This document shows positions 1-64,000 of a stretch of 64,000 bases of DNA, one piece after another. This DNA comes from Gymnodinialimonas sp. 57CJ19. GTDB lineage: Bacteria > Pseudomonadota > Alphaproteobacteria > Rhodobacterales > Rhodobacteraceae. The number at the start of each line of letters is the position of its first letter. Position 1 is the first letter of the stretch. The notes under the pieces were generated by a model, which saw nothing but the letters and a program-made list of their open reading frames with translations, had not been told where the DNA came from and ran no database searches. Location of the stretch: positions 2,888,001 to 2,952,000 of the forward strand of contig NZ_CP151587.1 in NCBI RefSeq assembly GCF_038396845.1, in the 5' to 3' direction. Position numbers and translations under genes: made by a program.

Positions 1-47
1 TGCTCCCGCACCCAAGCACCACACCCCTCCGCAAAACCAGCACCTCC

Positions 48-410
48 TCACCCCATCGGCGCCATCAACTCAACCTCTTCGCCGTCAACGACCGAGGTGT
101 AAAAACACACCCGCCGGTTCGTGTGACACGCGGCGCCCTCTTGCTGGACCACCGCCAACAAACAATCCCGGTCACAATCTATCCGCAAATCTACCAAAGC
201 CTGGGTGTGACCGCTGGTCTCTCCCTTGACCCAAAAGGCTTGGCGTGACCGACTCCAATAGGTGACCCGCCGCGTTTCCAAGGTCTTTGCCACCGCTTCT
301 GCGTTCATCCACGCCATCATCAGGACCTCACCGGTGCCTTCCTGCTGCGCGATACAGGGGATCAACCCGTTCACATCATAGCGAAGTGTTGCCCTATCAA
401 AGTCTTTCAT
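48..410 (-). CDS. hisI: Phosphoribosyl-AMP cyclohydrolase
   Basis: Opens the ring of phosphoribosyl-AMP in the third step of histidine biosynthesis, in the cytosol. The 120-residue product has the compact single-domain length of HisI without the HisE fusion. Family motifs are present: the VLMMAWMNAEA stretch near residue 30, SRSRQAFWVKGETSGH near residues 53-68, the metal-binding DCDRDC near residues 78-83, and ACHTNRRVCFY near residues 94-104 with its conserved Cys and His. The start at 410 has an AGAGGA ribosome site about 8 nt upstream. It diverges from the IscU-like gene at 494, and the roughly 80 nt between them must hold both promoters. No other his gene is in view. Confidence 0.95.
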   Translation of the reverse strand: MKDFDRATLRYDVNGLIPCIAQQEGTGEVLMMAWMNAEAVAKTLETRRVTYWSRSRQAFWVKGETSGHTQALVDLRIDCDRDCLLAVVQQEGAACHTNRRVCFYTSVVDGEEVELMAPMG

Positions 411-493
411 CGGGTCGTCCTCTTTGCAAATGGCCCACGCGACGCTACTTACGTCATGACGGACCCGAAAGGCAAAGCCCCGAAAGGCGAACG

Positions 494-946
494 ATGGCAG
501 CGGATAGCGATCTGATTAAACTCTACTCTCAACGCATACTCGCGTTGGCAGCGGACATCCCCCATCGTGGCGCGCTCAAAGCCCCCCAGGCGCGGGTAAA
601 GAAACGCGCGCCGCTATGTGGCTCGACCGTGACCGTTGAACTTTGCCTGACCGACGACAAGGTCTCCGCCTTCGCCCAGGACGTCAAAGCATGTGCCCTT
701 GGTCAGGCGGCCGCAGCCCTTCTCGGACAGCACGTCATCGGCCGCACGAGGCTCGAGGTGGAAGCCGCCCGCGATGCCCTGAAAGCGATGCTCAAATTCG
801 ACGGCCCGCCCCCCGGCGCCCCTTGGGAAGGTTACGAGGTGCTCGAACCCGCGAAAGAATACCGTAATCGTCACGCCTCCATCATGCTCGCCCTCGACGC
901 CACCGCCGAAGCCATGGCCGAGGCCGAACACGCCGCCTGCGCCTAG
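494..946 (+). CDS. IscU/NifU-N-like iron-sulfur cluster scaffold protein
   Basis: A 150-residue protein resembling the NifU-N/IscU/SufU scaffold fold, which assembles Fe-S clusters for transfer to apoproteins. Two of the usual cluster Cys contexts are visible: PLCGST near residue 40 and KACALGQAAA near residue 70. The third canonical Cys is not in its usual position. The only later Cys is the penultimate residue of an AACA tail, so activity as a classical scaffold is uncertain. The ATG at 494 begins the recognisable homology; an in-frame extension upstream to 287 lies across hisI and looks like shadow sequence. It is divergent from hisI and is followed directly by two palindromes. Confidence 0.8.
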   Translation: MAADSDLIKLYSQRILALAADIPHRGALKAPQARVKKRAPLCGSTVTVELCLTDDKVSAFAQDVKACALGQAAAALLGQHVIGRTRLEVEAARDALKAMLKFDGPPPGAPWEGYEVLEPAKEYRNRHASIMLALDATAEAMAEAEHAACA

Positions 947-950
947 ACGC

Positions 951-996
951 CCCAGTCTTTTGCAAAAGACTGGGAAGATCCTTGCAAGGATCTTCC
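951..996. repeat. Pair of adjacent TTGCAA-centred palindromes
   Basis: Two perfect palindromes sit back to back just after the IscU-like stop codon. The first (951-974) has arms CCCAGTCTTTTG/CAAAAGACTGGG. The second (973-996) has arms GGAAGATCCTTG/CAAGGATCTTCC. Neither is followed by a T-run, so they are not classical intrinsic terminators. The same design recurs at 33067-33131 and 62978-63022. The remaining stretch to 1295 holds only a weak long-range inverted repeat (CGCCGCCAT at about 1004 against ATGGCGGCG at about 1047) and no gene I can support. Confidence 0.8.
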
Positions 997-1295
997 ACAC
1001 CGCGCCGCCATTTCCCCAAAAAAAACGCCGCGCATCCCGGACAAGGATGGCGGCGTAGTAATGCGTATCCGTGACGTCCCGAGGCATGGGACTAAGGGCG
1101 AGGCAAATCGTGTTTGGGCCGGGACAAGTGGCGCAAACGAAACCCGTGGATCGCAGGCAGAAAACGGGCGCAGTCTGGAAGGTTTCAGGTCTCTCTCAAG
1201 TCCTGCTGCGCGAAAAATCTAGGGGTGGGACAACTCCTTGCGGGGCGGCGGGCGGGTCAGATACCGACAGGGGCAAAAATACAGGGGGCGAAAAT

Positions 1296-1418
1296 TCAGA
1301 CCAGACCGGGCAGATGCAGCATCCCAACCGTCATCAAGGCGAGTGCCACAACGCCTGCCAGATCATACATCAGCGTATCGCGCGAACGGGCGAGAATTTG
1401 AGCGGCTTGTGCAATCAT
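1296..1418 (-). CDS. 40-residue single-span membrane protein behind a LexA-type box
   Basis: A very short ORF with a good ribosome site (AGGAGA, 8 nt before ATG at 1418). The product has a basic, amphipathic N-terminus (AQILARSRD, residues 7-14) and one hydrophobic segment (about residues 20-38, LAGVVALALMTVGML), which suggests a single inner-membrane span. I do not recognise the family. Its upstream region holds a canonical alphaproteobacterial SOS box next to a TACAAT -10 element, so it is probably DNA-damage inducible. Caulobacter SidA, also tiny, membrane-bound and SOS-induced, blocks cell division. The resemblance here is in architecture and regulation only, not in recognised sequence. 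It lies downstream of recG on the same strand. Confidence 0.6.
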   Translation of the reverse strand: MIAQAAQILARSRDTLMYDLAGVVALALMTVGMLHLPGLV

Positions 1419-1502
1419 CGGGGCGTCTCCTGTATTACCGAACGTCTGGGTAGGTAACGTCTTTGTTGCATCTTTGTTCCCACGTTCCGCTAAAATTGTA
1501 AA

Positions 1503-1517
1503 GAACTTTTTGAGAAC
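1503..1517 (-). promoter_or_regulatory. LexA (SOS) box of the GTTC-N7-GTTC type
   Basis: On the minus strand the sequence is GTTCTCAAAAAGTTC, an exact match to the direct-repeat LexA site known in alphaproteobacteria. Two nt further toward the gene is TACAAT (1500-1495), a 5/6 match to a -10 hexamer, so LexA bound here would cover the promoter. A further GTTC half-site follows at N6 spacing (1524-1527). The box is 85 nt upstream of the small gene that starts at 1418 and lies in the gap after recG. Confidence 0.72.
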
Positions 1518-1564
1518 ATTTGAGAACAAAGCGTGTTCCGTTCTCGTTTTAGACCTCCCCAGCC

Positions 1565-5996
<4,432 letters not shown>

Positions 5997-6044
5997 TCAG
6001 ACAGCTTCAGAGCGTCAATTTCCGGCCCCGCCCGTCCTCGGTGA

Positions 6045-6075
6045 ACAAAAAAACGGCCCAGGAACTACCGGGCCG
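6045..6075 (-). terminator. Intrinsic terminator downstream of ctrA
   Basis: Read on the minus strand, a GC stem (CGGCCC/GGGCCG around a short loop) is followed by a run of seven T. It lies about 80 nt after the ctrA stop codon and upstream of ligA, and so separates the two transcripts. Confidence 0.8.
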
Positions 6076-6154
6076 CCTTTCGCGTCATCTCGAACATATT
6101 CAGACGAAGCCCCCGCATCGTCGGAACGTCGGGACGCTCATGGTCGCGTTAAAC

Positions 6155-6871
6155 TTATCCAGTGGCGGCCATGTCCATGTTCATATCGGCAGCAGAAACC
6201 GGATCACGCAGAACGTACCCGCGGCCCCAGACCGTCTCGATGTGTGTATTCCCACCGGTCGCTTCCGACAGTTTTTTGCGCAGTTTGCAGATGAAAACGT
6301 CGATGATCTTCAGCTCAGGCTCATCCATTCCGCCATAGAGATGGTTCAAGAACATCTCTTTGGTTAGCGTCGTGCCTTTGCGCAGGGATAGCAGTTCAAG
6401 CATCTGGTATTCTTTGCCCGTCAGATGGACCGGCGTGCCGCCCACATCGACTGTCTTCGCATCAAGGTTTACAGAAATCTTACCGGTATTGATCACCGAT
6501 TGTGCGTGGCCTTTGGAGCGTCGGATGATGGCGTGAATTCGGGCAACCAGTTCTTCGCGGTGGAACGGTTTGGTCAAATAGTCATCGGCCCCGAAACCGA
6601 AACCCTTCAATTTGTTTTCGGGGTCATCAAGCCCGGAAAGAATGAGGATTGGCGTTTCCACCCGAGCTGTGCGCAAATGGCGAAGGACATCATGACCAGA
6701 AACATCGGGCAGGTTCAGGTCCAGAAGGATGATGTCGTAATCATACAGCTTCGCCAGGTCCATCCCTTCCTCACCAAGATCGGTCGCATACACGTTAAGG
6801 TTCGCGTGCTTGAGCATCATTTCGATGCTCCTCGAAGTGGTGGGATCGTCTTCGACTAACAATACTCGCAT
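6155..6871 (-). CDS. ctrA: Cell cycle response regulator CtrA
   Basis: An OmpR-family response regulator of 238 residues. The receiver domain has the acidic pair at residues 8-9, phospho-acceptor Asp51 in LLDLNLPD, and KPF near residue 104. The C-terminal winged helix carries [19 protein letters not shown] and [12 protein letters not shown], characteristic of CtrA. In Caulobacter CtrA governs replication and division; in Rhodobacterales it mainly controls motility and gene transfer agent genes. The gene sits immediately downstream of sciP, which encodes a known CtrA antagonist in Caulobacter. The intergenic region holds a near-match to the CtrA recognition sequence, consistent with autoregulation. 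Confidence 0.96.
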
Positions 6872-6924
6872 ACTCTTAACTCCAGGTAACTCACATCCGA
6901 TACGCCTAGTTTTCGTCTAAATAG

Positions 6925-6939
6925 TTAACACGAGGTTAC
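6925..6939. promoter_or_regulatory. Candidate CtrA box upstream of ctrA
   Basis: The sequence TTAACACGAGGTTAC fits TTAA-N7-TTAA with one mismatch in the second half-site (TTAC). It lies 54 nt upstream of the ctrA start, where an autoregulatory CtrA site would be expected. Confidence 0.45.
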
Positions 6940-6977
6940 CTACCCGCAGACTTTTCACCGAAACATCTAATTCTTTT

Positions 6978-7259
6978 TTATTCGGTTTCACGGAATTTCT
7001 GTATGGCCGTTGTTTTGAGCGCTTTTTCTCCATGCTTCTCCACGGCGTCTGTCCAGCAGCTAAGTTCCTCTTCCGAAAGGGAGTAGGTGCGAATCGCCTC
7101 CTCCGCGCTGAGCAGACCATGGGCGACCGCGCGCACCACCGCCGCTTTTCGGCTGGCCACCCACCGCGTTGTGTCCGGCGACGGCAGATCAGATCGCGTC
7201 ATTGTGCTGCCGTCAGGCAGTGACACTGCATGCGGCCCTTGGATTTTCCTGATATACAT
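6978..7259 (-). CDS. sciP: DUF1153 protein, SciP-type CtrA inhibitor
   Basis: A 93-residue protein of the DUF1153 family. The Caulobacter member, SciP, binds CtrA and blocks its activation of target promoters. Diagnostic stretches are LPDGSTMTRSDLPSPDTTRW in the N-terminal part, then RKAAVVRAVAHGLLSAEEA and YSLSEEEL, a helix-turn-helix-like segment. Its position directly upstream of ctrA on the same strand supports the assignment. The start at 7259 has a GAGG-containing ribosome site. It is divergent from mnmA. Confidence 0.85.
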   Translation of the reverse strand: MYIRKIQGPHAVSLPDGSTMTRSDLPSPDTTRWVASRKAAVVRAVAHGLLSAEEAIRTYSLSEEELSCWTDAVEKHGEKALKTTAIQKFRETE

Positions 7260-7389
7260 CTCGGCCTCAATTTTTCATTCATCTAAACGAGTGATGGCCC
7301 ATGAGGTTTAACATCGGGTAAGCGAACCTTGTGATATGTCGCCTTTTTCCTATATTTCGCACACGCCCCCCTGATTAGGACAGTTTTCC

Positions 7390-8532
7390 ATGGCTCTCGA
7401 CCGCCCCCACGGCCTGAATTCTTTAGGTTTTGCCAAAGCTCCCGCCGACACCCGAGTTGTGGTGGCGATGTCTGGCGGGGTGGATTCGTCCGCCGTTGCC
7501 GCGCAATTGGCCGATGAAGGCTATGATGTGGTGGGTGTCACCTTGCAGCTTTACGACCACGGCGCGGCGCTGGCCAAGAAAGGTGCGTGTTGCGCCGGCC
7601 TCGATATTCGCGACGCCGCGCGGGTGGCCGAAACGATGGGCTTCCCCCATTACGTGCTGGATTACGAGAACGTCTTCAAGGACGCCGTGATCGACGAGTT
7701 CGCCGATTCCTACCTTGCTGGCGCCACCCCGGTGCCCTGTATCCGCTGCAATGAGCGGGTGAAGTTCAAGGATCTGCTGGAGACGGCAAAAGACCTCGAC
7801 GCCGATTGCATGGCGACGGGACACTATATTCAACGCAAAATGGGCGCCCACAAGGCCGAGTTGCACTCCGCCGCCGATGCCGCGCGCGACCAGTCGTATT
7901 TCCTGTTTTCGACCAAGCAAGAGCAGCTCGATTTTCTGCGCTTCCCCTTGGGGCATCTGGAAAGCAAGGCCGAGACCCGCGCGCTGGCCGCGAAATACGG
8001 GTTGAGCGTGGCCGACAAGCCAGACAGCCAGGACATCTGCTTCGTTCCCAACGGCAATTACGCCGCCGTGATCGAGAAACTGCGCCCCGGCGCGGCCGAC
8101 CCCGGGGACATCGTCGACATGGAGGGCAACGTGCTGGCGCAGCACCGGGGTGTGATTCACTATACCATCGGGCAACGGCGCGGGTTGGGGATCGGCGGTC
8201 TGGAAGACCCGCTCTATGTGGTAAAGCTGGACCCGGACACGCGGCAAGTGATCGTCGGCCCGAAAGAAATGCTCTCGACCCGCACGGTGCCTGTGCGAGA
8301 GATCAACTGGCTCGGCGACGTGCCGTTCGACAGCCAGGAGTCATGGGAGTTGGAGGTCAAAATCCGCTCTACCCGTCCGCCCCGTTCCGCGGTGATCCGC
8401 CCGCTTTCCGCCACCGAGGCGGAGGTTGAGCTTATCGTGGCCGAGGAAGGCGTCAGCCCCGGTCAGGCCTGCGTGTTCTACGCCCCTGAAGGCGGCCGCA
8501 TTTTCGGCGGCGGCTGGATTCACAGGGGCTAA
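7390..8532 (+). CDS. mnmA: tRNA-specific 2-thiouridylase MnmA
   Basis: Thiolates the wobble uridine (U34) of tRNA-Lys, -Glu and -Gln. The 380-residue protein has the PP-loop ATP site [12 protein letters not shown] near residues 26-37. The two catalytic Cys lie in [11 protein letters not shown] and [11 protein letters not shown]. The C-terminal beta-barrel contains [14 protein letters not shown]. The length is normal. The transcript probably starts in the 130-nt gap shared with sciP. A strong hairpin follows the stop codon. Confidence 0.96.
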
Positions 8533-8589
8533 GGGCCTTTTCCGACTGTCCCGCGCCACCGCAACGCCATTCTTGCCCGAAGGGCCACC

Positions 8590-8609
8590 GGAGGCGCGAA
8601 AGCGCCTCC
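8590..8609. other. GAAA-tetraloop hairpin followed by a C-run
   Basis: Perfect 8-bp arms GGAGGCGC and GCGCCTCC enclose GAAA, a stable GNRA tetraloop. An 11-12 nt run of C follows (8606-8617) instead of the U-run of a standard terminator. It lies about 60 nt after the mnmA stop codon. Confidence 0.6.
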
Positions 8610-8687
8610 CCCCCCCCCGCGCGAAGCGCGACGGGATAAATGCGCACGTCCTCAAGTAGCCCGAAGGCCGTTACGGCAAGCGTGATC

Positions 8688-8717
8688 GTCCTCAAGGAGC
8701 CCGAAGGGCGGTAGGAC
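8688..8717. repeat. 30-nt hairpin element beside tRNA-Asp copy 1
   Basis: A GTCCT/AGGAC outer stem encloses a GCCC-GAA-GGGC inner stem. It lies 20 nt from the 3' end of the tRNA-Asp gene and recurs at 9045-9074 beside the second copy. A decayed partial copy starts at 8648. It could be a processing or termination signal for the leftward tRNA transcript. Confidence 0.6.
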
Positions 8718-8737
8718 ACTAAAAGGAAGGGGATAAG

Positions 8738-8814
8738 TGGCGCGGTTGACGGGACTCGAACCCGCGACCCCCGGCGTGACAGGCCGGTACTCTAACCAAC
8801 TGAGCTACAACCGC
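8738..8814 (-). tRNA. tRNA-Asp(GUC), copy 1
   Basis: A 77-nt cloverleaf on the minus strand with acceptor GCGGTTG/CAACCGC, G discriminator and encoded CCA. The anticodon loop CTGTCAC gives GUC. It is identical to the copy at 9095 in the regions compared by eye. Confidence 0.97.
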
Positions 8815-9044
8815 GCGTGGGGTCGAGATAACGACGCGCTGCGATGCGGTCAAGCGGGAAACTGTCGGTTTTCGGGCGAATTTTGCGGTAATCCATATTG
8901 CTCCGTTTTTGCGCTTATCAACGGGCGAATGCGGTCTGATTTCGGATGTTGCCGGGTGGGTGATTTGGCCCCCTTCGTCCCAATCGCGTAAAGGGTGATT
9001 GCGACGCTTCCCCCCCCACGAAGCGCGGCAGCACGGTCACAGCC

Positions 9045-9074
9045 GTCCTCAAGTAGCCCGAAGGGCGGTAGGAC
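9045..9074. repeat. 30-nt hairpin element beside tRNA-Asp copy 2
   Basis: Near-identical to 8688-8717 and at the same distance from the tRNA. It marks the left end of a duplicated block of about 127 bp that contains the hairpin, the spacer and the tRNA, repeated with 357-bp periodicity. The roughly 230 nt between the first tRNA and this element holds no gene I can support. Confidence 0.6.
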
Positions 9075-9094
9075 AGTAAAAGGAAGGGGATAAA

Positions 9095-9171
9095 TGGCGC
9101 GGTTGACGGGACTCGAACCCGCGACCCCCGGCGTGACAGGCCGGTACTCTAACCAACTGAGCTACAACCGC
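9095..9171 (-). tRNA. tRNA-Asp(GUC), copy 2
   Basis: The same 77-nt cloverleaf as the copy at 8738, with anticodon GUC and encoded CCA. The flanking 3' spacer and hairpin are duplicated as well, so this is a segmental duplication. Confidence 0.97.
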
Positions 9172-9255
9172 GCGTGAGGGGTGGGATAACGACGCCGTGC
9201 GGTGCGGTCAAGCGGGCGCGGGCGATGAATTCGAGGAAATTTTCTCACAGCCGCC

Positions 9256-10230
9256 CTATCCGCGGCGAATGGGGCGTTCTGCGGCGGGCCCAATGCCTGA
9301 ACTTCGGCGCTCTCGGGCGAAAACATAGAGGCCCGCGCCAGCGATCAGGGCGGTGCCAAGCAGCATGACCCAACCGGGGCGCTCTCCGAAAACCAGCCAC
9401 CCCAGGAAGATCGCCATCGGCAGGGCTGCGTACTCGTAGGAGGCCACGGTTGCCGCATTGCCGATCCGGTAGGCTGCCGACAGCGAGTAGCCGATCAGCG
9501 CCGAGGTCACGCCAAGGACGATGAACTTCCAGATGTCGTCCGGTGCGGGCCATATCCAGGCACGCAAAAGGAAGATAAGGCTTTCGCTTTCCACGCCCTC
9601 GGCGTAGCGGCCATGGCCCACGGCGAAAAATGACACGACCGAAACCACGATGAAGGCCAACTGGATGTAGATCGCCATGGCCGAGGCTGCGGATTTTGCG
9701 CCCAACTTCCGGGTCATCACCTGCATGCCCGCATAGCACGCAGCCGCGATGATCGGCAGCAACATCGCCGCGCGGGGGATCTCGGACCAGTCATTGGCGG
9801 GCAGCATCATGACGGCCACGCCCACGAACCCGATGAGAAGGGCCGTCAGACGGTGGCGGCCCACCTTCTCGCCTAGAACAGGAATGGCCAGCAGCGTGAT
9901 GAACAGCGGCGCCACGAAGAACAGCGCCGTCGCCACCCCCAGCGGCATGACGGAAAGACCCGCGAAATACAGCATGTTGGCCGAAACGATCAGCGCCGCC
10001 CGCATGAGGTGCAGGCCGGGACGATCCGTCTTGAGAATCTGCCAGCCGCCCTCGAACCAGACGAAAACGCTGGTGACTACAATGCCGATGACCGAGCGGA
10101 TGAACACCATCTGATGCAGCGCATAGCCGCCAGACAGGAACTTGATCAGCATGTCGTTGACCGAGATGCAGGCCATGCCGATCAGGATCAGCACAATGGC
10201 GCGCAGCGGCGTGGCGTCGGGGGAACTCAT
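9256..10230 (-). CDS. EamA/DMT-family transporter
   Basis: A 324-residue inner-membrane protein with about ten hydrophobic segments in two EamA repeats (roughly residues 8-150 and 160-310), typical of drug/metabolite exporters. Recognisable features are the N-terminal IGMACISVNDMLIKFL helix and the second-repeat EYAALPMAIFLGWLVFGE stretch with its conserved Glu near the end of the penultimate helix. The substrate cannot be deduced. It is a single gene on the minus strand between the tRNA-Asp pair and the pirin gene, with no operon partner. Confidence 0.85.
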   Translation of the reverse strand: MSSPDATPLRAIVLILIGMACISVNDMLIKFLSGGYALHQMVFIRSVIGIVVTSVFVWFEGGWQILKTDRPGLHLMRAALIVSANMLYFAGLSVMPLGVATALFFVAPLFITLLAIPVLGEKVGRHRLTALLIGFVGVAVMMLPANDWSEIPRAAMLLPIIAAACYAGMQVMTRKLGAKSAASAMAIYIQLAFIVVSVVSFFAVGHGRYAEGVESESLIFLLRAWIWPAPDDIWKFIVLGVTSALIGYSLSAAYRIGNAATVASYEYAALPMAIFLGWLVFGERPGWVMLLGTALIAGAGLYVFARERRSSGIGPAAERPIRRG

Positions 10231-10358
10231 CAGCTGGCATCCCGTGGCATGGGCCGCCTAGGGCGTTGGAAAATATCGAAGAGTTGCTTCATTCTCGCAC
10301 GGTGGCGAAACCCTTGACCAACGGCAAGGGCAATTGCGCAGGATGGTTCGGGAAACCG

Positions 10359-11291
10359 TCAGGGAAGCGGAACGTGCTCGGCATTGTCGGTGGGGGGCAG
10401 CTGGAACCGGCCATGCATCCAATCCCCCTCTCGCCACGCCTCTTTCGCCGCGTCTATCTTGTCCCTCGAGGACGCCACGAAATTCCACCAGATATGGCGT
10501 GGGCCGTCCATGGTGTCTCCACCCAGGATCATTACCCTTGCGCCCTGCCCGCCTGCGGTCATGGCAATCTTGTCGCCGGGGCGAAACACCATCATCTGAC
10601 CCCGCTCAAACTCTTGTCCGGCCACCGTCACCGATCCGTCGAGCACATAAGCGCCGCGATCCTCGTGATCTTCGGGCATGGGCAACGCCGCGCCCGCCTC
10701 TAGCAGAGCATCGGCGTAGAACATGCGCGAGGGCGTTTGAACCGGTGCCACCTCTCCGTAGGCATCGCCAAGGATCAGGCGAAGTTGCTTGCCCTCGGCC
10801 TCGAGCAGCGGCAGATCACCTTTGGCGGCATGGGCAAATGCCGGATTGCCGTCTTCCACGTCCTTGGGCAGCGCGATCCATGTCTGAAGCCCCGACAGCG
10901 TGTAGGGCGCGTTCAGCATCTCGCCGTCCACCCGCTCCGAATGGGTAATCCCGTGGCCTGCCGTCATCAGATTCACTGCTCCCGGCTCAATCCATTGGTC
11001 GGTGCCCAAGCTGTCGCGGTGGTGAAACTTGCCCTCAAACAGATACGTCACCGTGGACAGGCCAATATGGGGATGGGGCCGGATATCCACCCCCTGCCCG
11101 GTCAGAAATTCCGCTGGCCCCATCTGATCGAAAAAGATGAACGGCCCGACCATCTGCCGCTTTGGCGCGGGCAACGCGCGGCGCACTTCAAAATCACCGA
11201 GGTCACGGGCCCGAGGGACAATCACTGTCTCAATCGCGTCCACATCGGTGCCGATAGGATAATGCGTGTCGAGGATGGGGTTCCAGCTCAT
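10359..11291 (-). CDS. Pirin family protein
   Basis: A 310-residue bicupin of the pirin family. The metal site is visible in the N-terminal cupin: RPHPHIGLSTVTY near residue 90, KFHHRDS about 17 residues later, and GHGITHSERV near residue 135. The C-terminal cupin ends with GPRHIWWNFVASS, another family hallmark. Some bacterial pirins have quercetinase activity or act as redox regulators. Nothing here distinguishes these roles. Slightly longer than the minimal pirin. Confidence 0.9.
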   Translation of the reverse strand: MSWNPILDTHYPIGTDVDAIETVIVPRARDLGDFEVRRALPAPKRQMVGPFIFFDQMGPAEFLTGQGVDIRPHPHIGLSTVTYLFEGKFHHRDSLGTDQWIEPGAVNLMTAGHGITHSERVDGEMLNAPYTLSGLQTWIALPKDVEDGNPAFAHAAKGDLPLLEAEGKQLRLILGDAYGEVAPVQTPSRMFYADALLEAGAALPMPEDHEDRGAYVLDGSVTVAGQEFERGQMMVFRPGDKIAMTAGGQGARVMILGGDTMDGPRHIWWNFVASSRDKIDAAKEAWREGDWMHGRFQLPPTDNAEHVPLP

Positions 11292-11384
11292 GGGTCAGGC
11301 TCTTTTGTTGCAGGAGGGAATATAGCTGCTCCGCACAGATGCGCATACTCGACCAATAAAAACGACCGCTGTGCGCAGGCGCAC

Positions 11385-11765
11385 CTAGATCGCCTTCAAC
11401 CCGAACATCTCGGTGCCCGAAATCGGCTGGTTCGCGTCCGCCAACTGGAACCCGGTAATCAACCGCACCACCAGCCACACGAACCAGAAAAGCCAGACCA
11501 GGAAGCCGACGATAAACAGCATCAGCACAAGCCCAACAACAATCATCAGCAATCCCCACCAGAACGTGGCGATCTGAAAGCTGAGGTGCGTGTCCAACGT
11601 CGCATCCTTGCCCCGCTCCACATAGGCGTAGATCAGCCCCGCAAGGGCCGCGAGGGGGAAAACGACGCCCGCCCCATAGAGCACGTAGATGATGATCGCC
11701 GATTGCATCGGCTTCCCGTGACCGGGGGCGTTAATCGGCTTTTGCGGTGTGTCGGGGTCCATCAT
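11385..11765 (-). CDS. DUF4870-like small membrane protein
   Basis: A 126-residue protein with three hydrophobic segments (about residues 22-48, 65-90 and 85-105). The pattern YVLYGAG...YAYVERG...HLSFQIATFWWG resembles DUF4870 proteins, whose function is unknown. I chose the start at 11765 (MMDPDTPQ) because GGAGCG lies 6 nt upstream. An ATG four codons earlier, at 11777, is also possible. The longer ORF reaching 12227 is readthrough of tRNA-derived repeats and is not real coding sequence. Confidence 0.75.
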   Translation of the reverse strand: MMDPDTPQKPINAPGHGKPMQSAIIIYVLYGAGVVFPLAALAGLIYAYVERGKDATLDTHLSFQIATFWWGLLMIVVGLVLMLFIVGFLVWLFWFVWLVVRLITGFQLADANQPISGTEMFGLKAI

Positions 11766-11877
11766 CTTGCGCTCCATCCTTGGGGAAATCCAAGTTTGGC
11801 TGTGATACGTATATGGGTCAACTGCCGGAATGCCCGCCCTTGGGCACGGCGGCAGTATCACGGTAGACCAAGGAAAG

Positions 11878-11923
11878 TGGTGGGTCGTGAGAGGCTCGAA
11901 CTCCCGACCCAGAGGATTACAAA
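11878..11923 (-). pseudogene. Truncated tRNA 3' half, copy 1
   Basis: The 31 nt at 11878-11908 are identical to the 3' end of tRNA-Val(UAC): T-stem, loop, acceptor strand, A discriminator and CCA. Beyond that the sequence resembles the 3' side of another tRNA's anticodon arm (TTTGTAATCCTC), but no 5' half exists. The anticodon identity cannot be assigned. Confidence 0.7.
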
Positions 11924-11991
11924 AGAAATCCGCGCGGGTCGGGCCATCGTCGCCGTGCTTGGGCGGCAGTATCACGGTAGAGCAAGGAAAG

Positions 11992-12037
11992 TGGTGGGTC
12001 GTGAGAGGCTCGAACTCCCGACCCAGAGGATTACAAA
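11992..12037 (-). pseudogene. Truncated tRNA 3' half, copy 2
   Basis: Same structure as copy 1, offset by exactly 114 bp, with no 5' half. It keeps the 31-nt identity with the tRNA-Val(UAC) 3' end at 12106. Confidence 0.7.
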
Positions 12038-12105
12038 AGAAATCCGCGCGGGTCGGGCCATCGTCGCCGTGCTTGGGCGGCAGTATCACGGTAGAGCAGT
12101 AGAAG

Positions 12106-12181
<76 letters not shown>

Positions 12182-12233
12182 CACGGAGCGCGTGATAGCG
12201 TGAGGAATTGGCACGGGCAAGAGGCAATCTGGA

Positions 12234-12842
12234 TCATTTCTGCGATGAAGCCTCTAATCGGTGCTCTGCCCCCTCATTTAAACGGTAAACGATGCCCTGA
12301 TCGTGTCCCAGATCGGCCATTTCTTCGCGGGGTAGTCCCAGGATCAGCCCGCGCAGCACCAAGGAGGTGATGCCGTGGGTGACGCAGATGGTGGGCTGAT
12401 TCACTTGGTGCAGGCACTCAACCAGCCGCGAACGCAGGGCGTCGTAGCTTTCGCCGCCGGGTGTGTTGAGGGACAGCTCAAACAGGTTCGGGTGGGCCCG
12501 GGCCGCGGGGTCTTCGGCCAGAAAGTCGTCGCGCCGGCGGCCTTGCCAGTCGCCCATGTGGACCTCGGCCAAACGCGGTTCGGACCGGACGGCGCGCGAC
12601 GCCAGCCCTGAGGCCTCTGCCGCGATCGCCCAGGTGCTTTTCGCGCGCCCAAGGGGGCTGACCCAGACCGAGATTTCGGGATAACGCGGCAAGATATGAT
12701 CCGCAATGATCCGCCCCTGTTGCGCGGCCTGGGTGCGGCCCAATTCCGTGAGCGGCGCGTCCAGATGGCCTTGGCAGCGACCTTCGCGGTTCCACGTCGT
12801 CTCGCCATGGCGCAGGATATAGAGGGGGGGAAGGTCACGCAT
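12234..12842 (-). CDS. Histidine phosphatase family protein
   Basis: A 202-residue member of the phosphoglycerate mutase-like superfamily. The catalytic RHG is in YILRHGETTWNREG near residue 10, and the second His is in CVTHGITSLVLRG near residue 165. Such proteins dephosphorylate small molecules or phosphoproteins; the substrate is not evident here. I chose the ATG at 12842 because it starts just before the RHG motif and overlaps the 3' end of soxR by 8 nt, implying coupled translation. The 33-residue upstream extension is an overlap artefact. Confidence 0.87.
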   Translation of the reverse strand: MRDLPPLYILRHGETTWNREGRCQGHLDAPLTELGRTQAAQQGRIIADHILPRYPEISVWVSPLGRAKSTWAIAAEASGLASRAVRSEPRLAEVHMGDWQGRRRDDFLAEDPAARAHPNLFELSLNTPGGESYDALRSRLVECLHQVNQPTICVTHGITSLVLRGLILGLPREEMADLGHDQGIVYRLNEGAEHRLEASSQK

Positions 12843-13335
12843 CGCCTTGGGCTTTCTCGAAGCTTGTGTCCATCTCTGCCCGATCTTCAGGCCCGCCGTT
12901 CCATCGCCTTGGGCCAGCCCCTTTGGCGGCAATGCGGTCATCGGGGTTATACAGGGGGCAAGCCGTCATCGACAGGCATCCGCAGCCGATGCACGCCCCC
13001 ATCTGATCGCGCAGGCGCAACAGCGTTTCGATCTGGTCGTCCAGACGGTCCGCCCATTGGGTTGCGGCATGGGCCCAATCGGCGGCGCTGATCTTGCCCT
13101 TTGGCAAGCCATCGAACAGGGCTTTGATCTCGGACAGGGGCACGCCGACCGATTGCGCGGTGCGGATGATGGCGACGCGGCGCAGCTCCTTGCGCTCATA
13201 ACGGCGGTGGTTGGCGCTGTTGCGGGCCGAGCGGATCAGCCCTTCGGCCTCGTAAAAATGCAGCGTGGACACGGCGACACCAGCACGCTCAGCCATTTGG
13301 CCGACGCTGAGGTCGGTGGACATCTTACCGGACAT
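12835..13335 (-). CDS. soxR: Redox-sensitive MerR-type regulator SoxR
   Basis: A 166-residue MerR-family activator that senses redox-active compounds through a [2Fe-2S] cluster. An N-terminal winged helix (about residues 9-80, with VAVSTLHFYEAEGLI) and a dimerisation helix precede the cluster Cys at 115, 118, 120 and 126 (C-X2-C-X-C-X5-C), the SoxR signature. The start at 13335 has a GAGG ribosome site lying inside the SoxR operator; an ATG four codons in (13323) is the alternative. The operator between this gene and the divergent small ORF suggests autoregulation and control of the divergent gene. Confidence 0.94.
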   Translation of the reverse strand: MSGKMSTDLSVGQMAERAGVAVSTLHFYEAEGLIRSARNSANHRRYERKELRRVAIIRTAQSVGVPLSEIKALFDGLPKGKISAADWAHAATQWADRLDDQIETLLRLRDQMGACIGCGCLSMTACPLYNPDDRIAAKGAGPRRWNGGPEDRAEMDTSFEKAQGDA

Positions 13336-13345
13336 TAGCGCTTTA

Positions 13346-13363
13346 CCTCAAGTTAGCTTGAGG
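13346..13363. promoter_or_regulatory. SoxR operator
   Basis: The 18-bp dyad CCTCAAGTTAGCTTGAGG matches the known SoxR box (CCTCAAGTTAACTTGAGG) at 17 of 18 positions. It lies 10 nt before the soxR start and 45 nt before the divergent small gene at 13408. A plus-strand TTTACC hexamer (13342) with a 19-nt spacer to TAGCGT gives the long spacer typical of MerR-family promoters, although the -10 match is weak. Confidence 0.88.
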
Positions 13364-13407
13364 TTGTAGCGTCTAGAAATCGCAACGATTCGCCAAGAGG
13401 TATTCCA

Positions 13408-13614
13408 ATGACGTTCCATGTTGATTTGCCCCGTTCCACCGCCCCTCCGCGCCCCGGCCCTTCCCTTGCGGAAGCATGGCGGAGGTGGTGGTTGCGGGCC
13501 GCGCAACGCCAGCCAATGCACCACCTGCGTGACGTGACGCTTGATCCCCACATGGCGAAAGACCTGGGGATGCCACTGCGCAGTCCGCAGCGCCATGACC
13601 TAGGGTTGATGTAG
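13408..13614 (+). CDS. Small DUF1127-like protein, divergent from soxR
   Basis: A 68-residue basic protein. The segment EAWRRWWLRAAQRQPMHHL followed by TLDPHMAKDLGMP resembles the DUF1127 arrangement, in which an RRxxxxR-rich helix is followed by a short DIG-type motif. The assignment is tentative. The ATG at 13408 has AGAGG 8 nt upstream. The promoter region carries a near-perfect SoxR operator, which makes this the likeliest SoxR-activated target in the window. Some DUF1127 proteins bind RNA; no activity can be inferred from this sequence alone. Confidence 0.65.
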   Translation: MTFHVDLPRSTAPPRPGPSLAEAWRRWWLRAAQRQPMHHLRDVTLDPHMAKDLGMPLRSPQRHDLGLM

Positions 13615-13667
13615 AATGCACACCCATAGCCACTCGGGCGCGGGCCGCATGGGCCCGCGGCCCCTGT

Positions 13668-15662
13668 CTAGGCGGCTGAGGTCTCCGGACCTGCGGGTGG
13701 TTGTGCACCCCGCGCCTGCCACCAGTTGAGCGCCAGCAAGATCACGATCAGCACCGCCCCCACGACTTCCACCGTGAAATTCGGCCAGAACAGCGCGACG
13801 ACGCCGGGCACCAAGGCCACCCGCATCCACATCGGCATAGGGGCCCAAAGGTAGCCCTCCAACGCTGCGGCGAAGGCGGCAAGGCCAAGAACGGCAATCG
13901 CGCCGCTCCAGATCACGACCGGCACCTCGCCGCCCATGATGATCTCAGGGTTAAAGACCATGAACAGCGGGATCAGATAGAGCCCCTTGGCGTATTTCCA
14001 CGCCTGAACGCTTGTCTCCATCGGTTTTGACCCGGCAATCGCTGCCCCCGCAAAGCCCGCGAGCGCCACGGGGGGCGTCACGTTACTGTCCTGCGAGTAC
14101 CAGAACACCACCAGATGGGCGATCAGGATCGGCATGCCGAACTGCTCGGTCAGGGCGGGGCCGACTAGGATAATCAACACGATATAGGCCGCCGTCACCG
14201 GCAGGCCCATGCCAAGGATCAAGCTGGCCAACAGCACGAGGATCAGCGCCAAGACGATGTTGCCGCCGGAAAACGCGATCATCATGGCCGAGAACTTCAG
14301 GCCCAAGCCGGTCAGCCCCACGACCCCCACGACAATGCCCGCAACGGCGCAAGCCATGGACACGGCGACCGCGTTGCGTGCGCCCAGTTCCAGCGCCTCC
14401 AGCGTCAGCGAAAGCCCCTTGCGGCACATGGCGATAAAGCCCGCCGTCGTCGGGCCAGAGGCCGCGAAGGTCCACAACGCACGGGCCGAGGCGGCGGCGA
14501 TGATCGACAGAATTGCGTAGAAGCCCACGCGCATGGGCGAATAGCCCGCCACCAACAGCGCGATCAACGCCACAAGGGGCAGCAGGAAATGCCACCCTTC
14601 GGCCAGCACTTCGCGGGTTCGGGGCAGGTCCGCCACGGATAAGCCCTTCATGCCCTGTTTTACCGCAGCGATATGGACCAGCAGGTAAACCGTGCCGAAA
14701 TACAGAACCGCCGGGAAGATCGAGACGAGCACGATGTCCACATAGGACACCCGCGTGAACTCGCTCATCAGAAAGGCCCCTGCCCCCATGAGCGGCGGCA
14801 TGATCTGCCCGCCGGTGGAGGCTGCAGCCTCGATCCCGCCGGCCTGCGCCGGACGGTAGCCAAGCTTTTTCATCAGCGGAATGGTAAACGCGCCCGTGGT
14901 CACCACATTGGCAATCGCCGATCCCGAGATTGATCCCATGCCAGCCGAGGCGATCACGGCCGCTTTCGCCGGGCCGCCCCGTTGCCGCCCCGTCGCGGCA
15001 TAGGCCAGATCAATGAAGAACTTGCCCGCGCCGGTGACTTCCAGAAACGCGCCAAACAGCACGAAGATAAACACAAACGTCGCCGCAACGCCCAAGGGGA
15101 TGCCGAAAATGCCCTCTGCGCCCAAGGTCATCTGGCTTGAAAGACGCTCTAGCGAATAGCCGCGATGGTTCAGGATGCCGGGCAACCAATCGGCCAGAAA
15201 CGGCAGCTCTCCCCTCCGGCCCGCAAAGGCGTAGGCGATGAACCCCGCGCCGATGATCGTCATGCCAAGGCCCACGGCGCGGCGTGCCCCTTCGAGCACC
15301 ACAACGATGGTCATCACGCCGATCCACACGTCGATGGTGCGCGGGAAAATCTGGTTGGCGATGGTGTCGATGTTCACCGGCACCCAAGCGCCCGCGACGA
15401 TCCCGGCGCAGATCAACGTGCCGTCAATGATCCACCCCAACACGCCGCGCGGACGGTCACGGCCAAAGGCGGGGTAGATCAGGAAACACAGAACCAGAAT
15501 GAACCCGAGGTGAATGGGGCGCTGGAAGAACAGACCCAGAGGCTGCACGCCCGCCGCATACAGTTGAAACAGCGACAACGCGATGCCGATCACGGCAATC
15601 ACACGCAGCACAAACGCTGGTTGCGGTGCGGGTTCGGTCGGGACTTCTGTGTCGGTGACCAT
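13668..15662 (-). CDS. TRAP transporter fused permease (TAXI type)
   Basis: A 664-residue inner-membrane protein combining the small (DctQ-like) and large (DctM-like) TRAP permease subunits, as is usual for TAXI systems. Many hydrophobic helices are visible. Conserved large-subunit stretches include GSISGSAIANVVTTGAFTIP, GGIEAAASTGGQIMPPLMGA, LILGMGLPVTAAYIVL and the VTPPVALAGFAGAAIAG segment. It takes up an unidentified, probably anionic, substrate using an ion gradient. Its ATG overlaps the stop of the DUF1850 gene (TAATG), the last junction in a three-gene operon with the SBP gene at 17121. Confidence 0.93.
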   Translation of the reverse strand: MVTDTEVPTEPAPQPAFVLRVIAVIGIALSLFQLYAAGVQPLGLFFQRPIHLGFILVLCFLIYPAFGRDRPRGVLGWIIDGTLICAGIVAGAWVPVNIDTIANQIFPRTIDVWIGVMTIVVVLEGARRAVGLGMTIIGAGFIAYAFAGRRGELPFLADWLPGILNHRGYSLERLSSQMTLGAEGIFGIPLGVAATFVFIFVLFGAFLEVTGAGKFFIDLAYAATGRQRGGPAKAAVIASAGMGSISGSAIANVVTTGAFTIPLMKKLGYRPAQAGGIEAAASTGGQIMPPLMGAGAFLMSEFTRVSYVDIVLVSIFPAVLYFGTVYLLVHIAAVKQGMKGLSVADLPRTREVLAEGWHFLLPLVALIALLVAGYSPMRVGFYAILSIIAAASARALWTFAASGPTTAGFIAMCRKGLSLTLEALELGARNAVAVSMACAVAGIVVGVVGLTGLGLKFSAMMIAFSGGNIVLALILVLLASLILGMGLPVTAAYIVLIILVGPALTEQFGMPILIAHLVVFWYSQDSNVTPPVALAGFAGAAIAGSKPMETSVQAWKYAKGLYLIPLFMVFNPEIIMGGEVPVVIWSGAIAVLGLAAFAAALEGYLWAPMPMWMRVALVPGVVALFWPNFTVEVVGAVLIVILLALNWWQARGAQPPAGPETSAA

Positions 15663-16138
15663 TACTCAGCGCTCCTTACCAAAGCGATCCGCACCCGCTC
15701 TCGCGGGGCAACAGCGGAGAGGGACACAATCGTATCGCCCACCCGCAACCGATGATCGACAGGCCCCAGACCCGGACGCAACACATAGGCGTCCCCCGGT
15801 ACGGGCTCATCAATATCGAGAATGAAATATCCGCCCTGCCCGTCAGACACCTGCGTGCCCCGGCCGGGAATGTGATCGAGCCCTGCGGCGAAATCCGGCA
15901 AATGCGAGTGCACCAGCACCATCCGCCCTTCGCGGTTCTCATAGCAATCGGTGACCTCGAACCCTTCGACCGAATGATGCCAGAGCACGCACCATTCCGT
16001 CCCCTCGGGGACCGATAGTCGCGTAATTTCCCGGCCATCCTCATGGGTGGCGACAAGGTCATCGGCAGCACCGGGGCCGGCCACACATAGCAGGAGGAGG
16101 GCAAAAAGCCCCCCTCTTACAGTCGTGTCACGCATCAC
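15662..16138 (-). CDS. DUF1850 domain-containing exported protein
   Basis: A 158-residue protein with an N-terminal signal peptide (about residues 8-25, GLFALLLLCVAGPGAAD). The body has WCVLWHHSVEGFEVTDCYE near residue 50, matching the DUF1850 family, which often occurs between TAXI-TRAP SBP and permease genes. Its role is unknown; a periplasmic accessory to the transporter is a reasonable inference. It overlaps the SBP gene by ATGA upstream and the permease gene by TAATG downstream, so all three are translationally coupled. Confidence 0.85.
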   Translation of the reverse strand: MMRDTTVRGGLFALLLLCVAGPGAADDLVATHEDGREITRLSVPEGTEWCVLWHHSVEGFEVTDCYENREGRMVLVHSHLPDFAAGLDHIPGRGTQVSDGQGGYFILDIDEPVPGDAYVLRPGLGPVDHRLRVGDTIVSLSAVAPRERVRIALVRSAE

Positions 16139-17121
16139 TCGCGCAGGTGGTCCGGCACATCCGCGCCGATTTCGTCATAGTAACGAAGGGCACCGGGGTG
16201 CAGCGGGATCGGCGTGGCCGACATGGTGAATTCGACCGTGGTTTCATTCGCTGCGGGGTGCACGGCCTGCAATTCGGCAATGTTTTCAAACATCGCTTGG
16301 GTCAGGGCGTAGGCCAGATCGTCCGACATCTCGGACGATACGGTCAGGACGTTGGGAATACCCAGAACGGCCACATCGGCGTCCACGCCGTTGTAGCTGC
16401 CGCCGGGCAACGTGGTGGTCGCAAAGGTGCTGTGAGCGCCCATGGAAGCGGCCAATTCGTCCTCGGACAAGCTGAGGATCACGATATCTTGCGTCGTGGC
16501 CAGGTTGAGGATCGACGACGTCGGCGCCCCAACGGACCAGAAGCCCGCGTCGATATCGCCGTTTGCCAGCGCATCGGCGGTCTCATTGAAGTTCAGGCGC
16601 TGTTCGTCGATGTCATCGTAAGAGATGCCATTGGCCCCAAGGATCGCAGAAGCGTTCACTTCCGTACCGGACCCGGGCGCGCCAACGGAAACGCGCATGC
16701 CCGCCAGATCGGAAAGCGAGGTGATGCCGCTGCCCTCAAGGGTCACGATGTGCACCATGTTGGCGTAAAGCGAGGCGAGGCCGCGCACCATGGGCAGTTG
16801 CTGACCGTCAAAGTTGCCGGTGCCGTTGTAGGCATGGGCGACCGTATCGGCCAAGGCAATCGCCAGATCGGCGTCGCCGGTGGCAATCAGGCCCATATTC
16901 TCGACCGATGCGCCGGTGACTTCTGCGGTCGCCGAATAGCCTTCGACGTGGTTGTTAACGATCTCGGCCAGACCGCCGCCGACGGGGTAATACGTCCCGC
17001 CTGTGCCGCCCGTGGCGATCGACAGTTGTTCTTGTGCCACTGCCGGCGCAGCAAATGTAATCGCGGCCAGCGCCGCCGTTCCAAGCAAGCATACGGGCTT
17101 GCGGATCAAGTGATTGAACAT
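16135..17121 (-). CDS. TAXI family TRAP solute-binding protein
   Basis: A periplasmic binding protein of about 328 residues. A signal peptide (residues 1-29, ending APAVAQ) precedes SIATGGTGGTYYPVGGGLAE, the TAXI family signature. The start at 17121 has a strong AGGGAGGAAACT ribosome site; the longer ORF to 17235 is leader sequence. First gene of the operon with DUF1850 and the fused permease. The ligand is not known; characterised TAXI proteins bind glutamate or other small carboxylates. A GGGCGTCACGCCC dyad in the leader might be regulatory. Confidence 0.93.
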   Translation of the reverse strand: MFNHLIRKPVCLLGTAALAAITFAAPAVAQEQLSIATGGTGGTYYPVGGGLAEIVNNHVEGYSATAEVTGASVENMGLIATGDADLAIALADTVAHAYNGTGNFDGQQLPMVRGLASLYANMVHIVTLEGSGITSLSDLAGMRVSVGAPGSGTEVNASAILGANGISYDDIDEQRLNFNETADALANGDIDAGFWSVGAPTSSILNLATTQDIVILSLSEDELAASMGAHSTFATTTLPGGSYNGVDADVAVLGIPNVLTVSSEMSDDLAYALTQAMFENIAELQAVHPAANETTVEFTMSATPIPLHPGALRYYDEIGADVPDHLRE

Positions 17122-17355
17122 AGTTTCCTCCCTATCGGGCGTCACGCCCGTAACCCCGGTTTTTTCCGGAGACTGGAGGACAATAACAACCCTTCCAAGG
17201 GAATAACAACGGCCCTTTTTGCCGAGGCTGAACACCGCTAGCTTACTGCTGCACCCTCCGCTAACCGCCTAAAAAATAGGCAAAAAGAGCGGTGATCTGA
17301 GGCGCGCGAGAGCACGCTGGATAGGTTGGGAACAGGGCTGAACGGAGGGAATTTT

Positions 17356-17427
17356 TGGGTGATAAGAGATTTGAACTCCTGACATCTTCGATGTGAACGA
17401 AGCGCTCTACCACTGAGCTAATCACCC
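17356..17427 (-). tRNA. tRNA-Val(CAC)
   Basis: A 72-nt cloverleaf with acceptor GGGTGAT/ATCACCC, a short D-loop, and anticodon stem-loop CTTCG-TTCACAT-CGAAG giving CAC. CCA is not encoded, unlike the other tRNAs in this window, so it must be added after transcription. Confidence 0.95.
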
Positions 17428-17442
17428 GACCTGCGCGGGCTT

Positions 17443-17931
17443 TTAGCTGTCCTCATCCACGTCTGCAAGGGGGGCCACGTCGCCGGCGGCGGGGTCTGCT
17501 GCGGCGCGTTTGAGCTTGACTGTCAGCATGTCGCCATTGGGCTTTTCCATGCGCTTTTTTACCATCAACTTACCCAAAGGCGGCACCACGACCTCATCGG
17601 AGGCGTCCATCGCCTTGCCGATCTCATCAAGCACCACGTCAAAGACCATTTTCACCTCGGACCGTTTCAGGGACACGCGCTTGGCCACCGCCTCGATCAG
17701 GTCGGGGCGCTTGAGGCGATCATCGTCGGCAGAGCCGCTTGGGGCGGCGGTTACGTCCTCAGGGGCGGGCGGCGTGACTGCGGCCCCAGCTTCGGGTGTC
17801 GCAACTTCGGGTGTCGCGGGTTCGGGCGACGCGGGGGCCGTGGTTTTGGCCGCCGCCGTGGTGCCAAGCGCGCTTGATCGGCGCGGACCTGCGGAGGTGG
17901 ATTTGCGTTTGCGCGTTGCTTTCGTCGCCAT
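17443..17931 (-). CDS. HU/IHF-like DNA-binding protein with a long Ala/Pro-rich N-terminal tail
   Basis: A 162-residue protein. The first ~72 residues are basic at the start (TKATRKRKSTSAGPRRSS), then low-complexity Ala/Pro/Thr/Glu with PEPATPEVATPEAG repeats. The C-terminal ~90 residues fit the HU/IHF fold: LIEAVAKRVSLKRSEVKMVFDVVLDEIGKAM followed by VVVPPLGKLMVKKRME. The usual HU length is about 90, so the N-terminus is an extension. The DNA-binding arm seems short and the end is acidic. It may be a nucleoid protein with a histone-like tail. A 19-bp inverted repeat lies 55 nt upstream, and tRNA-Val follows it. Confidence 0.8.
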   Translation of the reverse strand: MATKATRKRKSTSAGPRRSSALGTTAAAKTTAPASPEPATPEVATPEAGAAVTPPAPEDVTAAPSGSADDDRLKRPDLIEAVAKRVSLKRSEVKMVFDVVLDEIGKAMDASDEVVVPPLGKLMVKKRMEKPNGDMLTVKLKRAAADPAAGDVAPLADVDEDS

Positions 17932-17985
17932 GGGTATGCCTCACATGCTGCCTCTGCACTCAGGCCCATTGGACACGGCGCAGAT

Positions 17986-18004
17986 TGTTTCTGTTCTAGA
18001 AACA
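17986..18004. promoter_or_regulatory. 19-bp inverted repeat upstream of the HU-like gene
   Basis: TGTTTCT and AGAAACA arms flank GTTCT. It lies 55 nt upstream of the HU-like start and between two minus-strand genes. It could be an operator; it has no T-run, so a terminator is less likely. Confidence 0.35.
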
Positions 18005-18052
18005 GCTTAGCGGAAGAAGGGGCATTGGGCCACCCTACCCCATGAATAAAGG

Positions 18053-18832
18053 TTAAGCGGTCGCGTCCAGCAACCGGAAACGGCGCCGATCCCACCTGGG
18101 CCAGCCGATCAGCTCGGACATGGTGACGAACCGATAGCCGCGCCCGATGATGCCGTCCAAGGCCTGCGGCATCGCCCTGACCGTGGCGCGATGGATGTCG
18201 TGGGCCAGGATCACCGCGCCCCTGTGGCAATTGCCCACGATCCGCTGCGCCACGATGCTAGAGCCGGGACGCTGCCAATCCAACGGATCGACCGACCATA
18301 AGATCGTCGGCATCCCGCGTTGATGGTACAGCAGCAGCCTTTGGCGCGCATAAAGATTGCCATAAGGGGGCCGCATCGTGACCGGTGACCGCCCCACCGC
18401 GTCAAAAACCGCGCGACTGGTGCGGTCTATCTGGGACAGCAAAGCGGCATCGGAATAGCCGTGCAGATTGGGGTGGGACCAGGTGTGGTTGCCGACCTCG
18501 TGGCCCTCGTCCACCATCCGTTGCAGGATCTGCGGGTGGCGTTCCGCGTTTCGCCCAATCACGTAGAATGTCGCCCGGATGCCGCGTGCCGCCAGCATAT
18601 CCAACAAAAGCGGTGTCAAACTAGGGTGCGGTCCATCGTCAAAGGTCATCGCCACCAAGGGCTGACCCGAGGGGATGCGGGTCACCGTGGCGGCCTCGGC
18701 CCGGGTGATCGGACCGCGCCCGGCGAAGGTTAGAGGCAAGCCCTGCCCGTGACTGGGGCGGGCGACAAGCGGCGCGAAAAGGCCCGCCGTAGCCCCTGCA
18801 ATTAATGATCTGCGTTTAATTTTATATTCCAC
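18053..18832 (-). CDS. Exported polysaccharide deacetylase (NodB domain)
   Basis: A 259-residue carbohydrate esterase 4 protein that removes N-acetyl groups from a polysaccharide. A KRRSLIAGATAGLFAPL leader near residue 5 resembles a signal, though it lacks the full twin-Arg consensus. Catalytic motifs are MTFDDGPH near residue 62, the metal ligands in GNHTWSHPNL near residue 113, RPPYGN near residue 153, and ILAHDIH near residue 210. I prefer the GTG at 18832, which has AGGAA 8 nt upstream, to the TTG at 18856. Cell wall or exopolysaccharide are plausible substrates. Confidence 0.9.
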   Translation of the reverse strand: MEYKIKRRSLIAGATAGLFAPLVARPSHGQGLPLTFAGRGPITRAEAATVTRIPSGQPLVAMTFDDGPHPSLTPLLLDMLAARGIRATFYVIGRNAERHPQILQRMVDEGHEVGNHTWSHPNLHGYSDAALLSQIDRTSRAVFDAVGRSPVTMRPPYGNLYARQRLLLYHQRGMPTILWSVDPLDWQRPGSSIVAQRIVGNCHRGAVILAHDIHRATVRAMPQALDGIIGRGYRFVTMSELIGWPRWDRRRFRLLDATA

Positions 18833-19136
18833 GACTGAGTTCCTGAATAAGGGCAATCGGTCGGGCGAATCATGGGGGCAGTTCTGAATTTAAATCAACG
18901 AATCACCCTTTACGTAGGGGAAGAATGCGCCTTTAGCGTTGTCGATAAGTCACAAAACCCTGTTGAACGCCTGTATTTCGTGACTTTTTAGCCACTTACG
19001 CCGAATTCAAACCGCACACCTCGGGCAAAGTTAGCGCTTCGTTGTTCCTGTCGGCCATTTTCTGCCAAAATGTTTGACGAGCGCGACGCTGCAACGTTGC
19101 GTGATCCAGTCTGTTTTTATTCCTTGGGGGAATACC

Positions 19137-19316
19137 ATGAAAAAAGCTCTTATCGCCGCTGCTGCGGTTGCCGTAATCTCGACCTCTGCCAACGCCAGCG
19201 GCTATGTGCCTGCGGTTCCACAGGAAGTTGTGGTCGTTGACACGGCGTCTTCCAACCAAGGCATCTTTGTTCCTGCCTTCGCGTTGATCTTGTTCATTCT
19301 GGCAACGCACCACTAA
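19137..19316 (+). CDS. Small exported protein with a C-terminal hydrophobic tail
   Basis: A 59-residue protein with a classical signal peptide (KKALIAAAAVAVISTSANAS, residues 2-21). A short linker (QEVVVVDTASSNQG) and a hydrophobic C-terminal stretch (FVPAFALILFILA) follow. The ATG at 19137 has GGGGGA 8 nt upstream. I do not recognise the family; the layout suggests a periplasmic or membrane-tethered peptide. The 280-nt region upstream is shared with the divergent deacetylase, and a clear terminator follows. Confidence 0.65.
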   Translation: MKKALIAAAAVAVISTSANASGYVPAVPQEVVVVDTASSNQGIFVPAFALILFILATHH

Positions 19317-19356
19317 TTTCGCTTCGAGGGACGGCACCGCCGCACCCACCGAGCAT

Positions 19357-19395
19357 GAAAAGGCCCGCATCCAGTTACGGATGCGGGCCTTTTTG
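19357..19395. terminator. Bidirectional intrinsic terminator
   Basis: A stem of AAAGGCCCGCATCC against GGATGCGGGCCTTT has an A-run on the left and a T-run on the right. It lies between the small plus-strand gene (ends 19316) and lon (minus, ends 19432) and can serve both. Confidence 0.9.
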
Positions 19396-19431
19396 TTTCA
19401 ACACGTTAGCGTGTGACGCTCAGGCACCACC

Positions 19432-21834
19432 TTAGTGGTGCGCGGTCGCCCCTTCGCCCCCGCGTGCGATCGCAGCCGCGGCGGCGGCGGCTTCCTCTGC
19501 GGCCTCGTCCCATTCGATCGCTTCAGGTACTTCGGTCAGGGCATGGGCCAGAACCTCGGACACATGTTTGACCGGGATGATGTTGAGCCCTTCCTTCACG
19601 TTGTCGGGGATCTCCACCAGGTCCTTCTCGTTCTCCTGCGGGATGAGAACAGTCGTGATCCCCCCACGCAGAGCCGCCAATAGCTTTTCCTTCAAGCCGC
19701 CGATGGGCATCGCATTGCCGCGCAAGGAAACCTCGCCCGTCATCGCGATATCGCGCTTCACCGGAATTCCAGTAAGCACCGAGACGATGGACGTCACCAT
19801 CGCCAGACCCGCGCTTGGCCCGTCTTTGGGCGTCGCGCCGTCGGGCACGTGGACGTGGATGTCCATGCGGTCGAACTTCGGCGGCTTCACCCCGATCTCG
19901 GGCGCGATGGAGCGCACGTAGCTGGCCGCCGCGTCGATGGACTCCTTCATCACATCGCCAAGCTTACCCGTCGTCTTCATCCGCCCTTTGCCGGGCAGCT
20001 TCAACGCCTCGATGTGCAGCAGATCGCCGCCCACGGAAGTATAGGCAAGGCCCGTGACGACGCCGATGGCATCGGCATCTTCCGCCAAGCCATAGCGATA
20101 CTTCTTCACGCCAAGGAATTCGCCGAGATTCTCAGGGGTTACAACGACTTCCTCAACCTTCTTGCGGACGATCTTGGTCACGGCCTTCCGCGCCAGTTTG
20201 CCGATTTCCCGCTCCAGGTTCCGCACGCCCGCTTCACGGGTGTAGGTGCGGATCATCTCTTGCAGGGCCTCGGGCTCCAGCGTGAATTCATTGGCCTTCA
20301 GCCCGTGGTTCTTGACCTGCTTGGCGATCAGGTGACGGTTGGCGATTTCGGCCTTCTCATCCTCTGTGTAGCCCGCCAACGGAATGATCTCCATCCGGTC
20401 CAGAAGCGGACCCGGCATGTTGTAGGAGTTCGCCGTGGTCAGGAACATCACGTTCGACAGGTCATATTCGACCTCCAGATAGTGATCGACGAAGGTGCCG
20501 TTCTGTTCAGGGTCCAGGACCTCCAACATGGCCGACGCCGGATCGCCCCGGAAATCCTGACCCATCTTGTCGATTTCATCGAGCAGGATCAGCGGGTTCG
20601 TCGTTTTCGCCTTCTTGAGCGCCTGGATGATCTTGCCGGGCATGGAGCCGATGTAGGTCCGGCGGTGACCGCGGATCTCGGATTCGTCACGCACCCCACC
20701 CAAAGAGATCCGGATGAACTCACGCCCCGTCGCTTTCGCCACGGACTTGCCAAGCGAGGTCTTACCCACGCCCGGAGGGCCGACAAGGCACATGATCGGC
20801 CCCTTCAGCTTCTTGGAGCGTTGCTGCACCGCAAGATATTCAACGATGCGTTCCTTGACCTTCTCCAAGCCATAGTGATCGTCGTCCAGGATGGCTTCAG
20901 CCTTGGCCAAGTCCTTCTTGACGCGAGATTTTACGCCCCACGGGATCGACAGCATCCAGTCGAGGTAGTTGCGCACAACCGTGGCCTCGGCGCTCATCGG
21001 CGACATGTTCTTGAGCTTCTTCAGCTCGGCGTCCGCCTTCTCGCGCGCTTCTTTGCTCAGCTTGGTGTTGGCGATCCGCTCGGACAGCTCGGCCACTTCG
21101 CCTTCGCCCTCTTCGCCGTCGCCCAACTCGCGCTGGATCGCCTTCATCTGTTCGTTCAGATAATACTCACGCTGGGTGCGCTCCATCTGCGACTTCACGC
21201 GGGTCTTGATCTTCTTTTCGACCTGCAAAACAGACATTTCGCCCTGCATCAGGCCATATACCTTCTCCAGCCGGGCGGCGACTTCCAGGGTTTCCAGAAG
21301 CTCCTGCTTCTGATCCACTTCGATGCCCAGATGACCGGACACGAGGTCCGCCAGCTTCGCCGGGTCATGAGCCTCGGAGACAGAGGTAAGCGCCTCTTCC
21401 GGCACGTTTTTCTTCACCTTGGCGTATTTTTCGAATTCTTCCCCAACGGACCGGGTCAGGGCCGCGATGGCCTCCAGATCACCGGTGGATTCCGACAGTT
21501 CCGTGGCGATCGCCTCAAAGAATGGGTCGGTGTTGGTGAATTCGTCGATGCGCACACGGCGGCGGCCTTCGACCAGCACCTTCACGGTGCCGTCGGGCAG
21601 TTTCAGCAGCTGCAACACATTGGCCAGCACGCCGTTTTCATAAATGTCGTCCGCGCCGGGATCATCCTCGGCCGGGTCGCGCTGCGACGACAGCAGGATC
21701 TGCTTGTCGTCCTGCATCACTTCCTCCAGTGCACGCACGGATTTTTCGCGGCCCACGAAGAGCGGCACAACCATGTGCGGGAACACGACGATGTCGCGCA
21801 GGGGAAGGACGGGATAGATCGTTTGGTCAGACAT
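19432..21834 (-). CDS. lon: ATP-dependent protease Lon
   Basis: An 800-residue LonA-type protease that degrades misfolded and regulatory proteins; in alphaproteobacteria these include cell cycle regulators such as CcrM and DnaA. An N-terminal substrate-binding domain (about residues 5-200) and a coiled coil precede the AAA+ module with GPPGVGKTS and LILLDEIDKM. The C-terminal protease domain has the catalytic Ser in DGPSAGLAM and a Lys in GGLKEKLLAA. The end is Ala-rich, EEAAAAAAAIARGGEG. The upstream region contains an RpoH-type promoter. Confidence 0.97.
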   Translation of the reverse strand: MSDQTIYPVLPLRDIVVFPHMVVPLFVGREKSVRALEEVMQDDKQILLSSQRDPAEDDPGADDIYENGVLANVLQLLKLPDGTVKVLVEGRRRVRIDEFTNTDPFFEAIATELSESTGDLEAIAALTRSVGEEFEKYAKVKKNVPEEALTSVSEAHDPAKLADLVSGHLGIEVDQKQELLETLEVAARLEKVYGLMQGEMSVLQVEKKIKTRVKSQMERTQREYYLNEQMKAIQRELGDGEEGEGEVAELSERIANTKLSKEAREKADAELKKLKNMSPMSAEATVVRNYLDWMLSIPWGVKSRVKKDLAKAEAILDDDHYGLEKVKERIVEYLAVQQRSKKLKGPIMCLVGPPGVGKTSLGKSVAKATGREFIRISLGGVRDESEIRGHRRTYIGSMPGKIIQALKKAKTTNPLILLDEIDKMGQDFRGDPASAMLEVLDPEQNGTFVDHYLEVEYDLSNVMFLTTANSYNMPGPLLDRMEIIPLAGYTEDEKAEIANRHLIAKQVKNHGLKANEFTLEPEALQEMIRTYTREAGVRNLEREIGKLARKAVTKIVRKKVEEVVVTPENLGEFLGVKKYRYGLAEDADAIGVVTGLAYTSVGGDLLHIEALKLPGKGRMKTTGKLGDVMKESIDAAASYVRSIAPEIGVKPPKFDRMDIHVHVPDGATPKDGPSAGLAMVTSIVSVLTGIPVKRDIAMTGEVSLRGNAMPIGGLKEKLLAALRGGITTVLIPQENEKDLVEIPDNVKEGLNIIPVKHVSEVLAHALTEVPEAIEWDEAAEEAAAAAAAIARGGEGATAHH

Positions 21835-21917
21835 AATGCCTACTTCCTTGGTCTTTGGCCGAGGGTCCGGGCCCCGCTTCGCGGCAACCTAGCCCCCTCC
21901 ATCTTCAGGATTTCTTA

Positions 21918-21946
21918 ACGTGGGGCGCGCAGGATGCAATTTCAAG
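21918..21946 (-). promoter_or_regulatory. RpoH (sigma32)-type heat-shock promoter of lon
   Basis: On the minus strand CTTGAA is followed by 15 nt and then CCCCACGT, close to the heat-shock consensus CTTGAA-N13-15-CCCCAT. It lies about 85 nt upstream of the lon start, in the right orientation. Confidence 0.72.
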
Positions 21947-22056
21947 CAAACGCGCGGTGCAAAAGTTAGGAAATACTGTGCACCCGCAACTTGGGCGGCA
22001 CAACCGAGATTTGGAGGTTTGCGCTGGGTAAAGCGCAAAATATTGGGGATATTCGG

Positions 22057-22611
22057 TTAAGAAAGCGTTTCGTCGAAGGGACCGAAATCCGGTTTGATCA
22101 CCAGTGTCGTGGCATCGGGATGCAAGCGCTGCACGGGGATGCCGATGAGATCCTGTAAGGTCTGCATGACACGTTGAATTCCGGCGTCGTCAGCCAAGCC
22201 TTGCGCAATCATCCGGGGTTTCTGACCCGCGGCGCGAAGCCATAGCTGTTCACCCTTATGGGTCTTGTAGTTGGCTTTCCCGATCTGCCCGGTGGACAGG
22301 CGCTTGGCGAAAATGCCGGCCCGCAAGCCCTCTGCCGGGTAGGTGTGAGTGCCAAACGCGCCCACGGTGCGGACATACTGTGGCGTAATGATGAGCCAGA
22401 CGCCAAGGGCGCTCCATAACACGCCAATCACGGCCCAGAACAACAGCACCACAACCACCGCGATGGCGACAAAAAACAGGTCAAAAACCCCTTCACGCGC
22501 GGCGACGTAGAGGATCATCACCCCAAAGGTTGCGATGCCGCCAAAGATCACGCTGACGAACAGCGCGATGCCGAGGCTCATTTTTCCATTGAAGACAACG
22601 CGTTCAGTCAT
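22057..22611 (-). CDS. Two-span membrane protein of unknown function
   Basis: A 184-residue protein with hydrophobic segments at about residues 10-37 and 46-74, then a soluble region of about 110 residues containing ITPQYVRTVGAFGTHTYPAEG. The soluble part could be a PH-like beta-rich domain, but I do not recognise it with confidence. The start at 22611 is favoured by TTGGAG 7 nt upstream. It lies between tgt and lon on the minus strand. Confidence 0.6.
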   Translation of the reverse strand: MTERVVFNGKMSLGIALFVSVIFGGIATFGVMILYVAAREGVFDLFFVAIAVVVVLLFWAVIGVLWSALGVWLIITPQYVRTVGAFGTHTYPAEGLRAGIFAKRLSTGQIGKANYKTHKGEQLWLRAAGQKPRMIAQGLADDAGIQRVMQTLQDLIGIPVQRLHPDATTLVIKPDFGPFDETLS

Positions 22612-22695
22612 AGGCCGCTCCAATCGTGATTGGAGGTCACTATGCATTTTGCCCATTGGCTTGTGTAGCTGCGGAAAACCCGCGGCTCTGACACC

Positions 22696-23826
22696 TTACA
22701 GAACCGCGATATCGCCTTGCGCGCGCTCGGCGTGGAAACGTGCCTCAAACCCGGCGAAATCATCGGCGGCGATGGCGTCGCGCATTTCAGCCATAAGCTG
22801 TTGGTAATAATGCAGATTGTGCCATGTCAGCAGCATGCCCGAAATCATCTCCTGCGCGCGGAAGACGTGGTGAAGATACGCACGGGAGTAATTGGCGCAG
22901 GCCGGGCAAGTGCAGTTTTCATCCAACGGGCGCGGGTCATCGGCGTGGCGGGCGTTCTTGATGTTCACCTGCCCGCGCCGGGTCCACGCCTGCCCGGTCC
23001 GGCCGGAGCGGGAGGGCAGCACGCAATCCATCATGTCGATGCCGCGCTTGACCGCGCCCACGATATCATCCGGCTTGCCCACGCCCATCAGGTAGCGCGG
23101 CTTGTTCACAGGCAACTGATCCGGCGCGAAATCGAGGCAGCCGAACATGGCCTCCTGCCCCTCGCCCACGGCCAAACCGCCCACGGCGTAGCCATCGAAC
23201 TCGATCTCGCGCAGCGCCTTGGCCGATTCCTCGCGCAGGTCTTCCTCCAGCCCGCCCTGCTGGATGCCGAACAGCGCATAGCCGGGACGGTCGCCGAACG
23301 CCTCTTTCGAGCGCTTGGCCCACCGCATGGAAAGCCGCATGGACTCCTCCAACGCGCGGCGATCCGCAGGCAACGCCGGGCATTCGTCGAAGCACATGAC
23401 GATATCGCTGCCCAGAAGCTTCTGAATTTCCATCGAGCGTTCGGGCGACAGCAAATGCTTGGAGCCGTCGATATGGCTGCGGAAGGTCACGCCCTCCTCG
23501 GTCAGCTTGCGCAGATCGGCCAGCGACATCACCTGAAACCCGCCCGAATCCGTCAGGATCGGCTTGTCCCAGTTCATGAACCTGTGCAGCCCGCCAAGGT
23601 TGGCGATGCGTTCCGCCGTGGGCCGCAGCATCAGGTGATAGGTGTTGCCCAACAGGATATCCGCGCCCGTGGCGGCCACGCTTTCGGGCATCATCGCCTT
23701 TACCGTCGCCGCCGTGCCCACGGGCATGAAGGCGGGCGTACGAATGGCGCCGCGCGGGGTGGAGATGACGCCCGTGCGGGCCTTGCCCGAGGTCGCGTTG
23801 AGGCTGAAAGAGAAGCGTTTTGTCAT
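22696..23826 (-). CDS. tgt: Queuine tRNA-ribosyltransferase
   Basis: Exchanges G34 for preQ1 in tRNAs with GUN anticodons. The 376-residue protein has [11 protein letters not shown] near residue 90, the catalytic Asp context [18 protein letters not shown] near residue 260, and the zinc site [16 protein letters not shown] near residue 315. The length is normal. The ATG at 23826 matches the family N-terminus (TKRFSF); the ORF open further upstream is shadow. queA, encoding the next enzyme, is at 51297 and is not linked. Confidence 0.96.
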
Positions 23827-24170
23827 ACCGCCAGCCCATAGCGGCGCGGCGCGAGAATTGCAAAGGGGCGTCTGCATTGCACCGCGCTGCGCGCTGCGCG
23901 TTGGCTCGAAACACCCCCCCCCGCACGGCATGTTCACCCGTGCCAATGTAGCCACTGGCCGACCGCATCGTAGGGCTGGCCCACGGGCAAAGGCTCGTCC
24001 GCCAACCCGAGGGCCGCGTCTTGACCGTTTTGGCCAGATTTCTGACCTCGCCCGCCCCTGAGATAGAGCGCTGACCCCAAGAGAACGCACTTTCGGACGA
24101 GATCGGCGCCCTGCCTCCCTTTACGGCCTCCCTCTCAATCCTTATATCTTTGCTCAGATATGAACCGGGA
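23827..24170. other. Intergenic region between tgt and sufT
   Basis: 344 nt between divergent genes. It must hold both promoters. I see no RNA gene, repeat or convincing short ORF in it. A run of eight C lies near 23914-23921. Confidence 0.5.
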
Positions 24171-24539
24171 ATGACCATGACCGAACAGACACCACAAATG
24201 GAAGGCGCACCGCTGATCGCGCCCTCGACCACCGACCACCCCCTCTACGATACCGTCGTGGAGGCGTGTCGTTCTGTTTATGACCCTGAAATTCCAGTGA
24301 ATATTTTCGACCTTGGCTTGATCTACACGATCGACATCGGGGCCGAGAACGAGGTGTCTATCACCATGTCCCTCACCGCACCGGGGTGTCCGGTGGCGGG
24401 CGAGATGCCCGGCTGGGTCGCCGACGCGGTCGAGCCGCTGGACGGCGTGAAGCAGGTTGACGTGCAACTCACCTGGGAGCCGCCCTGGGGCATGGACATG
24501 ATGTCCGACGAAGCGCGTCTTGAACTGGGCTTCATGTAA
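24171..24539 (+). CDS. sufT: SUF system-associated DUF59 protein SufT
   Basis: A protein of about 122 residues with the DUF59/MIP18 fold, which supports Fe-S cluster maturation. Family motifs are VYDPEIPVNIFDLGLIYTID near residue 33, LTAPGCPVAGEMPGWV near residue 65 with its conserved Cys, and a C-terminal WEPPWGMDMMSDEAR. The start is ambiguous between ATG at 24171 and ATG at 24177. It lies upstream of DUF3307 and sufA on the same strand; the cysteine desulfurase and sufBCD genes are not in view. Confidence 0.88.
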   Translation: MTMTEQTPQMEGAPLIAPSTTDHPLYDTVVEACRSVYDPEIPVNIFDLGLIYTIDIGAENEVSITMSLTAPGCPVAGEMPGWVADAVEPLDGVKQVDVQLTWEPPWGMDMMSDEARLELGFM

Positions 24540-24748
24540 GCACCGCCATCCTGCCTTGGCGCGGGTTGCGCCGGTGTAAAGGCAGGCTTTCCTTACGTCC
24601 CCTAGCGGTTTCCCTTGCTTGTCCCCGCGGCGCGGTCCTGCCATCCTTCCTGAAGGGGAATATTTTGGAAGGGGACGGCGTATCTTGCGCTGTCATCGGG
24701 GTGTAGGCGCAAGCCTGTGCCCCGGCGAAACGGGATCATACACACCAA

Positions 24749-25441
24749 ATGGCAGCCTATACATTTGCCGCATTATTTCTTGCCCATGTGATCGCGGATT
24801 ACGTGCTGCAAACCACTTGGATGGTGGTGAACAAGAAGCGACCCATCGCCATGGCCGCCCATATCGGGCTGGTTCTGGGGACGATGTGCCTGACCACGCT
24901 GACGCTGAATCCGTGGTTTCTGGCCCTCGCGGCGCTGCATCTATGGATCGACATCGTGAAGACCTATGCGATGCCCGAAGGCTTGGGCGCCTATGTGGCC
25001 GATCAGGTGCTGCACGTCGCCTCGATCGCGGGGATCGCTCTGTTGGCGCCGCAGATATGGCCGATGAGCCCCCTGGCAGAGGTCGAGGTGGTTCATATCC
25101 CGCTTTATTACATGATTATCGGCGGCGTCGTCTTCGCCGCGCGCGGGGGGCAATATGCCGTGGCGATGCTGATGGCCGGGCGCGGGCCGGGATCGGGCCA
25201 CGGGGTCTTGTTGGGCTGGGTCGAGCGGGCGGCGCTATGTGTCGTGCTCATTGGCGGATGGCAGATCTGGCCCCTGCTTCTGACCGCGGTGGTCGCGGTG
25301 AAGGGGCTTTATCTCGGGATCAGCTTTGCGAGCCGCGACAATGGCGCAAGGTACCGCCTGCTGTTGGGCACGGCGGTCAGCCTCGCATGGGGGTTGGCGG
25401 TGGCGGTGCCCATGGCTCTGGCAATGCCGATGATGCATTGA
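24749..25441 (+). CDS. DUF3307 family membrane protein
   Basis: A 230-residue inner-membrane protein with about six hydrophobic segments. The N-terminus AALFLAHVIADYVLQTTWMV matches the DUF3307 family, whose function is not established. It lies 209 nt after sufT and 83 nt before sufA, all on the plus strand, so it may be transcribed with them, but there is no overlap to force coupling. The ribosome site before 24749 is weak. Confidence 0.78.
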   Translation: MAAYTFAALFLAHVIADYVLQTTWMVVNKKRPIAMAAHIGLVLGTMCLTTLTLNPWFLALAALHLWIDIVKTYAMPEGLGAYVADQVLHVASIAGIALLAPQIWPMSPLAEVEVVHIPLYYMIIGGVVFAARGGQYAVAMLMAGRGPGSGHGVLLGWVERAALCVVLIGGWQIWPLLLTAVVAVKGLYLGISFASRDNGARYRLLLGTAVSLAWGLAVAVPMALAMPMMH

Positions 25442-25524
25442 TGTCCGAGTCCTCCACTCAGGCTTGAGAAAGCGCCCCTTGGAGCCTACATTAGAGGTCA
25501 AGCAGTCACAGGAAAGCCAAGCCC

Positions 25525-25905
25525 ATGTTCGGTATCCCCGGAAAACAGGCCGTCACCATGACGGATAAAGCCGCCAAGCAGATCGCCAAGCTGATGCAGC
25601 AAGGTGGCACGCAGGGGTTGCGTATTGGCGTCAAGAAAGGCGGCTGTGCGGGCATGGAATACACCATGGAATACGTGTCCGAGATTGATCCGCTCGATGA
25701 AGTGGTGGAGCAAGACGACGCCCGCGTGATGATCGCGCCGATGGCTCAGATGTTCCTGTTTGGCACCGAGATTGATTACGAAGTGTCGCTGCTGGAGGCC
25801 TCGTTCCAGTTCCGCAATCCGAATGTGACGGATGCTTGCGGTTGCGGTGAATCGATCAAGTTCAAGGATATGGACGAGTTGCAGGCCGAGAACGCGTCTT
25901 CATGA
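25525..25905 (+). CDS. sufA: A-type Fe-S carrier protein SufA
   Basis: A 126-residue HesB/IscA-family protein that delivers Fe-S clusters to client proteins. The three cluster Cys are visible in KKGGCAGMEY near residue 44 and ACGCGES near residue 113. The length is slightly above the usual ~110 because of an acidic tail (DMDELQAENASS). Seven nt separate its stop codon from the downstream TfoX-type gene. Together with sufT it suggests the tail of a SUF-type cluster locus. Confidence 0.92.
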   Translation: MFGIPGKQAVTMTDKAAKQIAKLMQQGGTQGLRIGVKKGGCAGMEYTMEYVSEIDPLDEVVEQDDARVMIAPMAQMFLFGTEIDYEVSLLEASFQFRNPNVTDACGCGESIKFKDMDELQAENASS

Positions 25906-25912
25906 GTGCGCG

Positions 25913-26242
25913 ATGAGCGTTTCCGACGAAGAGATCGCCCACGCTCTGGAGCTTTTCGACGGGCTCGGAGGGCTGAGCACCCGCAAGATGATGGGCGGGT
26001 TATGCATCTACCATGAAGGCACGATTTTCGCGCTGTTGATGTCCGACGGACAGCTGCACCTGAAAGGGGCCGGCGCGTTTCGTGACGTGTTGGAGGCCGA
26101 AGGCTGCACCCGCTGGACCTACGAGCGCGAAGGGGCAAAGCGAAAGCCCACAGCCATGCCCTATTGGACCATGCCCGAGGCGGCTTTGGACGACCCGGAA
26201 GAAGCGGTCGCATGGGCACGGCGGGCTTTGGCGTATCTGTAG
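25913..26242 (+). CDS. TfoX/Sxy N-terminal domain protein
   Basis: A 109-residue protein with the TfoX-N arrangement: an N-terminal helix, then LGGLSTRKMMGGLCIYHEG near residue 18 and ALLMSDGQLHLKG near residue 42. The full Sxy regulator also has a C-terminal domain, which is absent, so a competence role cannot be assumed. It sits 7 nt after sufA and is probably cotranscribed with it. The ATG at 25913 is the first that gives the family N-terminus. Confidence 0.8.
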   Translation: MSVSDEEIAHALELFDGLGGLSTRKMMGGLCIYHEGTIFALLMSDGQLHLKGAGAFRDVLEAEGCTRWTYEREGAKRKPTAMPYWTMPEAALDDPEEAVAWARRALAYL

Positions 26243-26306
26243 CGGTTCGGTGTGATATGTGGGGTTCACGCCTGAACGTGCTTCCGATGTCCCCCAACAC
26301 GTACCT

Positions 26307-26480
26307 TTCATTGGGGGCCTGCCCCCAAACGCACTCTTCATTGGGGGCCTGCCCCCAAACGCACTCTTCATTGGGGGCCAGCCCCCAAACGCACTCTTCA
26401 TTGGGGGCCAGCCCCCAAACGCACCCTTCATTGGGGGCCAGCCCCCAAACGCACCCTTCATTGGGGGCCGGCCCCCAAAC
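26307..26480. repeat. Six tandem 30-bp hairpin repeats
   Basis: Units begin at 26311, 26341, 26371, 26401, 26431 and 26461. Each contains the palindrome TTGGGGGCC-N-GCCCCCAA, with centre T, T, A, A, A and G in order, then ACGCACTCTTCA or a close variant. The array lies between convergent genes (TfoX-N plus strand, oxygenase minus strand). A 30-bp period keeps frames open, which creates spurious repetitive ORFs on both strands. Confidence 0.92.
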
Positions 26481-26538
26481 CCCCGGAGTTGTAAAGCCAA
26501 GATGAAGGAGGGGCCGCGCGAGGGGGTGTGGGGCGGGC

Positions 26539-27459
26539 TCAGGAGGCGTCTTGCAGGTGGGTGTAGGTTTCCTGGTAGCGTTTGGACAGGTGTTCGCCTG
26601 CGGTGATTGGGGCCGCGCCCATCGGGGAGACGTTTGTGTCAAAGGCAGGATTGAAGAACAGGGGAATCGAGATGCGTTCCTGGGCGCCGCCAATCACGCG
26701 GTGGGGCGTGGCGCGGATTTGGCCGCCTTCGGGCAGGTTGGCTGTCCACATCTCCAGCATTTCACCGAAATTGATGATGAAGGTGCCCGGCGCGGCTTGC
26801 ACCGGCACCCAAGTGCCGTCGCGCAGTTGCACTTCGAGGCCCGGTTGCCCGTCGGTGGCCAGAAGGGTGAGGCATCCGTAATCGGTATGGGCGGCGATAC
26901 CGAAGTCTTTCTTGCCGGCCCAGGTGGGGCGCTCGGGGTAGTAGTTGCCGCGCAAGAGCGCCATGGGTTTGGTGAACTTGTCGGCAAAGAAGTGCGGGTC
27001 GGCGCCGATGGCCGCAGAGATACCTTGCAGCAGGTCCAGTGAAACGGCGCGGGCTTTGATAAAGTAGCGCTCGACCGTGGCTTGGAACGCGGGCGGCGCG
27101 GAGGGCCATTGGTTGGGCGCATAGACCGGAAGGCGCGCGAAGGGATCGTCCTTGGGCAACTCAACGCCGCAATCGAAGACTTCTTTGTAGTCGGGATTGG
27201 CATTGGGATCGACCTGCTCGGACCCTGCCCCGCCCCACCCCCGGTTGGAGCCGGTGACATTCATGTTCACCGCTTGCTTGGTCGCGGCGCTGCCTTTGAA
27301 GAAGGCGCGGTAGGCGGCGATGGTCTCGGTCACATCGGCAGCGCTTAGCGCGGTATTGTGGAGGGTCAGGAAGCCCACCTCTTCTGCGCCTTGTTTGGTC
27401 GCTGCCAGCGCAGCGGGATCACCGGCGGCAAGGGCTTGGGCGTCAATATGCGGGATCAT
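26539..27459 (-). CDS. 2-oxoglutarate/Fe(II) oxygenase, isopenicillin N synthase-like
   Basis: A 306-residue protein with the DIOX-N region (MIPHIDAQALAAGDP onward) and the 2OG-Fe(II) core. The iron ligands are the His and Asp of AAHTDYGCLTLL and the His of ATPHRVIGG; the cosubstrate-binding Arg is in RISIPLFFNP. These enzymes hydroxylate or oxidise small molecules; the substrate is unknown. The start at 27459 has an excellent AGGAGG 7 nt upstream; upstream in-frame sequence overlaps the tpiA region and is shadow. It is divergent from tpiA. Confidence 0.88.
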   Translation of the reverse strand: MIPHIDAQALAAGDPAALAATKQGAEEVGFLTLHNTALSAADVTETIAAYRAFFKGSAATKQAVNMNVTGSNRGWGGAGSEQVDPNANPDYKEVFDCGVELPKDDPFARLPVYAPNQWPSAPPAFQATVERYFIKARAVSLDLLQGISAAIGADPHFFADKFTKPMALLRGNYYPERPTWAGKKDFGIAAHTDYGCLTLLATDGQPGLEVQLRDGTWVPVQAAPGTFIINFGEMLEMWTANLPEGGQIRATPHRVIGGAQERISIPLFFNPAFDTNVSPMGAAPITAGEHLSKRYQETYTHLQDAS

Positions 27460-27532
27460 CAGGGACCTCCTGTCGGGTTGACTTCTGCGCCGCGGCTGCC
27501 ACGACATGGGCAACATAACTTTGGAGATGGCG

Positions 27533-28279
27533 ATGGCACGGAAATTGGCAGCTGGCAATTGGAAGATGAACGGGGTTGAGGCGGATTTGAGCGAGGTTGA
27601 CGCCTTGGCGAGCGCCGTAGAGGCGGCCACCTGCGAGGTTTTGCTGTGCCCACCGGCGACGCTGATCGCGCCCATGGCGGCGCGGGCGGGGTTGATGGAC
27701 CTCTATGTGGGGGGGCAGACCTGCCACACGGCGCAAACGGGGGCGCACACCGGCGACATCTCGGCCAGAATGCTGGCGGATGCGGGGGCGAGCCATGTGA
27801 TCCTAGGCCATTCCGAGCGGCGCGCGGACCACGGGGAAAGCAGCGTGGATGTGGCCTTGCAGGTCGGCGCGGCGATTGAAGCAGGGTTGATCGCCATCGT
27901 CTGTGTCGGAGAGACCGAGGCAGAACGCGACGCGGGCGTTACCTTGCAGGTGGTCGCGGCGCAGGTGGCAGGCTCGATCCCCACGGGCGCCAAGCCCGAG
28001 CAGATCGTTGTCGCCTACGAGCCCGTTTGGGCCATCGGCACCGGGCGCACGCCAACGTTGGAGCAAATTGCGGAGGTTCATGATCATATCCGGTCTGAAC
28101 TGGCAGCTCGCCGGGGCGGCGCGGCGCAAGATATCCCGCTGCTCTATGGGGGCTCTGTCAAACCCGGCAACGCGGCCGAGATATTTGCCGTGTCCAACGT
28201 CGATGGCGCGTTGGTCGGGGGCGCCTCCCTGAAGGCGGCGGATTTTGGCGGCATCATCGCCGCGCTGTCGGCAGCCTGA
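27533..28279 (+). CDS. tpiA: Triose-phosphate isomerase
   Basis: Interconverts dihydroxyacetone phosphate and glyceraldehyde 3-phosphate. The 248-residue protein has the catalytic Lys in AGNWKMNG near residue 10, the catalytic His in ILGHSERR near residue 90, and the Glu and flexible loop in AYEPVWAIGTG near residue 160. The phosphate-binding LYGGSVKPGN is near residue 205. The start at 27533 has GGAG 7 nt upstream; two earlier in-frame ATGs are less likely. Confidence 0.96.
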   Translation: MARKLAAGNWKMNGVEADLSEVDALASAVEAATCEVLLCPPATLIAPMAARAGLMDLYVGGQTCHTAQTGAHTGDISARMLADAGASHVILGHSERRADHGESSVDVALQVGAAIEAGLIAIVCVGETEAERDAGVTLQVVAAQVAGSIPTGAKPEQIVVAYEPVWAIGTGRTPTLEQIAEVHDHIRSELAARRGGAAQDIPLLYGGSVKPGNAAEIFAVSNVDGALVGGASLKAADFGGIIAALSAA

Positions 28280-28285
28280 GCGGCC

Positions 28286-28322
28286 AAAAAAAAGGCGACC
28301 GCCCGCAGGGTTGCGCGGGCGG
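28286..28322 (-). terminator. Intrinsic terminator downstream of the PPC-domain gene
   Basis: On the minus strand CCGCCCGC pairs with GCGGGCGG and is followed, after TCGCC, by eight T. It lies between tpiA and the minus-strand secreted protein gene and is oriented for the latter. Confidence 0.75.
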
Positions 28323-28359
28323 CCCCGATCTTGTCGTCCCGATTACTCGGCAGGCCCAA

Positions 28360-29622
28360 TTACTCGGCAGGAACGTAGCGTTCCGTCGCGATGCGGATGA
28401 TGCCCTGATAATTTTCGGAATACTGCCGCACGGCCAACAGGTAGCGCCCGGCCTGAACCCGTGCCGTGATCTGGCTGTTGAGCGTTCCGCCATGGTCATC
28501 GTTATAGGCGATTTCCTGACCCAGATCGTTGAACAGCAAGATGACCGGGTCGCTGTCGGTCACTTCCACCGCGTCAATCACGACCGCGCCTTGTTCCGTC
28601 ACTTCGAACGAGAACCAAGTCGCCTGACGGCCCGCAATCTGGGCGTCCCGCACGGAGCGGCCCGGAAGCACGCCCAGATCGGTGATCGGGTACGATCCAT
28701 CCATCGGAGGGGCGGCTTCGCCGGTGTCGTAAAGCTCGGCCAAGGCCGTGGCCGCGTCATAGCCCACCACGGAAACCGTCACCGGAATATTGGGGTTCGA
28801 CAGCGCGCGCATGCCGATGCAATAGGTGCCCGCAGCCAGAGGCGAGGTGAAATCAATCCGGCTGTTGAGCGATTGGTAGTCGTCATTCTCGGCCAAAAGC
28901 GTGCCGTTGCCGTCGAAGAAATAGATGTAGGGATCAGCCGAGGGGTTTTCGGCCCGGATCGACAGCGCTTGCGGGCTCTCGAGGGTGAAGCGGTAGTAAG
29001 GCACGCCCGTGATCGTGTTGACCGCAGAAGCGCCGCCCTCGAACAATTGGCCATCAAGGGGACCATTGCCCAGAACCGTGGCCTCTGTTTCCGACGTGCA
29101 GGCATCGACGCCCACGAAGTAGCCGCCTGTGCCGCCGCCAAAGAAGCCGCCATTCAGGCCGTTGGTGATCGTCTCATGCTCAAGCCGACCCACCCGCATA
29201 TCCGTCGTCAGACCGCCGCCTGCATAGCCGCGTGTGGTCAGGCAGTAGTTGCCCGGCGCCAAAGCCGTTTCCGCGCGCGACGCCCAACCGCCGCCGCTGT
29301 CATCGTCAGTTACCACCAATGCGCCCGCTTCGTCGTACAGCTCGATCACGCTATCGCCGCCATCGGTTGGCTGCGCCTCGACCCGCACGTCCATCGCCTC
29401 GGAGGTAGAGAAATAGCCGACCGTGTTGCCTTCCAGCGCAATCGGCAGACCTGACAAGGTCAACGGGCCGTCAGCGGTGGCAATATCGGATGCGTCCGGC
29501 GTGCCGCCCATCCATTGGCCATCAACCCCGAAACCGCCACAGGTCAGGTCCTGCGCCGAGGCGGCCCCTGCGGTCAGGCCCACGATAGCTGTGGTGGCGA
29601 GGGCGGAAAACGTAAATTTCAT
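28360..29622 (-). CDS. Secreted protein with PPC-like beta-sandwich domains
   Basis: A 420-residue protein with a signal peptide (residues 1-23, ending AGAASAQ). Three regions share the pattern of bacterial pre-peptidase C-terminal (PPC) domains: a D/N-D-rich turn followed by an aromatic C-terminal strand. Examples are VTDDDSGG...GNYCLTTRGY, LAENDDYQ...GTYCIGMRAL and IAYNDDHGG...GRYLLAVRQY. No catalytic domain is visible, so it is a stand-alone PPC-type protein of unknown function. The start at 29622 is the first Met giving a signal peptide. It is monocistronic and has its own terminator. Confidence 0.72.
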   Translation of the reverse strand: MKFTFSALATTAIVGLTAGAASAQDLTCGGFGVDGQWMGGTPDASDIATADGPLTLSGLPIALEGNTVGYFSTSEAMDVRVEAQPTDGGDSVIELYDEAGALVVTDDDSGGGWASRAETALAPGNYCLTTRGYAGGGLTTDMRVGRLEHETITNGLNGGFFGGGTGGYFVGVDACTSETEATVLGNGPLDGQLFEGGASAVNTITGVPYYRFTLESPQALSIRAENPSADPYIYFFDGNGTLLAENDDYQSLNSRIDFTSPLAAGTYCIGMRALSNPNIPVTVSVVGYDAATALAELYDTGEAAPPMDGSYPITDLGVLPGRSVRDAQIAGRQATWFSFEVTEQGAVVIDAVEVTDSDPVILLFNDLGQEIAYNDDHGGTLNSQITARVQAGRYLLAVRQYSENYQGIIRIATERYVPAE

Positions 29623-29814
29623 TAAGGTATCCTCCAAACGTGCGACCGCGGGGTGTGGCGCGGTGGCTCCTTCCTGGGGAATATGCACGTCCTGCCAGTG
29701 TTTTCCAATGAAGGGTTTGGGAATTCATACGGGGAAAGTTCCGTGATTGCCGACGCTTGTCCGGTTTCCCCTGCCCTCTGGCCAGCCCGCACGGCGCCTG
29801 CCATAGATATTGCC

Positions 29815-31725
29815 ATGCGCCATCGCTCTGCCTCTGACCTTGATCCGATTGCCCGCGCCACTGCCGCGCTGGCATCAAGGCCTGCGACCGAGGCAATGCA
29901 CCTGGGCCGCCCCCGCGCCACCCGGCCCCGCCGTGCGATCTGGATTGTTGCGTTTTTGACCCTGCTCGTTGTCGGCGTCATTCTCGCCGCACAACCCCGG
30001 ATCGAGCGTTTGTACCTGCGCCAGGCCGGGGCCGAGGATGCCGCGACCCTAAGGCTGGCAACCGAGGTACTGCGCGGCGCGTTGGAGCGCACGCAAGCCC
30101 TGCCCGCCCTGATTGCAGACCGCCCGATTTTGCCGCAGCTTCTGGCGGAACCTGACAACGAAGGGATCGTCCCCTTTGCCAACGAACTGCTGCGACAGTC
30201 TGCCCTGTCGCTGGATGTGTCGGATATCTATGTGCTCGACACCGAAGGGCGCACGATTGCGGCGTCAAACTATCGGACCGAGCATTCCTTCGTGGGCCAG
30301 AGCTTCGCCTACCGCCCGTATTTTATTGATGCGATGGGGGCCGGGTTGGGGCGGTTTCACGGCTTGGGGACCACATCGGGACAGCGGGGGTATTACTTTG
30401 CCTCTCCGGTGATCGAGGATACGCGCATCATCGGCGTGGTGGTGGTAAAGATCCGCCTTGATGAGTTCGAGGAAACTTGGGCCGCTTCTGATGCCTCCAT
30501 CATGGTGCGTGACGTCAACAGTGTGGTTTTTCTATCGGATCGAGCGGCGTGGCGTTTTCGCAGGACGGGGCTGATTGCCCATTGGGTCATGGATGAAATC
30601 GCGCGCACTCGGCAATATCCGATTGCGCTACTGACGCCTTTGGAGATGACGTTTTCCGCCCTTGATCCCGACCTTGGGTTCGGTCTGGAATTGGCCAATG
30701 TGGAGGGCGAAAGCTTTGTCAGCCAGACGGCATTGGTGGCGGCGGCCAGCTGGCGCGTGTCGATCCTGACGCCGACGGGGCCGGCAACCCAAAGGGCGTG
30801 GACGGCAGTTTTGTTGCTGGTCTTGGTGGCGGTCATCGTGGGCCTTGTGTCGGCGGCAATATTTGCCCGACGCGCCCGGTTGATCGAGCGGTTGGCAGCA
30901 GAACGCTCGCTCGCGACCTTGCTGGAGGCGCGGGTGGCCGAACGCACCACCGCGTTGAAGGCCGAGGTTGAGGAACGCCGCGCCACGGAGGTTCGGTTGC
31001 GAAAGACACAGGCCGAGTTGGTGCAAGCGGGGAAACTGGCGGCCTTGGGGCAGATGTCGGCCGCGCTCAGCCATGAGTTCAACCAGCCTTTGTCGGCGAT
31101 AAAGTCTTACGCCGAAAACGCCCGCGCCTTTCTGGACCGGGAGCGCCCCGAAGACGCCCGTAGCAATATTGAGCGGATCAGCGGGCTCACGGACCGGATG
31201 GCTGCGATCTCCAAGCACCTGCGTAACTTCGCCCGTCGCCCCGGAGAGAAGACCGGCCCCGTACCGTTGAGGCCGGTGATCCACGACGCGTTGGAGTTGA
31301 TGGCCGCACGCCTGAGGGGCGCAGAGGTGGTCTATCATCCACCCGAGGAAGAAATCTGGGTGCGCGGCGGCCGCGTGCGCTTGCAACAAGTGGTCGTGAA
31401 CATATTGGGCAATGCGATGGATGCGATGGCCGACCTCGATGCGCCTCGGATCGAAATCACGCTGACCGGCGGGCAGCGGCCCGAAATTTCCGTGCGCGAT
31501 ATCGGGCCCGGCCTATCGGCAGAAGCATTGGAGCAGGCGTTTGATCCCTTCTTCACCACCAAAGAGCCGGGGAAGGGTCTTGGCCTTGGACTGTCGATCT
31601 CTTTCAATATCATTGGCGATTTTGGCGGGCGGCTTTCGGCCCAGAACCACCCAGAGGGTGGCGCGGTGTTTCGGATGACCCTAGAAGCTGTGCCACCTGA
31701 ACCCAAGGAGAGTGCCGCGCAATGA
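29815..31725 (+). CDS. DctB-like sensor histidine kinase
   Basis: A 636-residue membrane kinase of the C4-dicarboxylate sensor type. An N-terminal span (about residues 38-58) and a second (about 335-360) flank a periplasmic double-Cache-like sensor with [17 protein letters not shown] and [17 protein letters not shown] short coiled coil ([19 protein letters not shown]) leads to the kinase: His420 in [11 protein letters not shown] box [13 protein letters not shown]1 VRDIGPGL, and G2 [10 protein letters not shown]. The gene overlaps the next one by ATGA and is followed by a TAXI-TRAP operon, so the ligand is probably that transporter's substrate. The start at 29815 is a best guess; its ribosome site is weak. 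Confidence 0.9.
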
Positions 31726-33077
31726 TCGACGCTCCGGTCCTATTTGTTGACGACGAACCCGATCTGCGCCTCGCCGGAGAGCAGACCCTGTCGCTGGCCG
31801 ATATCCCCGTGATCCTTTGCCCGACGGCGGCAGAGGCCCTCGGACATATCTCAAAGGAATTTCCGGGCATTCTCGTGACGGACATTCGAATGCCGGGCAT
31901 GGATGGCACGGCCCTGATGGCCGAAGCGTTGGACCGCGACCCGGACCTGCCGGTGATTTTGGTCACGGGTCACGGCGACGTGGGGTTGGCGGTCCAAAGC
32001 ATGCGCCAGGGGGCCTATGATTTTCTGGAAAAGCCCTATGATCCCGCGCGCTTGGTCGAGACAATCCAAAGGGCGCTGGACAAGCGGCGCTTGACGATGG
32101 AGGTGCGGGCCTTGAAGGCGCAATCCTCGGGCGCGGCGGGCACTGACCCGATCGCGGCAATGTTGAACGGTCGCTCCACCGCCATGGCCCAGTTGCGCGC
32201 GCAGCTCAGAGCGGTGGCCGAGACCGACGCCGATGCGTTGATCGAGGGGGCGACGGGCACCGGAAAGGAAGTGGCCGCAAGGGCGTTGCACGCAGCGTCC
32301 GACCGGGCCGCTCGGCCCTTCGTGGCGGTGAACTGCGCCGCCCTGCCCGACACGATGATAGAAAGCGAGCTTTTCGGCCACACCCCCGGCGCCTTTGCCG
32401 GCGCCACGCGGGAGCGTTACGGAAAGTTTGAACACGCCCGTGGGGGCACGCTGTTCCTTGACCAGATCGACAGTATTCCGCTGGCCCTGCAAGGCAAGCT
32501 GCTGACGGCGCTGCAAGACCGGGCGATTACGCCGCTTGGCTCGAACGAACCTGTGGCGCTCGACCTGAGGGTCGTGGCCGCGTCGCGCCGGGATCTGGCC
32601 AAAGCCGCCAGCGAGGGCACGTTCCGCGACGACCTGCTGTATCGGCTGAACGTGGTGACCCTGCGCATGCCACCCCTGGCGGAGCGGCGCGAGGACATCC
32701 CGCCCCTGTTCCAGATCCTGATGGCGGAGGCTTCCACCCGCCATAGCAGACCGGTCCCGCCAGTCTCGCCTGAGGCCTTGGCAGACCTGGCCACCAAGGC
32801 GTGGCCCGGCAATATCAGAGAGCTGCGCAACGAAGCCGAACGGGCGGTGCTTGGCTTTGGCCTGCAAGGCGACCCCAACAGAACCGGTCGGCTGGCCGAT
32901 CAAATGGCCGCCCACGAACGCAGCCTGATCGCGGCAACACTCAGCGCGCAAAACGGCTCGATCAAAGCGACCTATGAGGCGCTGGGGATCAGCCGCAAAG
33001 CGCTCTACGAGAAGATGCAAAAACACGCCCTGGATCGGTCTGACTTCCGCCCCGCCCCAGACGCCCAAAACCCTTGA
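31722..33077 (+). CDS. DctD-like sigma54-dependent response regulator with altered GAFTGA and Walker B motifs
   Basis: A 451-residue NtrC-family activator. The receiver domain (residues 1-120) has Asp54 in VTDIRMPG. The AAA+ domain (about 150-370) has Walker A GATGTGKE at 176-183, but the loop that contacts sigma54 is GAFAGA at 223-228 in place of GAFTGA. Walker B reads FLDQID, with Gln248 where a Glu is normal. The Arg-finger region [12 protein letters not shown] is present. The FIS-type helix-turn-helix is near residues 410-440 ([20 protein letters not shown]). It overlaps the kinase gene and precedes a region with dyads and a sigma54-like promoter. Confidence 0.9.
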
Positions 33078-33131
33078 AAGGGTTTTGCTCAGAGCCTTGC
33101 AAGGCTCTGGTAAATTCCTTGCAAGGAATTT
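33067..33131. repeat. Three consecutive 20-nt palindromes
   Basis: 33067-33086 is AAAACCCTTGAAAGGGTTTT (one mismatch at the centre), 33090-33109 is CAGAGCCTTGCAAGGCTCTG, and 33112-33131 is AAATTCCTTGCAAGGAATTT. The first overlaps the stop codon of the DctD-like gene. They are spaced 2-3 nt apart and have no following T-run. They share the TTGCAA core of the elements at 951-996 and 62978-63022. Confidence 0.85.
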
Positions 33132-33144
33132 GACCCCGCTTGAT

Positions 33145-33193
33145 GGGTGGATTTCCACCCAAGTGAAGGGCGGGAATGGGTAGAAATCCACCC
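33145..33193. promoter_or_regulatory. Two dyad sites, candidate upstream activator sites
   Basis: 33145-33160 is GGGTGGATTTCCACCC, a near-perfect dyad. 33178-33193 is GGGTAGAAATCCACCC, a degenerate copy. The centres are 33 bp apart, about three helical turns, on the same face of DNA. They lie 45-90 bp upstream of the sigma54-like element and just after the gene for the DctD-like activator. Confidence 0.65.
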
Positions 33194-33235
33194 AAAGTGA
33201 CAAGGGGGCGCTCGTTTTTAGCGCAAACACGGTAA

Positions 33236-33251
33236 ATGCACGGTTGTTGCC
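33236..33251 (+). promoter_or_regulatory. Candidate sigma54 -24/-12 promoter of the TAXI-TRAP operon
   Basis: ATGCACGGTTGTTGCC aligns with TGGCACGRNNNTTGCW. It matches GCACGR and TTGC with correct spacing; the -24 GG is TG here. The SBP start is 75 nt downstream. Confidence 0.5.
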
Positions 33252-33326
33252 GGGGGGGTTTGCCCACACCAAACGTGCAAGCGATCGGGGCGGGAGCCCG
33301 GTCGCAGGTATCTTAGGGAGACTACC

Positions 33327-34319
33327 ATGACATTTACAAAACTCGGCGCATTGACGCTGTCCACCGCTATCGTTGCGACCTCCGCCTTTGCGGACGGCCA
33401 TGTTGATCGCACCGGTTGGCCCGAGAACTTCACCCTTGGCACCGCCGGTCAGGGCGGCACCTACTTCGCCTATGGCTCCGGTTGGGCCAACCTTGTGGCG
33501 GACGAGCTGGGCATTTCCGGCGGCTCCGAGATCACCGGCGGCCCAATGCAGAACATGGCCCTGGTACACACCGGCGAGGCACAGTTCGGCATGACCACCA
33601 TGGGTCCGGCCGCTGAATCGCTGCAAGGCACCAACCCCATCGCCCCCGGCCTGCAAATGACCGGCGCCTGCGCGATGTTCCCCATGTATCAGACGCCCTT
33701 CGCGGTGACCGTTCTGGCCTCTTCCGGCATCGAGTCCATCTCTGATATCCCGGCGGGCGCCCGCATCGGCTTTGGCCCCGCTGGCTCCACTTCGGACACC
33801 TATTTCCCTCGCATGATGGAAACCCTCGGCGTCGAGTTTGACCGCCGCAACGGCAACTGGACCGACCTGGGCGGTCAGGTACAGGACGGGCTGCTGGACG
33901 TGATCGCCTTCGCAGCTGGCGTTCCAACCCCCGCCGTGAGCCAGCTTGAAGTGCAAACGGAGATCAACTTCATTGCCTTCACCGAAGAAGAGCAAGCCAC
34001 GATCATGGAAGCGTTCCCCGTATCGCCCTTCACGATCCCCGCGGGCACCTACGAGACCCTCACCGAAGATGCGCAGTCGGTTTCCATGTGGAACTTCGCC
34101 ATCGCCAACTGTGAACTGCCCGAAAGCTTCGTTTACGCCGTCGTCGACATCGTCATGTCCGACAACGAGCGGATGCAGGCGATCCACGGCGCGGCACGCT
34201 CGACCCTGCCAGAAAACTGGGACCGCAACAACGTCCTGAACTGGCACCCCGGCGCGGCCCGTTGGTTCACCGAGAACGCAGGCGCTGATATCCCTGCGGA
34301 CATGATCCACGGCGGCTAA
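33327..34319 (+). CDS. TAXI family TRAP solute-binding protein
   Basis: A 330-residue periplasmic binding protein. A signal peptide (residues 1-22, ending TSAFA) is followed by LGTAGQGGTYFAYGSGWANL, the TAXI signature. AGARIGFGPAGSTSDTYFP near residue 148 is the family's second conserved block. It is followed by the fused permease gene (250 nt gap) and preceded by kinase and activator genes plus a sigma54-like promoter. This suggests inducible uptake of a substrate sensed by the DctB-like kinase. No DUF1850 gene accompanies this copy. Confidence 0.93.
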   Translation: MTFTKLGALTLSTAIVATSAFADGHVDRTGWPENFTLGTAGQGGTYFAYGSGWANLVADELGISGGSEITGGPMQNMALVHTGEAQFGMTTMGPAAESLQGTNPIAPGLQMTGACAMFPMYQTPFAVTVLASSGIESISDIPAGARIGFGPAGSTSDTYFPRMMETLGVEFDRRNGNWTDLGGQVQDGLLDVIAFAAGVPTPAVSQLEVQTEINFIAFTEEEQATIMEAFPVSPFTIPAGTYETLTEDAQSVSMWNFAIANCELPESFVYAVVDIVMSDNERMQAIHGAARSTLPENWDRNNVLNWHPGAARWFTENAGADIPADMIHGG

Positions 34320-34569
34320 TCGGTTTTGGGGCGGGCCTTTCATGGGCCTGTCCCTTCCCCCCTCGCCCCGCGCTTCGGACCACTCCGACACACCTCTGGC
34401 CACCTCGGCCGCATCCGAACCGGATCGCCGTGCCCCTGCTCGGCGCACCACCGCGCAGGCATTGCCTTTGCGTCCGGTCCGTCTCCACGTCTTTTCTTCG
34501 CGCGCGATCATCCGCAGCGCAGACCGCCAATCCCGCAGCCCCCAATCCCATAGCCCCAAGGGACAGCCC

Positions 34570-37113
34570 ATGACCGACCAAGCAGCGACAGACCAAGTAG
34601 ACGGCCCGATCATCGCCGACGGCGTGGATGAAGAGCCGGTAGAAAGCAATCGCCGCTTGTTCGAGGGCCGCGCGTTCTTGATCGTGGGGATCTTGTCGGT
34701 GCTCTATGCGGGCTTCCACATGGCGGCCCTGAACGGCCTGTCCATTTCCGCGATGACCGGGATTGAATTGCCCTTCCTGCCGCAGTTCCCAATGGAAACA
34801 TGGAACTTCCGCATCACCCATATCGCGGGCGCCCTGGCCTTGGGGTTCCTGCTGTTCTCGGCCCATACCTTCGGCGCAGAGGTCGCGTCGGACCGCTCGA
34901 CAAGAGCGATCTCACTGGTCGCGGCACTCTTCGCCCTTCCCGCGCTCTATGCCGCCTATACCGTCCTGGGCTTCATCGCCCAAATCAACGGCGGAGAGCT
35001 GCCGCAGATGGGCGGGCTGACCACTTGGGCCGCCTTCCCCGGCACCGATATTTACAATGCCGAAGTCTTCCACTTCGGCCTGCCCCTGCTGGTCGCCACC
35101 GGCGGTGCCATCGTGCTTGGCTGGTTCGAGCGTCAGGGCCGCGGCTCTTTCGCCGCCTCCGACATCGTGCTGGCGCTCTGCGCCGTGGTCGTCGCGCTCT
35201 ACCTGATCCCGATCTATTCCACCGCTGCGCGTAACGCTGTCGGCACCTCCTTCGTGCCCATCGGAGTGGCTTTCGCGGCCACCGCAGGCGCCGCGATGAT
35301 CCTGGAGCTGACCCGCCGCGTCGCGGGTCTGGCCCTCGTCATCATCACCGGGGTCTTCCTCGTCTACACCTTCACGGCACATCTTTTGCCCGGCATCCTT
35401 GCGGTGCAAAACCCCTATGACTGGCAGCGCTTCTTCGGCTTCGTTTACACCGACGCAGGCATCCTTGGGCCAACCACAGCCGTGTCGTCGACCTACATCA
35501 TCTTGTTCATCATCTTTGCCGCCTTCCTCCAGGCCTCCAAAGTGGGCGATTACTTCGTCAACTTCGCCTTCGCTGCCGCGGGCCGTGCCCGTGGGGGGCC
35601 TGCGAAAGTGGCAATCTTCGCCTCGGGCCTGATGGGCATGATCAACGGCACATCGGCGGGCAACGTGGTGGCCACCGGCTCACTGACGATCCCGCTGATG
35701 AAGAAAGTCGGCTACCACAAGAAAACCGCCGGCGCCGTGGAAGCAGCCGCCTCCACCGGTGGGCAGATCATGCCCCCGATCATGGGCGCGGGCGCCTTCA
35801 TCATGGCCGAGATCACCGGCATCCCCTATCAGGACATCGCCATCGCGGCGCTGATCCCCGCCGTGCTGTACTTCGCCTCCATCTACTTCATGGTGGATTT
35901 TGAGGCCGCCAAACTCGGCATGCGCGGAATGCGTGAAGACGAGCTGCCAAAGTTCCGCGAAATGGCCAAGAAGGTCTTCCTGTTCCTGCCGATCGTCATC
36001 CTGATTGCGGCGCTCTTCATGGGCTATTCGGTGATCCGAGCAGGCACACTCGCCACAGTTGCCGCCGTCGTCGTCTCTTGGGCCGCGCCCGAGCACTTCT
36101 TGCCGCGCGGCGCCTGGTCCTTGCAACGCCTCTTCGTGCTCGCCATCTCGGCAATGACGATCATCCTCACCGTCGTCTGGATCGTCACCCCCGCCCCGGC
36201 ACCGGGGGCTGATCAAAGCGCACTGATGACGAACCTCGCGCTGATAACCGGCCTGATCATTGTGGCCAGCTTCCTCTACATCTCGGTGCAGGAAGTGGCG
36301 AACCCCGACAGCACCCTTGGCCTCGGCATGAAAGGCATGCTGCGCGGGCTCGAGATCGCAGGCGTCATGTCGATCCAGATCATCGCCGTTTGCGCCTGTG
36401 CAGGCATCATCGTTGGCGTCATCTCCCTTACCGGCGTTGGCGCGCGCTTTTCCTCGGTCCTTCTGGACCTGGCAGGCGTCAGCCAACTTCTGGCGCTGTT
36501 CTTCGCCATGTGCATCGCGATCCTTCTGGGCATGGGCATGCCCACCACGGCGGCCTACGCGGTGGCCGCAAGCGTTGTGGCGCCGGGCCTCGTGTCCCTC
36601 GGCATCCCGCAACTGACGGCACATTTCTTCGTCTTCTACTTCGCCGTGGTCTCCGCCATCACGCCGCCCGTGGCCCTGGCCTCATATGCTGCCGCTGGCA
36701 TCTCTGGCGCCAACCCGATGGAAACAAGCGTCGCCAGCTTCAAGATCGGCATCGCCGCCTTCATCGTGCCGTTCATGTTCTTCTACAACGGCAACCTCCT
36801 GATGCAGGGCCCCATCGTCGAACAAGCCGGTGAAATGATCCACCAGGCCCCCGCCTGGTATAACCTCCTGCGCGCAGGCATCACGGCAATCCTGGGCATC
36901 TTCCTGCTGACATCGGGCATCCAGGGCTGGTTCGTGGGCAATCGCCCCGTGTGGTTCCTACGGGTGGGCCTGATCCTCGCCGCCCTCCTGCTGATCGCAG
37001 GCGGCTGGACCACCGACATCGCCGGCATCGCAACCGCGGTGGTGATCTTCCTGATCCAACGCCTCTTCAACCCCACGGCAAACGCTGCCATCCCGGTGCG
37101 CGGCGCCGACTAG
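34570..37113 (+). CDS. TRAP transporter fused permease (TAXI type), large form
   Basis: An 847-residue inner-membrane protein, larger than the 664-residue copy at 13668. An acidic N-terminus and several extra N-terminal helices (about residues 35-270) precede the DctM-like part. Conserved stretches are GMINGTSAGNVVATGSLTIP, AVEAAASTGGQIMPPIMGAG, LLGMGMPTTAAYAVAASVVA and the SAITPPVALASYAAAGISGA segment. The ATG at 34570 follows AAGGGA; the ORF is open 76 codons further upstream, but that part is Arg/Ser/Pro-rich and not membrane-like. It works with the SBP at 33327. Confidence 0.92.
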   Translation: MTDQAATDQVDGPIIADGVDEEPVESNRRLFEGRAFLIVGILSVLYAGFHMAALNGLSISAMTGIELPFLPQFPMETWNFRITHIAGALALGFLLFSAHTFGAEVASDRSTRAISLVAALFALPALYAAYTVLGFIAQINGGELPQMGGLTTWAAFPGTDIYNAEVFHFGLPLLVATGGAIVLGWFERQGRGSFAASDIVLALCAVVVALYLIPIYSTAARNAVGTSFVPIGVAFAATAGAAMILELTRRVAGLALVIITGVFLVYTFTAHLLPGILAVQNPYDWQRFFGFVYTDAGILGPTTAVSSTYIILFIIFAAFLQASKVGDYFVNFAFAAAGRARGGPAKVAIFASGLMGMINGTSAGNVVATGSLTIPLMKKVGYHKKTAGAVEAAASTGGQIMPPIMGAGAFIMAEITGIPYQDIAIAALIPAVLYFASIYFMVDFEAAKLGMRGMREDELPKFREMAKKVFLFLPIVILIAALFMGYSVIRAGTLATVAAVVVSWAAPEHFLPRGAWSLQRLFVLAISAMTIILTVVWIVTPAPAPGADQSALMTNLALITGLIIVASFLYISVQEVANPDSTLGLGMKGMLRGLEIAGVMSIQIIAVCACAGIIVGVISLTGVGARFSSVLLDLAGVSQLLALFFAMCIAILLGMGMPTTAAYAVAASVVAPGLVSLGIPQLTAHFFVFYFAVVSAITPPVALASYAAAGISGANPMETSVASFKIGIAAFIVPFMFFYNGNLLMQGPIVEQAGEMIHQAPAWYNLLRAGITAILGIFLLTSGIQGWFVGNRPVWFLRVGLILAALLLIAGGWTTDIAGIATAVVIFLIQRLFNPTANAAIPVRGAD

Positions 37114-37193
37114 GCCCTTCACCTTTTCTTAAATATCGAAAAACTGCACGACGCCCCCTACCAAGCGGGGCGTCGATCACTTTAAACAGTCCC

Positions 37194-38354
37194 ATGATCA
37201 CACTTCACCAATCCCCGACCGACCCCGCCTTCGTGCAGAACCCCTACCCGTTCTACGCCGGCGCCCGTGCCCATGGCCCCCTGTTCCACTGGCACGATTA
37301 CGCCATGCCTTGCACCACAACCCACGCGGCCACCAATGCCATCCTGCGCGACCGCCGCTTCGGCCGTGAGCCTGTGGATGCGCTCCCCGTGCCGGACCAC
37401 CTCAAACCGTTCTACAACGTCGAAGCCCACTCCATGCTGGAGCTGGAGCCGCCCCGCCACACCCGCCTGCGCGGCCTCGTGCTGCGTGCCTTCACCAACC
37501 ACCGGATCAAGGAACTGGCGCCCGAGATCACCCAGCTGACCCACGACCTGATCGACCGCTTCCCCGAAAACCACGACCTGCTTGAAACCTTCGCCCGGCC
37601 CCTTCCCGTCACCATCATCGCCCGCCTCCTTGGCGTGCCCGAGGATATGGCCCCAGACCTGCTGCGCTGGTCCAACGCCATGGTGATGATGTACCAGGCG
37701 GGCCGCACCCGCGCCGACGAGGACGTCGCCGTTGCGGCGACGGAGGAGTTCGTGGCCTTCATGCGAGACTACGTCGAGCGCAAGCGCCGCGACCCACAGG
37801 ACGACCTGATCACCGCGCTCATCGCCGCCGAGGAAGACGGCGCGAAGCTCTCCACCGACGAGCTGATCACCACCTGCATCCTGCTCCTGAACGCGGGTCA
37901 CGAGGCGACGGTGCATTCCATCGGCAACGGCATGAAACTCTGCCTCGAAGACGGCCACCGCCCCCCTGCCGACCCTGCCAAATTCACCGAAGAACTGCTG
38001 CGCATCGACCCGCCGCTGCATATGTTCACCCGCACCGCCTATGAGGAGGTTGAGGTTCACGGCCACACCTTCCAGCGCGGCGACCAAGTGGCGCTCCTGC
38101 TCGGCGCGGCCAACCGTGACCCAGAGGTCTACCCCGATCCCGATACCTTCCTGCCCGATCGCTCTGGCCCCGCACAATTAGCCTTCGGCGCGGGCCTGCA
38201 CTTCTGCGTCGGCGCACCTCTGGCCAGGCTAGAGCTGCAAATCGCCCTGCCGATCCTCTTCCAGCGTTGCCCTGATCTGGCCCTGACCGCCGTGCCGCAA
38301 TATGCTGATATCTATCACTTCCACGGCCTCGATGCGCTGATGGTGCGCAGCTGA
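37194..38354 (+). CDS. Cytochrome P450
   Basis: A 386-residue soluble bacterial P450. The I-helix oxygen-activation motif is LLNAGHEATV near residue 234. The ExxR motif is EELLR, and the heme-ligand Cys338 lies in FGAGLHFCVGAPLARLE. The substrate is unknown and no ferredoxin or reductase gene is adjacent. It overlaps the downstream M50 protease gene by one nt (TGATG), so translation is coupled. The 80-nt gap after the TRAP permease leaves open whether it shares that promoter. Confidence 0.94.
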   Translation: MITLHQSPTDPAFVQNPYPFYAGARAHGPLFHWHDYAMPCTTTHAATNAILRDRRFGREPVDALPVPDHLKPFYNVEAHSMLELEPPRHTRLRGLVLRAFTNHRIKELAPEITQLTHDLIDRFPENHDLLETFARPLPVTIIARLLGVPEDMAPDLLRWSNAMVMMYQAGRTRADEDVAVAATEEFVAFMRDYVERKRRDPQDDLITALIAAEEDGAKLSTDELITTCILLLNAGHEATVHSIGNGMKLCLEDGHRPPADPAKFTEELLRIDPPLHMFTRTAYEEVEVHGHTFQRGDQVALLLGAANRDPEVYPDPDTFLPDRSGPAQLAFGAGLHFCVGAPLARLELQIALPILFQRCPDLALTAVPQYADIYHFHGLDALMVRS

Positions 38355-39064
38355 TGGGCAATGCCATCGTCTTCACCCTGCGCGGCCCGTGGCGCATCCC
38401 GATCCAGTTCGACATCAGCCTTCTGCTGCTCGCCGTGCTCTTCGCGATGCTCTTCATGGATCGCGGCATCGCCGCCGCCGCCATGGGCTTTTCGATGATC
38501 GTGGTGGCGATCTTGCTCCATGAACTGGGCCATGCGGCGGCATGCGTGGCCCAAGGCATCCCCGTTACGCGCATCGTGCTCTTTGGGGGCGGGGGGTTTT
38601 GTGAATACCACGCCCGTGTCAGCCCGCGCCAGACCGAGTTCATCGCCGTCGCGGGCCCCCTTGTGAACCTCGCGCTTTGGGCAATCATCACCCTGATCGT
38701 CCCCCTCACGATTGCCGAGCCTACGCCTGTCAACATCAACGGCACCCTGATCACCCCGCCTCAGGGCACGTCAGAGCTGACCCGTAACTTGGGCTTTTTC
38801 GCACAACTCAACCTGTTCCTCGCGCTGTTCAACCTGTTGCCAATCTTGCCGTTAGACGGCGGGCGGCTGCTGCATTCCTGGCTGCATCGCTACGTCCGCG
38901 CGGTCACTGCCAACAAGATCACCGGAGCCGTGGGCGTTATCTTCTCGATCCTGTGGATACCGCTGATGTTCGCCGCCTATTTCGCCTTCGGCTTCATTCT
39001 GCTGTTCTTCCCCAGCTTCATGCAAAGCTGGCGCATGATGCGCAGCGGTCAGGGGTTTTATTAA
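38354..39064 (+). CDS. Site-2 protease-like M50 family membrane metallopeptidase
   Basis: A 236-residue membrane protein with about six hydrophobic segments. The zinc motif HELGH is at residues 56-60 within VAILLHELGHAAA. The second metal ligand, Asp168, is in NLLPILPLDGGRLL. This is the compact rhomboid-like S2P core without PDZ or CBS domains. Such proteases cut membrane-bound substrates such as anti-sigma factors, but none is visible here. The stop-start overlap with the P450 gene implies a shared function or simply shared transcription. Confidence 0.9.
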   Translation: MGNAIVFTLRGPWRIPIQFDISLLLLAVLFAMLFMDRGIAAAAMGFSMIVVAILLHELGHAAACVAQGIPVTRIVLFGGGGFCEYHARVSPRQTEFIAVAGPLVNLALWAIITLIVPLTIAEPTPVNINGTLITPPQGTSELTRNLGFFAQLNLFLALFNLLPILPLDGGRLLHSWLHRYVRAVTANKITGAVGVIFSILWIPLMFAAYFAFGFILLFFPSFMQSWRMMRSGQGFY

Positions 39065-39083
39065 CCTGACCGCTGCCGCGCAG

Positions 39084-41975
39084 TTATTCCGCCGCGTGCT
39101 GCCGTGCCTCCAGCATCGGCCCGAGATAGCGCCCGGTGTGGCTTTCGGCCACTTTCGCCACCTGCTCCGGCGTGCCCTTGGCCACGATCTGCCCACCGCC
39201 ATCGCCACCCTCGGGGCCAATGTCGATGATGTGGTCGGCAGTTTTGATCACGTCGAGGTTATGTTCAATGACAACGACAGAATTCCCCTGATCCACCAAT
39301 TCATGCAGCACTTCCAACAGCTTACGCACGTCTTCAAAGTGCAGGCCCGTCGTCGGCTCGTCGAGGATATAGAGCGTGCGTCCCGTGGATTGCTTCGCCA
39401 GTTCCTTGGAAAGCTTCACCCGCTGCGCCTCACCGCCCGACAGTGTCGTGGCCTGCTGGCCGACCTTGATATAGCCCAGACCCACCCGCATCAGCGCGTC
39501 CATCTTCGAGCGGATCGAGGGCACCGCCTTGAAGAACTCCTGCGCGTCCTCCACCGTCATGTTCAGCACATCGGCGATGGACTTGCCCTTGAACTGCACC
39601 TCCAACGTCTCGCGGTTGTAGCGCTGGCCCCGGCAGGTCTCGCACTCCACGTAGACGTCTGGCAGGAAGTGCATCTCGATCTTGATCAGCCCGTCACCCT
39701 GACAGGCCTCGCACCGGCCGCCCTTCACGTTGAAACTGAACCGTCCCGGCCTGTAGCCCCGCGCCTTGGACTCGGGCAGCCCCGCAAACCAATCCCGGAT
39801 CGGCGTGAAGGCGCCGGTGTATGTCGCGGGGTTGGACCGTGGTGTGCGTCCGATGGCGCGCTGGTCGATGTCGATCACCTTGTCCAGATGCTCCAACCCC
39901 TTGATCGTCTCACACGGCGCCGGCGTCTGCCGCGCTCCGTTCAGCTTCATCGACGCCGTCTTGAACAACGTCTCGATTGTCAGCGTGGACTTGCCGCCCC
40001 CCGACACGCCCGTGACGCACACGAACTGCCCCAGCGGGTAATCCGCCGTGACATTCTGCAGGTTGTTGCCCGTGGCCTTCACCACCGTCAGCTTCTTCTT
40101 GTTGCCCTTGCGCCGCTTGGCCGGAATCGCGATCTCGCGCCGTCCTGCCAGATAATCCCCAGTGATCGAGTTGGGGTTGGCAATCAGGTCGTCGGGCGTG
40201 CCTTCACCCACCACCTGCCCGCCATGCACCCCCGCACCCGGGCCGATATCGAAGACGTAATCCGCCTCGCGGATCGCCTCTTCGTCATGCTCCACCACGA
40301 TCACCGTATTGCCCTGATCGCGCAGGTTCTTCAGCGTCGTCAGCAGCCGGTCGTTATCACGCTGATGCAACCCGATCGAGGGTTCATCCAGCACGTACAA
40401 CACCCCCGTCAGGCCCGAGCCGATCTGCGACGCCAGCCGAATACGCTGCGCTTCACCGCCCGACAAAGTGCCCGCGTTGCGCGATAGCGTAAGGTATTGA
40501 AGCCCCACATTGTTAAGAAACCCCAAACGCTCACGGATTTCCTTCAAGATCGCGCGGGCAACCTCGTTTTTCTGCTTCGTCAGGCTTTCGGGCACGGTTT
40601 CGCACCATGCGAAGGCCTCGGAAATCGACATTTGCACCACCTGGCCCACGTGGAGGCCCGCGATCTTTACCGCCAGCGCTTCAGGGCGCAGACGATAGCC
40701 GCCGCAGTCGCCGCAGGGGCGGTTGTTCTGGAACCGCTCAAATTCTTCCCTGATCCACGCGCTATCGGTTTCGCGATAGCGGCGCTCCATATTGGGGATG
40801 ACGCCTTCAAAGGTGCGCTCAACCTGGTAAACGCGTCCGCCTTCGTCGTAGCGGAATTGGATTTCCTCCTCCCCCGATCCGCGCAGGAAAACCTGCTGGA
40901 TCTTCGGGTCCAGGTCTTTCCATTTTGTCTTCGGCGCAAAGCCGTAATGCTTGGCGATAGCTTCGATCGTTTGCACGAAATAGGGGGATTTTCCCTTACG
41001 CCACGGGGCGATAGCGCCATCTTCAAGGGACAGGGCCTTGTCGGGTACCATCAGACCCTCGTCGAAAAACAGCTCCATCCCCAAGCCGTCGCACGACGGG
41101 CAGGCGCCAAACGGCGCGTTAAACGAGAACAAGCGCGGCTCGATCTCGGGGATGGTGAATCCGCTGACGGGACAGGCGAATTTCTCGCTGAAGGTGAACC
41201 GCTGCGGCTCCTCCCTGTCGCCCTCTTGGGGCGCCTGGTCCTCGCCGCTTCGCTGTGCCAGTTCCAGCACCGCGATGCCGTCGGCCAGATCCAGCGCGGT
41301 GCGAAAGCTGTCGGCCAACCGTGTTTCCGTACCTTCGCGCACCACGATCCGGTCCACGACAACATCAATGTCGTGGCGGAATTTCTTGTCGAGGGTCGGC
41401 GGCTCGTCCAATTCGTAGAAGGCGCCGTCGACTTTAACCCTTTGGAAACCTTGCTTGCGTAGTTCTAGGAATTCCTTGCGATATTCGCCTTTGCGGTCGC
41501 GCACTATGGGGGCGAGCAAATAGGCGCGTGTGCCTTCCTCCATCGCCATGACGCGGTCGACCATATCCTGCACCTGTTGCGCCTCGATCGGCAGGCCGGT
41601 GGCGGGGCTGAAGGGCGTGCCCGCGCGCGCAAAAAGCAGGCGCAGATAGTCGTAGATTTCGGTGACGGTGCCCACGGTGGAACGGGGGTTCTTGGAGGTC
41701 GTCTTTTGCTCGATCGAAATTGCGGGGCTCAGGCCGCTGATGTGATCGACGTCGGGTTTCTCCATCATATCAAGGAATTGGCGTGCATAAGCGGACAGCG
41801 ATTCAACGTAGCGGCGCTGACCCTCGGCGTAGATCGTGTCAAACGCGATGGAGGATTTGCCCGAGCCCGACAGACCTGTAATCACCACGAGCTTGTCGCG
41901 GGGAATATCAAGGTCGATGTTCTTGAGGTTGTGTTCGCGCGCGCCGCGCACCTCGATGTTCTTCAACTCGGCCAT
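39084..41975 (-). CDS. uvrA: Excinuclease ABC subunit A
   Basis: A 963-residue DNA damage-recognition ATPase of nucleotide excision repair. It has two ABC modules: GLSGSGKSS near residue 34 and GVSGGGKST near residue 655, with signatures [12 protein letters not shown] and [12 protein letters not shown]. Zinc-binding Cys clusters occur in GACPSCDG and in [11 protein letters not shown] and [10 protein letters not shown]. The length is normal. An SOS box lies 68 nt upstream, in line with the known DNA-damage induction of uvrA. Confidence 0.97.
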
Positions 41976-42042
41976 ATCCGCCCCCGATTAACTGTGCGGT
42001 TACACATAGGTGCTACTGTCCGAGTCTCCAACAGAAAAAGAG

Positions 42043-42057
42043 GAACAAATTAAGAAC
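42043..42057 (-). promoter_or_regulatory. LexA (SOS) box upstream of uvrA
   Basis: On the minus strand GTTCTTAATTTGTTC is an exact GTTC-N7-GTTC. It overlaps the stop codon of the upstream MFS gene (TAA at 42050-42052) and lies 68 nt before the uvrA start. Confidence 0.75.
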
Positions 42058-43162
42058 GGGCGGCGCGATACGCAAGGAAGGTGACAACTGCCGCCACGAT
42101 ACAGACGCCAATCGCCACGGGAAGGTAGGCCGCAGACCCAAGGGCTGCCAGAACCGGCGTGCCGGTGAACGTCCCGATGTTGCCCAATTGCGCAAGGGCT
42201 CCGTTGGACAGGGCGCGGTCGTCGTCGGCCTCGTTCAGCCAGGGCACGGCCGCGAAACCCGCGCCCGCCGTGACGCCGCTGCACAGCATGGCGAGGATCA
42301 GGACATAGGGCGCCGCGGCGCCCCCCAGAAGCGTGAGCGAAAACAGAAGCGCCATCGCCGCGAAGGTCGTGGGCACCAGCGTTCCGGGCGTGAACCAGCG
42401 GATCAGCACCCCGGCAAGCAACGACCCCAGGATGCCCGCCAGCGGAAGGATAGGGGCAAGCCATAACGCGCCAAGGGCCAGCGGAAGGAATGTCACCAGC
42501 GCCAGAAACAACATCGCGTAAATGCCGTGGCCCAATGCGGGCGCGAAAAGGCGCGGGGTGGCGTAGATCGTCAGGTGATCGGACAATCGCGGCAACGGGC
42601 GGCGCACCGCCACGACGCCACGGGGCAGCATGGCCGTAAGAACGCAAAACATCAGGCCCGCAAAGACCGCGTGGCCACCGTAGGCCAGCACCAGATTATC
42701 GCCCATCAGCAGGGCCGCGACGGAGAAACCGACACCAAAGAAGGTGGCCCAAAGGCCCATGACCAGACCTCGGTCCTTGGGGGCGGCAAGACGCGCCATC
42801 AATGTGGGCACGGCCACGACCAGCACCAGATGTCCTGCGCCTTCGATGACCCGCAGCGCCATAAAGGCTTGGAATGGCGGCAAAAAGGCCTCGGCCCCGC
42901 CCACAATTGCGGAGGCCGCCAACGCCATCAGGATCGCGCGGCGCGGGCCGATACTGGCGGTGATCCCCCCCGCCATGACCCCAAAGAGGATGCCCATGAC
43001 CGCCACGCCCGACACCGCGAAGGCGACGGGCCAGCCCGGATAGGCCTCAGCCAGGGCCGTCAACGTCAGGGAGATTTTGGAAAACTGCATCCCCGCGATC
43101 AACCCGGTCAGATATAATGCCGCGATCAGCGGCCAGGGGGTGCGGGTCTCGGAAAGGGTCAT
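42050..43162 (-). CDS. MFS transporter
   Basis: A 370-residue inner-membrane protein, short for the superfamily, with about 11-12 hydrophobic helices. The loop between helices 2 and 3 reads GGITASIGPRRAILMA, an MFS motif A variant. The substrate is not evident. It is divergent from the VWA-repeat gene at 43329. The gap to uvrA is 74 nt on the same strand, and its stop codon lies inside the uvrA SOS box. Confidence 0.85.
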   Translation of the reverse strand: MTLSETRTPWPLIAALYLTGLIAGMQFSKISLTLTALAEAYPGWPVAFAVSGVAVMGILFGVMAGGITASIGPRRAILMALAASAIVGGAEAFLPPFQAFMALRVIEGAGHLVLVVAVPTLMARLAAPKDRGLVMGLWATFFGVGFSVAALLMGDNLVLAYGGHAVFAGLMFCVLTAMLPRGVVAVRRPLPRLSDHLTIYATPRLFAPALGHGIYAMLFLALVTFLPLALGALWLAPILPLAGILGSLLAGVLIRWFTPGTLVPTTFAAMALLFSLTLLGGAAAPYVLILAMLCSGVTAGAGFAAVPWLNEADDDRALSNGALAQLGNIGTFTGTPVLAALGSAAYLPVAIGVCIVAAVVTFLAYRAARS

Positions 43163-43328
43163 GGGGTTGCATCGTCCGATTTCGCGCCGCCGTCAAGCAA
43201 ACGCAGCGCCCTGTTCCAATGGCAGGAAAACCCGCCCTATGCGGCACGCCCCGAACACGTTACCGTGAACGGGAATGGCCGGAGTTCGCCCGGTCCCTGC
43301 CCCATTTGTCTAGAACGGATGACTTTTT

Positions 43329-46300
43329 ATGCGCGCGTTTTTCCTCGCCCTGTTTACACTCCTCATGCTTCCCCTTGCAGCCTTGGCGCAATCAGCGGAT
43401 CGGCCCAACACGATTTTGGTGTTGGACGGTTCTGGCTCCATGTGGGGGCAGATTGATGGGGTCAATAAAATCGTTATCGCGCGGGAAGTTATCGCTGAAA
43501 TGCTGGCCGACATGGCCGACGATGTCTCTCTTGGTCTGACGGTTTATGGCCATCGCCAACGGGGCAGCTGCACGGATATTGAGACGATCGTTTCCCCCGC
43601 CCCCGGCACTCAGGATGAAATCCTCGCCGCTGTGAACGCGATCAACCCGCGCGGGCGCACACCGATGACCGACGCCGTTATCGCCGCCGCGCAATCGCTG
43701 CGCTCCACCGAAGAGGCCGCGACAGTGATCCTTGTCTCCGACGGGATCGAGAACTGTAACCCTGATCCCTGCGCCATCGCCGCCGAACTGGAAGCCACGG
43801 GCGTGGATTTCACCGCCCATGTGATCGGTTTCGATGTCGCCTCCGAGCCCGAGGCGCGGGCGCAGATGCAGTGCATTGCCGACAACACCGGCGGGCAGTT
43901 TCTGACCGCCGACAACGCGACAGAGCTAGGCGAAGCCCTTGAAACCGTTGTCGCAATCGCCCCCACTCCCATGCGGATCGAGGCGCAGGTTCTGCCCGAA
44001 GGCGCCCTGCCCACCCGCCCCGTCAGCTGGACACTTCTGGGCACCGATGGCGATACCGTCAGCACCGGCATCCAAGGCCCCGCCATCGACGTGAGCCTGT
44101 TCCCCGGCACCTACATCGCCCAAGCGACCCGGACGGAACCCAACGGCCCGCAGACTTATCAAACCTCCTTCACCGTGATCGACGGCCAGACAGACCTCGT
44201 CATCGTCGCCATGCCTCCGATCATCGACACCTCGCAAATCACCTTCACCGCCCGCGTGCGGCCCGACATGTCGGTGCCCGCCTCGCAACTGGCGTGGACG
44301 CTGTTTGACAGCGCTGACACGGCGCTTCTTGGCCCCGTCGTGGCCCCCGGCGGCAACGTGGCGCTTTTGCCCGGCGACTACCGCCTGGAGGTGGAGCGCG
44401 CCAACGCCGGCACCCGCCACGAGGCCCGCTTCACGGTCGAGCCCAACACCCCGCAAGAGGTCATCGTTCCCCTGCCCGCCCTCACCGTGGAAATCGACTT
44501 TGTCGCTCGCATCGGCAGCGTCGGCGGCGTGACCATCACCGACCCGGTCATCTGGGATGTGGAGCCGCTGCAAACCAACCCCGTCACCTCCAACCCTGCC
44601 ACCTTCCAGATGTCGCGCGGCGCCTACCGCGTCACCGCCTACTGGACCGCTCAGGAGATCGAGCAAAGCGTTGACTTCGTGGTCGTGGATCAACCGCGTC
44701 AGATCGTCGTGGTCTTCCCCGAGCCCGTGCCCCAGGCCAGCCTCACCGCCGTGGGTCAGGCCCGCGCGGGCGATACCATCGAAGTGGCGTGGACCGGCCC
44801 CGGGGCCGAGGGCGACTGGATCGGCTTCTACCCGACCGCGAACACCTCCAACCACAGCTATGACGCCCTCACCCCCCGCCTTTCCCCGGCCGAGGGCAAC
44901 CCCCAGCGCATGCGCGTCCCGCCGCTGCCCGGCACCTACGAGTTGCGCTATATCCTGGCCGAGAATGGCCGCCAGGTTCTGGCCCGCCTGCCCTTCGAAG
45001 TTCTGCCCCAACCCGCCTCGGTCGAGGCCGCCTCCGGCATCGCGGGCGACACCGGCACCGTGACCTGGACCGGCCCCAATTTCTCCGATGACTGGATCGG
45101 CTACTACCGCGTCGATGATACCGCCTCCCACAGCTATGATGCGCTGACCCGGGTGCAGCTGAATGGCGAAACCTCCCCCACGGCGCTGAATTACCCCGCC
45201 GAAGCAGGCACTTATGAACTGCGCTACGTGATGGCGCTTGGCCGAACCGTGCTGGCGCGCCAGATCGTCGAAGTGACAGAGGTGCAGGCAACCCTGACCA
45301 CCTCTGCCACCGGCACCGCAGGCGCTCAGGCCGAGGTTGGCTGGACCGGGCCCGCCTATGACGGCGACTGGATCGGCTTCATCGATCCTGCTGACACCTC
45401 CAACCACTCCTACGATTTCGCCACCCGCGTGGCAGTGGCCGAGGGCAACCCCGTCCGCCTCAACTACCCCGCCGCTCCCGGCACCTACGAATTGCGCTAT
45501 ATCCAGCGTCAGGGCCGTCAGGTGCTGGCCCGGATGACCGTCGAAGTGACAGAGGTGCAGGCAACCCTCACCACCGCCGCCACAGGCATCGCGGGCGCGC
45601 AGGCCGAGGTCGGCTGGACCGGTCCCGCCTATGACGGCGACTGGATCGGCTTCATCGATCCCGCTGACACCTCCAACCACTCCTACGACTTCGCTACCCG
45701 CGTGGCAGTGGCGGAGGGCAACCCCGTCCGCCTCAACTACCCCGCTGCTCCCGGCACGTACGAGTTGCGCTATATCCAGCGTCAGGGCCGTCAGGTGCTA
45801 GCTCGGATGACCGTCGAAGTGACAGAGGTGCAGGCAACCCTGACCACCGCCGCTACAGGCGAGACCGGGCAATTCGCGGAAGTCGGCTGGACGGGCCCCG
45901 CCTATGACCGCGACTGGATCGGCTTTATCGACCCCGCTGACACCTCGAACCACAGTTACGATTTCGCGACCCGTGCGGCGGTGGCCGAGGGCAATCCCCT
46001 GCGTCTGCAATATCCCGCAACGCCCGGCACGTATGAGCTGCGATACATCCAGTACCAGGGCCGGCAGGTGCTGGCGCGGATGACGGTCGAGGTCTCAGAG
46101 GCTGACGCCGCGCTGACCCTGCCCGACACCGCCGTGGCCGGATCAATGATCGAGGTTGCATGGGTCGGGCCGGACGCGCCGCGCGACTATATCGGTATTG
46201 GCCCCGATGGCGCTTCCGGTGGCGCACAGTGGCAGAACTACACCCGCACGGCAGACGGCAATCCGCTGCAATTGCAGGTGCCGCCCACGCCGGGCACATA

Positions 46301-47702
46301 CCGGGTGCAGTACTTCCTGCATCAGGGCAACACGAGCCTTTTGTCTGCGCTGCTTACCGTCACCCCGGCTGAAGCCAGCGTGACCCTGCCGGCCAGCGCG
46401 GTGGCGGGCTCGACTGTCGAAGTGGGTTGGACCGGGCCGAATTATCATCGCGATTACATCGGCATCGGCCCCGCTGGCGCTTCCGGCGGCGCGCAGTGGC
46501 AGAACTACAGCCGCACCGCCGACGGCAATCCGGTGCAGCTTTTGGTCCCGTCCGAGCCGGGTACCTATGAAGTTTCGTACTTCATGAACCAGGGCAATAC
46601 CGAGCTTGCCACCGCCACGCTGGAGGTCACGTCGGTCGGGGCCTCCATCACCGCACCGGCAACAGCCGTGGCAGGCTCGACGATCGAGCTTGCTTGGACC
46701 GGGCCGGATTATCACCGCGATTACATCGGCATCGGCCCCGTGGACGCGACCGGCGGCGAACGCTGGCAGAACTACACGCGCACCGAAGAAGGCCCGATCC
46801 TGCGTCTGCAAACGCCCCCTGAGGCGGGCGAATACGTGATCCGCTATTTCCTCAACCAAGACCGCTCGGTTCTGGCCGAAGCACGGATCACCCTGACCGA
46901 GGCTGCATCTTCCATTACCGCACCGACGACGGCGGTTGCGGGGTCAGTCATCGAGGTTGCATGGACCGGGCCGGATTATCACCGCGATTTCATCGGCATC
47001 GGCCCCGTGGGCGCGACCGGCGGCGAACGCTGGCAAAACTACACGCGCACCGAAGAAGGCTCTCCGCTCATGCTGCTGACACCGCCCGAGGCGGGCACCT
47101 ATGTCATCCGCTACTTCGTGGATCAGGATCGAGTGGTGCAGGCCGAGGCGGAAATCACCCTCACCGCGCCCGCCGCGACACTCACGGCTCCGACAACGGC
47201 GCCCGTGGGTTCCGTGGTCGAGCTTGGCTGGACCGGGCCGGATTATCATCGTGACTTCATCGCCATCGGGGCCGTTGGGGCCACGGGCGGTGCGCAATGG
47301 CAGAACTACACCCGTACCAGTGAAGGCTCTCCCCTGACATTGCTGATGCCGACAGAGCCCGGCGAATACCTGATCCGCTACTTCATTGATCAGGACCGCG
47401 TAGCGATTGCCGAAGTTCCAATGACCCTCACCGATGTCACGGCAACCCTCGCGGCCCCCACCGTCGCTCCTGCCGGAGGTACGGTAGAGGTTCAATGGAC
47501 CGGGCCTGACTATCACCGTGACTTCATCGGTTTGGGTCTTGTCGGGGCCACCGGCGGCGGCCAGTGGCAAAGCTATGCTCGCACAAGCGAGGGCAGCACG
47601 GTCACCCTAAACGTGCCAGAGACGCCGGGTTCATATGTGCTGCGCTACTTCATGGACCAGGATCGCCGCGCGATTGCAGAGTTGCCGATCACGGTGCAGT
47701 AG
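43329..47702 (+). CDS. Giant secreted VWA protein with 11 tandem ~90-residue repeats
   Basis: A 1457-residue protein with a signal peptide (residues 1-21, ending AALAQS). A von Willebrand A domain (about 27-210) has an intact MIDAS start: Asp33, Ser35 and Ser37 in LDGSGSMWG, with later ligands near RGRTPMTDAV and VSDGIENC. A linker of about 260 residues with three Ig-like segments follows. Then come 11 tandem repeats from residue 469, each with a W-x-GP, a D-[WYF]-IG core and a C-terminal [TS]Y-x-[LIV]-R/Q-Y strand. Repeats 1-5 share DWIGFIDPADTSNHSYDFAT; repeats 6-11 share HRDYIGIGPVGATGGERWQN. There is no C-terminal anchor. It may be an adhesin or matrix protein. Confidence 0.85.
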   Translation: MRAFFLALFTLLMLPLAALAQSADRPNTILVLDGSGSMWGQIDGVNKIVIAREVIAEMLADMADDVSLGLTVYGHRQRGSCTDIETIVSPAPGTQDEILAAVNAINPRGRTPMTDAVIAAAQSLRSTEEAATVILVSDGIENCNPDPCAIAAELEATGVDFTAHVIGFDVASEPEARAQMQCIADNTGGQFLTADNATELGEALETVVAIAPTPMRIEAQVLPEGALPTRPVSWTLLGTDGDTVSTGIQGPAIDVSLFPGTYIAQATRTEPNGPQTYQTSFTVIDGQTDLVIVAMPPIIDTSQITFTARVRPDMSVPASQLAWTLFDSADTALLGPVVAPGGNVALLPGDYRLEVERANAGTRHEARFTVEPNTPQEVIVPLPALTVEIDFVARIGSVGGVTITDPVIWDVEPLQTNPVTSNPATFQMSRGAYRVTAYWTAQEIEQSVDFVVVDQPRQIVVVFPEPVPQASLTAVGQARAGDTIEVAWTGPGAEGDWIGFYPTANTSNHSYDALTPRLSPAEGNPQRMRVPPLPGTYELRYILAENGRQVLARLPFEVLPQPASVEAASGIAGDTGTVTWTGPNFSDDWIGYYRVDDTASHSYDALTRVQLNGETSPTALNYPAEAGTYELRYVMALGRTVLARQIVEVTEVQATLTTSATGTAGAQAEVGWTGPAYDGDWIGFIDPADTSNHSYDFATRVAVAEGNPVRLNYPAAPGTYELRYIQRQGRQVLARMTVEVTEVQATLTTAATGIAGAQAEVGWTGPAYDGDWIGFIDPADTSNHSYDFATRVAVAEGNPVRLNYPAAPGTYELRYIQRQGRQVLARMTVEVTEVQATLTTAATGETGQFAEVGWTGPAYDRDWIGFIDPADTSNHSYDFATRAAVAEGNPLRLQYPATPGTYELRYIQYQGRQVLARMTVEVSEADAALTLPDTAVAGSMIEVAWVGPDAPRDYIGIGPDGASGGAQWQNYTRTADGNPLQLQVPPTPGTYRVQYFLHQGNTSLLSALLTVTPAEASVTLPASAVAGSTVEVGWTGPNYHRDYIGIGPAGASGGAQWQNYSRTADGNPVQLLVPSEPGTYEVSYFMNQGNTELATATLEVTSVGASITAPATAVAGSTIELAWTGPDYHRDYIGIGPVDATGGERWQNYTRTEEGPILRLQTPPEAGEYVIRYFLNQDRSVLAEARITLTEAASSITAPTTAVAGSVIEVAWTGPDYHRDFIGIGPVGATGGERWQNYTRTEEGSPLMLLTPPEAGTYVIRYFVDQDRVVQAEAEITLTAPAATLTAPTTAPVGSVVELGWTGPDYHRDFIAIGAVGATGGAQWQNYTRTSEGSPLTLLMPTEPGEYLIRYFIDQDRVAIAEVPMTLTDVTATLAAPTVAPAGGTVEVQWTGPDYHRDFIGLGLVGATGGGQWQSYARTSEGSTVTLNVPETPGSYVLRYFMDQDRRAIAELPITVQ
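44733..47702 (+). repeat. Protein-coding tandem repeats, 11 copies
   Basis: Repeats of 264-279 nt lie inside the VWA gene. Copies 3 and 4 (45282-45554 and 45555-45827) differ by two residues in 91 and are nearly identical in DNA. Copy 5 (45828-46100) is close behind. Copies 6-11 form a second subfamily of 88-89 residues. Homogenised DNA makes this region prone to length change and assembly collapse. Confidence 0.88.
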
Positions 47703-47748
47703 AGCGGCAAAACGGGCGGCACAATTCGCCGCCCTCATGCCGAGACGA

Positions 47749-47787
47749 AGAAAGAGGGGCCACACATCCGTGGCCCCTCTTTTTTCT
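47749..47787. terminator. Bidirectional intrinsic terminator
   Basis: A stem of AGAGGGGCCAC against GTGGCCCCTCT has A-runs on the left and T-runs on the right. It lies between the VWA gene (plus) and lpdA (minus) and can end both. Confidence 0.9.
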
Positions 47788-47864
47788 TGTATAACAATGT
47801 GAATATCGAGTGTTTGCAGTCCCTTAAGATGTGTGCTCAAGCGTGAGCACCCCGGGTTCGCACC

Positions 47865-49259
47865 TCAGATATGGATCACGCGATCATAGGCGTCGAGCAC
47901 ACTTTCGTGCATCATCTCCGACAGGGTTGGATGCGGGAAGACCGTCTCCATCAGGTCCTGCTCCGTGGTCTCCAATTTCTGGCCGACGACGTAGCCCTGG
48001 ATCAATTCCGTGACCTCTGCCCCGATCATATGAGCGCCCAGAAGCTCTCCGGTTTTTTCATCGAAGACGGTCTTGATCAGCCCCTCAGGCTCCCCCAAAG
48101 CAATCGCCTTGCCGTTGCCAATGAACGGGAAGCGTCCGACCTTGACCTTATAGCCCTGCTCTTTCGCTTTCGCTTCCGTTAGCCCGACCGAGGCCACCTG
48201 AGGATGACAATAAGTGCAGCCCGCGATGCTTTCGGGTTTGATCGGATGCGCCTTCTGACCGGCGATCAACTCCGCAACCATAACCCCTTCGTGCGACGCC
48301 TTATGCGCCAACCAAGGCGCGCCGGCGATGTCACCGATGGCATAGAGCCCATCGACGCCGGTGCGGCAGTATTCATCGGTCACAACATGGGTCCGGTCGA
48401 TCTTCACGCCAAGCGCTTCCAGTCCCAGGTTTTCCACGTTGCCGACGATGCCGACAGCGGAGATCACGGTGTCGAATTCCTGCTTCTCGACCTTGCCGTT
48501 CACCTCGATATGCGCGGTGACTTTATCGGCGGCGCGGTCCAATTGCTTGACCATCGCCTTCTGCATGATCTTCATGCCCTGCTTTTCAAACGACTTCTTG
48601 GCGAAGGCCGAGATTTCAGCGTCTTCCACCGGCAACACCCGGTCCATGACTTCCACCACGGTCGTGTCAGCGCCGAGCGTGTTGTAGAAGCTGGCAAACT
48701 CGATGCCAATCGCGCCCGAGCCGATGACCAGCAGCTTCTTCGGCATATGGGGCGGGTTAAGCGCGGCTTTGTAGGTCCAGACACGTTTGCCGTCGGCCTC
48801 GAGACCCGGCAATTCACGGGCCCGCGCGCCGGTGGCGACGATGATGTTTTTCGCCGTCAGCTCTTCGCTGCCCTTTTCCGTCTTAACCACGACCTTGCCC
48901 TTGGCAGGGATCGTCGCCTCCCCCATCACGGTGGTGATCTTGTTCTTCTTCATAAGATGCGCCACGCCGCCCGAAAGCTGTTTGGCCACCTTGCGAGAGC
49001 GGTCCACCACCTTATTCAGGTCATAGCTGATACCATCGGCGGACAGGCCAAACTCCTTGGCCCGGTGCATCAGGTGAAACACCTCGGACGAGCGCAAAAG
49101 CGCCTTGGTGGGGATACAGCCCCAGTTCAGGCAGATGCCGCCCATATGTTCGCGTTCAACAATCGCGGTCTTCAAGCCAAGCTGGCTGGCGCGAATGGCG
49201 GCAACGTAGCCGCCCGGCCCGGCCCCAATAACAATAAGATCAAAGTTCTGTGCGGCCAT
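47865..49259 (-). CDS. lpdA: Dihydrolipoyl dehydrogenase
   Basis: The E3 subunit of 2-oxoacid dehydrogenase complexes, 464 residues. FAD is bound by GAGPGGYVAAIRA near residue 12. The redox-active disulfide is in GGICLNWGCIPTKAL near residue 40. NAD is bound by GSGAIGIEFASF near residue 180, and the catalytic His-Glu pair is in FPHPTLSEMMHE near residue 444. No E1 or E2 gene is adjacent, so the partner complex cannot be named. Confidence 0.96.
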   Translation of the reverse strand: MAAQNFDLIVIGAGPGGYVAAIRASQLGLKTAIVEREHMGGICLNWGCIPTKALLRSSEVFHLMHRAKEFGLSADGISYDLNKVVDRSRKVAKQLSGGVAHLMKKNKITTVMGEATIPAKGKVVVKTEKGSEELTAKNIIVATGARARELPGLEADGKRVWTYKAALNPPHMPKKLLVIGSGAIGIEFASFYNTLGADTTVVEVMDRVLPVEDAEISAFAKKSFEKQGMKIMQKAMVKQLDRAADKVTAHIEVNGKVEKQEFDTVISAVGIVGNVENLGLEALGVKIDRTHVVTDEYCRTGVDGLYAIGDIAGAPWLAHKASHEGVMVAELIAGQKAHPIKPESIAGCTYCHPQVASVGLTEAKAKEQGYKVKVGRFPFIGNGKAIALGEPEGLIKTVFDEKTGELLGAHMIGAEVTELIQGYVVGQKLETTEQDLMETVFPHPTLSEMMHESVLDAYDRVIHI

Positions 49260-49379
49260 TGGGGTCTTCTCCGGGTCTGGGACGTCAACGTCTTTGAGAT
49301 TTGTTCAACGTTAAACCAATATCCCAAGCCAGACAATTGCCGCTACGTCGCATGCCGCTTTGCAGCCAGTGCATAGCGC

Positions 49380-49955
49380 CTAAAGGCCATGATCCGCTTG
49401 GAATTTCTTGCGAAGCGTCACGTAGCCGCCGTCATCAAGGAAGGCTTGCTCTGCATCGGTCGTGGTGCGGCCCAAGGGGCCGTTGCGGTAGGGAAAGCGG
49501 CCAAATCGCCTGATGATCTCTCGGTGAACACGGGCGTGAAGCGCGTTGTCGCCGGTTTCCATCCTTGTGTCCATCAGCTCGACGCAGGCGTCTTGGTGGT
49601 CGATGTTTTCCGAGTGCATGAACGGCATGTAGAAGAACTGACGCTCAGGCTCCGGCGTTTGACGGTCCCAGCCGTGGGCCATCGCCTGGCCCGAAACCTT
49701 AAGCGCTTTGCTATCGGTGGCGAAGGCCCGCGGATCATCGCGGAACATGTTGCGAGGGAACTGGTCCAACAAGATCAGCAACGCCAAGGCACCCGGCGCA
49801 TCCGCTGCCCAGTTCGGCATGTAGCCGTCGTGGGCTGCCTGCCACACCTGACCGAATTGATCCCGGATCGCTTGATCGAAGGCATCGTCCTGGATGTACC
49901 ATTTGGACGGTCCAGCAGAGAGCCAGAAGGTTAAAACGTCGGCGGCGTGGGTCAT
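49380..49955 (-). CDS. DUF924 family protein
   Basis: A 191-residue protein of the DUF924 family. Typical features are LTFWLSAGPSKWY near residue 8, LILLDQFPRNMFRDDPRAFA near residue 59, and FFYMPFMHSE near residue 107. The function is not known; structural relatives have a helical repeat-like fold. Its start overlaps the stop of the upstream MFS gene by ATGA, so the two are coupled. Confidence 0.87.
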   Translation of the reverse strand: MTHAADVLTFWLSAGPSKWYIQDDAFDQAIRDQFGQVWQAAHDGYMPNWAADAPGALALLILLDQFPRNMFRDDPRAFATDSKALKVSGQAMAHGWDRQTPEPERQFFYMPFMHSENIDHQDACVELMDTRMETGDNALHARVHREIIRRFGRFPYRNGPLGRTTTDAEQAFLDDGGYVTLRKKFQADHGL

Positions 49956-51241
49956 GGGTCTTGATCCTCTTCTGCATCGCTCGCCATTTCTTCAGCGGCC
50001 TCCACATAGTACTCCTGCGCGGCCTCAACGGCTACAGGCGATGCAGTGCCCGGCATGATCGAGGCGTAAGGAACCGCGTCGTAATCGTCTTCCTCGGTGT
50101 AGGCCGAGACCCGCTGCGTCATCCGGAAGACCCCGTAAACGCCCATGGAGACAAGGACTACGGCAAGAAACAGCCAGAACCCGGAGGCCCCGATATTACC
50201 CATCAACAGACCCATGAGAGGCGGGCCAGATATTGCACCAATGCCGTTCACAAAGATCATCCCGCCCGAGGCAGCGGGCATGTCTTCCGGTTCCAGATAG
50301 TCGTTTATATAGGCGATGATGAGCGCGTATAGCGGCTGCGCCAGACCGCCCGACAGCGCGGCGATGGCCAGAAGCGCCCAGTAGTTGCCGCCCAAGAACA
50401 TCCCCAGGATCGACACAGCCGCCCCCAGAAACGCAGCCCCCACGATCAACAGGCGGCGGTCCATACGGTCCGACATCCAGCCGATGGGGTATTGAAACGC
50501 AATCGCCCCCAGAAAGATGGCGGACACGAAACCGGAGAGCTGTTGCAGGTTCAGGCCCAGTTCCGTCGCATAGACCGGGGCCATGACGAATTGGCCCGCA
50601 AACACGCCCCCCATCAGCAGCATCGCGACCGAGGCGAAGGGTGAGGCGTCATAGAGTTGGCGCAGCGACATGGAACGAGTTTCTTCGATCGCCGGTGTCG
50701 GCGTGGCGGCCAGAAGGATCGGCGCGAACGACAGCGACACCAGGATCGAGGGGATCACGAACAACAGCCAACCCGAAGGATCACCCGCCGCAAGAAAGCC
50801 CTGCGCCGCCACAAGGCCGAACATCTGCATCAGCATATAGGCCGAAAGCGACTGGCCCCGGGTCTCGTTGGTGGAGGAATTGTTCAGCCACGACTCGGCC
50901 GTCACATAAACGCCGGACAGGCAAAACCCGATGCCAACGCGCAGAACCATCCAGACATAGGGGTCGGCGACGATGGGGTAAGAGATCACAATCGCCGAGA
51001 TGAAAGAGGCCAGCGCCGCAAAGACGCGTACATGGCCAACCCGGGCGATGAACTTGGGCGCCATGCTGGAACCGCCCAGAAAGCCAATGAAATAGGCCGA
51101 ACCGATCAGGGACAATTGGAATGTCGAGAAGTTCTCGATCGCGCCCCGAACACCCATGAGGGAGCCTTGCAGGCCGTTGCCGATCTGCAAGAGGAACATG
51201 CCAAAAAGTAGCGCCCATGCGCTGCGGATAACGGTGATCAT
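49952..51241 (-). CDS. MFS transporter (YcaD-like)
   Basis: A 429-residue inner-membrane protein with 12 predicted helices. FLGGSSMAPKFIARVGHVRV near residue 60 is the helix 2-3 loop, and ESWLNNSSTNETRGQSLSAY near residue 118 is typical of the YcaD/UMF2-type branch. An acidic cytoplasmic tail of about 55 residues (YVEAAEEMASDAEEDQDP) is unusual but not unique. The ATG at 51241 is preferred to a TTG six codons upstream. It overlaps the DUF924 gene downstream. Confidence 0.86.
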   Translation of the reverse strand: MITVIRSAWALLFGMFLLQIGNGLQGSLMGVRGAIENFSTFQLSLIGSAYFIGFLGGSSMAPKFIARVGHVRVFAALASFISAIVISYPIVADPYVWMVLRVGIGFCLSGVYVTAESWLNNSSTNETRGQSLSAYMLMQMFGLVAAQGFLAAGDPSGWLLFVIPSILVSLSFAPILLAATPTPAIEETRSMSLRQLYDASPFASVAMLLMGGVFAGQFVMAPVYATELGLNLQQLSGFVSAIFLGAIAFQYPIGWMSDRMDRRLLIVGAAFLGAAVSILGMFLGGNYWALLAIAALSGGLAQPLYALIIAYINDYLEPEDMPAASGGMIFVNGIGAISGPPLMGLLMGNIGASGFWLFLAVVLVSMGVYGVFRMTQRVSAYTEEDDYDAVPYASIMPGTASPVAVEAAQEYYVEAAEEMASDAEEDQDP

Positions 51242-51296
51242 GGAAACGTGCCTTTCCAAAGGGGAAGTTTTGCGACGGCTAACGCGCGGCGTCTGG

Positions 51297-52358
51297 CTAG
51301 GTCTGGCGGGTTTGCGACGGAATTAGCAAAGAGGCGTCGCCATAGGAGAAAAAGCGATAGCCCTGCGCGATGGCATGGGCGTAGACGGCGTCCATCCGGT
51401 CCTTGCCCATCAACGCGCTGACCAGCATCAGCAGAGTCGATTTGGGCAGGTGAAAGTTGGTCATCAGCGCGTCGGTGATCTGCCACGTGTAGCCGGGGTA
51501 GATGAAGATTTCGGTCGTGCCCTCGAACGGATGAACCTGGCCATCTTTCGCCGCGCTCTCAATCAGGCGCAGAGCAGTGGTGCCCACGGGAATGACCCGC
51601 CCGCCGGCGGCTTTGGCGGCGTTGATCTGGGCGGCGGCCTCGGCGCTGACCTCGCCCCATTCGGCGTGCATCTTGTGGGTGGTGACGTCTTCGACGGTGA
51701 CGGGCAAAAACGTGCCCGCGCCCACATGGAGGGTGACGTAAGAGACCTCCACCCCCTTGGCCGAGAGCGCGGCCATAAGCTCTGCGTCGAAGTGCAAGCT
51801 GGCCGTCGGCGCGGCGACTGCGCCCGCGTGTTTGGCCCAGATGGTCTGGTAGTCGTCATGGTCACGCGCATCGGGGGCGCGCTTGCCCGCGATGTACGGA
51901 GGCAAAGGCATGGCACCGGCGGCATTGAGGGCGGCGTCAAAGTCATCCCCGCTGAGGTTGAAGGCCAGGCGCAAGCCTTCATCCATCGCTTTAACTTCCG
52001 CCCGCAAATCCTTGGAAAAGATAACAATCTCCCCCACCTTCAGCTTGCGCATGGGCTTTCCAAGGGCGGACCATGTGCCATCGGGTTGCGGCTCCATCAG
52101 GGTCACTTCGATCTTGGCGGTAACCTCGCCCTGGGCGCTCATCCTTGTGCGCGTGCCCGATAGCCGTGCGGGGATCACGCGGGTATCGTTCAGCACCAAA
52201 CGATCCCCCGCCCGCAGTTGCGCAGGCAGGTCGGCGACGGTCAGATCACGGGTCGCCGCCCCGTCCGCCACCAACAGTTTCGCCGAGGACCGGGGCCGCG
52301 CCGGCCGTGTGGCGATCAGGGCGTCAGGCAGGTCAAAATCGAAGTCGTCAAGTTTCAT
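51297..52358 (-). CDS. queA: S-adenosylmethionine:tRNA ribosyltransferase-isomerase
   Basis: Transfers the ribosyl moiety of SAM to preQ1 at tRNA position 34, forming epoxyqueuosine. The 353-residue protein has [17 protein letters not shown] near residue 15, [16 protein letters not shown] near residue 52, and [12 protein letters not shown] near residue 228. Near the C-terminus it has [15 protein letters not shown]. The ATG at 52358 is 8 nt past the stop of the giant AsmA-like gene (TAG), so translation is probably coupled. The tgt gene is elsewhere, at 22696. Confidence 0.96.
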
Positions 52359-52366
52359 CAATAGCC

Positions 52367-55300
52367 CTACTGGGAGAAGTCCGGCGGCGGCGCACGGAAG
52401 ATTTCACGGAAGATGCCAGGGGTGAGAATCGACAAGGGGTTCACCGTCACCCGCGTGTCGTCGCTATCGCCGATCAGCCGATAATTGAAGCCGAAAAGTC
52501 CCTCGCGCCGCGTCGCAAAAATCGCGCCGAACAACCCGTTCACCAGATAGAACGGAGAGACCACGCCCTGCATCTCGTAACGTCCTGAAGCCACGTCATA
52601 AACACCGTCCATGGAGAACCCCATGGAGGGGCCGACGGCGGTGCCTTCCTGAACCGTGATCGCGGTGGGGGTGATGCGGAATGCGCCATCCACCTGCCCC
52701 AGATTGATGCCGTCGCCGGAGAGTTGCTCCAGAAGGCCCACCACGGAAATCAGGTTCAACAGTTCTGCCATGACAGAGGCATCGCGCAGGCGTGGGCTGT
52801 CGATGGTCAGGCGGCCATCGTATTCGCCCGATTGCGCCCGCGCCGCAAGGATCAGGTCAAACGCGCCGCCGTGCATGTTCTCGAAAATATCGGCCGAGCG
52901 CAGAACCGCGCCCCCGTCCGGCGATTGCAGTCGCACTGAAGGGCCGTTGGCGCTTGGCACCAACTGGCCGCTGATGGGCGCGCCGTTGTTAACCTGGCCT
53001 CGAAACTGGCCGCTGCCCGTAGCGCCATCAAGGCTGGCCCGAAGGCCAGTCAGCGCAATGCCTTCGGTGATCTGCATCCGGTCAAGGCGCACGTCCAACG
53101 GCCCTACATCCCCGCCGCCACCGCTGCCACTGGCCCCCAGAAGCGAGGGCATGGTGCGGAAATCAAGCACGCCGCCCGACACCTCGATTGCGGGGGCGGC
53201 ATTGCCCCGCCCCACAAGGCCGCCCTGCACGTCCAGCCATTGCCCAAGGCGAAACCGCCCGGCGGAGAAGCGGTTCAGGTAGCCATCTTCGGTGAAGGTC
53301 ACGGCCCCATCCAGCGACAGGCCCGCGCCTTCCAGCGCCAGGGACCGCACCTCGGGTTGCAGGCCAAGGGTGAGTTCGGCGGTGAAGTCCCCGGTCCGCC
53401 CCGCCGCCATGCGCCACGCCAGCGGCGGGATCGCCAAGGCGATGCCATCAAGGTCGGAACGGACCCGAAGTTGCGCCGGGCGCGTGGGGTGAAGGGCGAC
53501 AGTCATGTCGGCCTCTCCCTGGCCTGAGATCAGCCAATCGGGCAGGTCCACCCCAAAGGTCGCAAGGCTCGCGCGGTCCACCTGCGCACGCGCCTCGATC
53601 AAACTGCCGGGCGGCGCGCTTGGGTCCAGCAGAACGCTCCAGTTTCCGGTGACAGGCACACCATCAAGGGCACCGCGCCCGCCCACAGACAGGCGCTCGG
53701 ACGTCATCGCCACGGTGAGCCGGTTCGAGGTCAACGTGCGGTCGGGCACCAGTTCCGTGCCCCGGTAGCCGGTCACGATGGCAGAGGCGTCTATATCAAC
53801 ACCGTCAAATCCCGTCGCCTCGGTGCGGGCAACCAGGTGGGTCGCAAGGGCCGCCTGCGCTACGATCTGGCCTGTGCCAATCTCATCAGGGGCGTAGCCG
53901 CTGGCCTCCAACACCGCGAAGGGCGGACCTGCGAGGATATGCATCAGGTCCGGGACATCGCCGTTGATTTCAAGGTCAAACGTGGCCAACGGCCCCGGAA
54001 CCGAGACATCGCCAATCCGCATCCGGGACCCCGCAAGCGACACTGCGCCCTGCCCTTCGGCCGCGACGCCGCCGCCATCCAGCCCGACGGAGAGCGTGTC
54101 ATTCTCCAGCCGCAAGAACCCCGATGCGCCACGGATCGGCGGCCCCGCAGGCAAGGCGATCAGATCGGCGTCGGTGAAGTCAAAGGACAGCTCGTAAATC
54201 GGGTCGTGGTCGGGCTGCATTCGTAGCGACAAATCCGCGCCCGTCGCCGTGCCTGCCAACATCCGCTCGGTCACCCACCAGCGGGTATTGGGGATCGCCG
54301 TGGCGGGCCAATACGACAGGGCCGAGGCGACATCCACCTCGGCCATCGACAGGTCAAGGGCCAGCGTCAGCCCCTCCGGCGCAGCCATAGCGCGGCCCCT
54401 TGCCGTGGCGCGAAAGGCGCCATCAAAGACCGTCGCCTGCCCCACATCAAGGCGCACGATTTCGCCCAAGCTAAGGCGCAGATCGAGCATCAGCCCATCA
54501 ATTTGCAAAGGCGCATCGAACATCCCCTCGGGATCAGCGATCACATCGCGCACGGCGAATTGCCCGGTAAACACCCGGCCCGCCGCGTCAATATCCGCAT
54601 GGCCCACCGCCTCGAACGAGAGCTGATCTGCCGAAACAGCCAGCTGCTCGAACCGGGCGCGTCGGGTGCCGGGCGCGTAGCTGAGCCGTGCTTCCATCGC
54701 GTTGAACGGCAGCGGCGCGTCCTGTCCCGGCAAGGTCACCTGCCCCGGCCCGATCTGCAACGCGCCATCCAAGGCGCCCAAAACACCGTCATCCCCAAGC
54801 TCTGCCGTCAATTCGCCGTCAATCGGCGCGCGCATCAGGTCCAACCACCCCAAAGCCGGAGACATGGCGGCCAAATCCTGTGCCGCCAAGGTGTCAAAAA
54901 CCATCGCCATGTCGGTGACGCCCCGGATCGCATCCCGGCCAATGGTCACGCTCAACGCCGCATCGCGGCTGCCTTCCAGATTACCGTCAATCTGCAAGGT
55001 CATCGCGCCCTCGCCCCGCGTCAGGCGCACCTCGGCCCCGTGCAAGCGCATGTCGCGCCCCGTCTCGGCGTCCGACAAGCTCACCTGCATCGCCTCTCCG
55101 CGCACTTCGTCGAGGCGGGAGAATACCTCTCGCGCGAACATCAGATCCAACAGCGCCAACGTTTCCACCAAGGTCCGCTCCGCCCGCTCCCCGGTGCTAT
55201 CCGCGTCATCGCCACCGGCGAAATTCCCGGCAAAGGCCAAATCAATGCGCCCATCGGCGTCTCGGGTCATGTTCAGGCCCGCGCCCACCACCACAATCCG

Positions 55301-55675
55301 CTTGATCCGCGCCCGGCCCAACACCAGCGGCCCCGGCGCCACGCGCAACCGCAGCACCGGAAACGCCGCCCTCACGTCGCCCTCCACGGTGGTCATCACC
55401 ACATCGCGGAATTCCAACGCCGGCGCACGTCCCCCTTGCGGCAAGCCCAGAACCATATCCCCGACCGAGACATCGCCCAACGCCATCGCCGCGTTGATCC
55501 GCGCCTCGATCTGGTCCTGCATCGCGGCGGGCAAGCTCATCGGCGCAATTGATAACCGCACCCAGGCCGCGCCCAACGGCAGCACAACAACCAACGCCAG
55601 CACGATGAGCGCAATGCGCCAGCGCCTGCGCCCCCTGCCTTGCTGCTCTGCTTCGTCCGTGCCGCTACCCGTCAA
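52367..55675 (-). CDS. AsmA/YhdP-like intermembrane lipid-transport protein
   Basis: A 1102-residue protein with one N-terminal membrane span (about residues 18-38) followed by a long beta-rich periplasmic region, the layout of the AsmA-like/YhdP family. E. coli members help move phospholipid to the outer membrane. The DUF3971-like middle part contains [20 protein letters not shown] near residue 450, and the AsmA-like C-terminus contains [20 protein letters not shown] near residue 975. The only start ahead of the span is TTG at 55675, with no strong ribosome site, so the N-terminus is uncertain. It precedes queA by a few nt. Confidence 0.82.
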
Positions 55676-55790
55676 ACCCCAAAACCCGTCCTAAGCCCCA
55701 AAAACACCTTGCCGGTTGTCTTCCCTTTATTCTTCGCGCAAATCCCCTAGCTTGCAACGTGAATACGCCGATGCCCCGAAAGGACCGCCC

Positions 55791-56252
55791 ATGCTAGAGA
55801 CAGGCCACCCCGCCCCCGATTTCACCCTGCCCCGTGACGGCGGCACAACCCTGACCCTGTCCGACCAACGCCCCAAGGCCGTGGTCCTCTTCTTCTACCC
55901 CAAGGACGACACGCCGGGCTGCACTAAGGAGGCCATCGCCTTCACCGGCCTCGAATCCGCCTTCGCCGAAGCCAACACCACCCTCATCGGCATCTCCAAA
56001 GACACCGCCGCCAAACATGACAAGTTCATCGCCAAACACGACCTCTCCATCGCGCTTGTCTCTGACACCGACCACGACACCTGCGAGCAATACGGCACCT
56101 GGGTGGAAAAAAACATGTACGGCAAGAAATACATGGGCATTGAACGCGCCACCTTCCTGATCGACAGCGACGGCAACATCGCCCAGATCTGGCGCAAGGT
56201 GAAAGTCCCCGGCCATGCCGAGGCCGTGCTCGAAGCCGCGCGCGCCCTGTAA
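55791..56252 (+). CDS. bcp: Thioredoxin-dependent thiol peroxidase (BCP)
   Basis: A 153-residue peroxiredoxin that reduces peroxides using thioredoxin. The peroxidatic Cys is in YPKDDTPGCTKEAIAF near residue 46. The resolving Cys five residues later in E. coli BCP is absent here (EAIAF); another Cys occurs in DTCEQYGTW near residue 100, so this may be a 1-Cys or alternative 2-Cys type. The ATG at 55791 starts the fold; upstream in-frame sequence is leader. It is divergent from the AsmA-like gene. Confidence 0.92.
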   Translation: MLETGHPAPDFTLPRDGGTTLTLSDQRPKAVVLFFYPKDDTPGCTKEAIAFTGLESAFAEANTTLIGISKDTAAKHDKFIAKHDLSIALVSDTDHDTCEQYGTWVEKNMYGKKYMGIERATFLIDSDGNIAQIWRKVKVPGHAEAVLEAARAL

Positions 56253-56300
56253 CCCGCGTCCCTGCTTCCTCGTTCCAGAAATATCCCGGGGGGTGGCAGG

Positions 56301-56341
56301 CTTTTGCCCGCAAAAGACTGACAGGGGGGCCGCGCCCCCCT
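56301..56341. other. Two adjacent hairpins after bcp
   Basis: CTTTTG-CCCG-CAAAAG (56301-56316) is followed by AGGGGGG...CCCCCCT (56323-56341). Neither has a T-run. The first resembles the TTTTGCAAAA palindromes elsewhere in the window with a loop inserted. Confidence 0.55.
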
Positions 56342-56405
56342 CCCCTTAACAAATGCCAATGCGACTTTAGCCGCGCATTTTGACGAGTTCGTAAAGGCCA
56401 GCCCC

Positions 56406-57233
56406 ATGATCCCCCTTGCCGAAATGGCCGACCAGGTCCTGCGCACGGCCGATGCCCGCGCAAAAACTGCCCTGTCGCGGCGCTTCGCGGCCCAGTGGCA
56501 AGCCGCCCGTGACGCTGGCGCACGCCCCGAGATTGGCACCGCCCCTCCGCCCGATGCCCCGGCCCGATCCGACGCGCCTGTGCTGCTTGATCCGCGCGAC
56601 GTGCCACGCCGCAAACCGGGTTCGCCGCAGGGGCGCATCGCGATCCTGCACGCCGTCGCTCATATCGAATTGAACGCCGTCGACCTGCACTGGGATCTGA
56701 TCGCCCGATTTTCGGCCACGCCCTTTCCCATCGGCTTTTTCGACGATTGGGTCCGCGCCGCCGATGAGGAATCAAAGCATTTCAACCTGATCGCCGATTG
56801 TCTGGAGGTCATGGGGTCCCACTACGGGGCTCTGCCTGCCCACGCTGGCATGTGGCGCGCGGCGCAAGACACCGCGGGCGATCTGTTGGGCCGCCTCGCC
56901 GTGGTGCCCATGGTGCTCGAGGCCCGTGGCCTCGATGTCACGCCGGGGATGATCAAGATCTTCCAGAACGCCAAGAACGACCCCGCCGCGCAGCAGGCGG
57001 TAGACGCCATGCAAGTGATTTACGCCGAAGAGGTCCACCACGTGGCCTATGGCTCCAAGTGGTTCCACTTCCTGTGTGGCCGCCATGACCTTGACCCGAA
57101 AGAGGCGTTTCACGATCTGGTCCAGCGCTATTTCCACGGCCCCCTGAAGCCGCCGTTCAACGAAGAGAAACGGGCCGAGGCGGGCATTCCGCCAGACTTC
57201 TACTGGCCACTGGCGGACGAGATTCGACGCTAA
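56406..57233 (+). CDS. DUF455 family ferritin-like protein
   Basis: A 275-residue helical protein of the DUF455 family. Candidate metal-binding pairs are visible: AHIELNAVDLHWD near residue 85, ADEESKHFNLIADCLE near residue 121, and YAEEVHHVAYGSKWF near residue 208. These are EEx2H-type motifs as in ferritin-like di-iron proteins. The function is unknown; some relatives act in tRNA modification or hydroxylation. The ATG at 56406 gives the family N-terminus. Confidence 0.82.
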   Translation: MIPLAEMADQVLRTADARAKTALSRRFAAQWQAARDAGARPEIGTAPPPDAPARSDAPVLLDPRDVPRRKPGSPQGRIAILHAVAHIELNAVDLHWDLIARFSATPFPIGFFDDWVRAADEESKHFNLIADCLEVMGSHYGALPAHAGMWRAAQDTAGDLLGRLAVVPMVLEARGLDVTPGMIKIFQNAKNDPAAQQAVDAMQVIYAEEVHHVAYGSKWFHFLCGRHDLDPKEAFHDLVQRYFHGPLKPPFNEEKRAEAGIPPDFYWPLADEIRR

Positions 57234-57435
57234 CCCTCCGACCTGTATACCAGAAACGAGGCCACTTCGGCGAATTTCCGCCGCAATTGCGCGATTTTTC
57301 GGTGCGTTTTAAGCAGTTCTCCATTAGGGTGTTGGCACAAAGCGCGGTGTGGCTTATCCCCAAGCCTGCTGCGACTGCCGCTAGGGACAAGTTGGCGATG
57401 CAGACATACACAAGGGGAAGCGAGGCTTAAGGATA

Positions 57436-58773
57436 GTGAACTCTCGGCTTTATGGCCGCGTGAATGCGGCGCTTGAACGGCATCTGCCAGAACAACGCCT
57501 CTTCCTGAAATCGGAAGAGGGGACGCGGTTTATCCGCCTTCGCCCTATCACGCAGGCAAGCATGATTTTGGGGTCTGCCGTTGCGGTGGGCTGGACAGTC
57601 ATCGTCACGTCATTTTTTCTGATCGACTCCATTTCCTCGGGCAACGCTCGGGACCTGGCGGCGCGCGAACAGGAATCCTATCAACTGCGCCTGAACCTTC
57701 TGGCCCATGAGCGCGACGCCCGCGCCGCCGAGGCCAGCGCCGCCCAGGACCGCTTCGCTTTGGCGATGGATCAGGTGTCGGCGATGCAGACGCAACTTCT
57801 CGACAGTGAAGAACGCGCCCGTGAATTGGAAATCGCCGTTGACGTGATCCAGGCCACCCTGCGCCGCACCATCGGCGAACGCGACGACGCCCGTGTCGCC
57901 CAAGCGGCCCTCCAGTCGGAACTGCAAGCGGACACCGGCACCGTCCTGACCGCCGCCGAGCGCGAAGACGAGCTGGAGCAAACCCTCGCCTTCCTGAACC
58001 AGGCTCTCGAGTTTACCGCCGAAGAACGTGACACCGGCTACACGCTGGTTGCTGAGGCGGAAGAGGAAATCAACCGCCTGAACTTCGAAGCGGCCCTCAC
58101 CGACGAACGCTCCAGCCGCGTGTTCCGCCAGTTGGAAGAGGCGGTCGCCGTTTCCATGGAACCGCTGGACGAAATGTTCCGTGCCGCCGGCATGAACACC
58201 GACGATCTGATCGACGCCGTGCGCCGGGGCTATTCCGGCCAGGGCGGCCCGCTGACGCCGATCCTGTCCACCTCCGGGGAGCCCGCCGACGGATTGTCGA
58301 TGCGCGCCAATGAGGTTCTCGAAAGCCTCGACCGGATCAACATGTACCGCATCGCGGCCGAGCGTCTTCCGCTTGCCAACCCGGTCAACGGTTCTTACCG
58401 CAACACGTCGGGCTTCGGCCCGCGCGGCGACCCGTTCAACGGGTCGCGCCGGATGCACAACGGCGTTGACTTCGCCGGGGCCCGTGGCACGCAGATTGTT
58501 GCCGGTGGCGAGGGAACTGTGACCCACGCTGGACGGATGAGCGGTTACGGCAATACAGTAGAAGTGACCCATGCTAACGGGTTCATGACTCGCTACGCGC
58601 ATCTATCGCGTATTCGCGTGAACGAAGGCCAAAGGGTCTCGCGCGGGGACTTGTTAGGTGATATGGGCTGCACGGGTCGGTGCACAGGCACGCATTTGCA
58701 CTATGAAGTGCATCGCAATGGCACGCCTGTTAATCCGATGACGTTCATAAGGGCAGGACGCAATGTTTTCTAA
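57436..58773 (+). CDS. M23 family peptidoglycan endopeptidase with coiled coil
   Basis: A 445-residue membrane-anchored protein. One span (about residues 43-65) is followed by a long coiled coil (about 70-240, rich in Glu/Arg/Ala heptads), a linker, and a LytM domain (about 320-440). The zinc ligands are present in MHNGVDFAG and THLHYEVH, so the enzyme should be active. It starts with GTG, with AAGGA 4 nt upstream. It overlaps the bactofilin gene by 11 nt; bactofilins and M23 peptidases act together in cell-shape control in several bacteria. Confidence 0.92.
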   Translation: MNSRLYGRVNAALERHLPEQRLFLKSEEGTRFIRLRPITQASMILGSAVAVGWTVIVTSFFLIDSISSGNARDLAAREQESYQLRLNLLAHERDARAAEASAAQDRFALAMDQVSAMQTQLLDSEERARELEIAVDVIQATLRRTIGERDDARVAQAALQSELQADTGTVLTAAEREDELEQTLAFLNQALEFTAEERDTGYTLVAEAEEEINRLNFEAALTDERSSRVFRQLEEAVAVSMEPLDEMFRAAGMNTDDLIDAVRRGYSGQGGPLTPILSTSGEPADGLSMRANEVLESLDRINMYRIAAERLPLANPVNGSYRNTSGFGPRGDPFNGSRRMHNGVDFAGARGTQIVAGGEGTVTHAGRMSGYGNTVEVTHANGFMTRYAHLSRIRVNEGQRVSRGDLLGDMGCTGRCTGTHLHYEVHRNGTPVNPMTFIRAGRNVF

Positions 58774-59368
58774 ATCCAAGATCAACGAACCCGGACCTAA
58801 GACTGGCGATGCGTCGTCCGGGTCCGCCAGCACTGGTTCGACCGGGGTAACGGGCAACTCTTCTGGAGATACCATGAATAAAACGAATACCGCCGCCGCG
58901 ACCGGCAGCAAGACCAAGCCACAGCCTTCGATGCTGTCCACGGACCTGACGATTGTCGGCAACCTGCGCACAACCGGCGACATTCAGGTCGAAGGCACTG
59001 TCCAGGGCGACATTCGTGCCCACCTTCTGACTGTCGGCGAAAGCGCCAACATCGAGGGTGAGATTGTGGCAGACGACATCGTCGTCACCGGCCGCGTTGT
59101 TGGCCGTGTGCGTGGCTTGAAAGTCCGCCTGACGTCCACTGCCCGTGTCGAAGGCGACATCATCCACAAGACCATCGCCATCGAAAGCGGTGCCCACTTC
59201 GAAGGCTCCGTTCAGCGCGCCGAAGATCCGCTGTCCACGGGCGCGTCGAACCCGGTTCCAACGGCGCGTACGCCCGTTTCCACCGGCTCGCCCTCCGCGG
59301 CCGAGGCGCCGTCCTCGTCGATCCCGCGCCCGGCAGCCGCTGGCCCGGTGCCGTCCTCCAAGGACTAA
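58763..59368 (+). CDS. Bactofilin
   Basis: A 201-residue cytoskeletal protein. Disordered, Ser/Gly/Thr-rich ends (residues 1-55 and 150-201) flank the right-handed beta-helix core (about 56-145, with LTIVGNLRTTGDIQVEGTVQ and IEGEIVADDIVVTGRVVGRV). Bactofilins polymerise without nucleotide and scaffold cell-wall enzymes. The start lies inside the 3' end of the M23 gene, with ribosome site AGGACG, so the two are coupled. A second in-frame ATG (58874) would give a shorter tail. A terminator follows. Confidence 0.92.
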   Translation: MFSKSKINEPGPKTGDASSGSASTGSTGVTGNSSGDTMNKTNTAAATGSKTKPQPSMLSTDLTIVGNLRTTGDIQVEGTVQGDIRAHLLTVGESANIEGEIVADDIVVTGRVVGRVRGLKVRLTSTARVEGDIIHKTIAIESGAHFEGSVQRAEDPLSTGASNPVPTARTPVSTGSPSAAEAPSSSIPRPAAAGPVPSSKD

Positions 59369-59393
59369 GCCCCGGGGCTATATTGATTGGAAT

Positions 59394-59420
59394 AAGCCGG
59401 GCGCCCTGCCCGGCTTTTTT
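59394..59420 (+). terminator. Intrinsic terminator after bactofilin
   Basis: AAGCCGGGC and GCCCGGCTT arms are followed by TTTTTT. It ends the M23-bactofilin transcript. Confidence 0.88.
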
Positions 59421-59434
59421 CGTTTCAGGACTGC

Positions 59435-60244
59435 TCAGGCGTGCGGATTGCGCGCCGGCCCGGTGACCGTCGCCAAACGATACAAATGCCATGATCCATG
59501 GCCGAGGACCGGCAGCACCACGAACAGGCCCAACAGCCCCGGCAGCAGCGCCAAAAAGGTCAGCCCGGCGATGATGACGCCCCAGACCACCATGACGGTA
59601 AAGTTCTGCTTCACCACCGAGACAGAGGTGATCATGGCGGTCACGAAATCCACCTCCCGGTCCAGCAATAGCGGCAGTGACACCACAGTCAGCGCAAACA
59701 GGACAAACGCAAAGATCGCCCCAAAGCCCGTGCCCACCAGCAGCATCAAGATGCCCTCTCGCTGCAACAGATAGCCGTAGGATGATGTCACATTGGTCAG
59801 GGCCGATGGCCCCAGAAACAGCGCGAACAGCATGTGGGCGAAGAACGACCAGAACAGGAAGTAGACGATAATCACCCAAGCCATCGACGGTAGTTGCCGC
59901 AAGCGTTGGCGCCAGATCACCCCAAGAATGTCGCGCCGCGCCCACTCAGTTTGCCCGGCCTCCAGACGGCGGGACACCTCGTAAAGCCCGACGGCAAGAA
60001 AGGGCCCCAACAGTGGGAAGCCCACCGTGATCGGGATCGCCAGCCAATCCTGATCGGTGACGAATAGAAGCAGGTAAAGCAACCATCCCCCCACCATATA
60101 GGCGGCAGCAAACCCCAGCCCCATCATCGGTTTGCGCAGGAAATCCCTCAGCCCAAGGCGCAATGCCTTCGCCAGATCGCCAAGCCTCAGGTCTCGGATC
60201 GCCGGCGCGCCCTCTCCCACCGGATGTACAGTGCTGTCGGTCAT
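59435..60244 (-). CDS. DUF2189 family membrane protein
   Basis: A 269-residue inner-membrane protein with about six hydrophobic segments. The block KALRLGLRDFLRKPMMGLGF near residue 25 followed by PLLGPFLAVGLYEVSRRLE near residue 75 is typical of DUF2189. The function is unknown. The start at 60244 has GAGGGGCG upstream; the longer ORF to 60349 includes a Cys/Pro-rich leader unlikely to be translated. It converges on the bactofilin gene and sits 60 nt after the amidase gene. Confidence 0.8.
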   Translation of the reverse strand: MTDSTVHPVGEGAPAIRDLRLGDLAKALRLGLRDFLRKPMMGLGFAAAYMVGGWLLYLLLFVTDQDWLAIPITVGFPLLGPFLAVGLYEVSRRLEAGQTEWARRDILGVIWRQRLRQLPSMAWVIIVYFLFWSFFAHMLFALFLGPSALTNVTSSYGYLLQREGILMLLVGTGFGAIFAFVLFALTVVSLPLLLDREVDFVTAMITSVSVVKQNFTVMVVWGVIIAGLTFLALLPGLLGLFVVLPVLGHGSWHLYRLATVTGPARNPHA

Positions 60245-60303
60245 GTCATCGCCCCTCCCTCGGCAAGTGTAGGGGCTTACGCACGCGGCGCAAAGGGGCG
60301 CGT

Positions 60304-61674
60304 TCAGGCAGGATCTCGGACAAGGCGCGGGCCGATCATTTCCTCCCACGCGGCGCCCATGGCCAAAACCTTACCGTCCGCCCCCGACGGCCCGATCAAC
60401 TGCACCCCGTGGGGCAAGCCGCTGTCGCCATAGCCCGCCGGCATCGAGAGCGCAGGCACCCCGGCTAGACTGGCGGGCACGACGCACTCCATCCAGCGAT
60501 GATAGCTGTCGGTCTCTTGCCCCGCCAATTGGCGCGGCCAATCCCAATCCGCCGGAAACGGCCACATCTGAGTCGCAGGCAGCATGAGGGCATCAAATCG
60601 CGCGAACAAATCGTCCAGCACGGCCAACCAGTCGCGGCGAATGGCACTGGCCCGCTCCACCTGATCGCTGGTCAAGGCAAGCCCGCGCTCCACCTCCCAC
60701 AGGGCCTGCGCATTCAGCAACGCGCGCTGCGCCGGGTCGCGCCAATGGCGGGCCAGGTCCTGCGCCACTACGAAGGATCGCAACGTCGTCCAACTGTCCC
60801 ACAATGCTCCCGCGGCCATGGGCGGGGTGATCTTCTCCACCTGCCACCCCAGATCTTCCGCCTGTACCACAGCCGCTTCCCCGGCCTCCAACAGGCCCGC
60901 ATCCATCCCGTAAGCGCCGCCCCAATCCCCAAGCCATGCCACGCGTGGCGCCCTGGGCGCGTGCGACACCGCCACGGATCGCCCCGCGATCGTGTCCAAC
61001 AGGCCGCTCACATCTTCAATGGACCGCCCCATCGGCCCCAAGGTCGCTAGACGGTGCAACAAGACATTGTCCCTCGGCTCTCCCGGCACCACGCCCACCG
61101 TGGGGCGAAATCCGTAAACATCATTCCACGCCGCCGGATTGCGCAAACTGCCCATCATGTCGGAGCCATCGGCGACGCTTACCATCCCCGTGGCCAAAGC
61201 CGCCCCCGCCCCGCCGGAAGATCCTCCAGCCGTGCGCGACATATCAAACGGATTACGCGTGACCCCAAAGACCGCGTTGGTGGAATGCGAGCCCAACCCA
61301 TATTCCGGCACATTGGTCTTTCCGATGACGATCGCGCCCACACCGCGCAAGGCGCGCGCCAAGCCATCATCTGCCTCAGGTACAAAATCCGCGAATATTT
61401 GCGACCCCCAGGTGGACCGCACCCCCTTCACGGCAACCAAATCCTTCACGGCCACCGGAATGCCCCTCAGCCAACCGCCGCCGCCCACAGCGTCCGCGAC
61501 CCTAGCCTCTCCCATCAAGGCTTCCCTGTCGCGCAACGACACAATCGCGTTCACCTCGCCATTGACCGCATCGATCCGCGCCAAAGTCGCCCGCATCACC
61601 TCCACACAAGAGGCCTCGCCCGCCGCAATCTTCCGCGACAAAGCCCTCGCCCCAAGACGCCACAGCTCAGTCAT
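60304..61674 (-). CDS. Amidase (amidase signature family)
   Basis: A 456-residue hydrolase with the Ser-cisSer-Lys triad. The Lys is in IPVAVKDLVAVKG near residue 75. The amidase signature GGSSGGAGAALATGMVSVAD near residue 150 contains both serines, the nucleophile being in the TAGGSSGG stretch. It hydrolyses an amide of unknown identity; relatives include GatA and various aliphatic and aryl amidases. The absence of gatB/gatC and the overall sequence argue against GatA. The neighbours are unrelated. Confidence 0.9.
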   Translation of the reverse strand: MTELWRLGARALSRKIAAGEASCVEVMRATLARIDAVNGEVNAIVSLRDREALMGEARVADAVGGGGWLRGIPVAVKDLVAVKGVRSTWGSQIFADFVPEADDGLARALRGVGAIVIGKTNVPEYGLGSHSTNAVFGVTRNPFDMSRTAGGSSGGAGAALATGMVSVADGSDMMGSLRNPAAWNDVYGFRPTVGVVPGEPRDNVLLHRLATLGPMGRSIEDVSGLLDTIAGRSVAVSHAPRAPRVAWLGDWGGAYGMDAGLLEAGEAAVVQAEDLGWQVEKITPPMAAGALWDSWTTLRSFVVAQDLARHWRDPAQRALLNAQALWEVERGLALTSDQVERASAIRRDWLAVLDDLFARFDALMLPATQMWPFPADWDWPRQLAGQETDSYHRWMECVVPASLAGVPALSMPAGYGDSGLPHGVQLIGPSGADGKVLAMGAAWEEMIGPRLVRDPA

Positions 61675-61746
61675 GGGCGCTCCCCCCGCTTCACCTTTTC
61701 GTAAATATCGAATCCGACGGCCCGCCCCCCGCGCCGCCGCCAGAAG

Positions 61747-62874
61747 TCAGTCCCCTGCGTTGGCCTCAGCCCGGCTCTTGCCCGACACATCCATCGCCAG
61801 AACGCTCGCCATCAACCCGTCGAGATTACCGTCCAGCACGCCCTGAGTGTCCGATGTCTCAAAGGACGTCCGCAGATCTTTCACCATCTGATACGGCTGC
61901 AACACATAGGACCGGATCTGGTTACCCCACCCCGCGTCGCCTGCATTCTCATGGACTTCGTTGACTTTGGCCGAGCGCTTGTCCAACTCGATCTGATAGA
62001 GCCGTGACTTCAACGCCTTCATCGCGATATCGCGGTTCTGGTGCTGCGACTTCTCGGACGAGGTCACCACGATCCCTGTCGGATGGTGCGTAATCCGAAC
62101 CGCCGAATCCGTCGTGTTCACGTGCTGGCCGCCCGCCCCCGATGACCGGTAGGTATCGATCCGGATATCCGAGGGATTAACCTCAATCTCGATGTTGTCA
62201 TCCACCACGGGGTAAACCTTCACCGATGTGAACGACGTATGCCGCTTGGCCGCGCTATCGAACGGTGAAATCCGCACAAGCCTGTGCACGCCGCTCTCGG
62301 ACTTCAACCATCCATAGGCGTTGTGACCCGATATCTTGTAAACGGCAGACTTGATCCCGGCCTCATCCCCGGCGCTGAAACTTTGCAGCTCCACATCATA
62401 TCCCTGCTTTTCAGCCCACCGCGTATACATTCGCGCCAGCATGGAGGCCCAATCACAGCTTTCCGTGCCGCCCGCGCCCGAGTTGATCTCCAGAAAGGTG
62501 TCATTGCTATCAGCTTCGCCATCCAGCAAGGCTTCCAGCTCTTTCGCGGCGGCGTCTTCAACCAGCGCCGCCAAGGCCGCCTCGGCCTCGGCCACGACTT
62601 CCGCGTCGCCTTCCATCTCGCCCAATTCGATCAGCTCGGCGTTGTCTTCCACCCCGCGCTTGATCGCCTCGTACTGCTTGATCTTATCGACCAGAACCTG
62701 CCGGTCACGCATCAACTTCTGCGCTTTCTCGGGATCGTTCCAAAGGTCCGGGTCCTCAACGCGGGCGTTGAATTCCTCCAGACGAAAGGGCGCCGTCTCG
62801 ATGTCCATACGCTGGCCCAAAAGGGTCAACGAGTTTTGGATCTTTTCAATGTTTGCGGTGGTCTCGGCGCGCAT
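61747..62874 (-). CDS. prfB: Peptide chain release factor 2
   Basis: Reads UGA and UAA stop codons and releases the finished peptide. The 375-residue protein has the tripeptide anticodon SPF in VRISPFDSAAKR near residue 203 and the GGQ motif in SSGAGGQHVN near residue 247. The reading frame is continuous from the start, so the programmed +1 frameshift found in many prfB genes is absent. It lies downstream of the PBP1A gene on the same strand, with paired palindromes between. Confidence 0.96.
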   Translation of the reverse strand: MRAETTANIEKIQNSLTLLGQRMDIETAPFRLEEFNARVEDPDLWNDPEKAQKLMRDRQVLVDKIKQYEAIKRGVEDNAELIELGEMEGDAEVVAEAEAALAALVEDAAAKELEALLDGEADSNDTFLEINSGAGGTESCDWASMLARMYTRWAEKQGYDVELQSFSAGDEAGIKSAVYKISGHNAYGWLKSESGVHRLVRISPFDSAAKRHTSFTSVKVYPVVDDNIEIEVNPSDIRIDTYRSSGAGGQHVNTTDSAVRITHHPTGIVVTSSEKSQHQNRDIAMKALKSRLYQIELDKRSAKVNEVHENAGDAGWGNQIRSYVLQPYQMVKDLRTSFETSDTQGVLDGNLDGLMASVLAMDVSGKSRAEANAGD

Positions 62875-62977
62875 GGGAGTGCCTCTCAGAAATGCTCATG
62901 CAGGGATAGACCAGCGCCGCGCAACCCTCAAGGCGCTGATCACCTTGAAACGGAAAACCAACATCACCGCCAGCGCA

Positions 62978-63022
62978 TCCAAAGCCTTGCAAGGCTTTGG
63001 ACAGACTTTTGCAAAAGTCTGT
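62978..63022. repeat. Two adjacent TTGCAA-centred palindromes
   Basis: 62978-63001 has arms TCCAAAGCCTTG/CAAGGCTTTGGA. 63001-63022 has arms ACAGACTTTTG/CAAAAGTCTGT. They lie immediately after the PBP1A stop codon and before prfB. This is the same design as at 951-996, including one CTTGCAAG core and one TTTTGCAAAA core. Confidence 0.85.
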
Positions 63023-63039
63023 CTGGGCAGCGGGTGCCG

Positions 63040-64000
63040 TCAGTACAATCCACCGGAGCTGAGCGTGCCGAAACCGGTGTTTGTCGGCACGCGGGCCGTA
63101 TCCCCGTCGGAGGTTTCCACCAAGGTGCCTTGGCCCCCGCCCCCGCCGCTGCCGTCATCCTGAGTGAACATCGGGATGTCCGAGGACATCGCCCACCCGC
63201 CGTCGATCACTGACAACAGCCCCGCATACGGCTCTTCACCGGCGCGGAACAACTCATACACCACGTTGTTGCCCTGGGCCCCGTCCGGCAGGCGTGCGCC
63301 CGAGAAACGGTCGATGGGGAAGAACTGCCCCCCTTCCGGCACCGGGAAATCGCCCGAGCCATATTCCTCGATCGCTTCCAGCATGAAGCGTTGGAACACC
63401 GGCCCACACATGCCGCCGCCCGACGCGCCGCGCCCCAGGCTTTCGGGTTGGTCGTAGCCAATGTAGCAGCCCGCCACGATGTTGGAGGTGAAGCCCACAA
63501 ACCACACGTCACGGGCGTCGTTGGTGGTACCTGTCTTACCCGCTGTGGGGACTGGAAGGTTTACCGAGGACGACGCCGTGCCGCGATCGACCACGCCGCG
63601 CATCATCGAGGTCAACTGATAGGCCGTGATCGGGTCAATGACCCGCTCCCGCGTGGAGACGATCCGGGGCGCAACGCCGGGATCAAGGGATGCCACGTCA
63701 CAATCCGGGCACAGCCGCTGGTCGTGGCGATAGACCGTTTCACCATAGCGGTTCTGGATCCGGTCCACCAACGTCGGCTCTACCCGCTCGCCGCCATTGG
63801 CGAACATCGCATAGGCCGCAACCATGCGGAACAAGGTGGTTTCCTGCGACCCGAGGGAATTGGCAAGGAAGGGCTGCATTTCGTCGTAGACGCCGAAGCG
63901 TTCCGCATAGCGCGCAACGGTCTCCATGCCTACGTCCTGAGCCAAACGCACCGTCATGAGGTTCCTTGACCGCTCAATCCCGGTGCGCAGGGGCGACGGA
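63040..64000 (-). CDS. mrcA: Penicillin-binding protein 1A, C-terminal part (runs off the window)
   Basis: The 3' end of a class A PBP that polymerises and cross-links peptidoglycan. The visible part covers about 320 residues of the transpeptidase region. LRTGIERSRNLMTVRLAQ at the window edge is the SRN motif region, and TAGKTGTTNDARDVWFVGF contains the KTG motif. The active-site SxxK and the glycosyltransferase domain lie beyond position 64000. The Met at 63957 is internal and not a start. The tail is Gly-rich (DDGSGGGGGQG) and flexible. Confidence 0.92.
   Translation of the reverse strand, partial: PSPLRTGIERSRNLMTVRLAQDVGMETVARYAERFGVYDEMQPFLANSLGSQETTLFRMVAAYAMFANGGERVEPTLVDRIQNRYGETVYRHDQRLCPDCDVASLDPGVAPRIVSTRERVIDPITAYQLTSMMRGVVDRGTASSSVNLPVPTAGKTGTTNDARDVWFVGFTSNIVAGCYIGYDQPESLGRGASGGGMCGPVFQRFMLEAIEEYGSGDFPVPEGGQFFPIDRFSGARLPDGAQGNNVVYELFRAGEEPYAGLLSVIDGGWAMSSDIPMFTQDDGSGGGGGQGTLVETSDGDTARVPTNTGFGTLSSGGLY

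Follow-up and report, generated by a model that had tools for sequence, protein, structure and literature searches.

A conserved, predicted LexA-controlled 40-residue membrane protein with a structured 3′ RNA in Rhodobacteraceae, a candidate SOS division brake

The genome of Gymnodinialimonas sp. 57CJ19 encodes, downstream of recG, a 40-residue protein behind a LexA-type box, which raises the question of whether so short an open reading frame (ORF) is a genuine damage-responsive gene and, if so, what its protein and transcript do. The window, meaning the whole stretch of DNA analysed (64,000 nucleotides of contig NZ_CP151587.1), had been the subject of a preliminary description that claimed an exact GTTC-N7-GTTC box, a strong ribosome site, and a short single-span membrane protein. 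The box is present as GTTCTCAAAAAGTTC at 1517-1503 (minus), GGAGA lies 7 bases before the ATG, and the ORF behind the predicted LexA switch proves real and conserved together with the box. A second, inverted box, a conserved 3′ RNA, and the near-universality of the gene in Rhodobacteraceae were absent from that description. We consider it very likely that the gene is protein-coding and under LexA control. In our preferred reading, to which we assign a probability of about 40%, the gene product is a membrane effector induced in the SOS response, with a SidA-like brake on division as its most plausible role, and the transcript also carries a structured 3′ RNA. The features of the locus, in order of transcription, and one internal control are as follows.

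1565..3667, minus strand: recG, the same-strand upstream neighbour; context, outside the unit
1524..1527, minus strand: additional GTTC half-site, 6 nt ahead of the main box, read from the sequence
1503..1517, minus strand: main LexA box, GTTC-N7-GTTC, exact and conserved in the loci fetched by protein search
1497..1502, minus strand: probable −35 element TTTACA, including most of TACAAT, assigned from position and conservation
1474..1479, minus strand: probable −10 region GAACAA with TGn before it, assigned from its spacing to TTTACA
1465..1479, minus strand: putative second LexA box, inverted, GAACAAAGATGCAAC (GAAC-N7-CAAC)
1426..1430, minus strand: ribosome site GGAGA, 7 bases ahead of the ATG
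1296..1418, minus strand: ORF, stop codon included, for a predicted 40-aa single-span membrane protein
1018..1163, minus strand: conserved structured 3′ RNA element with unpaired UGUCCC/CUGCCU motifs
1018..1056, minus strand: terminator hairpin and T-run closing the 3′ RNA element
42043..42057, minus strand: uvrA LexA box, 82 bp ahead of the uvrA ATG; internal control

The sequence TTTACAAT directly follows the main box and holds TACAAT at 1500-1495 (minus). A leader containing the GGAGA separates the second box from the ORF start, and the ORF (1418-1296) translates as MIAQAAQILARSRDTLMYDLAGVVALALMTVGMLHLPGLV.

The bare box alone is weak evidence for the site. Five copies occur in the window against 1.76 expected, a number reached in 2 of 100 shuffles; three lie inside long open frames, and the other two are those ahead of the 40-aa ORF and of uvrA. 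Genome-wide, GTTC-N7-GTTC is not enriched (95 occurrences vs 172 for the reversed pattern), and the bare box was therefore set aside as evidence in favour of a composite promoter pattern. Known SOS genes of the same genome served as a further reference. The single lexA gene is preceded by two overlapping GTTC-N7-GTTC boxes, which lie 88 and 99 bp from its likely start (G000:C1:2460122-2460147, GTTCAGGGTATGTTCTATACATGTTC), and a box lies 76-109 bp upstream of recA depending on the start codon chosen (85 bp for the likeliest start). Exact boxes of the same form are thus shared by lexA, recA, and uvrA, and the feature that marks members of the alphaproteobacterial LexA regulon, an exact promoter box conserved with the gene, is found at the 40-aa ORF as well.

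Conservation was first assessed with the peptide alone. At an E cutoff of 1 it matched 28 genomes out of 61, and 25 loci (L001-L025) were genuine on reading, encoding 39-40 aa; all 25 carry an exact GTTC-N7-GTTC 72-107 bp upstream, even at 35-45% protein identity. Weak protein matches at L026-L030, and a further one in a row that lists no locus, were judged spurious, being long unrelated ORFs that lack the box. A profile (A1) built from 21 members was then run on a family sample of 394 Rhodobacteraceae genomes, about one per genus, and matched 347 of them at E up to 0.01, a count that includes weaker rows taken by score alone; most rows contain one match per genome. Together with the 26 best-scoring of these, the 25 genuine loci make up 51 protein-fetched loci from 49 genomes, and the main box is exact upstream of the ORF in all 51. 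The promoter pattern GTTC-N7-GTTC-TTTAC-N14..20-GAACAA occurs in 260/394 genomes, once in each, while its reversed control scores 0 in every row, and all 30 loci fetched through this pattern carry the ORF (22 by script filter, eight by eye). Loss of the ORF or box in close relatives had been named beforehand as grounds for rejecting the gene; both are kept. A coincidence of a chance box with a chance ORF draws on the commonness of the bare box in the genome, and it is contradicted by all of the conservation data. Since box and ORF are conserved together across Rhodobacteraceae, we dismiss this explanation as having a negligible probability.

Genomes negative for the profile were examined through the neighbouring gene. 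A recG search matched 46 of these 47 genomes, six of them only weakly and to another helicase and two over only part of recG, and 38 recG loci were read along with one promoter site elsewhere. Diverged copies, recognised by eye from layout and hydrophobicity, are present in 27 of the 47. Among them, 21 have an exact GTTC-N7-GTTC, four have only an exact inverted GAAC-N7-GAAC (L146, L161, L352, and L354), and two have neither (L143 and L350). The core motif [DE]-x-x-G is found in 17 of the diverged copies and is missing from 10, and is therefore not absolute. The gene is thus present in at least 374 of the 394 genomes. In nine of the 47 the unit was not found beside recG, and the remaining 11 are accounted for by contig ends or the lack of a usable recG. 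In one genome (G092) the site at recG is empty (L356) and the promoter and ORF are located on another contig stretch with no recG end before them (L357), which indicates that the box travels with the ORF and not with recG.

A joint loss of the unit and lexA was considered and set aside, as the counts are not decisive: lexA is matched in seven (one weakly) of the nine genomes without the unit beside recG and in 15 of 17 tested genomes with it, leaving 2/9 (G203 and G231) vs 2/17 (G069 and G337) without a match. G203 and G231 (L140 and L142) have a recG near that of the window (72% and 68%) and match neither the unit nor the LexA DNA-binding domain; in these two genomes the SOS switch may possibly have been lost.

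Profile searches of 289 Alphaproteobacteria genomes gave four matches, all in Rhodobacteraceae and none outside that family, and searches of viral contigs gave 0. Scanning named genomes with the promoter pattern gave at least 117 matches; among the 80 matches listed, this unit accounts for 78, from records that bear the names Ruegeria, Roseovarius, Sulfitobacter, Paracoccus, Planktomarina, Rhodobacter, and relatives, or in three cases only Alphaproteobacteria or Pseudomonadota. The other two (L224 and L247) are chance matches in other phyla. One of the 78 is truncated inside the ORF (L200). A short form in Paracoccus was missed by the filter and accepted by eye (L181), and another Paracoccus locus encodes a shortened peptide of 34 aa (L239).

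These named loci also define the promoter. The gap from TTTACN to GAACAA is 17 nt in 73 of the 78, and on account of this spacing TTTACA is read as the probable −35 element and GAACAA as the probable −10 region. This pair replaces TACAAT, which the preliminary description had proposed as the −10; the −10 region is overlapped by the second, inverted box, so TACAAT more probably belongs to the −35. That inverted box, as GAAC-N7-[CGT]AAC, is seen in 76/78 named loci, where the search pattern itself demands GAACAA, and several diverged loci have it in the exact form GAAC-N7-GAAC. An extra GTTC lies 6 nt upstream of the main box in 62/78. LexA control of the promoter is strongly predicted, and we infer that LexA binds both boxes. 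A palindrome of LexA-type half-sites, GAACAAAACGCGTTTTGTTC, occurs just ahead of the box within the genus (e.g., L009, L011, and L013, with one mismatch in L009); it might represent an additional operator or mark where the recG transcript ends.

The ORF is under purifying selection: of the 78 pairs formed by 13 genus members, 77 have a pN lower than pS, and the median dN/dS is 0.15. Agreement with GGAGG of at least 4/5 is found at the ribosome site in 57 of 67 loci. In an alignment of 145 distinct proteins anchored at [DE]-x-x-G (a motif that partly guided the choice of loci, so that its G is conserved by construction), the most constant positions are D (99%), L at +7 (97%), L at +15 (99%), and P at +18 (97%), followed by R at −8 (86%) and T at −4 (84%). 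Neither the span, in any of the 145, nor the last residues carry a charge, and the mean charge of the N-terminal part is +1.3; this charge pattern predicts insertion with the N-terminus inside and the C-terminus outside, presumably in the inner membrane. None of the 21 profile members matches a Pfam, NCBIfam, or PHROG model. Among 18 matches in the protein database, four are named by their source, each as 'hypothetical protein'.

Boxes, hydropathy, and charge together predict a protein that is LexA-controlled, very short, and possessed of one membrane span, which is the description of the SidA family. In Caulobacter crescentus, SidA is, according to the accessible part of the source, a 29-aa LexA-controlled inner-membrane protein that acts on FtsW (PMC4211646), and a lexA deletion strain filaments in a sidA-dependent way, as the available text of a second study has it (PMC12700426). 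The two proteins are likened by description, not by sequence. The present protein is longer than SidA, and its gene follows recG, bears a pair of boxes in inverted orientation, and is trailed by a structured 3′ RNA. YneA of Bacillus subtilis, which acts with FtsW, and SosA of Staphylococcus aureus are likewise described, in the portions of the literature available, as SOS-induced division inhibitors; here too the likeness, SOS induction (predicted for the present protein), is one of description, and the hosts belong to other phyla.

Conserved residues and an uncharged span suggest contact with a specific membrane partner, and the division machinery is the best guess for that partner because small SOS-induced membrane proteins of other lineages act there. 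On this analogy, that the 40-aa protein is a division brake is a tentative assignment, to which we give a little less than an even chance. Sequence names no partner and no family model matches the protein, which leaves room for an SOS-induced membrane protein with another task, such as adjusting the envelope, modulating transport or respiration, or regulating a membrane protease. This is a remainder category against which nothing specific speaks, and we think it improbable.

The transcript probably continues past the ORF into a conserved element. A terminator was found by regular expression in 72 of 73 loci and by eye in the 73rd. RNAalifold on 13 genus sequences gives 33 pairs, nine of which have changed on both sides; 97.4% of the alignment cells pair, and the covariation score is 0.231 vs 0.127 in shuffles (0/500). 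Further pair types are no more numerous than in shuffles (182/500), and the closing helix P1 shows no double change within the genus. Of 200 shuffles, 198 fold less well than the window's own copy (z −2.73). A covariance model places the element 3′ of the ORF in 63/63 further loci, 13 of these matches spanning at most 100 nt, mostly the terminator; in the Gymnodinialimonas genome itself there is one strong match and two weak ones (E 0.009 and 0.015). In a 68-row model-fitted alignment, which leans to the model and in which four rows stray, double changes are seen in 30 of 33 pairs. Under Rfam gathering scores the window yields only tRNAs, and the best weak match within 900-1700 is BcKCsr2, at 16.6 bits vs 40.

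Two motifs recur in the element. Across 67 distinct 3′ regions, TGTCCC occurs 91 times vs 7.4 in shuffles and CTGCCT 106 times vs 7.9, with no enrichment of their reverse complements; copies of the motifs average 2.9 per element, with at least two in 62/67. Their unpaired probabilities are 0.76 and 0.78, compared with 0.39 for the remaining 6-mers that are not in the terminator and 0.49 for 6-mers matched in composition. This look is shared by RNAs whose C-rich loops mediate pairing, among them RsaE and LhrC, folded small RNAs with several unpaired C-rich motifs. The present RNA differs from those two in its place behind an SOS ORF, in its UGUCCC/CUGCCU motifs, and in having no Rfam match above the gathering score. 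It is probably a regulatory or stability element.

The RNA might even be the main conserved product, a damage-induced regulator acting on mRNAs by pairing, or on a protein by binding, at its repeated UGUCCC/CUGCCU loops, with the peptide secondary or stabilising. Covariation, motif excess, and motif exposure would fit such an RNA; the purifying selection on the ORF itself argues against it, as do the target search, which yielded no target, and Rfam, where no match passed a gathering score, and we rate it as quite unlikely. In that search, GGGACAAG was found shortly before an ATG at 162 sites in five genomes vs 77 for the reversed sequence. Nine recurrent candidates were examined, eight of them with the site in a frame open for at least 198 codons or with an ATG that opens fewer than 70 codons, and no target is claimed. 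A combined scheme, in which a dual-function SOS RNA belongs to the core equipment of the family, its single LexA-controlled transcript encoding a dedicated 40-aa division-checkpoint membrane protein and ending in an RNA that acts in trans to reprogram translation during DNA damage through its UGUCCC/CUGCCU loops, seems doubtful to us. Behind the terminator, window 973-996 (minus) contains a perfect inverted repeat, GGAAGATCCTTGCAAGGATCTTCC, and in some relatives (L002, L008, and L010) the downstream DNA holds GATCCTTGCAAGGATC repeats of a similar kind.

A structured 3′ part on the transcript of a small hydrophobic single-span peptide is also what a membrane-depolarising type I toxin would offer, a TisB- or DinQ-like protein that makes damaged cells dormant and whose translation is checked by RNA. 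SOS-controlled single-span E. coli peptides of similar size are such toxins, as far as the accessible parts of the sources describe them: DinQ, of 27 aa, has two LexA operators (PMC3567139), a feature shared with the present locus, and TisB, of 29 aa, bears a charged strip along its span (PMC8309996). As type I toxins, both have antisense RNA partners. A charged span of the TisB kind, however, is seen in 0/145 proteins here, and the gene is near-universal in Rhodobacteraceae, mostly with a single profile match per genome. The RNA features expected of such a toxin, a hidden ribosome site and an antisense or trans RNA antitoxin, were also looked for. Hok-like masking of the ribosome site by 3′ fold-back was rejected, being found in only 9/67 loci. 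The ribosome site has an average pairing of 0.73 over 67 loci, and a hairpin between it and the ORF was likewise discarded, pairing being above codon shuffles in 41/67 (p 0.20). A scan of both strands of 950-1650, covering one promoter type, found no promoter-like site. Given a conserved, uncharged span where TisB has a charge strip, contact with a protein fits better than a TisB-like pore, and we regard the toxin explanation as unlikely.

For the preferred reading, a division brake with an attached RNA, we propose the following course of events. LexA would sit on the two boxes flanking and overlapping the promoter and keep it silent until RecA filaments trigger LexA cleavage, and the derepressed promoter would then give a transcript of about 450 nt. 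The 40-aa protein would be translated and inserted in the inner membrane, its short charged helix inside, Asp at the membrane edge, and the uncharged span ending in Leu-Pro. There it may bind a specific partner in the membrane, the late division machinery (FtsW/FtsI/FtsN) being the most plausible one, and hold division until repair is done, in the manner of Caulobacter SidA. The end of the transcript would form the conserved folded RNA with its several unpaired C-rich motifs.

SOS-induced tiny membrane proteins are already known as a kind, and we know of no SOS division brake in Rhodobacteraceae. A literature search over titles and the beginnings of abstracts, with most subscription papers outside its scope, named none for the family and returned no description of this locus, so that the protein family with its fixed 3′ RNA is undescribed as far as the literature searched can say. 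A LexA study in D. shibae lists, in its accessible part, lexA, pde2, flagella, dprA, recA, GTA, and pilus genes, and recG is absent from its main text. Wide presence of the gene, an elaborate LexA operator, and the lack of a family model make it a direct candidate for testing in a tractable species. It would be unusual for an SOS mRNA to carry a conserved folded RNA at its 3′ end, and the RNA attached here combines a covarying structure and a strong repeated motif with the lack of an Rfam match. Elsewhere in the window, at 43329-47702 (plus), a 1457-aa ORF has an N-terminus that on reading resembles a von Willebrand A domain; behind it, a repeat around WTGPDYHRDFIGIG occurs in many copies.
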